Virus record (IMG/VR): IMGVR_UViG_3300029267_001875
Coordinates: 1 to 23,537 of that record
Source: a virus
Reading direction: 5' to 3' (one strand)
DNA length: 23,537 nt
Position numbers and translations under genes: made by a program
Shown here: positions 1 through 23,537 of the stretch, piece after piece
How positions within the stretch are numbered: position 1 is the first letter of the stretch
How the letters are laid out: every line of letters starts with the position of its first letter
The notes under the pieces: generated by a model
Told to the model about the DNA's origin: nothing
What the model saw: only the letters and a program-made list of their open reading frames with translations
The model's database searches: none

Positions 1-2
1 TG

Positions 3-494
3 GAAAGGCTGTCTGGCAAAACATTTATTCACACCGACACGTTTGAGCCTACGGAAGACTGGGACGAGATACAAACGGAAAACGCCGTCTTGAAGCATCT
101 GAAAACGGAGGTAGTGGTTGCGGCCAACGTTGCCGAACTGGCGATCGGGGATGCGTTTGAGGACGTCGAGATCATGGAGACGGTTCAGGACGGAACGCGG
201 ACTGTGTATTCCTACGATCCGAACGATGCCGGGGAAATCGTGGTGACGTCGAAAGAGGAGCCCATCATGGTCGAGCGTGGCACGGGTGAATTCGAGAAGC
301 GACTCAAAGCCGGGGTGTCGTTCGATTCTGATACCGGGACATTCCACCTCCACCGTAAGGATGAGACGGATGGCAAATATTACCGGCCACGGACAGAGGC
401 AGAGGCCAGAGCGGCCGTGCGGCCGGGCGATCTGAAGCGTCCCCCGAGGTGGTTGGACAGGCGGTTGCCAAGGGCGATGATGGCGACGTTCTGA
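3..494 (+). CDS. Partial phage structural protein, 5' end outside window, probably frame-disrupted at its 3' end
   Basis: The frame is open from base 3, well upstream of the TTG at 90 that could be mistaken for a start, so this is the 3' part of a gene that begins to the left. The visible ~163 residues are acidic and beta-prone (for example FEDVEIMETVQDG). I do not recognise a family; its place just before the adaptor genes suggests a virion protein. The last 18 residues (from KRPPRW) are Arg-rich and unlike the rest. The -1 frame from the CCCCC run at 441-445 continues with a much more protein-like sequence and stops at 595. The true product probably ends there, through a one-base deletion, a sequencing error or a recoding event. 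Confidence 0.7.
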   Translation, partial: ERLSGKTFIHTDTFEPTEDWDEIQTENAVLKHLKTEVVVAANVAELAIGDAFEDVEIMETVQDGTRTVYSYDPNDAGEIVVTSKEEPIMVERGTGEFEKRLKAGVSFDSDTGTFHLHRKDETDGKYYRPRTEAEARAAVRPGDLKRPPRWLDRRLPRAMMATF

Positions 495-595
495 TTGGCG
501 GGCCTGCTGGGGGGGTAACCAACTGGACTACATTGTTTGATCATTCGGCCGGGGGCAGCGTGGTAGGGAGTAATACACTATGGCAAACGAGTTAG
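441..595 (+). other. Likely true C-terminus of the preceding gene in the -1 frame
   Basis: In the frame that stops with TAG at 593-595, the sequence reads PEVVGQAVAKGDDGDV followed by a Gly-rich stretch and ends in LWQTS. This is ordinary virion-like sequence, whereas the annotated frame turns Arg-rich here. One extra C in the run of five at 441-445 would join the two frames without a break (KRPPEVVG). The extension overlaps the next start (580) by 16 bases, matching the tight packing elsewhere. The run TCCCCCG is not a classic -1 slippery heptamer, so an indel is more likely than programmed frameshifting. Confidence 0.55.
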
Positions 596-945
596 GCCAA
601 CCAGCATCAACCAGCGGGCTGGATTTACGGGGGATCATTCGCCACCACACGGACAAGAGCCTCCGCTGGAACGGTTCGGCGTTCGTGGCCGATAATACGA
701 TTGCCGATGCCGCATGGGCCACGGGTGCCATCAACTACGACGAGGTCGAGACCCAGGACGCAACGGCGCATCCATACTACGTCGGCGACTGGCCGGCGGG
801 GATTACCGATCCGGGTACATACGAGATAGAGGTGAGGGCCGGGACCGATCCGGCGGGACGACTGTGGGGGACGGCAACGTATGTGATTTCGGGCGCTGCC
901 ACATCGATTACAACGGAAGCTACCATAATCCAAGCTCCGGGGTAG
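580..945 (+). CDS. Small beta-rich phage virion protein (unknown)
   Basis: 121 residues starting at ATG 580 after GGGAG at 566-570. The sequence is mostly short beta-strand-like segments (LRWNGSAFVAD, GTYEIEVRAG, GTATYVISG) with no signal peptide or membrane segment. The layout resembles the Ig-like N-terminal 90 residues of the next protein, so the two may share a beta-sandwich fold. No family is recognised. It sits directly before the head-tail adaptor, so a role as a small head or tail accessory protein is inferred from position only. Confidence 0.7.
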   Translation: MANELGQPASTSGLDLRGIIRHHTDKSLRWNGSAFVADNTIADAAWATGAINYDEVETQDATAHPYYVGDWPAGITDPGTYEIEVRAGTDPAGRLWGTATYVISGAATSITTEATIIQAPG

Positions 946-948
946 ACC

Positions 949-2196
949 ATGCGAACCGTACGAAGGCTCTGGAAAGTGGACGGAGTGTTGACCGATGTAA
1001 CGTCGGCAGTGCTGTCTGACCCTACGGGGACTTACGGCGTTAAGCGGGATGACAACGATGCGGTCGTCGTCGCGGACGGCACGGCTATGGTGCATCGTAG
1101 TACCGGGGTGTACGAATACACGTTTACGGAACCGGCATCCGATGTTGCTTACACTGCCTACGTCGAGTTCGTTTACGAGGGGCAGACCTTCTGGCTGGAG
1201 TCTGACTTCGCCGCCGGCGAGTCCGCCGCCTTGGAGATGGGGGTTGGCTACAACGATTTGATCGTGGCCATCGGCCACTATCTCGGCTGGGGGCGGGACA
1301 CCGACGCTTACTCAGCGGATCAGGAGACGCGAATCGATAGACACATTCGCTCCGGGCTGTTGCGGTTTTACAACGTGCCGGGCTACACCTGGAGCTTCTT
1401 GCAGCCGGAATCGACCATTACCACGGTTGCCCCGTACTCAACGGGCACGGTGGAGATCACCGGGGGCACGGTCACACTGACGGACGGCACCTGGCCTTCA
1501 TGGGCTGCCGGGGCTAGCTTGAACGTCGGGGGCGCGTACTACAACGTGACCGCGCGGACCGATGACTCCGATATCACTATCGACGACACTTCGCTTGAGG
1601 TGGACGCGGGAACCAGCTACTCGCTGGGCCGGTATGCTTACGACTTGCCCGCTGCTTTCTCCCAGTTCGACGGCGAACTGGAGTGCCGTAGCACGGCGGA
1701 TGCGATGTACGGGCCGATCAGTTTGTCCACCGCCGCCGAGGTCCGAAGGCGGCTGGCGATCGAGCCGGCGTTCTCCTACCCGGACATAGTTGGTGTGAGG
1801 GCGAAGGAGTTCGACGCGACCGTGGGGCAGCGCTACGAGGCTCTTTTCCATCCGGCACCCGACGCCGCCTATACCTACTGGTACAGCTATCGAGTAACGC
1901 CGTCAATGCTATCTTCGGTCAACCTCTACCCGCTGGGTGGAACGGAACATGGGGAAACAATCAGAGAGGCGTGCTTAGCTGCCGCCGAGCTAGCCGAAAT
2001 AGGCCAGCAGGGGCCGCACGCAGCGGAGTTCGCGGTGCTGCTGGAGAACTCACTGTCGATCGACAAACTTCATCACGCCCCCACCAGTCTTGGCGTCGAG
2101 GGAGGACAGGAGGGCGACAGTCTGGTCACCTCGGACCGTCCTCGCAGGGGCCAGATCTATTGGGACGCTGGCTGCGAGTACACGGGCTTACTTTAG
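949..2196 (+). CDS. Phage head-tail adaptor-like protein with Ig-like N-terminus
   Basis: 415 residues. Residues ~1-90 form a beta-rich Ig-like segment (VYEYTF, AYTAYVEFVYEG). From ~95 the sequence changes to the helical pattern of podovirus-type adaptor proteins (DLIVAIGHYLGWG, then ETRIDRHIRSGLLRFYN and a W-S-F-L-Q segment). A beta-sandwich insertion follows (VEITGGTVTLTDGTWPSW to DDTSLEVDAG), then the C-terminal helices. I recall this helix-insertion-helix arrangement from adaptor proteins that sit under the portal and receive the tail. The start lies 3 bases after the previous stop with only a weak GGGG ahead of it, so translational coupling is likely. The assignment is by pattern, not by search; the Ig-like front could be a separate surface or knob domain. 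Confidence 0.6.
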   Translation: MRTVRRLWKVDGVLTDVTSAVLSDPTGTYGVKRDDNDAVVVADGTAMVHRSTGVYEYTFTEPASDVAYTAYVEFVYEGQTFWLESDFAAGESAALEMGVGYNDLIVAIGHYLGWGRDTDAYSADQETRIDRHIRSGLLRFYNVPGYTWSFLQPESTITTVAPYSTGTVEITGGTVTLTDGTWPSWAAGASLNVGGAYYNVTARTDDSDITIDDTSLEVDAGTSYSLGRYAYDLPAAFSQFDGELECRSTADAMYGPISLSTAAEVRRRLAIEPAFSYPDIVGVRAKEFDATVGQRYEALFHPAPDAAYTYWYSYRVTPSMLSSVNLYPLGGTEHGETIREACLAAAELAEIGQQGPHAAEFAVLLENSLSIDKLHHAPTSLGVEGGQEGDSLVTSDRPRRGQIYWDAGCEYTGLL

Positions 2197-2217
2197 CTAC
2201 TACAGGAGTATTTTGAC

Positions 2218-2544
2218 ATGGGCGTTACCTCCCACGCGACCACAGTGGCCATGACGCAGGTTCTGGGCACGACCGAGGCGTTTCGGTTGACCGACATGGT
2301 TTCCGGCAGGATTATTCTGCCGGAGGGTGCGAATTTGAATCTGACGTTTTACGAGTGCGATACTGTCGACGGAACCTACGCTCTTTGTGACGACGTGGGC
2401 ACGAACGGAGTTGTGGCGGTAACGACCGCGGCGGTAACACCAAAGTCCTACGAGATTCCCACGAAGTTGACCGGCTCACGATTCATAAAGATCATTGGAG
2501 ACGTGGCCGACGTGGACATCACGGTAATTACGAAGACGCAGTAA
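2218..2544 (+). CDS. Small beta-structured phage virion protein
   Basis: 108 residues, ATG at 2218, nine bases after AGGAG at 2204-2208. The segment FRLTDMVSGRIILPEG followed by LTFYECDTVDGTYAL, an alternating beta pattern and the late motif RFIKIIGDV resemble small phage proteins found beside tail or capsid genes. I cannot name a family. Two cysteines are present but no metal motif. It lies between the adaptor and a larger beta-rich virion protein, so a decoration or joining role is inferred. Confidence 0.65.
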   Translation: MGVTSHATTVAMTQVLGTTEAFRLTDMVSGRIILPEGANLNLTFYECDTVDGTYALCDDVGTNGVVAVTTAAVTPKSYEIPTKLTGSRFIKIIGDVADVDITVITKTQ

Positions 2545-2552
2545 GGGCTTCG

Positions 2553-2577
2553 ACGCCGAGCCCATTTCAATCGGCGT
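2553..2577 (+). other. Hairpin in the gap before the 307-residue virion gene
   Basis: ACGCCGA (2553-2559) pairs perfectly with TCGGCGT (2571-2577) across an 11-nt loop. There is no T-tract after it, so it is not a convincing terminator. In a polycistronic late mRNA it could stabilise the 5' end of the downstream virion message or mark a processing site. This is inference from one sequence. Confidence 0.4.
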
Positions 2578-2602
2578 GACGTGAACGTGGAGGAAACGTG
2601 AG

Positions 2603-3526
2603 ATGAGTGCCGGAAACATTCTTTACAGCCTGTTCATGGCGCGATACGTGAGGAAAGACCCGGGCGATGCGGGCACGATCAACGCGAACAACGTCCAGGC
2701 CCAGTTCGCCCTTTTTCCGCTGGTTTCCGCAGCAGCCGAGACGCGGACGCTGGCACAGCCCACCAAGGCCGGTCTGGTTGTTACGCTGGTCCTCGACACG
2801 GACGGAGGCGATATCACACTGACGGTGACCGGTGGCTACAACGCGGATGCCGACACGTCGCTTACGTTGGGTGACGCGGGCGACTTTGTAACCTTTATCT
2901 CCGTCAAGGTCGGCTCGTCTTACTACTGGCGAGTTCTCGCCTTCGAGGGCGTCAATGTGGCGGGCGAAGACCTCACCGTCGACCAGTTGACGGCGACGAC
3001 GCTCACGCTCAACAGTGTTTCCGTGGTCCCTGGCGACATGACGCCCGGTACGGGCATCTCCACGGGTGTGGGCACGATCTGCGAGCACCGCGTAAGCAAG
3101 ATCGGCGGGCTCTACAAGACGGAGATCCTCCTCGACATTACCGGCTTGAATGACGGCGACACCGCCGGGGACGTGATCGGCAAGGACGGCGACACGGCGA
3201 ATTGCCACATCGGGCAAATCACCGCCGCTGTCAACGGTACGATCATCGCCGGGCGGATTCACTGCCTGGAGGTTCCCGCCGGCGGCGACGTGGACATCGA
3301 CTTCTACGGCTCGGTCGACGAGGCCACTCTTGCCCAGGATACGGCAATCGCAGCCGCTACCGGCGAGGAGAAGTTGATTGACCATGGCGACTGGGCGGCG
3401 AACGAGATCGACGAACTCACCGCTTTGCCGGATGCGGACGGATACCTATACCTGGTGACCGGGTCGCAGGGGACCGACGCCGACTACACGGGTGGTATTT
3501 TCCTGATCGAGCTTTGGGGCACCTAA
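2603..3526 (+). CDS. Phage virion protein, beta-rich (possible major decoration protein)
   Basis: 307 residues; ATG at 2603 follows GGAGGA at 2589-2594 with good spacing. The first half (residues ~20-130) is small-residue-rich beta sequence with Ala, Gly and Asp (LVVTLVLDTDGGDITLTVTG). The second half has a pattern I associate with phage virion proteins: GTICEHRVSKIGGLYKTEIL, then DITGLNDGDTAGDVIGKDG, CHIGQITAAVNGT and a C-terminal IFLIELWGT. No enzymatic motif is visible. The strong ribosome-binding site and upstream hairpin suit an abundant product. The stop overlaps the next start (TAATG). It could equally be a tail-shaft or collar component. Confidence 0.65.
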   Translation: MSAGNILYSLFMARYVRKDPGDAGTINANNVQAQFALFPLVSAAAETRTLAQPTKAGLVVTLVLDTDGGDITLTVTGGYNADADTSLTLGDAGDFVTFISVKVGSSYYWRVLAFEGVNVAGEDLTVDQLTATTLTLNSVSVVPGDMTPGTGISTGVGTICEHRVSKIGGLYKTEILLDITGLNDGDTAGDVIGKDGDTANCHIGQITAAVNGTIIAGRIHCLEVPAGGDVDIDFYGSVDEATLAQDTAIAAATGEEKLIDHGDWAANEIDELTALPDADGYLYLVTGSQGTDADYTGGIFLIELWGT

Positions 3527-4623
3527 TGCCCGGTAAGACCCTGAATATCCTATTCCCGGCCGCCGGCGTGGTTCGGCGGCTGGGCTTGAGGGCCGAGGCC
3601 GGTTCACGACGCAAGGCATACGCTACGCCCTGGGCTGTGAACGTCCGGTTGGAAGGTTCCCTGGCTTCGCGGATGCGCGGTGGCTCGTGGACGCCGATCG
3701 CCGCCGGGACTCGGCCCACGGAGATTCGCTATCAAGACCGCCTCCTCACGTTCAGTTCCAACGCCATCACGGCTACTCGGATGGGCGATGACTCGGACAC
3801 GACGTTAAGCGCGGACGTGTCAGACGTAATGCGGCCGGCGTTGTTTCAGTTCTCATACGGCGGGGCGGTCGGCGGCGACGTGGTGGCCCTAGTCCCGCAC
3901 AAGGATGCCTTCCTGGTCGGGTTTACGGCTGACGAGACGTGGGTCCAGGAGGGTAGTCCGTTGACCGGTCGACGGCGGCGGATTTCGGACGAGGTGGGAA
4001 TCATCGGGGCGGATGCGTGGTACGTGAACCACGACACGGTCTACTTTCTCTCCTCACACGGCTTGTATTCCATGCAGGTTGATGGCTCCGATTTGGAGCC
4101 TCTCTCGGAAGACACAATTCCGGAGGAGTTGACCGGGCTGGACGACGATGCCTGTACGCTGACCTACAACCACGCGGATCGGGGAGTCTACATTCATCTT
4201 TCATCTGGTGTCTCGTGGTTCTTCGACGCGGCCCGGGAACAGTTCTGGCCGTTCGACGCGGAGAGCGACGACAGTCATCTGCTCCTCGGCCCGTTGCGTC
4301 TGGGGGCGCTGGATCAATACGGCCTGCTCGAAACGCTGCACGGAATCATAGCCAGCGGTAGCGATACGGTGACGTGGCATATCGTGACGGGCGAGACGGC
4401 AGAGGAGGCGGCGGCCAACGGGAAGGCGGCAATCACGGCTGCACTGGCGGACGAGTCTTACGCCTCCTACGTGAGCGAAAGTGGCGACTGGGAGCCGGGG
4501 CGGTCGTGGACCGAGCGTCCGCGCGTACGTGCGATGTGGGCCTGCCTCTGGCTTTCTTCAGCGGGCGATTGGGCCTACGAGGGCGTCACAATGACGAGGA
4601 TTCCATTCGGGGAGTACCGATGA
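3526..4623 (+). CDS. Tail nozzle-like beta-propeller protein
   Basis: 365 residues. I chose ATG 3526, which overlaps the previous stop as TAATG, over an in-frame TTG at 3514 lying inside that gene. The central part has repeated beta-blade-like units with the order seen in podovirus nozzle or tail-stabilisation proteins: VVALVPHKDAFLVGFTADET, W-V-Q-E-G-S-P-L, DEVGIIGADAWYVNHD, then TVYFLSSHGLYSM. The mix of a checking loop (DEVGIIG) and a short aromatic blade is what I recall from phage nozzle proteins at the distal end of short tails. The C-terminus (residues ~300-365) is Trp-rich. The order adaptor, beta proteins, nozzle supports a short-tailed particle. The stop overlaps the next start by ATGA. 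Confidence 0.6.
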   Translation: MPGKTLNILFPAAGVVRRLGLRAEAGSRRKAYATPWAVNVRLEGSLASRMRGGSWTPIAAGTRPTEIRYQDRLLTFSSNAITATRMGDDSDTTLSADVSDVMRPALFQFSYGGAVGGDVVALVPHKDAFLVGFTADETWVQEGSPLTGRRRRISDEVGIIGADAWYVNHDTVYFLSSHGLYSMQVDGSDLEPLSEDTIPEELTGLDDDACTLTYNHADRGVYIHLSSGVSWFFDAAREQFWPFDAESDDSHLLLGPLRLGALDQYGLLETLHGIIASGSDTVTWHIVTGETAEEAAANGKAAITAALADESYASYVSESGDWEPGRSWTERPRVRAMWACLWLSSAGDWAYEGVTMTRIPFGEYR

Positions 4624-6614
4624 CCGCAATACAACCCGTGCCATTTGAAGACCCTGATCAGTTTCAGATTCTGCCCGTTGAGATTCAGACGCCGTACGGG
4701 CTGGGCTGGTGGACGCAGCACACGCTTGAGGATATCCCGTTCGAGTCGGTCGGTTGGCTGGTGGCGCAAAACTGGACCATTACCGGGGTGGAACTGGATG
4801 AGAACTCCATTCCGCCCGTCGCCTACTACTCGATGACGAAGAAGTCGCTTGAGAACTTTGCAATTCTCGAAGCGCTGCTGGAGTCGTGGGAGTTTGCTTA
4901 TAACGAGGCAAGGGCGTTCAACAGTATCCGCTACAACGCGGTGATCGAGGACTGGACCGAGATGGTTATCAGTAGCCAGACTCAGTTCGAGCTCCAGGTC
5001 GCGGCCCACAACGACCATACGGAGGTATTCTTGGGCGACCTGGGCTTGTACATGGACCAGGTCGACAAGCTGATTGAAGACAACAAGTCCGACCTGATCG
5101 AGGACGTTGCCGTAGCCACGACGGCCCTTACGGCGATGGACGCTAAGCTGACCGATCTTGAGGACAACGTCACTGAAGATCACACCGACACTATCGAGGA
5201 TTTGTTAACGGCTCAGGCAAACTACCTGACCACATTCTTGGCGGACTTGGTGGCCAAGCGGGAAGAATTAGACAGCAACTACACGGCACACTTGGAGGAG
5301 ATCGAAACGATACTCGACGATGAGGATGCGGGCCTGCAACGCTTTGCGGGTGCGCAACTCGCGGCCGCACAGGCCCTATCCGCGGCGCATACAGAGCACG
5401 TCGAGGAACTCGACACGCTTTTGACTTCGGCGGGGGAATACCTGGAGACCGTCGAGACTGACATCAATGCAGTCCTGACCAGTATCGCCAGCGATTACAC
5501 TGACGTAGACACGGAGGTCAACGCCCTGATCACCGAGGGCGACACGGCGCTGGACAACCATGCCACCGACTACAACGCGGTCCTGGCCAAGTTGAAAACG
5601 GACTATGACGATCACGAAGGCATCGCGGAGCAGTTTCTTGTTGATTTGGGGTCAACTGAGTTGGCGAGAATCAACGAGGAGTTCAACGCTAGTCTTGCTA
5701 CCCAGATGCAGCAGTTGGCAGATCAGGGCCTGTACACCTCCGCCGTTGCTGCCGATATCACGGCCCGGAATACTCGAGACCGCGACGAGCAGGTTCAAGC
5801 ACTGAGCGACCGGCTGAATCGAGAGAAGCTGGAAAACCAGCACAAATTGTACGGACAGCAGACAGCCATGCGGACGGCGACGATGGCCGGACAGGACCGC
5901 ATTCACACCGTTCAACAGGAGGTCTGGCAGTACCAAGCCTCGCAAATTACCGGTCTCTACCAACTCTTGCAGGCGATGCGGGAACGCACGCTGGCCGGCA
6001 AGCAGGCGATTTACGCCGTCAAGGATGCCAACAACCGACTCAACATCGAGGTCCGCTCCACGCTGTTTGCGGCGGGGCAGGAAGTCCGCCGTGTGTTGCT
6101 TGAGGAGGTCGCGCGTCTTAGGCAACTCGAACAGGCCGTCAGTCAATTCAAAGCGGGAGAGCGCAACCGATTACTCGAATACATCCAGAACGTCGTCACG
6201 CAACATCTGGCGGGGCTTGACCGGCAGCATGCGGCTGAGCAGAGCGTTTCTCAGGCAGCGGTATCGGTACGGAACACGTTGCTTGAGCAGCTTCAAGACG
6301 CCGTAAAGGGTTTGCTGGAGGGCAGGTCACGATACGCGACCCAGACGACGCAGAATGCTTCGGTGCTGGCAGAGCAGCGGAGCAAGATGATCATCGAGAA
6401 AATGAACGAATTCCAGACTAGGCTACAGGGGAGTCAGGCTAAGCACGAAGAGGCGATGAAGCTGATGGCCTACCAACTCGATGAGCGAAACAAATTGTTG
6501 ATCGGCATTTATGGCTTCGTGGAGCGCCGTTCCGATCCGGGGCCGTCGATTGACTCCCTGATTGCGATGTGTACCGGCCTCGGGGACTCCGGGGGCGGCT
6601 GGGTCACTCCGTAA
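4620..6614 (+). CDS. Long coiled-coil virion protein (tail needle or fibre candidate)
   Basis: 664 residues from ATG 4620, which overlaps the nozzle stop as ATGA. The open frame extends upstream to 4374, but that part lies inside the nozzle gene. Residues 1-75 are a non-helical Pro- and Trp-containing head (PVPFEDPDQFQILP, YGLGWWTQHTLEDIPFE). Nearly everything from ~75 to 650 is predicted coiled coil with abundant Leu, Ala, Glu, Gln and Asp and almost no Pro or Gly. The first coil section (150-400) is strongly acidic with Asp-Asn-His stutters such as DALDNHATDYNAVL-type units; the second (400-650) is Gln- and Arg-rich. The C-terminus is a short Gly tail. No enzyme motif is present. Position after the nozzle suggests a fibrous tail part or an ejected rod-like protein; the exact role is unknown. 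Confidence 0.6.
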   Translation: MTAIQPVPFEDPDQFQILPVEIQTPYGLGWWTQHTLEDIPFESVGWLVAQNWTITGVELDENSIPPVAYYSMTKKSLENFAILEALLESWEFAYNEARAFNSIRYNAVIEDWTEMVISSQTQFELQVAAHNDHTEVFLGDLGLYMDQVDKLIEDNKSDLIEDVAVATTALTAMDAKLTDLEDNVTEDHTDTIEDLLTAQANYLTTFLADLVAKREELDSNYTAHLEEIETILDDEDAGLQRFAGAQLAAAQALSAAHTEHVEELDTLLTSAGEYLETVETDINAVLTSIASDYTDVDTEVNALITEGDTALDNHATDYNAVLAKLKTDYDDHEGIAEQFLVDLGSTELARINEEFNASLATQMQQLADQGLYTSAVAADITARNTRDRDEQVQALSDRLNREKLENQHKLYGQQTAMRTATMAGQDRIHTVQQEVWQYQASQITGLYQLLQAMRERTLAGKQAIYAVKDANNRLNIEVRSTLFAAGQEVRRVLLEEVARLRQLEQAVSQFKAGERNRLLEYIQNVVTQHLAGLDRQHAAEQSVSQAAVSVRNTLLEQLQDAVKGLLEGRSRYATQTTQNASVLAEQRSKMIIEKMNEFQTRLQGSQAKHEEAMKLMAYQLDERNKLLIGIYGFVERRSDPGPSIDSLIAMCTGLGDSGGGWVTP

Positions 6615-6657
6615 ATTCACCTAACCACTAATGCGTGTCACGTAAAGGAGAGAGTTC

Positions 6658-7308
6658 ATGGCTAACCCCACACAAGTACCCGGCGATTTGATTGTTCCTG
6701 GGAACCTTCGGGTCACCGGTAGTATCTCGCCGCTGAAGGACAAGGACGACGTTCTTGCCGTGTCTGAGTTAGCGGAGTTCCGGATTCCGCTGACGTCCTT
6801 CCGGGTGTTCGACGATATGGCCGCCCTGTTGCCGAGTGCAGGCGGAAACGACGATCTGGGGCTGGTAGAGGGAACTCACGGAACTGATACCCCCAGCTTG
6901 CAGGCAGACGACCACAAGGCGGAGGGGAGCGCGCAGCTTAACAAGGCCCGCGTGTTGGTCCAGTTGCCCTGGAACTACGTTACGGGCAACACAGTCAAGT
7001 TGCGTTTCATGGCCGGAATGATTACCACCGTAGCCGACCAGAGCCCGGGTGCCACGCTCGACTGTTCGGTCTACAAGCAGCAAGACGACCCGGACGACGC
7101 TATCGGTTCCGACCTCGCTTCCGCTGCTGTGAACGACAACATGAACAGTCTCACCTTTGCGGAGATCGATTTTACCATCACGGCGACAGGACTGACCGCC
7201 GGCGACATCCTGGACGTGTTGGTTTGGACATCAGTGGACGACGACGCTAGCGGGACGGCGGTTATTGCCGCTATCAGTTGGGCGAAGCTCCTCTGCGACG
7301 TCCGCTAA
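6658..7308 (+). CDS. Phage virion protein, tail-associated (unknown)
   Basis: 216 residues. ATG 6658 is preceded by AAAGGAG at 6644-6650, one of the strongest ribosome-binding sites here, in a 43-nt gap that shows no clear promoter. The N-terminus (VPGDLIVPGNLRVTGSISPL) resembles the short beta-strand lead-ins found in phage fibre or baseplate proteins. The rest is beta-rich with Asp- and Thr-rich loops (GLVEGTHGTDTPSLQADDHK) and a hydrophobic end (VIAAISWAKLLCDV). I recall similar proteins in uncultivated phage genomes but cannot assign a function. The strong translation signal suggests high copy number. Confidence 0.6.
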   Translation: MANPTQVPGDLIVPGNLRVTGSISPLKDKDDVLAVSELAEFRIPLTSFRVFDDMAALLPSAGGNDDLGLVEGTHGTDTPSLQADDHKAEGSAQLNKARVLVQLPWNYVTGNTVKLRFMAGMITTVADQSPGATLDCSVYKQQDDPDDAIGSDLASAAVNDNMNSLTFAEIDFTITATGLTAGDILDVLVWTSVDDDASGTAVIAAISWAKLLCDVR

Positions 7309-7320
7309 GGAGCGGTCGCG

Positions 7321-8094
7321 ATGACTGTTCGCAAAAGACGCAATTTCACCCACGGGTTCCGGCTACCGCCGCCGTTTGATCCAACGACGGGCGAGCAGGA
7401 ACAACTGCATTATGCGGGGATACACCCCCACTGCGCCATGATGCAGATCGCCGCGGAGGACACTCACTGCGATTATGTGATTTGCCGGGGGTACGATCCC
7501 CGCGACAAACGGTACTACGATTACGCCGTTGAGGATCTTGACGCAGATCCGCCAGTCGAAGCGCGGCACGGAATCGCGGTGGCCAAGCCGTACGGGTGTC
7601 GCTTCGCGGGGCTGTACCAGATCGGCGAGGTGTATCCGGCGGTGTTGCCGCTCTCCGGCGGGGGAGAGCGAGACGGAAAGATCGTCCGCTACATCGGACA
7701 GAACCCCGGGCGGGCGGAGGAGGAGTGCCAGGGTCACCCCGAGGATCTAGAGGAGGAGATAGTCCATCTCGAAGATGAAAACGGGGTCAATATCAGTTGG
7801 ATGCTGCTGGACCGAGGCCCGCCTTTGTTTAAGTTTTGCACGAAGGACAATCACCCGGGTTTCGGAATCGTGTTCGAGGCATACGCTCCCGGCGTGTGGA
7901 ATCCGGCGACTCACGATTACGATTTCACCTGTGATGCAGACCATACGTACAAAATCATCGACCGCGATTATGGCCCGCCTCAGCCGGATGCCGGTTCTCA
8001 GGGGTATGGCAGATGGGAAGCTTCGGACGCCCACGACCAGATCATCATAGTTGTGACAATGGACTGCGAATCCCGTGGCGCCTGCTGTGCATAG
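7321..8094 (+). CDS. Hypothetical phage protein with Cys-rich C-terminus
   Basis: 257 residues, ATG 7321 nine bases after AAGGAG (7307-7312), which overlaps the previous stop. The first 130 residues contain a His/Cys segment (HPHCAMMQIAAEDTHCDYV) and an Arg-Tyr-rich loop (RGYDPRDKRYYDYAVEDLD). The rest is acidic (EDLEEEIVHLEDENG), and the protein ends in CESRGACCA. No catalytic motif or membrane segment is recognised. It is the first of three consecutive Cys-containing proteins between the fibrous virion proteins and the ejection proteins, which suggests a surface-exposed tail component. Confidence 0.6.
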   Translation: MTVRKRRNFTHGFRLPPPFDPTTGEQEQLHYAGIHPHCAMMQIAAEDTHCDYVICRGYDPRDKRYYDYAVEDLDADPPVEARHGIAVAKPYGCRFAGLYQIGEVYPAVLPLSGGGERDGKIVRYIGQNPGRAEEECQGHPEDLEEEIVHLEDENGVNISWMLLDRGPPLFKFCTKDNHPGFGIVFEAYAPGVWNPATHDYDFTCDADHTYKIIDRDYGPPQPDAGSQGYGRWEASDAHDQIIIVVTMDCESRGACCA

Positions 8095-8103
8095 GAGGGA
8101 GCC

Positions 8104-9180
8104 ATGGCGCGTCGTTGCTGCTGTGTCGAGGGTTGCATAATCCTCCAGGACGATTTCGACCGGGATAACAGCACGGATCTTGGCAGCCAGTGGACCGAGG
8201 TATCCGGCGATTGGGAAATTGATACTGACCAGCTTGTCGAAGCGGGAACAACTAACGCCCGGATTGTCACCACGGCGAAGAACACATCCGGCCGTGGTTA
8301 TGTCGATGTAAAAATCTATCCCAACAGCGGCGACAAGTTTCGGATTCTGCTCAACTCCGACTCGACGGCTACAGCGTACCAATATGTCGAGGCTCACTGC
8401 ACGACGGCGAGTCTGATTCTCACGGCCGGCGGAGAGACTCGCACCTACACGGCCGCCGATGGATGGAACATCAATGAGTTGCCGATCATGATGAGCGGGT
8501 GCGTGACGGATGGCTGCCTGTACGTCCAGGTGAGTCATCTGGGGTTCGATGGCTGCGTGTGGGATAACACGGTTACGGTGAGCGACAGCCGCCGTCATGC
8601 GGGGTTGATGAATGGCGGTTCCTCTGAATTGACGTGGGACGATTTCATCTATCGTCAACACGAGCAGGATGATCCGGATTGTCCGGACTGCACTTGTTTT
8701 TGTACCTATTATGATGACGAAGGTCATCCGCAGCGATACTACCCGCACTGGAAACTCAAGATCGATTGGTATTCGGAGTTCTGTCTCTACGACGGGACGT
8801 GTGCCGACTTGGAGTACGATTGCAGCGAGGCAGTTTGGTTTGGGGTAAGTGGCTTTATTGGGACGACTCCGGTGCCCCAGGGTTCCGGCCCGGGCACGAC
8901 GCCGAAAGTAGTGTGTGGTGAAGATGACCGTTGTAGTTGGACATTGACCCTGCCGGGGGGCGAGTGTTGTGACGGCAACAACGCGGCCTCGGGGTGTCCA
9001 ACCGGGCCGGACGGCTGCTCGGACATAGGGGCCGAGGCATTTGTTTGTGGTAATTCCAGTACCTTCGCTGTTCGCTGGGATATAGAGACAATCGGCGACT
9101 TGTCGTGCCCACCGAACTGTGGGGTCGACCCAATGGACTCGGGGGGGTGGTACGGAATTATGACGGAGGGGTCGTGTTGA
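8104..9180 (+). CDS. Cys-rich LamG/concanavalin-like tail protein (receptor-binding candidate)
   Basis: 358 residues with about 25 cysteines. It begins MARRCCCVEGC. Residues ~14-185 have the plan of a LamG/concanavalin-like domain: DDFDRDNSTDLGSQWTEVSG, DWEIDTDQLVEAG, and a closing GGSSELTWDDFIYR. This opening is one I associate with planctomycete surface and sugar-binding proteins. The second half carries dense Cys groups (DPDCPDCTCFC, GGECCDG, SCPPNCGV) without the regular spacing of a single zinc finger, so disulphides or several metal sites are possible. Start ATG 8104 follows AGGAGGGA at 8093-8100. It could be the host-binding tip of the tail. A run of seven G near 9141 is a possible sequencing weak spot, but the frame reads sensibly through it. 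Confidence 0.55.
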   Translation: MARRCCCVEGCIILQDDFDRDNSTDLGSQWTEVSGDWEIDTDQLVEAGTTNARIVTTAKNTSGRGYVDVKIYPNSGDKFRILLNSDSTATAYQYVEAHCTTASLILTAGGETRTYTAADGWNINELPIMMSGCVTDGCLYVQVSHLGFDGCVWDNTVTVSDSRRHAGLMNGGSSELTWDDFIYRQHEQDDPDCPDCTCFCTYYDDEGHPQRYYPHWKLKIDWYSEFCLYDGTCADLEYDCSEAVWFGVSGFIGTTPVPQGSGPGTTPKVVCGEDDRCSWTLTLPGGECCDGNNAASGCPTGPDGCSDIGAEAFVCGNSSTFAVRWDIETIGDLSCPPNCGVDPMDSGGWYGIMTEGSC

Positions 9181-9539
9181 TGGCAACAGGCTGTGAGTGC
9201 ACCGAGCCCGGCTGGTGTGAACGCCACGGCGTGGAGAAGAACGCCAACTGGTTCCATCAGTGTCAGACGCGACAGGTGATTTTCAATTTGTGGGAACGGG
9301 GTTTGGGGCCAGGGCAGGAGATTGTAGCAACTGCGGGTGAAGCACCGGTGAAAGACGGTTCTGCGAGCAAGGCGCTCGTGACCCCCTGTGAACGGAGGCG
9401 TCAGAGGAGGGCGGAAAGGAAAGAATATTTCGATGCGAACGCTGAGTTTATTGCGTCATTATGCGAGGGCTGTGATTTCGCTGGTTGCCAAGACACGCCA
9501 TGCCGACGCCAAGGTCATTGCCCTCGCCACCTCTGGTAA
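9180..9539 (+). CDS. Small Cys/His-rich putative metal-binding phage protein
   Basis: 119 residues from ATG 9180, whose A is the last base of the previous TGA; GGAGGGG lies at 9164-9170. Upstream in-frame starts fall inside the previous gene and are rejected. The N-terminus has CECTEPGWCERHGVEKN followed by FHQCQ, and the C-terminus has LCEGCDFAGCQDTPCRRQGH; these two Cys/His clusters are separated by an Arg-rich middle (CERRRQRRAERKEYF). Two small zinc-binding knuckles are likely. The function is unknown. Its place after the Cys-rich tail protein suggests a partner or assembly factor. Confidence 0.6.
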   Translation: MATGCECTEPGWCERHGVEKNANWFHQCQTRQVIFNLWERGLGPGQEIVATAGEAPVKDGSASKALVTPCERRRQRRAERKEYFDANAEFIASLCEGCDFAGCQDTPCRRQGHCPRHLW

Positions 9540-9561
9540 CAATGCAGAGCGGAGATAAGCC

Positions 9562-10758
9562 ATGCCTATTGTTGTCGAACACCAGCCAGCCGGGGTCGCC
9601 GTGGGATTGGCGGCGTATGCGAGTGGCGTTGGAAACGCCCGGGAGCGGTGGCGTAAGCAAATGCTCGACCGTCTCGCGGAACAACAGGCCCAGGAACGGG
9701 AGATGGACTTTCGTCGCGAGATGCAGGAGGATCGCTTCGAGTTCGAGGGCATGTTGGCGGGAGAGCGAATGGCGTCCGATGAAGGGCTCCAGGAGGCAAT
9801 GTTCAGGGAACGCCGGGAGGAAAGCGACCTGGACGCACGGCGACGAAGGGCGGACTGGCGTCGTCGCGAGGCCGGGTCGATCACGGAGGACAGTCTTCTC
9901 AGCGACCGGAACAAGGAGCGTGAAAGGCAGATTCTGGACGAGATACAGGAGATCGACGGCGATCGGTACGAGACTCCCGAAGACAAGCAGGCTGCTATCG
10001 AAGCGCTCCAGGAAGAGCGCCGCCGTCTTCACGAGGAGAGTCCGCGAAAGCCCACCTTGGAAGAGGAAATTGCCGAGAGAACTAAGAACTACCCGGACTG
10101 GATGAAGGACCTCCCGTGGAACCTGAAGGACGGCGTCCTCAGCTTGCCCAGCAACATGCCGGACTCGCCCGAGGAACTTCAGCGCGAGCGAGACGAGAAG
10201 CAACGCCAGGCCCAGTACGATGAGGATATCTTTCAGTGGGAGGCGGCCGAGAAACAGTGGGAGGATGCCCGGGACAAACGTCGGCGATACGAGGACTGGT
10301 TGTGGACGCTTCCGAAAAACGAGGGCGCGAGCTTCGACGAAATCGATGCCCAGGTCGAGGAGAGGTATGGGCCGCTCGGGGACAGACCTAGACCCCCGCG
10401 TCGGACGTCGATGGGGCCGGGGGCGTGGAGTGTGACGCGGGGTGCCGCGGTCGCTATGGCGGAGGGGTTTGGAGGGTTTGGGCCGACGAGGCCACAGGAA
10501 GGCCCCGAGGGCGCGCCTCCAGTGGAGCCTGAGCAGGTAGAGCCTGAGCAGCAGGACGTGAATGAAGTCGTTCCGCTCAGCGCCGAGGAGCTACGGAACC
10601 GTTTCAGGGAGACGAATAATGCATATAGAAGACCTGTGACGAGCAGTGTCACGGGCACGTCCCAGCAAGCTGCACCACTAACCCGGGCGGAGTATGAGGC
10701 TTTGCCGTCCGGTGCAATCTTTGTTGACCCGAACGGAGTACGGAGGAGAAAGCCATGA
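9562..10758 (+). CDS. Charged helical internal virion protein candidate
   Basis: 398 residues; ATG 9562 follows a GGAGATA element at 9551. After a short hydrophobic start (VAVGLAAYASGVGNA) the residues from ~25 to 255 are a highly charged helix (ERWRKQMLDRLAEQQAQERE and many Glu/Arg pairs), likely coiled coil. A Pro/Glu-rich linker follows at ~290-335. The C-terminus has LTRAEYEALPSGAIF followed by DPNG and a basic tail, an ending I recall from phage proteins encoded next to ejection proteins. It lies immediately before the giant polyvalent protein, whose ATG overlaps its stop region, so the two are probably co-packaged in the head and ejected together. No enzyme motif is seen. Confidence 0.6.
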   Translation: MPIVVEHQPAGVAVGLAAYASGVGNARERWRKQMLDRLAEQQAQEREMDFRREMQEDRFEFEGMLAGERMASDEGLQEAMFRERREESDLDARRRRADWRRREAGSITEDSLLSDRNKERERQILDEIQEIDGDRYETPEDKQAAIEALQEERRRLHEESPRKPTLEEEIAERTKNYPDWMKDLPWNLKDGVLSLPSNMPDSPEELQRERDEKQRQAQYDEDIFQWEAAEKQWEDARDKRRRYEDWLWTLPKNEGASFDEIDAQVEERYGPLGDRPRPPRRTSMGPGAWSVTRGAAVAMAEGFGGFGPTRPQEGPEGAPPVEPEQVEPEQQDVNEVVPLSAEELRNRFRETNNAYRRPVTSSVTGTSQQAAPLTRAEYEALPSGAIFVDPNGVRRRKP

Positions 10759-13700
10759 GCCGGGTGCAAGACGAGTGGTGGCTGGAGGCTCCAGTAGTCG
10801 AGAATGTCGCTGACGAGTGGTGGCTGGAGGCTCCTGTTGTTGGTGATATGGTCGAGCAGCCGAAGCAGCCTCCCCCACCCCGGTCATTCATCCAACGCGG
10901 CATGGACCACATGCGCGATACGGCCGTGGTGACCGCCAAGGGAGCACTCGGCGTGCCCCAGGCGATCACGGGCATTGCTGACATGATACCGATTACCGAA
11001 GCGATCCCAGGGCCTCCGGGCTTGAAGAGTGTCGCCAAAGCGGCTGCAACGCAAGCCGGGCTGCCCGTCCATGGCTGGCCTGGATGGATGCAGGAGAGGC
11101 TAGGAATCGACTACGAGGGGGCGCAGCAAGTTCTTCACAATGCGTACAGCGCCGAGACACAGGCGGCCCATCGGAACGTGGCTGATGCGGAGGGGGTGCT
11201 AGGTAAGATCGACGCGGCGCTACGAAACCCACGCGCGATTGCCACGACGATTGGCGAATCCATCCCGCTTATGGCCGCCGGTGGTGCTATCGGTCGTGCG
11301 CCCGCGCTGGGAAAATACGGCTATGCCATTGGGGAAGGGCTGGTGTCGGCTGGCTCTGGGGCGGAGCAAACCCGAGCCGAAACACCGGGCGGACTCTTGA
11401 GCGGAAAGCAAGCAGCCATACACGCCGCGAGCGGAGGTCTGACGGGGGTGGTGGGCGTCTTGGGTAGTAAGCTGGCTTCCAGGCTGGGGATTGAAGACAT
11501 CGATGTCTTGATGGCCGGTGGCGCCAGTGATCCGGCGAAGCGCAACATCCTAATCAAGACGTTGGCGGGAATGCTGGTCGAAGGTGGGGCCGAGGAGGGG
11601 CCCCAGTCCATTCAGGAACAGATCGCGCAGAACTTAGCCACGGGCAAGCCATGGTATACGGGCTGGGATCAGGCTTGGGTGATGGGGACGATAACGGGCG
11701 GTGTAATGGGTGGTGGGACAAACCTGATGACCAGCTTGGCCGATCTCCCCCACACTCCCACTCGCAGGGAATGGGCCAAGGCGGTGTTCGGCGACATTTC
11801 CAGGTACAGGGAGGCCCCGAGTAGAAAGGTACGACGAGAACAGTTCAAAGCCGCGAAACAGGAGGCAGCAAGCCGTGTACGAGTTGACGCCCCAGCAGCA
11901 AGCCGAACTGGAATGGATCGAGGAGTTGTCCCGGCGGCAAACGAGGGAAATGTTCCTGCACGCCCTCCGGTCACGCCAACTGAAGAGGCTGGCCAACCAT
12001 CGGGCGAAGAACGTGGTGCTGAACCGGCGGATGCTGGAGTCGAACCCGAGGGACGGACGGGAGTAGCTGAAAGGACACGGGTAGAGAAACAGGTCAAGGG
12101 CGTCTTTGGGGAGGAGGAGGGGGCTGCCGGCATGGCCCTCATGGACGCCCACGCAGGCGTTTGGGCGAAGGCCACGGGACGGTCGGCGGATGAGTGGTTC
12201 AGTAGGGTTGCCGCAGTCGAGAAAGGCCAAGAGGACGATGTGTCGGAGACGGCGCTTCTACACTCCGCTTTCCACGGCAGCCCGCACAAGTTCGACAAGT
12301 TCACGCTGGATAATATCGGGACCGGCGAAGGAGCCCAGGCGTATGGTTGGGGGCTGTACTTTGCGGACAGTGAGTCGGTAGCGCGGTTCTATCGCGATAA
12401 GCTTGGGGGCGGATGGCTGCTGGACGGGAAGCCGATTGCGGAGATGGCGCTAGACAGGGACACCCTGTCGGAACTCAACAGGGCTAGGGCGTTTGTTGGC
12501 AAAGACGAGACGATTGATGATGCGATCAAGCGTGTACGCCAGGAACGCAAGGAACGCCAGAAGGCGGAACGCAGCGGGGAGGAGGGGCCCAGTGGGTGGA
12601 CTGAAGATCTACTGGCGGCCGAAAAGGCGATGAAGAAGTATCGGTCGCGGCTGACCCGCAGCAAGGGTAGTCTCTATAAAGTCGATCTTGCCCCTTCCCA
12701 GGAGGAGTACCTGCTATGGGACAAGCCGCTGAGTGAGCAGAGCGAGAAGGTCAAAAAAGCGCTGCGCGAAGTGTTTCCTGATGGTTCCGGAATAGACAAG
12801 GCTTTTCTTGCCAAGCAGCCTGAGGCGAGTAGAAAGTGGTGGGAGGCTCAAAAGACTTATCTCGAGGGCGTGTGGGGACAGACTGGAGAACAGTTTTACA
12901 CAGGCCAAATAAACAAGTTCTACGAGACAGTTGAGACGGAGGTAAACGCGAAGTCTGCCGCAGAGTGGGCATCCAAGTCGCTTCACAAAGCCGGCATCCG
13001 CGGCATTAAGTATGCCGACCAGGACAGCCGATTCGCTCCCCCAGGGCAAATGCGTTATCGGGTTCGATGGAGCGAGGACGGCACGAAGCCGGAAGTCTTC
13101 GAGGTGGCGACGGGCCAGGCACTCGACAGGCAGTTTGCCACATTCGCGGAAGCTGACGAGTGGATCGCCAGCCAGGAGCAGGAGTCGGACCGCACCCACA
13201 ACTACGTCATTTTCGACGACGCTGATATAGCGATTGAAGAGGTCTTGGAGTCTCGCCGGCGAGGCAGGGTCACGGGTGCCGTGCAGTTTGCCGAAGATGG
13301 CCGAGCAACGATCGTCGCCTTCCAGCGTGGGGACGTAGCTACCCTGGTGCATGAGGTAGGGCACATCTTTCGGCGGTCCATCGGTGAAGTAGACGCGGAC
13401 CTGCTATCGCGGGCCGAGAGGGACCTGGGAGTCACTGACGGCAACTGGACTGTTGAGGCTGAAGAGGCGTTCGCCGGTGGGTTCGAGCGGTATCTGCGTG
13501 ATGGAAGGGCGCCGACCGCGACATTGACGAAAGTGTTCGAGCAATTGCGGGATTGGTTGCTGGCTATCTATTCAGCCATCAGGGGGACGGCTCTTGAGCG
13601 AAACGTGTCGCCGGAGTTGCGTGGCGTGTTCGACCGAATGCTGGGCGGGAAAGCGGCCCCAGCGTCCCCTCAGACGCCTCCGCCGCTCCCTGGGGTGCCG

Positions 13701-16700
13701 GGCGGCCCTGGAACGGTCTCGACCCAGAACGCCTACACGCAGGCCCAGAGGGCCGTTCACGGGATGAACCCCAAGGCCCCCGTGGTCACCCGCGAGTGGG
13801 TCAAGCTTCACGGCCAGGCCATGGCTATGTCCGACGCGGAGGTGACGAAGGTCGTTGACGAGTTGCGGAATGACCCGAAGTCAAGCAGCGACCAGCGAGA
13901 ATTTGTGCTCCTGCGACGGATGAACGAAATTGAGAATCAACACGCCAGTGCCGTTTCGAGCGGTGACATGCCAGCAGCAGCAGCAGCGGAAGCGCAGTTG
14001 GTGGACATCTACACGATAGCCGAAAAGGTCGGCTCCGAGGAAGGCCGGGCTCTCAACGCTCGCAAAGCTTGGATAAGGGACGACAATTCCCTCTTGGGGT
14101 CGATTCGACGGGCCACGAAGAAGAACGGGCGTCCACTCACGGAGATCGAGCGTCAACAGTTGGTTGAGCGCAGGCAGGAACTGGACGCCCTGGAAGCGGC
14201 ACTCGCGGAGAGGGAGCGTCAACAGGTTGAGGCTGCTGCCGAGCGGACGGTGTCCGAGGCGGTGGCCAAGCGGCAGGAGACGCTCAAGAGCCGGTACGAG
14301 AAAGTGGTTAACGCCATTCTCGACGCCTATGGGATCACGGGTGTCACTTTCGCTAACGTTGAGGCGGAGGCCAAGCGACGGGTGAGTGAGGAGGCTGAGG
14401 CGGCCAAGGCGTACAACTATGCTTACCGACAGGCTGCCAAGGCCACGGGCTTGTGGCCCAAGGTAATCGACAAGATTGAGGACGGTCAGCTTGTGGCCCC
14501 TAGTGGACGGCCGTATGACATCAACGAATATGGTCGCCTGGACGAAAAGGCTCCCATGCTGGCAAGGGAGTACCCGGAACTTGGGATTCAATCCACGCCA
14601 GCCGATGCGGAGCAGACGGGCAACGAGGCGGCTGACCTCGTGAAGGTGCTCAAGCGGGGAATCCGCCACGTTCCCGGGTGGCATGAAAAGCTGGACGAGG
14701 TTGCTCACGCGCTGGTGGCCGAGCGGGGCCGGGAGTTGCCCCTGGGTTTCAGCCTGGAACGGGAGGTGACGCAGGCGGACAGGGACTTCGAGGGCAGGGG
14801 TCTCGATGAATCTGAATCCAGCACCGTCGACGATGCCGGCTTCGACTGGGGGACGGGCACACAAATGCCTCCAAGGGGTGGCAAGCCTAAGCCACTCACG
14901 GCGAAGGAGAAGGCCGAGCGGGCCGGGCAACGGCTCAAGGAAGCGTCAGCGGAGCTCCTAGACTCCTTGGTCGCCCTGGGACCGTTGAAATTTGCCGAAC
15001 CGGCGGACACGGTTCGCAGGTACGATCGTTTCCAGGCAGCGCTGGCTGACGCGGCTCTTGCCTGTATCGAGTACGGCATTCGCAGCTTCAACGCGGCAGT
15101 GGTACGGCTTACGGCTGACATGGGGCGGCGCATGACGCCGATGGTCCGCGAAGCTTTTCGTAAGGAATGGGACGCCCTTGTCGGTGAGGGGGTGATTCCG
15201 TCGCCCGTAATCGACCCGAACGACGACAGCGAATTCAGTGAGCACGCCCAGAAGGTACTCAGTTGGGTCGTTCAGTCTGGAGTGACGGACACGCAGCAGG
15301 CTCTTGACGAGGTCCATGCGGAGCTACAGACCATTCGGCCTAACATCACCCGCGAGGAGTCGGGGAAGGCGGCGTCTGGCTACGGGCAATTCAAGCCACT
15401 AAACAAGGATGCGGTGTCTCTGACAAGGCGTCGAATCAGGGGCGAGCTTCAACAGCATTCCAAGATAGACGACCTGGAGAGGGCCATTGCGGAAGCTCAG
15501 CGACTCAGGGCCGAGGGAAAGTCAGAGGCCGAGATAGCGGAGGCAATCAAGGAGTTCTTGCCGAAGAAGACCGGTGTCGAACGACGCACACCAGAACAGG
15601 CCGAGCGGGAACTGATCTCGCAGGTCGAGGACCTGAAGAAGGAGATTCCCGTTTCGACGGAGGGGACCGAACGGCAACTCAAGACCCGCCTGGCGACCGC
15701 CAAGACGGCCGTGCTGAACCAGATCGAGAACCTGGAAGCCGGTAGGCCGGGGAGAAAGCCGCGAACGCCTGGACCAACTGATGCCGAGCTTGAGGCTCAC
15801 CGGAAGCGGCGGGACAAGCTACAGGCGGCCTACGACGAGATGAACCCGCGGGACCGGAAGAAACGCACGCCGGAGCAGGAAACCAAGGCTACGTTGCGGG
15901 GTCTGGACCGGGCAATCGAGGATCTGGAGGGGGACTTGGGGCGGGGCTACGTCGGTCGCCCGGGCAAGCCGGTGTCGCGAACCAGCCCGGAAATCGACGC
16001 CAAGCGGAAGAAACTGGCGCGATTGAAAGAACTGCGCGAGGAGATACGCGAACTGGACCCCGAATTTCAGAAGGACGAGTATGCCCGGCGTCTGGCGGCC
16101 CGGAAGCAGATGCTGAAGCGGAAGCTGGCGGCCTACGAGGACCGGTGGGCGCGCAAGGATTTCGCGAAGAAGCCCGTGAGGAGGTCTCCGGAGGATGAGG
16201 AGACGTTGAGGCTCCGGCATCAGATCTCGGAAGCCAACAAGCGCCAGCGCGCGGCGGAGGACCGAATTGCAAGGGCCAACCGGCTGATGCGAGAGAAGAT
16301 TGCCGTGGTGCCGCTTGACGTGTCCCGCACCATAAAGAGTGTCTGGTCATCTGTCGATGCGTCATTCCTTTTGCGGCAAGGGGTCTTGGTCGCGGCGGGG
16401 CATCCAATCAGGGCCGTGCAGCAGCAGGGGCGAAGTCTCCGCGCGGCTCTGTCCGACAAGGAGTTCTTCGCCTTGCAAGAGGGGATTGCGGCTCGGGACA
16501 ACGCGAGGTCGGGGCTCTACGGCCGGGCAAAGCTTGAGCTACTTGATATCTCCGGCCCCTTAGTTTCTCGCTCGGAAGAGTACCAGTCCACGTTCGTCCA
16601 AAAGATTCCCTATATCGGGGGGGCCATTAAGGCTTCCGAGCGCGCCTTCGTGGCCCAGGGCAATCAGATGCGGGCGGACTTGTTCGATTCCATGATTGCG

Positions 16701-17516
16701 ACGATGGCGATGGACCCGGGGAACGTAAGCGATGCCGAGGCGAAGGCGATTGCCAATTACGTAAACATAGCAACCTGGCGGGGGAATGTGGCTGGGTTTG
16801 AGCAAACGGCTGCGCAACTGGGTGCCGTGATATGGACTCCTCGCGGGGTGGTCTCACGCTTCCAGTACCTTTTTGCTCAACCGCTCTTGTGGCCGGCGTT
16901 CAGGGGCCGACTGTCCGGGCGGGCGGCGAAGGTCATTGCATGGGAGTACGGCAGGACCTTAGCGGGAATGAGCATCTTCTACGGCACGTCGGCTGCGATG
17001 CTTCTCGCGGCCTTTGGGACCCCAGGGGACAACGAGGAGCGGGACAAGTGGAATATCACGTTCAACCCGTACAGTCCGGACTTCGGAAAGGTGCGGATTG
17101 GACGCACGCGGATCGATCCGATGGGTGGTCTGTCGCAGGTAACGAGACTGACTACGCGGGAGTCCACCAACGCCGTCAACGCCCTCTATCAGCTTTTCGG
17201 AGGGAGGCCAAGCAAACAAGCGAAGGCGGACATGAAGGACACTTTGTCGATCGCTGGAAGGTTTCTTCATCAGAAGTTCGCACCGGCGGCATCGATGGTC
17301 ACGGAGATTATGACCAGTGAGGACTATGACCGCGAGCAGGTCACCTTGGGGGGGGTAGCCGCCAAGGCCGTGCGTCCAATCATTTTTGAGGACGTCTACA
17401 CGAGCATCAAAGAGCATGGGGTCCCTGAAGGTATGGCATTGACGGTCCTGGCCATATTCGGGATGGGGCTCACCTACCACGAGCCTGAGCGGCCACCCCC
17501 CCAGAAGTGGCGATAG
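10755..17516 (+). CDS. Giant polyvalent internal/ejection protein: ART-like, zincin and C-terminal LPD domains
   Basis: 2253 residues. The N-terminus has a tandem 14-residue repeat with DEWWLEAPVV twice. Residues ~40-345 match a conserved phage region with Gly-rich, membrane-active helices (IPLMAAGGAIG, TGVVGVLG, TITGGVMGGGTNLM). A disordered linker (~370-440) covers a nested ORF. Residues ~500-830 are ADP-ribosyltransferase-like, as found in polyvalent proteins (HGSPHKFDKF at H507, AYGWGLYFAD, then GIRGIKYAD and NYVIFDDADI). Residues ~850-960 are a zincin, HEVGH at 866-870 with a likely third ligand in EEAFAGGFERY (E904 or E911). Long coiled coils fill ~1100-1840. Residues ~1850-2250 match the large polyvalent-associated C-terminal domain (FGKVRIGRTRIDPMGG), with one hydrophobic segment near 2070. 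Known polyvalent proteins travel with the DNA and protect it or modify host targets; that role is inferred here. Confidence 0.8.
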   Translation: MSRVQDEWWLEAPVVENVADEWWLEAPVVGDMVEQPKQPPPPRSFIQRGMDHMRDTAVVTAKGALGVPQAITGIADMIPITEAIPGPPGLKSVAKAAATQAGLPVHGWPGWMQERLGIDYEGAQQVLHNAYSAETQAAHRNVADAEGVLGKIDAALRNPRAIATTIGESIPLMAAGGAIGRAPALGKYGYAIGEGLVSAGSGAEQTRAETPGGLLSGKQAAIHAASGGLTGVVGVLGSKLASRLGIEDIDVLMAGGASDPAKRNILIKTLAGMLVEGGAEEGPQSIQEQIAQNLATGKPWYTGWDQAWVMGTITGGVMGGGTNLMTSLADLPHTPTRREWAKAVFGDISRYREAPSRKVRREQFKAAKQEAASRVRVDAPAASRTGMDRGVVPAANEGNVPARPPVTPTEEAGQPSGEERGAEPADAGVEPEGRTGVAERTRVEKQVKGVFGEEEGAAGMALMDAHAGVWAKATGRSADEWFSRVAAVEKGQEDDVSETALLHSAFHGSPHKFDKFTLDNIGTGEGAQAYGWGLYFADSESVARFYRDKLGGGWLLDGKPIAEMALDRDTLSELNRARAFVGKDETIDDAIKRVRQERKERQKAERSGEEGPSGWTEDLLAAEKAMKKYRSRLTRSKGSLYKVDLAPSQEEYLLWDKPLSEQSEKVKKALREVFPDGSGIDKAFLAKQPEASRKWWEAQKTYLEGVWGQTGEQFYTGQINKFYETVETEVNAKSAAEWASKSLHKAGIRGIKYADQDSRFAPPGQMRYRVRWSEDGTKPEVFEVATGQALDRQFATFAEADEWIASQEQESDRTHNYVIFDDADIAIEEVLESRRRGRVTGAVQFAEDGRATIVAFQRGDVATLVHEVGHIFRRSIGEVDADLLSRAERDLGVTDGNWTVEAEEAFAGGFERYLRDGRAPTATLTKVFEQLRDWLLAIYSAIRGTALERNVSPELRGVFDRMLGGKAAPASPQTPPPLPGVPGGPGTVSTQNAYTQAQRAVHGMNPKAPVVTREWVKLHGQAMAMSDAEVTKVVDELRNDPKSSSDQREFVLLRRMNEIENQHASAVSSGDMPAAAAAEAQLVDIYTIAEKVGSEEGRALNARKAWIRDDNSLLGSIRRATKKNGRPLTEIERQQLVERRQELDALEAALAERERQQVEAAAERTVSEAVAKRQETLKSRYEKVVNAILDAYGITGVTFANVEAEAKRRVSEEAEAAKAYNYAYRQAAKATGLWPKVIDKIEDGQLVAPSGRPYDINEYGRLDEKAPMLAREYPELGIQSTPADAEQTGNEAADLVKVLKRGIRHVPGWHEKLDEVAHALVAERGRELPLGFSLEREVTQADRDFEGRGLDESESSTVDDAGFDWGTGTQMPPRGGKPKPLTAKEKAERAGQRLKEASAELLDSLVALGPLKFAEPADTVRRYDRFQAALADAALACIEYGIRSFNAAVVRLTADMGRRMTPMVREAFRKEWDALVGEGVIPSPVIDPNDDSEFSEHAQKVLSWVVQSGVTDTQQALDEVHAELQTIRPNITREESGKAASGYGQFKPLNKDAVSLTRRRIRGELQQHSKIDDLERAIAEAQRLRAEGKSEAEIAEAIKEFLPKKTGVERRTPEQAERELISQVEDLKKEIPVSTEGTERQLKTRLATAKTAVLNQIENLEAGRPGRKPRTPGPTDAELEAHRKRRDKLQAAYDEMNPRDRKKRTPEQETKATLRGLDRAIEDLEGDLGRGYVGRPGKPVSRTSPEIDAKRKKLARLKELREEIRELDPEFQKDEYARRLAARKQMLKRKLAAYEDRWARKDFAKKPVRRSPEDEETLRLRHQISEANKRQRAAEDRIARANRLMREKIAVVPLDVSRTIKSVWSSVDASFLLRQGVLVAAGHPIRAVQQQGRSLRAALSDKEFFALQEGIAARDNARSGLYGRAKLELLDISGPLVSRSEEYQSTFVQKIPYIGGAIKASERAFVAQGNQMRADLFDSMIATMAMDPGNVSDAEAKAIANYVNIATWRGNVAGFEQTAAQLGAVIWTPRGVVSRFQYLFAQPLLWPAFRGRLSGRAAKVIAWEYGRTLAGMSIFYGTSAAMLLAAFGTPGDNEERDKWNITFNPYSPDFGKVRIGRTRIDPMGGLSQVTRLTTRESTNAVNALYQLFGGRPSKQAKADMKDTLSIAGRFLHQKFAPAASMVTEIMTSEDYDREQVTLGGVAAKAVRPIIFEDVYTSIKEHGVPEGMALTVLAIFGMGLTYHEPERPPPQKWR
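10770..10834 (+). repeat. Tandem 42-nt repeat encoding DEWWLEAPVV twice
   Basis: A 23-base identical segment occurs at 10770-10792 and 10812-10834, 42 nt apart, so the protein begins with two copies of a 14-residue unit carrying DEWWLEAPVV. The core bases are identical while the flanks differ, which suggests a recent or selected duplication. Trp-rich acidic repeats at the front of an injected protein could be a packaging or scaffold-docking tag. Confidence 0.85.
11875..12066 (+). CDS. Nested 63-codon ORF in +1 frame inside the polyvalent gene
   Basis: GTG 11875 is preceded by a perfect AGGAGG at 11860-11865 with a nine-base spacer. The product begins VYELTPQQQAELEWIEELS and continues as a basic amphipathic helix (RSRQLKRLANHRAKN), stopping at TAG 12064-12066. 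By hand count about 54 of 63 codons end in G or C, against about 24 of 63 in the overlapping main frame, which there encodes only a low-complexity Ala/Pro/Glu linker. The ORF fits exactly between the membrane-active region and the ART region of the large protein. No family is recognised. It may be a real overlapping gene, or an older separate gene bridged when its neighbours fused. Confidence 0.5.
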   Translation: MYELTPQQQAELEWIEELSRRQTREMFLHALRSRQLKRLANHRAKNVVLNRRMLESNPRDGRE

Positions 17517-17535
17517 CCAGTCTTGCTTTCTTTCT
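17508..17535 (+). terminator. Weak candidate terminator after the virion module
   Basis: A short TGGC-GATA-GCCA hairpin (17508-17519) lies over the stop of the polyvalent gene and is followed by a pyrimidine-rich stretch (TCTTGCTTTCTTTCTC). The stem is only four base pairs and the tract is interrupted, so it would be inefficient. It overlaps the -35 of the next promoter. Confidence 0.2.
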
Positions 17536-17551
17536 CGGCGGGTGGTACTAT
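17523..17551 (+). promoter_or_regulatory. Sigma-70 promoter for a leaderless XRE gene
   Basis: TTGCTT at 17523-17528, a 17-base spacer and TACTAT at 17546-17551, with TG at 17543-17544 forming an extended -10. Transcription would start about seven bases on, at 17558, which is the A of the repressor's ATG. No ribosome-binding site precedes that ATG. Together this points to a leaderless mRNA. Confidence 0.7.
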
Positions 17552-17557
17552 ACACGT

Positions 17558-17854
17558 ATGACGAATCCCGCCCCGATAGAAGAAGACGAAGGCCAGATTC
17601 AAGAGTCTCTTGTGCAGACCTTCCGGGACAATGTCCAGTTTGTGCGGGACTACCGTGGATTTTCTCAATCTGAGTTCGCCCGTAGATTGGGCCGATCGCC
17701 TGGCTACGTGTGCGACATCGAACACGGCCGCCGTAGCCCAAATCTGACGACCGTCGCGCTGTTTGCAAAGGCATTGGGCATCGAGGCGTCTCTTCTTCTT
17801 TCCGAGGACGTCTCGCTCCTCGTGGACACGGCGCTCGCGTCCGAGCCCGAATAA
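17558..17854 (+). CDS. XRE-family HTH repressor (leaderless)
   Basis: 98 residues. I chose ATG 17558 rather than an in-frame start at 17507, because the promoter -10 ends at 17551 and the longer form would overlap the previous gene and add a hydrophobic leader not seen in repressors. Residues ~22-82 are an XRE/Cro-C1 helix-turn-helix: FRDNVQFVRDYRGFSQSEFARRLG, then SPGYVCDIEHGRRSPNLTTV and KALGI. The acidic N-terminal (residues 1-20) and C-terminal tails are unremarkable. It sits alone between the virion and recombination modules with its own promoter, so it probably controls the downstream operon promoter at 17890-17918 or host promoters. Leaderless translation suits early low-level expression. 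Confidence 0.8.
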   Translation: MTNPAPIEEDEGQIQESLVQTFRDNVQFVRDYRGFSQSEFARRLGRSPGYVCDIEHGRRSPNLTTVALFAKALGIEASLLLSEDVSLLVDTALASEPE

Positions 17855-17855
17855 G

Positions 17856-17879
17856 GGCGGATTTCTTTCACAATCCACC
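17856..17879 (+). terminator. Possible weak terminator after the XRE gene
   Basis: GGCGGATT (17856-17863) pairs with AATCCACC (17872-17879) with one C-A mismatch across an eight-base loop, right after the XRE stop. The following bases are pyrimidine-rich but not a T-tract. It may separate the repressor transcript from the next promoter. Confidence 0.3.
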
Positions 17880-17889
17880 TTCCTGTCCC

Positions 17890-17918
17890 TTGACCCTTTT
17901 CGGCAATTGTGGTAGTAT
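17890..17918 (+). promoter_or_regulatory. Sigma-70 promoter of the csrA-like/recombination operon
   Basis: TTGACC at 17890-17895, a 17-base spacer and TAGTAT at 17913-17918, with TG at 17910-17911 as an extended -10. It shares TGGTA[C/G]TAT with the XRE promoter. The predicted start is near 17925, giving a ~114-nt leader before the csrA-like ATG at 18039. Confidence 0.75.
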
Positions 17919-17924
17919 TCTCCT

Positions 17925-18038
17925 GCTGAGGACGTGACGGGTCGTGTGAGGCTAGGCTACGGAGTAGCTAGACGTCACGTCGGAAGGAACTCGCCCGGCT
18001 GAGCAAGACGCGAGGCCGGGCTGAAGGAGGGAACCGTA
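17925..18038 (+). promoter_or_regulatory. Structured leader RNA with GGA-triloop hairpin, candidate CsrA autoregulatory element
   Basis: An outer stem pairs GACGTGAC (17931-17938) with GTCACGTC (17974-17981). Inside it, CTA-GCTAC (17952-17960, bulged G at 17955) pairs with GTAGCTAG (17964-17971), leaving GGA (17961-17963) as the whole loop. A third stem pairs GCCCGGC (17993-17999) with GCCGGGC (18015-18021). GGA also occurs at 17930, 17982, 17986 and twice in the ribosome-binding site AAGGAGGGA (18024-18032). Known CsrA proteins bind GGA in hairpin loops and block the ribosome-binding site. Feedback by the downstream protein is therefore likely but inferred. Confidence 0.6.
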
Positions 18039-18410
18039 ATGCTAGTTCTTTCGCGCCGACGCGGCGAGTGGGTGACTGTCGAGGGCCCCTGCCGCGTCGT
18101 TCTGGTTTCTCTAAACGGCGACACGGCACAACTCGGCTTCGAGGCCGAGCGTTCCGTGACGATTCTTCGCGAGGAGGTGCCTCGACGGCCAGAACCGCTA
18201 AGCGATAACGACTTCAAGTACCCCGAAATGGCGAGGGTCCTTCAGGCCGTGCCCATGATTCAGTGGCGGCGTTGCTGGAAGTGTAATCAGGTGGACCTCT
18301 ATCGTGACAACATGCTGCCGGCGTGCCGCTGTCATGCGTGCGGGTCGGCAGACACTCGTATTATGCGGGAGGAAAGCGCCCTGCTGCATGGGAGGAAGGA
18401 TTCAGAATGA
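18039..18410 (+). CDS. CsrA-like RNA-binding protein fused to a C-terminal zinc ribbon
   Basis: 123 residues; ATG 18039 follows AAGGAGGGAA. Residues 1-47 match CsrA: MLVLSRRRGEWV at the front and VTILREEV at 40-47, keeping L4, R6, R7, R44 and E45-E46, the positions that bind GGA RNA in E. coli CsrA. Ordinary CsrA stops near residue 60. Here residues ~50-75 form a linker and ~79-101 a zinc ribbon: C79-W-K-C82 and C96-R-C98-H-A-C101-G. CsrA represses translation by covering ribosome-binding sites; the ribbon could add RNA, ribosome or protein contacts. It opens the recombination operon, and its stop overlaps the exonuclease start by ATGA. The CsrA half is secure; the function of the fusion is unknown. 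Confidence 0.8.
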   Translation: MLVLSRRRGEWVTVEGPCRVVLVSLNGDTAQLGFEAERSVTILREEVPRRPEPLSDNDFKYPEMARVLQAVPMIQWRRCWKCNQVDLYRDNMLPACRCHACGSADTRIMREESALLHGRKDSE

Positions 18411-19405
18411 GCGATGATTCAGAACGGGCCGCATGGCTTGCTGAAAGGGCGACCGGCATAGGTGGCAGCGATGCCGCCGCCGTTTGCGGGATGTCGCCGT
18501 GGAGTACCCCGCTGGACGTGTATATGTCCAAGGTCGGGTATCTCGACCAGGTGGGCCAAGGGCGAGATGACGAGACGACCGACATGCGGCGGGGTACGTT
18601 GCTGGAACCGGTGGTCCTCCAGATGTACACAGATGAGACGGGGAGGGTGGTCCGGACCCCGGAAAAGACCTACGTCAATCCAGAGCATTCGTTCGTTCGC
18701 GCGAATCTGGACGGAATATGCCTCGCGAACACGGTGGGGATTGAGGCTAAGACGGCTCGGAGACGACAGGGGTGGGGCGAACCGTGGTCGGCTGAGGTTC
18801 CAATGGTCTATCTATTCCAGGTGCAGCATTACATGTTGGCGACGGGCTTGCAGGTGTTTCACCTGCCGGTGCTGTTCGGTGATTTCAAGTTTGAGATCTA
18901 CGAGGTCGAGGCGGACCGGGAGTTCCAGGAATTGCTCCTGGAGCATGAAGCCCGGTTCTGGGCGATGGTCGAGGCCCGCACGCCCCCGGAGCCAGTGAAC
19001 GATGCGGACGTATCGAAGCGCTGGCCGGTCAGTAAACCCGAGGGTCGCAAAGCAACTCAAGAGGACTTGGAGGTCGGCGGGCACTTGCTGGCCGTACGGG
19101 GCTATTTCAAGAACCTTGAGGCGGTGAAGAAATCTCTTGAGGCCGAGCTAAAGCGGTCCATGGAGGACGTCGAGGCGCTGGTCTGCGGCAATGAAACAAT
19201 CTGCACCTGGAAGACCGCCAAGGGAACGACTCGATTCGACGCCAAAAAGTTTCGGGCCGACCACCCGAAGCTGTACGAACAATACAGTTACGAGTCCGCC
19301 CCGAGTCGGACGTTTTTGTTCAAGGAGAAAGCCAAATGTCTGGAGATCATGCGACCGCTGCTACAGGAGAACCTGTTGCCGGGCAGGAAGTTGATCGGGC
19401 AGTAG
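18407..19405 (+). CDS. YqaJ/lambda-exo family phage exonuclease
   Basis: 332 residues from ATG 18407, overlapping the csrA-like stop as ATGA, with GGAGGAAGGA upstream; the open frame back to 18323 lies within that gene. Family motifs are clear: GIGGSDAAAVCGMSPWSTP (residues 17-35), RGTLLEP with E67, RANLDG with D102, the ExK pair E113-A-K115, and QVQHYMLATG (138-147). These form the PD-(D/E)XK nuclease core that degrades the 5' strand of double-stranded DNA ends. The C-terminal third (~220-332) is helical and charged. The gene for a probable annealing partner follows two genes later, so the pair likely forms a recombination system for genome end repair or concatemer formation. Confidence 0.88.
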   Translation: MSDDSERAAWLAERATGIGGSDAAAVCGMSPWSTPLDVYMSKVGYLDQVGQGRDDETTDMRRGTLLEPVVLQMYTDETGRVVRTPEKTYVNPEHSFVRANLDGICLANTVGIEAKTARRRQGWGEPWSAEVPMVYLFQVQHYMLATGLQVFHLPVLFGDFKFEIYEVEADREFQELLLEHEARFWAMVEARTPPEPVNDADVSKRWPVSKPEGRKATQEDLEVGGHLLAVRGYFKNLEAVKKSLEAELKRSMEDVEALVCGNETICTWKTAKGTTRFDAKKFRADHPKLYEQYSYESAPSRTFLFKEKAKCLEIMRPLLQENLLPGRKLIGQ

Positions 19406-19413
19406 GAGGCGAG

Positions 19414-19623
19414 ATGACCATAGCGGAGAATGTAGAGAGTGCTCGCTTGGCGAGAGACATGTCACAGGCGCGATTGGCCATGACTCTGGGTGTGGACGAA
19501 AACTACGTCCATTGCCTGGAGAGAGGCGACGTGAAGCCGTCTGGCTTCATGGCCACTCGGCTTGCGGATGCACTGAGAGTCGAGCGGGAGCGGTTTATTG
19601 AGGACTCTACTCTGGCGCGTTAG
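19414..19623 (+). CDS. Small XRE/Cro-like HTH protein
   Basis: 69 residues. ATG 19414 sits seven bases after AGGAGG; the open frame to 19336 lies inside the exonuclease gene and is rejected. Almost the whole protein is one helix-turn-helix: ENVESARLARDMSQARLAMTLG, VDENYVHCLERGDVKPSG and ATRLADALRV. It is shorter than the other XRE protein and could be a Cro-type partner to it. It lies between the exonuclease and the annealing-type protein, next to a 145-nt gap that could hold an operator. Confidence 0.78.
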   Translation: MTIAENVESARLARDMSQARLAMTLGVDENYVHCLERGDVKPSGFMATRLADALRVERERFIEDSTLAR

Positions 19624-19768
19624 GACAGTTGCACGATAACCAAATGAGGCTGGACGGCGTGAAGCCTACCAGTCGTGGCCAGCGCTTCCGGGTAGCACGC
19701 CCGGACAGAGGCCGGAATCCTAACGCGACCAGATTTATTTTGCCCTTGGGAAAACGGAGAACTACGCG
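19624..19768 (+). promoter_or_regulatory. 145-nt non-coding gap with several hairpins
   Basis: This is the longest gene-free gap inside the right-hand operon. AGGCT (19647-19651) pairs with AGCCT (19663-19667). TCCGGG (19687-19692) pairs with CCCGGA (19700-19705), and the same TTCCGG can alternatively pair with CCGGAA at 19712-19717, so two mutually exclusive folds exist. GGA occurs at 19652, 19703 and 19714 and in the ribosome-binding region (CGGAGA, 19755-19760). It could be a leader controlled by the csrA-like protein or an operator region for the XRE protein. I find no clear promoter or tRNA. Confidence 0.35.
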
Positions 19769-21160
19769 ATGAGTAAAGACAAGCTATCTACGGAAATCGC
19801 TCCCCAGCAGGGCTCTGGCGGTTTCATGACGCAGGCCCGGGACATGGGCATACCGCCCTCCGTTTTGGCCGAGCAACAGCGGGCCAAGACCGAGATTGAG
19901 GCGGCCCTTACTGTTGCCGCGTCCATGCCGCGGGACGAGAAGCGAGCCATGGATGCTATCCTGGTCAGTTGCCAGAGGGAGGGTCTTGCTGCCAAGTCTC
20001 AGTACCAATACAGCCGTGGTGGGACGGACATATCCGGGGCGAGCATCGTTTTGATGGAAGCGATTGCCCAGCGGTGGGGCAATATCGATTTCGGCTTCCG
20101 CGAGTTGTCCCGGTATCCCGCGAGGGGCAAGGAGCCTGGCCAGTCGACGGTTGAAGCCTATGCGTGGGACCTGGAGAGCAACACACGGCGCAAGGTTCAG
20201 TTCACCGTCGAGCACGCGATGAAGGCAAAGGGACGGGTAAAATTGCTGACCGACCCTCGGGACATCTACGAATACGTGGCCAATCAGTCGCAACGGCGTG
20301 TGCGAACTTGCCTGGAGAACATCATCCCCCGGGATATCGTGGAGGCGGCATGTGAGCAGTGCAACGAGACGCTCAAGGCCGAGATCAAGGACGTGAAGGA
20401 ATCGACTCAGAAGATGCTCCAGGCGTTTGCTGATCTCGATGTCACGCAGGCGATGGTCGAGGCGCGGATTCAGCGGCATCTTGAAGCCATCACTTCGGCC
20501 CAGATTATCAGCCTTCGGAAAATCTACACTTCCATCAAGGACGGCATTTCCTCGGCTGAGGATTGGTTCGATATGAGTGAGGCGGAGGCGAAGCAGGAGA
20601 AGACGACGGTAGCTGACAAGGCCAAGGAGGCGATGCGGAAGAAGGCCGACGAGACTGCACCCAAACAGGCCAGAGATGAAACACCGTCGTCACCGCAAGC
20701 CGCGGAGCGGGAGCACATCAAGGTGGCCATAGAGCAGGCGTGCGACGAGATGGGTAAGGTGGAGACCATCGACGAGATCAAGGCGGTAGACTCGACTTTT
20801 GCCGCCCGCGAGGATGTGACCGACGCGGCCAAGCGGCTCGTACACGCCACCGCTGGGGCCAGAATCAAGGAGTTGGAGTTGTTTCCCTCTCCTCAAGAGG
20901 AGCCCACGTCCGAGGCAAAGACCGAGAAGCCAGAGCCCGAGAAGACATCCACGAAGCCCAAAGAGGAGCCCGACACCCCCGACTGCGCCGAGCAGGTGGC
21001 ACAGTGGCTCGTGGACCTCGAGGAAGTCGAGACGATTCGTGGTCTCAAGCAGGCTAGGGAGGGTATTCCGGCGGCGTGGCCGGAGGATGCGAAAGAGATG
21101 ATCCGGGCCAAGATCAACACGCGAATTGACAAGCTCCGGGGCACCAAGGACGGACAATAA
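19769..21160 (+). CDS. Phage recombination protein, probable ssDNA-annealing partner of the exonuclease
   Basis: 463 residues. Residues ~35-210 match a phage family I recall next to exonucleases: AMDAILVSCQREGLAAKSQY, RGGTDISGASIVLMEAIAQRWGN, DFGFRELSR, VEAYAWDLESNTRRKVQFTV, LLTDPRDIYEYVANQSQRR and LENIIPRDIVEAA. The order resembles annealing proteins of Erf/RecT-like modules, though it is not RecT itself. Residues ~225-250 are helical. From ~325 two diverged helical repeats appear, sharing (K/E)VETI-x2-(I/L)K, joined by a Pro/Glu/Lys/Thr linker (~395-420). Start ATG 19769 follows CGGAGA. Annealing is inferred from context and recalled similarity, not a visible catalytic motif. Confidence 0.7.
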   Translation: MSKDKLSTEIAPQQGSGGFMTQARDMGIPPSVLAEQQRAKTEIEAALTVAASMPRDEKRAMDAILVSCQREGLAAKSQYQYSRGGTDISGASIVLMEAIAQRWGNIDFGFRELSRYPARGKEPGQSTVEAYAWDLESNTRRKVQFTVEHAMKAKGRVKLLTDPRDIYEYVANQSQRRVRTCLENIIPRDIVEAACEQCNETLKAEIKDVKESTQKMLQAFADLDVTQAMVEARIQRHLEAITSAQIISLRKIYTSIKDGISSAEDWFDMSEAEAKQEKTTVADKAKEAMRKKADETAPKQARDETPSSPQAAEREHIKVAIEQACDEMGKVETIDEIKAVDSTFAAREDVTDAAKRLVHATAGARIKELELFPSPQEEPTSEAKTEKPEPEKTSTKPKEEPDTPDCAEQVAQWLVDLEEVETIRGLKQAREGIPAAWPEDAKEMIRAKINTRIDKLRGTKDGQ

Positions 21161-21178
21161 ACGAGGAGGGTTAACGAC

Positions 21179-21310
21179 ATGAAAATAGAATGCCCCCAGT
21201 GCGGTAGCAAACGCACTTACGAGACGGAGGTGGACCGGTGCGAAGCGGACGATTATTATCTATGCGACGACTCACCGGCAGGCTATCCCACTGGGGAGGT
21301 GGAAACATGA
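21179..21310 (+). CDS. 43-residue zinc-ribbon protein
   Basis: ATG 21179 follows GAGGAGGG (21163-21170) with eight bases between, a strong ribosome-binding site. The product starts MKIECPQCGSKRTYETEVDR and has C5-x2-C8, C21 and C29, consistent with a single zinc-binding ribbon half or a zinc-ribbon with an atypical second pair. The rest is acidic and the stop overlaps the ASCH start as ATGA. Small single-domain zinc proteins are common in phages; a role as a nucleic-acid or protein adaptor is inferred. Confidence 0.65.
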   Translation: MKIECPQCGSKRTYETEVDRCEADDYYLCDDSPAGYPTGEVET

Positions 21311-21726
21311 GGGCACTGACGATCTCTCAACCATACGCCAGCCTCATTGCCGATGGCCTTAAGCCGGTAGAGAACCGGCGATGGCCGACGAAGTATCGCG
21401 GGCCGCTCGCGATCCATGCGGGGAAAGGGACGCAATACCTGGACGGTGCCGAATTGGCGCAGTACCCAACGGGGGCGGTGATTGCAACGTGTCAATTGAT
21501 CGCGTGCTTCAGCCGGGATGAGGCAATAGTCCTGGCCGATCAGAAGACGCTGTCCCGGGAACTCATGGACCTCGGGTGGGAATTGGGGCATATGCTCTGG
21601 CTGTTGGGCCACGAGCATTGCGAGGGGCCGTTGTGTTGGGTGCTGTCGGATGTGGCGAAGCTGCCAGAGCCGATTCCCGCAAGAGGCCGGCAAGGACTGT
21701 GGGAGTGTAGGGAGGTAGCTACGTGA
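21307..21726 (+). CDS. ASCH-domain protein
   Basis: 139 residues from ATG 21307, overlapping the small zinc protein by ATGA. The N-terminus is the ASCH/PUA-like signature: MRALTISQPYASLIADGLK, then PVENRRWPTKYRGPLAIHAG and K at the end of the strand. The middle holds VIATCQLIACFSRDEA and the end WVLSDVAKLPEPIPARGRQG, as in full-length family members. ASCH domains bind nucleic acids and some hydrolyse modified nucleosides. The gene lies directly before a C5-cytosine methyltransferase and overlaps it by GTGA, so a link to modified DNA or RNA is possible but unproven. Confidence 0.85.
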   Translation: MRALTISQPYASLIADGLKPVENRRWPTKYRGPLAIHAGKGTQYLDGAELAQYPTGAVIATCQLIACFSRDEAIVLADQKTLSRELMDLGWELGHMLWLLGHEHCEGPLCWVLSDVAKLPEPIPARGRQGLWECREVAT

Positions 21727-22703
21727 GCTATCACTATTACAACGACAACGATCTATTCATGGTTGAATGGCTCGTTACTTCAATCGCCACCGACGAACTC
21801 CAGCGGGGCATCGTCGACGGCCGCAGTATCACGGAGGTGCTTCCCGATGGGCTCAACGCATTTAGACAGTGCCACTTCTTCGCTGGAGTCGGTGGCTGGC
21901 CACTCGCCCTGCGATGGGCAGGATGGCCGGAAGATCATCCTGTCTGGACCGGGAGTTGTCCCTGCCCGCCATTCTCATCGGCGGCTGCTACGCTCTCCCT
22001 CGCAGTCAACGGAGAGCGACGATGCAAATGGTGCGGAGGCAGAGAGCCTGGATTTATCGACGGGCCGAATTCCGTCATCGAATGGTTCGGGTGCGTCGGG
22101 TGTGGATGGTACGATACTCGACACCTCTGGCCTGAATTCTTGCGACTCATCAAGGTATGCCGGCCGGCGGTTGTCTTTGGCGAGCAGGTTAGCAGTCCGC
22201 TTGGCCGCCAATGGAACGCCGGAGTATACGCTGATTTGGAAGCGATCGGCTATCGAGTCCCTTGTGACGAGCAGGGGAATTATGAACTTTACGACCTGCC
22301 GGCTGCGGGCGTCGGCGCGCCGCACATCCGACAGCGGTTATTCTGGGTGGGTGTCGCCCACGGCTCGCGATCACAGTCGAGGAGTCAGGCCGCCGCGGCC
22401 ACAAGACACGGGAGTACCGCTGAGCCAGCAGGTTGGCATGATTGTCGAATCGTCGCCTGCCGAGACCTCGACAAGCAAGGGCGAAACAAACTCCGCCGTG
22501 TCCCCAGCCCTGAATCCAGCGTTTTCCCGCTGGCTCATGGGCTACCCCGCAAGCTGGGACCGCCTCTCGCCGAGCTGGGACAAGTGGGACTTCGCGCAGC
22601 AAGAGCTAACCGAGTCGGCCGACTGCGGGGATACGGAAACGCGATAGTACCGACGTTGGCAGCAGAATTCATTCGATCGTATATGGAGGCACGTAAACGA
22701 TGA
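21723..22703 (+). CDS. C5-cytosine DNA methyltransferase with zinc-ribbon insertion
   Basis: 326 residues from GTG 21723, which overlaps the ASCH stop, with GGGAGGT upstream. Motif I is FFAGVGGWPLALRWAGW (52-68). Motif IV is GSCPCPPFS with the likely catalytic C81; position 82 is Pro rather than the usual Gln. Motif VI is VVFGEQV (E154), motif VIII HIRQRLFWVG (R203, R205), and the end is RVGRLRGYGNAIVP (297-310). It transfers a methyl group to cytosine C5 for host-defence evasion. Between motif IV and HLWPEF is an insertion with C101-K-W-C104 and C124-V-G-C127, a zinc-ribbon-like unit in the catalytic loop. The 3' part overlaps a +1-frame ORF. Confidence 0.87.
   Translation: MSYHYYNDNDLFMVEWLVTSIATDELQRGIVDGRSITEVLPDGLNAFRQCHFFAGVGGWPLALRWAGWPEDHPVWTGSCPCPPFSSAAATLSLAVNGERRCKWCGGREPGFIDGPNSVIEWFGCVGCGWYDTRHLWPEFLRLIKVCRPAVVFGEQVSSPLGRQWNAGVYADLEAIGYRVPCDEQGNYELYDLPAAGVGAPHIRQRLFWVGVAHGSRSQSRSQAAAATRHGSTAEPAGWHDCRIVACRDLDKQGRNKLRRVPSPESSVFPLAHGLPRKLGPPLAELGQVGLRAARANRVGRLRGYGNAIVPTLAAEFIRSYMEARKR
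21847..22647 (+). CDS. Overlapping +1-frame ORF inside the methyltransferase
   Basis: 266 residues from ATG 21847, which has GGAGG at 21833-21837 with a nine-base spacer. The frame is open from 21763. It contains SLASRLAVRLAANGTPEY, LIWKR, RASARRTSDSGYSGW, SPTARDH and NPAFSRWLMGYPASWD, stretches I recall from hypothetical phage proteins that are themselves the alternate frame of C5 methyltransferases. In the last part (22540-22645) about 31 of 36 codons end in G or C, against about 19 of 36 in the methyltransferase frame. The first half is Ser-rich and less convincing. Either this is a real overlapping gene or a conserved shadow forced by the methyltransferase motifs. Confidence 0.4.
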   Translation: MGSTHLDSATSSLESVAGHSPCDGQDGRKIILSGPGVVPARHSHRRLLRSPSQSTESDDANGAEAESLDLSTGRIPSSNGSGASGVDGTILDTSGLNSCDSSRYAGRRLSLASRLAVRLAANGTPEYTLIWKRSAIESLVTSRGIMNFTTCRLRASARRTSDSGYSGWVSPTARDHSRGVRPPRPQDTGVPLSQQVGMIVESSPAETSTSKGETNSAVSPALNPAFSRWLMGYPASWDRLSPSWDKWDFAQQELTESADCGDTETR

Positions 22704-22915
22704 GACGGCAAATAGATGAGCGACAGTGCGACGAGTGCGGTAAATCACAGGCCAATGCAACCGGACGCATGGTCGGCTGTAGCCCGTGGGGCGGGTGGAT
22801 CACGGTCGAGATAACCGACGGCCTCACCATGCTACCTCGACCACACAATGGGCCTTGGGATTTTTGCAGCGTGGATTGTGCCGTGAAGTTTTTGGAGGGC
22901 AAGTCGTGCGAATAA
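22700..22915 (+). CDS. Small MYM/TRASH-like zinc-finger protein
   Basis: 71 residues, ATG 22700, overlapping the methyltransferase stop by ATGA, with GGAGG at 22684-22688. C10-x2-C13 (RQCDECGKS) at the front and FCSVDCAVKFL at 55-65 (C56, C60) give a C-x2-C ... F-C-S-x2-C plan like MYM/TRASH zinc knuckles. C27 and C70 are extra. Between them is a Trp- and Gly-rich beta section (SPWGGWITVEI). It is probably a small nucleic-acid- or protein-binding factor; no specific function is known. Confidence 0.65.
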   Translation: MRRQIDERQCDECGKSQANATGRMVGCSPWGGWITVEITDGLTMLPRPHNGPWDFCSVDCAVKFLEGKSCE

Positions 22916-23106
22916 CCCTTGGCCGTCCCCGCTACTTCCGGCCGGTGTGCGTTCGTTACCGCAACGGATATCTAGGCGGCCCGACGTTTTACGAGGAGAC
23001 CGATTCGCCGGGAGCAACCCCGCTGATTCTGGCGGCGATGAAAGCCGGTCGTCTGCCGTTGTGGCGGGCCCGGGAAATTCTGGATCAATTGGAGAATGAG
23101 ACGTGA
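22906..23106 (+). CDS. Small protein with tail motif shared with its neighbour
   Basis: 66 residues from GTG 22906, six bases after GGAGGG (22894-22899); it overlaps the previous gene by ten bases. A longer in-frame extension to 22786 lies inside that gene and looks like shadow sequence. The product is basic at the front (RITLGRPRYFRPVCVRY) and ends WRAREILDQLENET, almost the same ending as the next protein. No family is recognised. The stop overlaps the next start as GTGA. Confidence 0.65.
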   Translation: MRITLGRPRYFRPVCVRYRNGYLGGPTFYEETDSPGATPLILAAMKAGRLPLWRAREILDQLENET

Positions 23107-23432
23107 ATCAGATACCTAGTTGTGAGGGTTGCGGCGCGTGCTGCATGGAAATGGGTAGCCCGCCCTTTGATTCGTTTCCGAGCGAGGATGGCGGTGCCTC
23201 TGAAATTGATTGTCTTCCCCCTCATGTCCTCGCTGAGTATGAGGCAGGGATGCGAATACGGCGAGAAGACGGCTTCCCGGATGGTGTGCCATGTTTCTGG
23301 TTGGATGCCGATCGGCGGTGTCAGTATTATGAGCACCGTCCATCCGTGTGTCGGCTGTTCGCGCGTGGGTCGGCGGATTGCTTGGCGTGGCGGGCGGGGA
23401 AACTTCTAGATCAGATGGAGAATGAATCTTAG
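23103..23432 (+). CDS. YkgJ-type CxxCxxCC cluster protein
   Basis: 109 residues from GTG 23103. The N-terminal SCEGCGACCMEM gives the C-x2-C-x2-CC signature of YkgJ/Fli-type zinc or iron-sulphur proteins; the partner residues are in PCFWLDADRRCQYYEHRP, VCRLF and DCLAW. Such proteins are common in planctomycetes, which is one of the reasons for proposing such a host. The C-terminus WRAGKLLDQMENES copies the ending of the preceding protein. It may be a host-derived accessory gene; its function in the family is not well known. Confidence 0.82.
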   Translation: MNQIPSCEGCGACCMEMGSPPFDSFPSEDGGASEIDCLPPHVLAEYEAGMRIRREDGFPDGVPCFWLDADRRCQYYEHRPSVCRLFARGSADCLAWRAGKLLDQMENES

Positions 23433-23444
23433 GGGGTGTAATCG

Positions 23445-23537
23445 ATGACGAAAATAACTCAGGCCACGGATTCGCAGTGGGCAGACATCGAGCAGTTGAG
23501 ACAACGATGGCTGAACGAATACCAGACCGCTCAGTAT
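23445..23537 (+). CDS. Start of an unknown gene, cut by the window end
   Basis: ATG 23445 follows AGGGGG (23431-23436), which overlaps the previous stop. The 31 visible residues (MTKITQATDSQWADIEQL, then RQRWLNEYQ) are helical and polar. There is too little to assign a family. It continues the + strand operon. Confidence 0.6.
   Translation, partial: MTKITQATDSQWADIEQLRQRWLNEYQTAQY

Follow-up and report, generated by a model that had tools for sequence, protein, structure and literature searches.

A very probable overprinted gene in an inter-domain linker of a giant polyvalent phage gene, and similar nested signals in its relatives

Results

The stretch of viral DNA analysed here (the window; 23,537 bases, positions 1 to 23,537 of virus record IMGVR_UViG_3300029267_001875) carries a giant polyvalent gene, and the nested ORF at 11875-12066 within it is very probably a real overprinted gene. 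The reading we favour, to which we give a probability of roughly 0.8, is that this is a small +1-frame gene expressed by internal initiation on the giant gene's mRNA, that the main frame reads the same DNA as a linker, and that the arrangement is one case of a class found in homologous giant genes.

The giant gene and its linker

The host gene (10755-17516, plus strand, as are the features described within it) encodes 2253 aa and matches phrog_30335, phrog_11358 and phrog_9880. Residues ~50-308 (10902-11678) form a conserved N-terminal domain that, in tblastn searches and alignments A2/A3, is common to F116-like phages and many IMG/VR giant proteins at 32-37% identity; the best 80 loci with this domain were retained. 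On the 3' side of the linker lies an ADP-ribosyltransferase-like (ART-PolyVal) segment (12270-12413), in which HGSPH...GTGEGAQAYG is conserved according to tblastn and alignment A1, and the giant gene matches Pfam PF18760 (ART-PolyVal) with E 0.00043 and 21.5 bits, below the cut-off of 31.2. A further segment with an HEVGH motif (13272-13649) coincides with the phrog_9880 match at residues 840-965 and, judged by the motif, is presumably metalloprotease-like. The giant gene is followed by a RecE-like exonuclease gene (18323-19405) and a gene for a phrog_3657 protein (19769-21160), and farther 3' by genes for a phrog_3193 protein (21238-21726) and a DNA methyltransferase (21723-22703).

Over the nested ORF, the main frame (11874-12065) encodes an acidic stretch (pI 4.6) rich in A, P, G, E and R, with Gly, Pro and Ala making up 44% of residues. 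The initial annotation had likewise read this part of the giant protein as linker.

Signals and codon usage of the nested ORF

The nested ORF is complete in the +1 frame of the giant gene. As first proposed from the sequence, an AGGAGG Shine-Dalgarno (SD) motif (11860-11865) and a nine-base spacer precede a GTG start (11875-11877), which opens 63 codons ending at a TAG stop (12064-12066). The AGGAGG is strong but not unique within the window, as the gene at 8104 has one too. Openness of the nested frame is by itself unremarkable, because the same 63 codons were stop-free in 1541 of 5000 simulations (31%).

The codon usage of the nested frame is coding-like and exceeds what the host protein dictates. 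The +1 frame has a third-position GC content (GC3) of 0.859 over the ORF and the main frame one of 0.375, close to the earlier hand counts of ~86% and ~38%. The window contains 98 nested ORFs with a length of 50 aa or more, of which this one has the highest codon log-odds, synonymous-codon score and GC3. The relative synonymous codon usage (RSCU) of the +1 frame correlates with that of the remainder of the window at r = 0.65, that of the main frame at r = 0.00. The top +1 codon segment within the whole giant ORF is 11865-12083, which scores 17.86 nats (runner-up 4.89) and ends near the nested ORF's own start and stop. When the main protein was kept fixed and its codons were redrawn from the window's usage, a +1 score of 17.86 nats was reached in none of 2000 whole-ORF resamplings (simulated maximum 10.3) and a main-frame GC3 of 0.375 in none of 5000 (simulated minimum 0.516).

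If there were no second gene, relaxed codon choice or the odd composition of the linker would have to mimic a coding +1 frame by accident. The main frame is indeed a low-complexity linker, and a stop-free +1 frame is common in the simulations. Nevertheless, codon choice under relaxation should have moved toward the genomic GC level rather than toward a GC3 of 0.375, the resamplings with identical amino acids never reproduced this value, and the GC3 windows that overlap the nested segment are the lowest among the 711 in the window. We therefore consider an accident of this kind very improbable.

A second gene is also dispensed with if a helical sequence was once read in frame in the giant protein and two opposite indels near 11865 and 12070 left a codon-usage fossil. 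Such a compensated frameshift would yield the same local codon pattern, but the signal stops close to a start with a strong SD motif and close to a stop codon. Evidence from related genes that bears on this alternative is given below.

The predicted nested product

The 63-residue product is basic (pI 10.7; 13 K+R, 9 D+E) and is predicted by AlphaFold2, run on the single sequence, to form a single helix over residues 6-56 (pLDDT 92). A lone predicted helix of this kind gives few clues to function. No homologue turned up in Pfam, PHROGs, NCBIfam, PADLOC or the PDB, nor in the viral contigs, genome contigs and giant-gene loci that were retrieved, and family and profile searches gave no nuclease or recombinase similarity. 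The initial annotation had looked to homologues in other phages for confirmation, and the phages and databases searched yielded none: the best tblastn matches in phages had E about 1 and were not accepted. A weak tblastn match in one giant-gene locus (L357; E 0.10-0.19) lies, by coordinate arithmetic, in frame with the giant gene there. Queries with pieces of the giant gene or with the product recovered only three distant loci as the closest relatives of the window phage in the collections searched.

Nested +1 signals in related giant genes

We scanned the interiors of giant ORFs for switches of codon frame at a threshold of 14 nats. The loci came from ART-like queries, from N-terminal-domain queries (best 80) and from annotated phages, and are thus a sample rather than a full census; a few of the scanned giant ORFs are antisense and probably spurious (e.g. 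the minus-strand ORF of L329). Among the loci listed, 341 giant ORFs contained 93 segments of at least 14 nats, 87 of them in the +1 frame and 6 in the +2 frame. With duplicates removed (322 giant ORFs), 85 +1 segments were found against a resampling mean of 0.35, and 6 +2 segments against 0.45 expected; at 20 nats or more the counts were 42 in +1 (0 expected) and 0 in +2 (0.05 expected). At least one segment was present in 61 of the 322 distinct ORFs, namely in 60 of 155 with a GC content of at least 0.58 and in 1 of 167 below it, the signal being GC-based and having almost no power under 58% GC. A control set of ORFs shorter than 900 codons was not clean because spurious ORFs enter it. In the 1.8 kb after the N-terminal domain, 28 of 68 giant genes, including that of the window, exceeded all 50 of their own resamplings.

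Frame openness was considered as the cause of the bias toward +1 over +2 and rejected, the values for stop-free 80-codon blocks being 0.20 and 0.26 at GC of at least 0.64.

These segments often carry gene-like boundaries. An in-frame ATG with a 5-6 base SD motif stands near the segment start in 25 of 70 cases, compared with 1% of the 1893 positions used as controls. The +1 stop lies within 30 nt of the segment end in 54 of 81 cases. Blastp groups the 84 nested proteins into families of 11, 9, 8, 7, 3 and 3 members and into pairs, with 25 singletons. The window's product is not a member of family A, described below, by phmmer similarity, and its best match among the 84, apart from itself, has E 0.38. 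In six examples inspected, the main frame over the nested gene is a linker rich in Gly, Ala, Arg, Pro, Asp and Glu that resembles the window's. Nested genes vary in presence between relatives, family A for instance occupying one site in L298 and being absent from it in L295. Four giant genes (L299, L132, L104 and L297) contain two or more separate +1 segments in different linkers.

Synonymous constraint

In 14 pairwise alignments of related giant genes, we compared synonymous identity over the nested segment with that of all other windows; we selected the pairs ourselves among strong-signal loci, and several pairs have a locus in common. The nested segment exceeded every other window in 9 of the 14 comparisons. 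In one pair (L340/L345), synonymous identity was 0.99 in the nested segment and 0.74 elsewhere, and the nested proteins were 0.97 identical compared with 0.82 for the main frame. Five comparisons failed to give zero windows as high as the nested segment: L001/L002, whose sequences are identical; the comparison with L295, which is without the family A gene at the site; L340/L345 at 9477-9639, a weak case with 70 of 279 windows as high; L307/L331 (10 of 268); and L299/L357 (2 of 236). By these alignments, synonymous change is suppressed over most of the nested segments tested, as measured in relatives of the window gene. Ongoing constraint of this kind would not be expected of a fossil left by a compensated frameshift.

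Two conserved families of nested genes

The nested family with the consensus HW..P...LK..G.L..AL (family A) was followed in a dedicated scan of viral contigs. Forty of its 41 loci are nested in the +1 frame of ORFs longer than 1900 codons and none stands alone; the remaining one (L392) shares its reading frame with the upstream half of a giant gene. The first aligned codon is ATG in 32, GTG in 4 and another codon in 5 (hand count). In 62 pairs of equal length with nucleotide identities of 65-97%, nested-frame identity exceeded main-frame identity in all 62; the pairs are not independent, near-duplicates being among them. Mean differences at the three nested codon positions were 0.18, 0.15 and 0.30, and the main-frame wobble position is therefore the least variable.

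By coordinate arithmetic, the family A match lies in the +1 frame within one giant CDS in phages SopranoGao, Atu_ph08, POI1126 and Mwe-JY07, whose annotations list no small CDS at the match. A second family (family B) is likewise placed in the +1 frame of a giant CDS in phage 8P, again at a position for which the annotation has no small CDS.

In nearly all of the 50 loci listed, the main frame continues past the 3' end of family A into the start of a DarB-like methylase or into a GPFGPIL-type domain (surveyed by motif and by eye; one contig ends first). At several of the loci L381-L409, a conserved main-frame domain (GPFGPILRGYEGKW...IDLVWG) starts 2-3 residues past the end of family A, so that the borders of the nested gene and of the domain coincide.

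In Sinorhizobium phage PBC5 (L370/L392) the giant gene is split: orf33 enters family A in frame and terminates at the stop codon of the family A gene, and the downstream half of the giant gene stays in its usual frame. One indel, whether natural or introduced by sequencing, would account for this split.

The PBC5 locus, where the upstream half of the giant gene and family A share one frame, is what one would look for if the nested signals were remnants of compensated frameshifts. Set against it, no relative was found in which the window's +1 product is encoded in frame, and the nesting is stable across divergent phages, as the 40 family A loci illustrate. Together with the synonymous constraint, these observations make a compensated frameshift improbable as the source of the nested signal.

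A predicted structure of family A (pLDDT 84.8) had no PDB match at E 0.001 or better and one good viral structure match, a 1093-residue fragment (Q8W6J4_2) that presumably belongs to PBC5. Three candidate assignments were rejected: matches of its profile to PDB entries for designed helical repeat proteins (E 2e-5 at best) were read as composition, the match to phrog_938 'endolysin' sits at the end of a 2185-position profile, and matches to TnpV were weak and below cut-off (E 0.013-0.049). Comparisons of the predicted structure thus yield no function.

Discussion

Relation to known overlapping genes

In bacteriophage lambda, Rz1, the lipoprotein of a lysis pair, is nested wholly out of frame within Rz. 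The window ORF resembles Rz1 in its complete out-of-frame nesting in a phage gene; its 63-residue product has no lipoprotein-like similarity.

An out-of-frame HNH homing endonuclease gene of the type found in phage ShiLan lies within phage methylase genes in a manner resembling a homing insertion, according to the accessible portion of the report (PMC11855218). As described there, that case shares with ours a GTG start and a small out-of-frame gene enclosed by a larger phage gene whose own reading frame is uninterrupted (10755-17516 in the window). It differs in encoding an HNH protein and in having no detectable ribosome-binding site, whereas the window ORF has a strong SD motif and a product without nuclease similarity. 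Moreover, many unrelated families are found here in one kind of host gene.

With this published precedent (PMC11855218, in the portion available), the window ORF might be a mobile insertion, that is, a selfish small gene that keeps its host's frame open, an origin that would be compatible with a nested gene. The variable presence of nested genes between relatives, as in L298 and L295, fits such an origin. We nonetheless consider it quite improbable, as the product lacks nuclease or recombinase similarity, the SD motif is strong here whereas the ShiLan authors detect none in their case, and family A is not scattered at random but retains its position ahead of the same types of domain.

For the spacer of the hepatitis B virus polymerase, which overlaps the surface gene, it has been proposed, in the part of the article available (PMC8227390), that a short gene gained a second frame that served as a linker and joined its neighbours into a multidomain protein. 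The likeness is in the proposed origin, the second frame of a small gene becoming the linker of fused neighbours; the differences are that it concerns an unrelated animal virus and a single case rather than a recurrent class.

The window's host gene, with its ART-like domain, is of the same type as the polyvalent proteins of phages and conjugative elements (PMC5512222, as represented in the accessible text), and its relatives have DarB-like domains. A term search of that text returned no use of 'overlapping' and no nested genes.

Proposed expression and origin of the nested gene

Returning to the small +1 gene that we favour, we infer that the nested ORF is translated. Ribosomes would initiate internally at AGGAGG-N9-GTG on the giant gene's mRNA and produce a basic, helical 63-residue protein, and in the giant protein this DNA would correspond to a disordered linker that connects the N-terminal and ART-like domains. 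Codon usage, and probably the larger part of selection, would then belong to the nested frame, and the linker would for that reason look like the nested gene's shadow. Homologous giant genes would likewise have conserved families of small +1 genes concealed in the linkers between their domains. These sequence signals and codon statistics, together with the constrained and conserved +1 genes in homologous linkers, favour the nested-gene interpretation of the initial annotation.

Because the nested frame holds the codon usage, it may be the older or the dominant one. The order of birth is nonetheless only suggested, since an overprinted gene can, with age, also come to show typical codon usage, as the available text of PMC8227390 indicates. 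The initial annotation had further proposed that the giant protein arose by fusion of two genes across an intervening small gene. Such a fusion is plausible and fits the codon asymmetry, but no phage was found in which separate halves flank a homologue of the small gene. The accompanying suggestion that the in-frame ATG at 12132-12134 (Met460) is a relic start of the second gene is not supported: the AGGAGGAGG ahead of it amounts to three Glu codons, and main-frame similarity to the relative vir555 already begins at residue 429, ~31 residues upstream, this upstream part being weak.

The best guess at a function, although we would not bet on it, is that the nested product assists the giant protein as a partner or chaperone or else inhibits it, the shared message coupling their supply. 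A broader and somewhat more doubtful proposal is that giant polyvalent genes are composite in two frames, many of their disordered linkers being shadows of small +1 genes that were enclosed when neighbouring genes fused across them and whose products, made from the same message, serve as dedicated partners or immunity factors of the injected giant protein.

Implications

A class of small genes hidden in the linkers of giant polyvalent phage genes is apparently undescribed. No report of nested genes in such giant genes was found in the literature searched, as judged from titles and the beginnings of abstracts in a collection that lies largely outside subscription journals. Overlapping genes as such are well known; a set that recurs, is conserved and has escaped annotation within a single type of giant phage gene appears, from this literature, to be undescribed. 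If the interpretation is correct, Klebsiella phage SopranoGao, Agrobacterium phage Atu_ph08, Ochrobactrum phage POI1126, Pseudomonas phage 8P and Microcystis phage Mwe-JY07 would each carry members of additional gene families. It would also account for the look of the linkers in polyvalent proteins, and would offer a test case in which gene fusion meets overprinting.

Follow-up and report, generated by a model that had tools for sequence, protein, structure and literature searches.

In Escherichia coli, CsrA binds the leader of its own gene at four sites, one of which lies on the Shine-Dalgarno sequence, and on the glgC leader one CsrA dimer links the Shine-Dalgarno sequence to a site in a hairpin loop (PMC7652899). 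The preferred site is described as an ANGGAN hexaloop and the bridging range as 10–63 nt (PMC7652899). Besides these autoregulated leaders in bacteria, csrA genes are already known in phages; they were recorded in 30 of 2517 phage genomes (Pseudomonas RsmM type), and the role of the csrA genes listed in phages and plasmids was given as unknown (PMC7366521). Among the listed titles and abstract openings of open PMC papers, none described a phage operon of csrA and recE, and none a GGA-bearing leader before a phage csrA.

Here we describe a csrA-like gene in the window, that is, the whole analysed stretch of 23,537 bases from a virus record. The gene heads an operon with the exonuclease gene recE, and an original prediction had assigned its leader a layout for CsrA-type autoregulation. 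With a confidence just above even, we read this leader as a CsrA feedback site that forms the 5' untranslated region of the phage's csrA-recE operon.

A CsrA-family gene overlapping recE

The operon and its surroundings comprise the following features.

17507–17854, plus strand: gene for a Cro/CI-type HTH regulator, upstream of the leader (Pfam HTH_3, 2.9e-9; PHROG 1373)
17890–17918, plus strand: sigma70-like promoter, TTGACC-17-TAGTAT with TG ahead of the -10 element, predicted start at about 17925
17925–18038, plus strand: 5' leader of the csrA-recE mRNA, delimited by promoter position and ORF start
18039–18410, plus strand: CsrA-domain protein of 123 aa, with a CsrA fold (about residues 1–50) and a C-terminal region with CxxC pairs
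18407–19405, plus strand: recE (YqaJ) exonuclease gene (Pfam YqaJ, 9.9e-31; PHROG 434, 3.2e-79)
19769–21160, plus strand: gene for a PHROG 3657 protein after recE, in the same place in loci L002 and L016

The identification of the first gene of the operon as csrA-like was borne out by the Pfam CsrA profile (PF02599), which matched residues 1–48 with 43.4 bits against a curated cut-off of 27. The CsrA equivalog TIGR00202 scored 35.9 bits, below its cut-off of 70.1; the 123-aa protein is a member of the CsrA family and not a canonical CsrA orthologue. A monomer model built on 69 viral CsrA sequences contains five beta strands with pLDDT of 84–96 over residues 1–50, and the best solved-structure matches in Foldseek were RsmN/RsmF (best E 1.5e-3). 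Across the 69 sequences M1, L2, L4, R6, and R44 are invariant. L4 and R44, named as the most critical residues for CsrA RNA binding (PMC7652899), are thereby kept in the window's protein. The C-terminal half gave no confident model (pLDDT about 53–68) and no Pfam match. This Cys-rich tail (18183–18410) is fused to the CsrA domain and brings two CxxC-like pairs after residue 45, found among 121 CsrA proteins only in the window and in L224, whose CsrA is a different protein that also ends in a CxxC tail. Judging from the CxxC motif alone, the tail resembles a zinc ribbon and may bind zinc; a weak similarity to eL40 (E 0.39) was not used. Close relatives of the 123-aa protein were absent from the viral contig and phage collections.

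The recE start overlaps the csrA stop (ATGA). The PHROG 3657 protein that follows occupies a possible annealing-protein slot; in locus L113, the gene after recE encodes a RecT-like annealing protein (PHROG 148, 1.3e-85). Inspection by eye also showed a small reading frame of Cro/CI-like HTH type at 19336–19623 (start tentative), which separates recE from the PHROG 3657 gene, and, at 10755–17516, a single ORF of 2253 residues whose product is probably a polyvalent virion-associated protein.

By RecE, the window is closest to L016 (72% identity), on a contig binned as Planctomycetaceae, and to L002 (67%), a 52-kb virus contig. Both have a short CsrA gene directly upstream of recE and overlapping it, and L002 also carries a similar HTH gene upstream, ahead of an integrase gene. 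Since the closest RecE matches include the Planctomycetaceae-binned L016, the host of the window is likely a planctomycete. Searching 392 Planctomycetota genomes returned, besides the Planctomycetaceae assembly G013 that holds L016, only distant RecE matches, none with csrA. Besides the CsrA gene next to recE, the assembly G013 has four more that exceed the Pfam cut-off (L096, L102, L103, and L105). At the DNA level, the region 17300–21800 had no match in the phage collection.

The gene order recurs. The RecE-similarity set of 92 loci, all with a RecE match, formed 66 clusters at 70% identity, 64 of which had at least 700 nt upstream; 6 of the 64 have a csrA gene in the 700 nt ahead of recE. 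This count is no census of phages, since all loci were retrieved by likeness to the window's RecE. The six are the window, L002/L016, L027/L029/L031, L033, L113/L114, and L115. An overlap of csrA with recE is present in the window, L002, L016, L113, L219, L221, and L033. Counted conversely, recE shares the strand of csrA in 18 of 100 csrA loci, with the recE start at most 400 nt downstream in 12 of them, though many of these had themselves been retrieved by RecE.

Promoter, leader and predicted fold

The promoter match at 17890–17918 is the only one in 17300–19500 (shuffles average 0.7), and its predicted transcription start, about 17925, is the first base of the leader. The leader was predicted to fold into the elements below, all on the plus strand.

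17931–17981: 5' structural domain, a 9-bp stem (17931–17939 with 17973–17981) around two hairpins (predicted fold, P 0.99)
17955–17969: GGA triloop hairpin, loop 17961–17963 (predicted fold, P 0.99)
17982–17990: GGAAGGAAC, with two GGAs, a near-copy of the Shine-Dalgarno stretch (8 of 9 positions)
17993–18021: third hairpin, without GGA (predicted fold, P 1.0)
18026–18034: Shine-Dalgarno stretch GGAGGGAAC, which contains two GGAs and is predicted to be open in at most 1.2% of structures

The anatomy claimed for this leader, with three stems and six GGA motifs within about 110 nt, was confirmed; the GGAs lie at 17930, 17961, 17982, 17986, 18026, and 18030. GGA indeed forms a whole hairpin loop: about 99% of the predicted ensemble contains the triloop hairpin, one of the two inside the 9-bp stem, and this hairpin offers the one well-exposed GGA loop of the leader. 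The A of its ANGGA motif is predicted to be paired, and the probability of an open NNGGA is 0. The claimed overlap of the last GGAs with the ribosome-binding site also held, as they lie at -13 and -9 inside the Shine-Dalgarno stretch. This stretch is predicted to be closed in about 99% of structures even without protein. GGAAGGAAC and the Shine-Dalgarno stretch are predicted rivals for pairing with the start of the coding region (18045–18053), and the predicted shares of the two pairings vary with the chosen 3' end. The GGAs of the Shine-Dalgarno stretch lie about 40–48 nt from the upstream GGAs at 17982 and 17986 and 65–69 nt from the one at 17961.

The strongest competing explanation is an ordinary structured 5' untranslated region in G-rich DNA, in which the GGAs come from composition and the Shine-Dalgarno sequence and the encoded CsrA acts on other (host) mRNAs rather than on its own. 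Two chance tests on the leader agree with it: 24% of composition shuffles reach six GGAs (P 0.24), and a GGA loop on a stem of at least 5 pairs arose in 366 of 1000 conditional shuffles of the leader. Of all 114-nt stretches of the plus strand, 8.1% have six GGAs, and 48 of the window's 677 plus-strand GGAs can occupy a loop with a stem of at least 6 pairs. The four ANGGA motifs of the leader are scarcer by chance (shuffle P 0.013). Leader and start together (136 nt) have a folding z of -1.81, and the first 66 nt (17925–17990) reach -3.06, with 1 of 200 shuffles equally stable, which speaks against an ordinary leader. The 5' domain is structured beyond chance, and the GGA count and the single triloop by themselves are not above chance.

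GGA hairpin loops in related csrA-recE leaders

The comparison with other leaders counted GGAs in hairpin loops of 3–8 nt, with GGAs at most 20 nt from the start excluded and with shuffles that kept the motifs in place. The tests were not blind, as their design followed a reading of the leaders of L016, L029, L113, and the window; membership of the csrA-recE group was fixed by gene order, not by the leader. Four chromosomal csrA leaders, leaders with an upstream stretch of less than 120 nt, and leaders that agreed at more than 80% of positions were left out, which kept 79; L027, L031, L114, and L164 were dropped as near-copies.

In the eight csrA-recE leaders, with stems of at least 4 pairs, 12 of 24 GGAs fell in loops against 5.3 expected (0 of 300 shuffles), as did 7 of 12 ANGGAs against 1.9 expected (0 of 300 shuffles). 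For the remaining 71 viral csrA leaders, the figures were 31 of 209 GGAs against 30.0 expected and 5 of 53 ANGGAs against 4.3. The excess of hairpin-loop GGAs is thus specific to csrA-recE leaders, which argues against an ordinary leader. It persisted without the window, at 6 of 10 ANGGAs against 1.5 expected (0 of 500 shuffles) and, for GGAs with stems of at least 6 pairs, at 5 of 20 against 0.95 expected (0 of 500). Three lineages, L016, L029, and L113, carry the excess; with the window, L029, and L113 all removed, the signal was weak (ANGGA 1 of 2, 122 of 500 shuffles; GGA with stems of at least 6 pairs 2 of 9, 35 of 500).

Across all 79 viral csrA leaders, the folding measure exceeds that of ORF leaders from the same loci (400 sampled from 676), and ANGGA is clearly enriched (1.62 versus 0.66 and 0.64), partly because of Shine-Dalgarno sequences. 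GGA hairpins as a general property of viral csrA leaders were rejected, as the folding measure of the 79 leaders did not surpass that of composition shuffles (P 0.15).

An ANGGA in a hairpin loop is present in L016, L029, L113, and L221 and missing from L002 and L219; in the window, the GGA is exposed and the A is paired. The triloop hairpin sequence itself occurs, among 233 loci, only in L001, which is the window. In L113 and L221, whose CsrA proteins are 82% identical, two hairpins are conserved together with their loop GGAs. L219 and L220 (about 2400–2500), with a CsrA 81% identical to that of L113, kept the stems and have ACGAA-type loops in place of the loop GGAs. They are a clear counter-example to general GGA-loop conservation, favour an ordinary leader, and may have lost the control or use the stems for another role. 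L113/L221 with the loop GGA and L219/L220 without it constitute matched natural variants for tests.

Also in favour of an ordinary leader, L002, L033, and L115 have no GGA loop hairpins and are without, or nearly without, GGA sites beyond the Shine-Dalgarno region; L162 has one weak hairpin. L002, the nearest viral relative by RecE, carries GGA at the Shine-Dalgarno sequence alone, and its missing leader may be due to the integrase gene directly upstream of csrA. Non-conservation of GGA loops among related phages had been named beforehand as grounds to refute the autoregulation; the loops turned out to be absent in some relatives and present in others.

A terminator-like hairpin with a perfect 11-bp stem and a run of six Ts ends just ahead of the csrA start in L029 (1181–1219), L031 (1584–1622), and L027. 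Its hexaloop is AAGGAC in L029 and ACGGAC in L031 and L027, both ANGGAN, and no Shine-Dalgarno sequence lies between the hairpin and the start codon; this could be a CsrA-controlled terminator. The stem shows one two-sided compensatory change (A-U to U-A), with all cells paired and the loop GGA kept. Two small alignments had one two-sided pair each, a result that shuffles reach in 164 of 500 (the three-row L027/L029/L031 alignment) and 179 of 500 cases. The L027/L029/L031 covariation is consistent with a conserved hairpin and is not proof of one.

Proposed feedback on the recombination module and known systems

For the proposed CsrA feedback, phage CsrA dimers would bridge an upstream GGA, in the triloop hairpin or in GGAAGGAAC, and the GGA-bearing Shine-Dalgarno stretch. 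Ribosomes would then be blocked at csrA, so that the protein would repress its own production. Translation of recE would fall with that of csrA by coupling, as the overlap of the two genes (ATGA) suggests. The GGAAGGAAC sites would fit such bridging better than the triloop, because they lie about 40–48 nt from the Shine-Dalgarno GGAs and the triloop 65–69 nt, for a range given as 10–63 nt (PMC7652899). The competition of GGAAGGAAC and the Shine-Dalgarno stretch for 18045–18053 may have a regulatory role as well.

The autoregulatory layout originally proposed has in its favour the CsrA domain with L4 and R44, the promoter, the GGA sites, the Shine-Dalgarno GGAs, and the loop excess in distant csrA-recE phages; it is weakened by the paired A of the triloop, by L002 with its Shine-Dalgarno GGA only, by the lost loop GGAs of L219/L220, and by a Shine-Dalgarno stretch predicted to be closed even without protein. 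The leaders of known-phage csrA genes, most of which have GGA mainly at the Shine-Dalgarno sequence (8 leaders), also point to an ordinary leader, an explanation that we hold to be possible and appreciably less probable than the feedback.

Less probable still is that the leader is read mainly by host CsrA, so that the CsrA status of the host sets csrA-recE expression or host CsrA is soaked up. The extra CsrA genes of G013, the assembly with the closest RecE match, would meet this RNA if the hosts are similar, while the window's host is itself deduced from RecE matches. At most about six GGAs, one of them well exposed in a loop, are few for a sponge, and no free sRNA end was found, as no terminator match was present at the 3' end of the leader. 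A CsrB-type sponge RNA was rejected for the missing terminator, the absence of any Rfam match in the window, and the lack of many exposed GGA loops; titration of host CsrA by the leader is possible.

That the 9-bp perfect inverted-repeat arms GACGTGACG/CGTCACGTC, just downstream of the -10 element and near the adjoining HTH gene, are a DNA operator for this regulator with the RNA fold incidental is very improbable, since the arms are 33 nt apart, have no other exact copy within the window, and leave the GGA loops of the other csrA-recE phages unexplained.

More tentatively, several phage lineages may, independently or anciently, have put CsrA first in an operon of recE and an annealase gene, with GGA-hairpin leaders letting CsrA meter the translation of recombination enzymes, which would amount to a post-transcriptional brake on viral recombination; in L027/L029/L031, CsrA may also control transcription read-through at the terminator-like hairpin. 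The recurrent csrA-recE operon with GGA-loop leaders gives the role of phage csrA a concrete, testable form, namely feedback on the recombination module.

Like the phage csrA genes reported earlier (PMC7366521), the window's gene is a CsrA-family gene in a phage. The csrA genes of phi297 and D14P belong to the early region, with nuclease and RecT genes 1.1–2.5 kb downstream, and the leaders of these two phages and of vB_Pae_BR228a lack the GGA hairpin-loop pattern; csrA is separated from the nuclease gene in phi297 and D14P, whereas it overlaps recE in the window. With the csrA leader of E. coli it has in common that several GGA sites precede csrA and that one set lies in the Shine-Dalgarno sequence; the window's leader differs in that it belongs to a phage, is followed by a csrA gene overlapping recE, and has CsrA binding that is proposed. 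GGA is exposed there in a triloop, whereas the preferred site is an ANGGAN hexaloop (PMC7652899). If CsrA connects an upstream hairpin GGA to the Shine-Dalgarno stretch as proposed, this would resemble the bridging on the glgC leader, with the difference that the target in the window would be the regulator's own operon.

Follow-up and report, generated by a model that had tools for sequence, protein, structure and literature searches.

The window analysed here, a 23.5-kb IMG/VR record (23,537 nucleotides), contains a phage gene in which an N-terminal CsrA domain is followed by a cysteine-rich C-terminus resembling a zinc ribbon. This architecture raises three questions: whether the two parts are a single protein, where the ribbon comes from, and what a phage CsrA would do with it.

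The fusion gene and its two halves

The 123-aa protein is encoded by one open reading frame, as the preliminary description had proposed (Table 1). Its start ATG is preceded by a good Shine-Dalgarno sequence (AAGGAGGGA). G+C content by codon position stays in one high-low-high phase across CsrA part, linker and ribbon, and stop codons are present in both other frames of the linker. Because one phase crosses the junction and the other frames of the linker are closed, the fusion is a single coding unit. This continuity also makes a frameshift-made fusion unlikely, and frameshift error was rejected as its origin on that ground. There is no convincing Shine-Dalgarno sequence at Met73 or Met64, from which the ribbon might be translated on its own. 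Judged from the sequence, the in-frame fusion is real.

Table 1. Coordinates of features in the window and of paired CsrA and ribbon genes in four Planctomycetota loci
Sequence	Feature	Position	Strand	Basis
Window	Polyvalent-type protein, 2,253 aa, two genes upstream of csrA	10755-17516		Weak ART-PolyVal match
Window	HTH_3 regulator, upstream of fusion	17507..17854	+	Pfam; tblastx to L002, 54% identity
Window	Leader stem-loop, outer stem GACGTGACG/CGTCACGTC, enclosing inner GGA hairpin	17931..17981	+	RNA folding
Window	Inner hairpin GGCUAC-GGA-GUAGCU, candidate CsrA site	17955..17969	+	ACGGA at 17959
Window	Further ANGGA sites at 17984, 18024 and 18028	17984..18032	+	Last two overlap Shine-Dalgarno
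Window	csrA-zinc ribbon fusion gene, 123 aa	18039..18410	+	Single ORF, codon-phase continuity
Window	CsrA domain, residues 1-48	18039..18182	+	PF02599 match, alignment, Foldseek CsrA hits
Window	Linker, residues 49-72, short helix 62-70 predicted (AF2)	18183..18254	+	G+C by codon position 0.71/0.42/0.71, in phase
Window	Zinc ribbon and tail, residues 73-123	18255..18407	+	Alignments, family matches, permutation test
Window	RecE/YqaJ-like exonuclease	18407..19405	+	Pfam YqaJ E 9.9e-31; phrog_434 RecE-like E 3e-79
Window	phrog_3657 protein, same early region	19769..21160	+	Order common to window and sibling phage
L141	CsrA / ribbon	6870 / 8506
L153	CsrA / ribbon	13061 / 8908
L154	CsrA / ribbon	2434 / 7919
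L155	CsrA / ribbon	7405 / 9291

That an error of assembly or sequencing joined two separate genes is very improbable. The fusion is represented by one sequence (n = 1) from one metagenomic contig, and the ancestral genes were probably separate, both of which would suit an artefact. However, there is no frame break, the other frames of the linker are closed, and the junction with the downstream exonuclease gene is the same as in a sibling phage. An artefact would also need to create a 24-codon in-frame linker. The concern raised in the preliminary description, that assembly had made the fusion, is not borne out by any sign of an assembly or frameshift origin.

The whole 123-aa protein has no close relatives in IMG/VR, INPHARED or plasmids. 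The preliminary description had called for a search for CsrA proteins with C-terminal cysteine pairs; relatives of the ribbon were recovered as separate genes, and a second CsrA-ribbon fusion was not. The motif scans for such a fusion (a CsrA start plus CxxC...CxxCG) covered 84,980 genomes and IMG/VR and part of the possible spacings, with the first CxxC at approximately residues 74-84 in genomes and 63-84 in viral contigs; they required CxxCG as the second knuckle and ATG-CTN as the start, and other layouts may escape them. A PADLOC search returned no match.

The gene belongs to a phage and its N-terminal half is a CsrA domain. The Pfam CsrA model (PF02599) matches residues 1-48 (positions 1-48 of 53) with 43.4 bits (E 3.4e-11; cut-off 27). 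The RNA-binding residues L4, R6, R7 and R44, which had been described as intact, are all present, and relatives keep them as well. M1, L2, L4, R6, G33 and R44 are invariant across an alignment of 22 CsrA sequences, one of which is the fusion protein itself. The fusion is like CsrA/RsmA over residues 1-48 but differs in its C-terminal ribbon. Against the NCBIfam equivalog TIGR00202, it scores 35.9 bits versus the 70.1 required. By this rule, the fusion would not be classed as an orthologue of cellular CsrA, and a score so far under the cut-off marks its CsrA half as a divergent paralogue.

In the AF2 model, pLDDT is approximately 88-93 in the CsrA core, 76-90 in the ribbon blocks and 64-67 in the linker. 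The pTM is 0.39, and the placement of the core relative to the ribbon is not fixed by the model. The best Foldseek matches are CsrA chains (probability 0.98-1.0, E approximately 0.02-0.1), in agreement with a CsrA fold. The fusion protein would be expected to dimerise.

The operon and its leader

The fusion gene is followed by the exonuclease gene, the ATG of which overlaps the fusion-gene TGA (ATGA). Further downstream are genes for an ASCH protein and for a C5 DNA methyltransferase. In the closest phage found (G001/L002), the csrA, exonuclease and phrog_3657 genes follow one another in the same order, with an HTH regulator likewise upstream. Its exonuclease is 66-67% identical to that of the window, and its gene has the same ATGA overlap with csrA. 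The CsrA of this sibling is a plain 61-aa protein without a ribbon in exactly the place of the fusion, so the ribbon is not needed at this csrA position.

Similar positions recur elsewhere. CsrA genes occur upstream of YqaJ exonucleases (L026/L028 and L027), beside an exonuclease gene in Vibrio phage VvAW1 and, in F116 and phi297, upstream of genes for nuclease and recombination functions. In Planctomycetota prophages, the CsrA gene is upstream of replication-initiation-like genes. Phage csrA is therefore a recurrent gene of early replication/recombination operons. The phage assignment made in the preliminary description holds, and two points go beyond that description: csrA heads a recombination operon in a position common to the sibling, and the ribbon is a phage module that already exists elsewhere, as a separate gene in CsrA-carrying elements.

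CsrA dimers bind GGA in hairpin loops, often over the Shine-Dalgarno sequence, and translation is repressed. The leader of the fusion gene contains a predicted stem-loop with an inner hairpin of this type, in which the GGA lies in the loop with an unpaired probability of 1.0. The leader contains four ANGGA sites in 140 nt, the highest count among 18 gene leaders and one equalled or exceeded by 0.8% of the 140-nt stretches of the window; Shine-Dalgarno sequences by themselves raise such GGA counts. Folding of the whole leader is not exceptional (z-score -1.64). These leader features suggest that csrA is probably autoregulated through its GGA-loop leader.

The zinc ribbon family and its association with CsrA

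The ribbon contains two groups of cysteines, C79-x2-C82 and C96-x-C98-x2-C101. The predicted zinc ligands are C79, C82, C98 and C101, which are kept by relatives, and these four would bind zinc. Relatives do not generally share C96, although L141 has a cysteine at that position and none at C98. The predicted ribbon fold has Foldseek matches, with weak E-values, to the Pirh2 C-terminal domain, the Rpb12/P-type subunits of RNA polymerase and eL40, and the ribbon profile weakly matches aIF2-beta and S27e. Matches of the ribbon in Pfam, PHROG and NCBIfam are all sub-threshold. The ribbon is absent from the CsrA models of these three collections, in line with the earlier claim that it is foreign to known CsrA.

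Relatives of the ribbon share the motif (R/K)CW.C...P...C..CGS.DTR (also given in the form CGSQDTR), which the fusion also carries. The fusion scores 89.6 bits in the A7 ribbon model, of which it is itself a member. Separate relatives are present in L122, L125, L126, L141, L153, L154 and L155, with invariant cysteines and CGS.DT(R). The first three are the real relatives among seven hits of a motif scan of viral contigs. Because the scan had fixed some residues, similarity was assessed by permutation on the remaining ones, and p ranges from 1e-5 to 2e-4 per relative. The L141 ribbon, from a Planctomycetota genome, was first found by an unbiased whole-protein search and later matched the ribbon profile with E 1.7e-12. 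It lacks a clear start codon and could be a decayed gene.

Searches of additional Planctomycetota with the profile recovered the ribbon from three genomes (G423, G580 and G366). The family is rare: 5/398 genomes of the class match at E <= 0.001 in the Planctomycetota searches, and one of the ribbons (G242) is short and interrupted by a stop. Three other hits were rejected, a ribbon-like one as a different, endonuclease-like protein (G049) and two as antisense or chance frames (G083 and G172).

Outside the fusion, the ribbon is always N-terminal in its own protein and the tails are unrelated. In relatives with a clear start, the start Met is approximately six residues ahead of the first cysteine. 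In L122, L125 and L126, it is 6-7 residues ahead and aligns with Met73 of the fusion, which places the fusion junction, by alignment, at the putative ancestral start Met of the ribbon. In L126, another phage, positions 2127-2438 encode the ribbon together with a Lar-like restriction alleviation domain (PF14354, E 4.5e-10), and the ribbon is therefore a mobile module. In L149, it heads a protein with a long coiled-coil-like tail. Just upstream of the separate ribbon gene of L122, positions 134-967 encode a protein made largely of CSGCSDC-like tripeptide repeats. By sequence comparison, the ribbon belongs to a small, apparently undescribed family of phage and prophage zinc ribbons that existed before the fusion.

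The separate ribbon is accompanied by CsrA. Each element in which a separate ribbon was found also encodes a separate CsrA (7/7); of the four Planctomycetota elements, three belong to one order, so the seven are not independent events and the association may mirror the gene content of a phage group. In every one of the four Planctomycetota ribbon loci, a CsrA gene lies on the same strand within approximately 5.5 kb (Table 1), and 3/3 ribbon-bearing viral contigs encode CsrA, at distances of approximately 3, 7.5 and 40 kb; this sample is small, and Planctomycetota genomes carry many CsrA paralogues. As controls, CsrA is present in 0/5 Planctomycetota stretches with an exonuclease and without a ribbon and in 1/12 phage contigs sampled through neighbouring genes, and a CsrA query matched 92/50,697 INPHARED records.

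Many CsrA-like genes are present per Planctomycetota genome (e.g., G013, G167 and G306), with nine Pfam matches in G013; in several others, a first look gave 13-21 candidates each. The CsrA proteins of the four Planctomycetota loci in Table 1 contain an extra proline-containing insertion near residue 15 (e.g., TVPPSNLPRQIV). Some insertion-bearing prophage CsrA genes adjoin replication-initiation-like genes. The insertion-bearing proteins are possibly a subfamily of Planctomycetota prophages.

Genes that are separate in some genomes and fused into one protein in another form a Rosetta-stone pattern, which serves as a guide to functional partnership. CsrA and the ribbon fit this pattern, being separate in seven elements and a single protein in an eighth, which suggests that phage CsrA has a working partner in the zinc domain.

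Neutral read-through, in which loss of the csrA stop codon extended the frame into an adjacent ribbon gene, would give the same protein. The halves would then keep unrelated functions and the fusion would mean little. The single occurrence of the fusion, the low AF2 confidence of the linker and the ribbon-less CsrA of the sibling phage all agree with read-through, as does the promiscuity of the ribbon, which heads other proteins (L126 and L149). Set against this are the presence of CsrA together with the separate ribbon in every one of the seven elements and the intact frame and conserved residues of both halves. On balance, read-through is rather unlikely.

Comparison with known systems and a proposed role

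Phage CsrA proteins are already known; the combination of CsrA with a zinc ribbon is new, and a literature search turned up no CsrA described with a zinc ribbon. A parallel in layout is RsmM/Bci of phages phi297 and F116 (phrog_5527), a phage CsrA that likewise has 123 aa and a long extension at its C-terminus and is encoded upstream of nuclease and recombination genes. Its extension, however, is without cysteine pairs (phi297) and without similarity to the ribbon of the fusion. The phrog_5527 model matches residues 1-50 of the fusion only, and the extension is not shared. The RsmM/Bci extension has been proposed as a protein-protein scaffold (PMC7366521).

The CsrA homologue gp28 of PTXU04 (Xuquatrovirus) is a 66-aa protein without a ribbon, and its gene adjoins lysis genes. 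Knock-down of this homologue leads to smaller plaques (PMC11879866). Both PTXU04 and the window encode a giant polyvalent-type protein near csrA, of 2,198 aa and three genes away in PTXU04 and of 2,253 aa in the window. RsmQ of plasmid pQBR103 is also a CsrA homologue on a mobile element, but it is plasmid-borne and a ribbon is absent from its description. RsmQ takes global control of host translation (PMC9928087).

In Planctomycetota, CsrA is also N-terminal in chromosomal multidomain proteins (L120 and L119), as it is in the window fusion, but these have a C-terminal response-regulator receiver where the window fusion has the ribbon. The L120 gene (474-1250, in G085) matches Response_reg with E 1.3e-19 and CsrA with E 8e-15; that of L119 (G013) begins at approximately 478. 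A literature search found no paper on such a fusion, and its domain content suggests a phosphorylation-controlled CsrA. The separate ribbon proteins (L122, L125, L126, L153, L154, L155 and L141) have a ribbon like that of the fusion, but it is N-terminal, the tails vary and CsrA is separate.

It is reasonably likely that the fusion regulates translation as a phage CsrA-type protein encoded first in an early operon, with the CsrA half acting on GGA hairpins and the ribbon adding a second contact. A temperate-phage-type CsrA would be the first gene product of an early recombination operon (csrA, the RecE-like exonuclease and further genes), with its C-terminus fused to a ribbon that, in other phages and prophages, begins a protein of its own and accompanies CsrA in the same element. 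The CsrA half would dimerise and bind GGA-containing hairpins in early phage mRNAs. Its own leader would be among the targets, with sites that overlap the ribosome-binding site. The protein would thereby repress or time the translation of csrA and of the exonuclease coupled to it, and possibly that of host mRNAs. The two ribbons of each dimer would make a second contact with RNA, the ribosome or a partner protein, sharpening affinity or target choice. Dimerisation, zinc binding, autoregulation, the RNA targets and the contact partner of the ribbon are all inferred.

The ribbon could also be an antagonist or switch of CsrA, in the manner of the protein FliW for some cellular CsrA, folding back on the RNA-binding face or sensing zinc or redox state, so that phage CsrA would be freed when needed. 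CsrA is known to have dedicated protein partners, and the PDB matches include FliW-CsrA structures (5dmb). The ribbon also co-occurs with CsrA. A permanent tether, however, would need relief in cis, and the ribbon shows no similarity to FliW, its weak fold matches being to nucleic-acid and ribosome ribbons; an antagonist is accordingly improbable. The same matches favour an RNA- or ribosome-contacting accessory. A tentative proposal, less firmly held than the regulatory role of the fused protein, is that the ribbon is a dedicated accessory of phage CsrA, usually separate and here fused, giving a two-part translational regulator in which the ribbon provides a second RNA or ribosome contact.

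CsrA genes recur in phages, which raises the question of how they act without merely duplicating host CsrA. Fusion to a ribbon that otherwise travels with CsrA as a separate gene points to a specific CsrA partner. If the two-part regulator is true, phages could use it to set up a regulon other than the one governed by the numerous CsrA paralogues in Planctomycetota hosts. The question is thereby reduced to two small proteins and one RNA leader.
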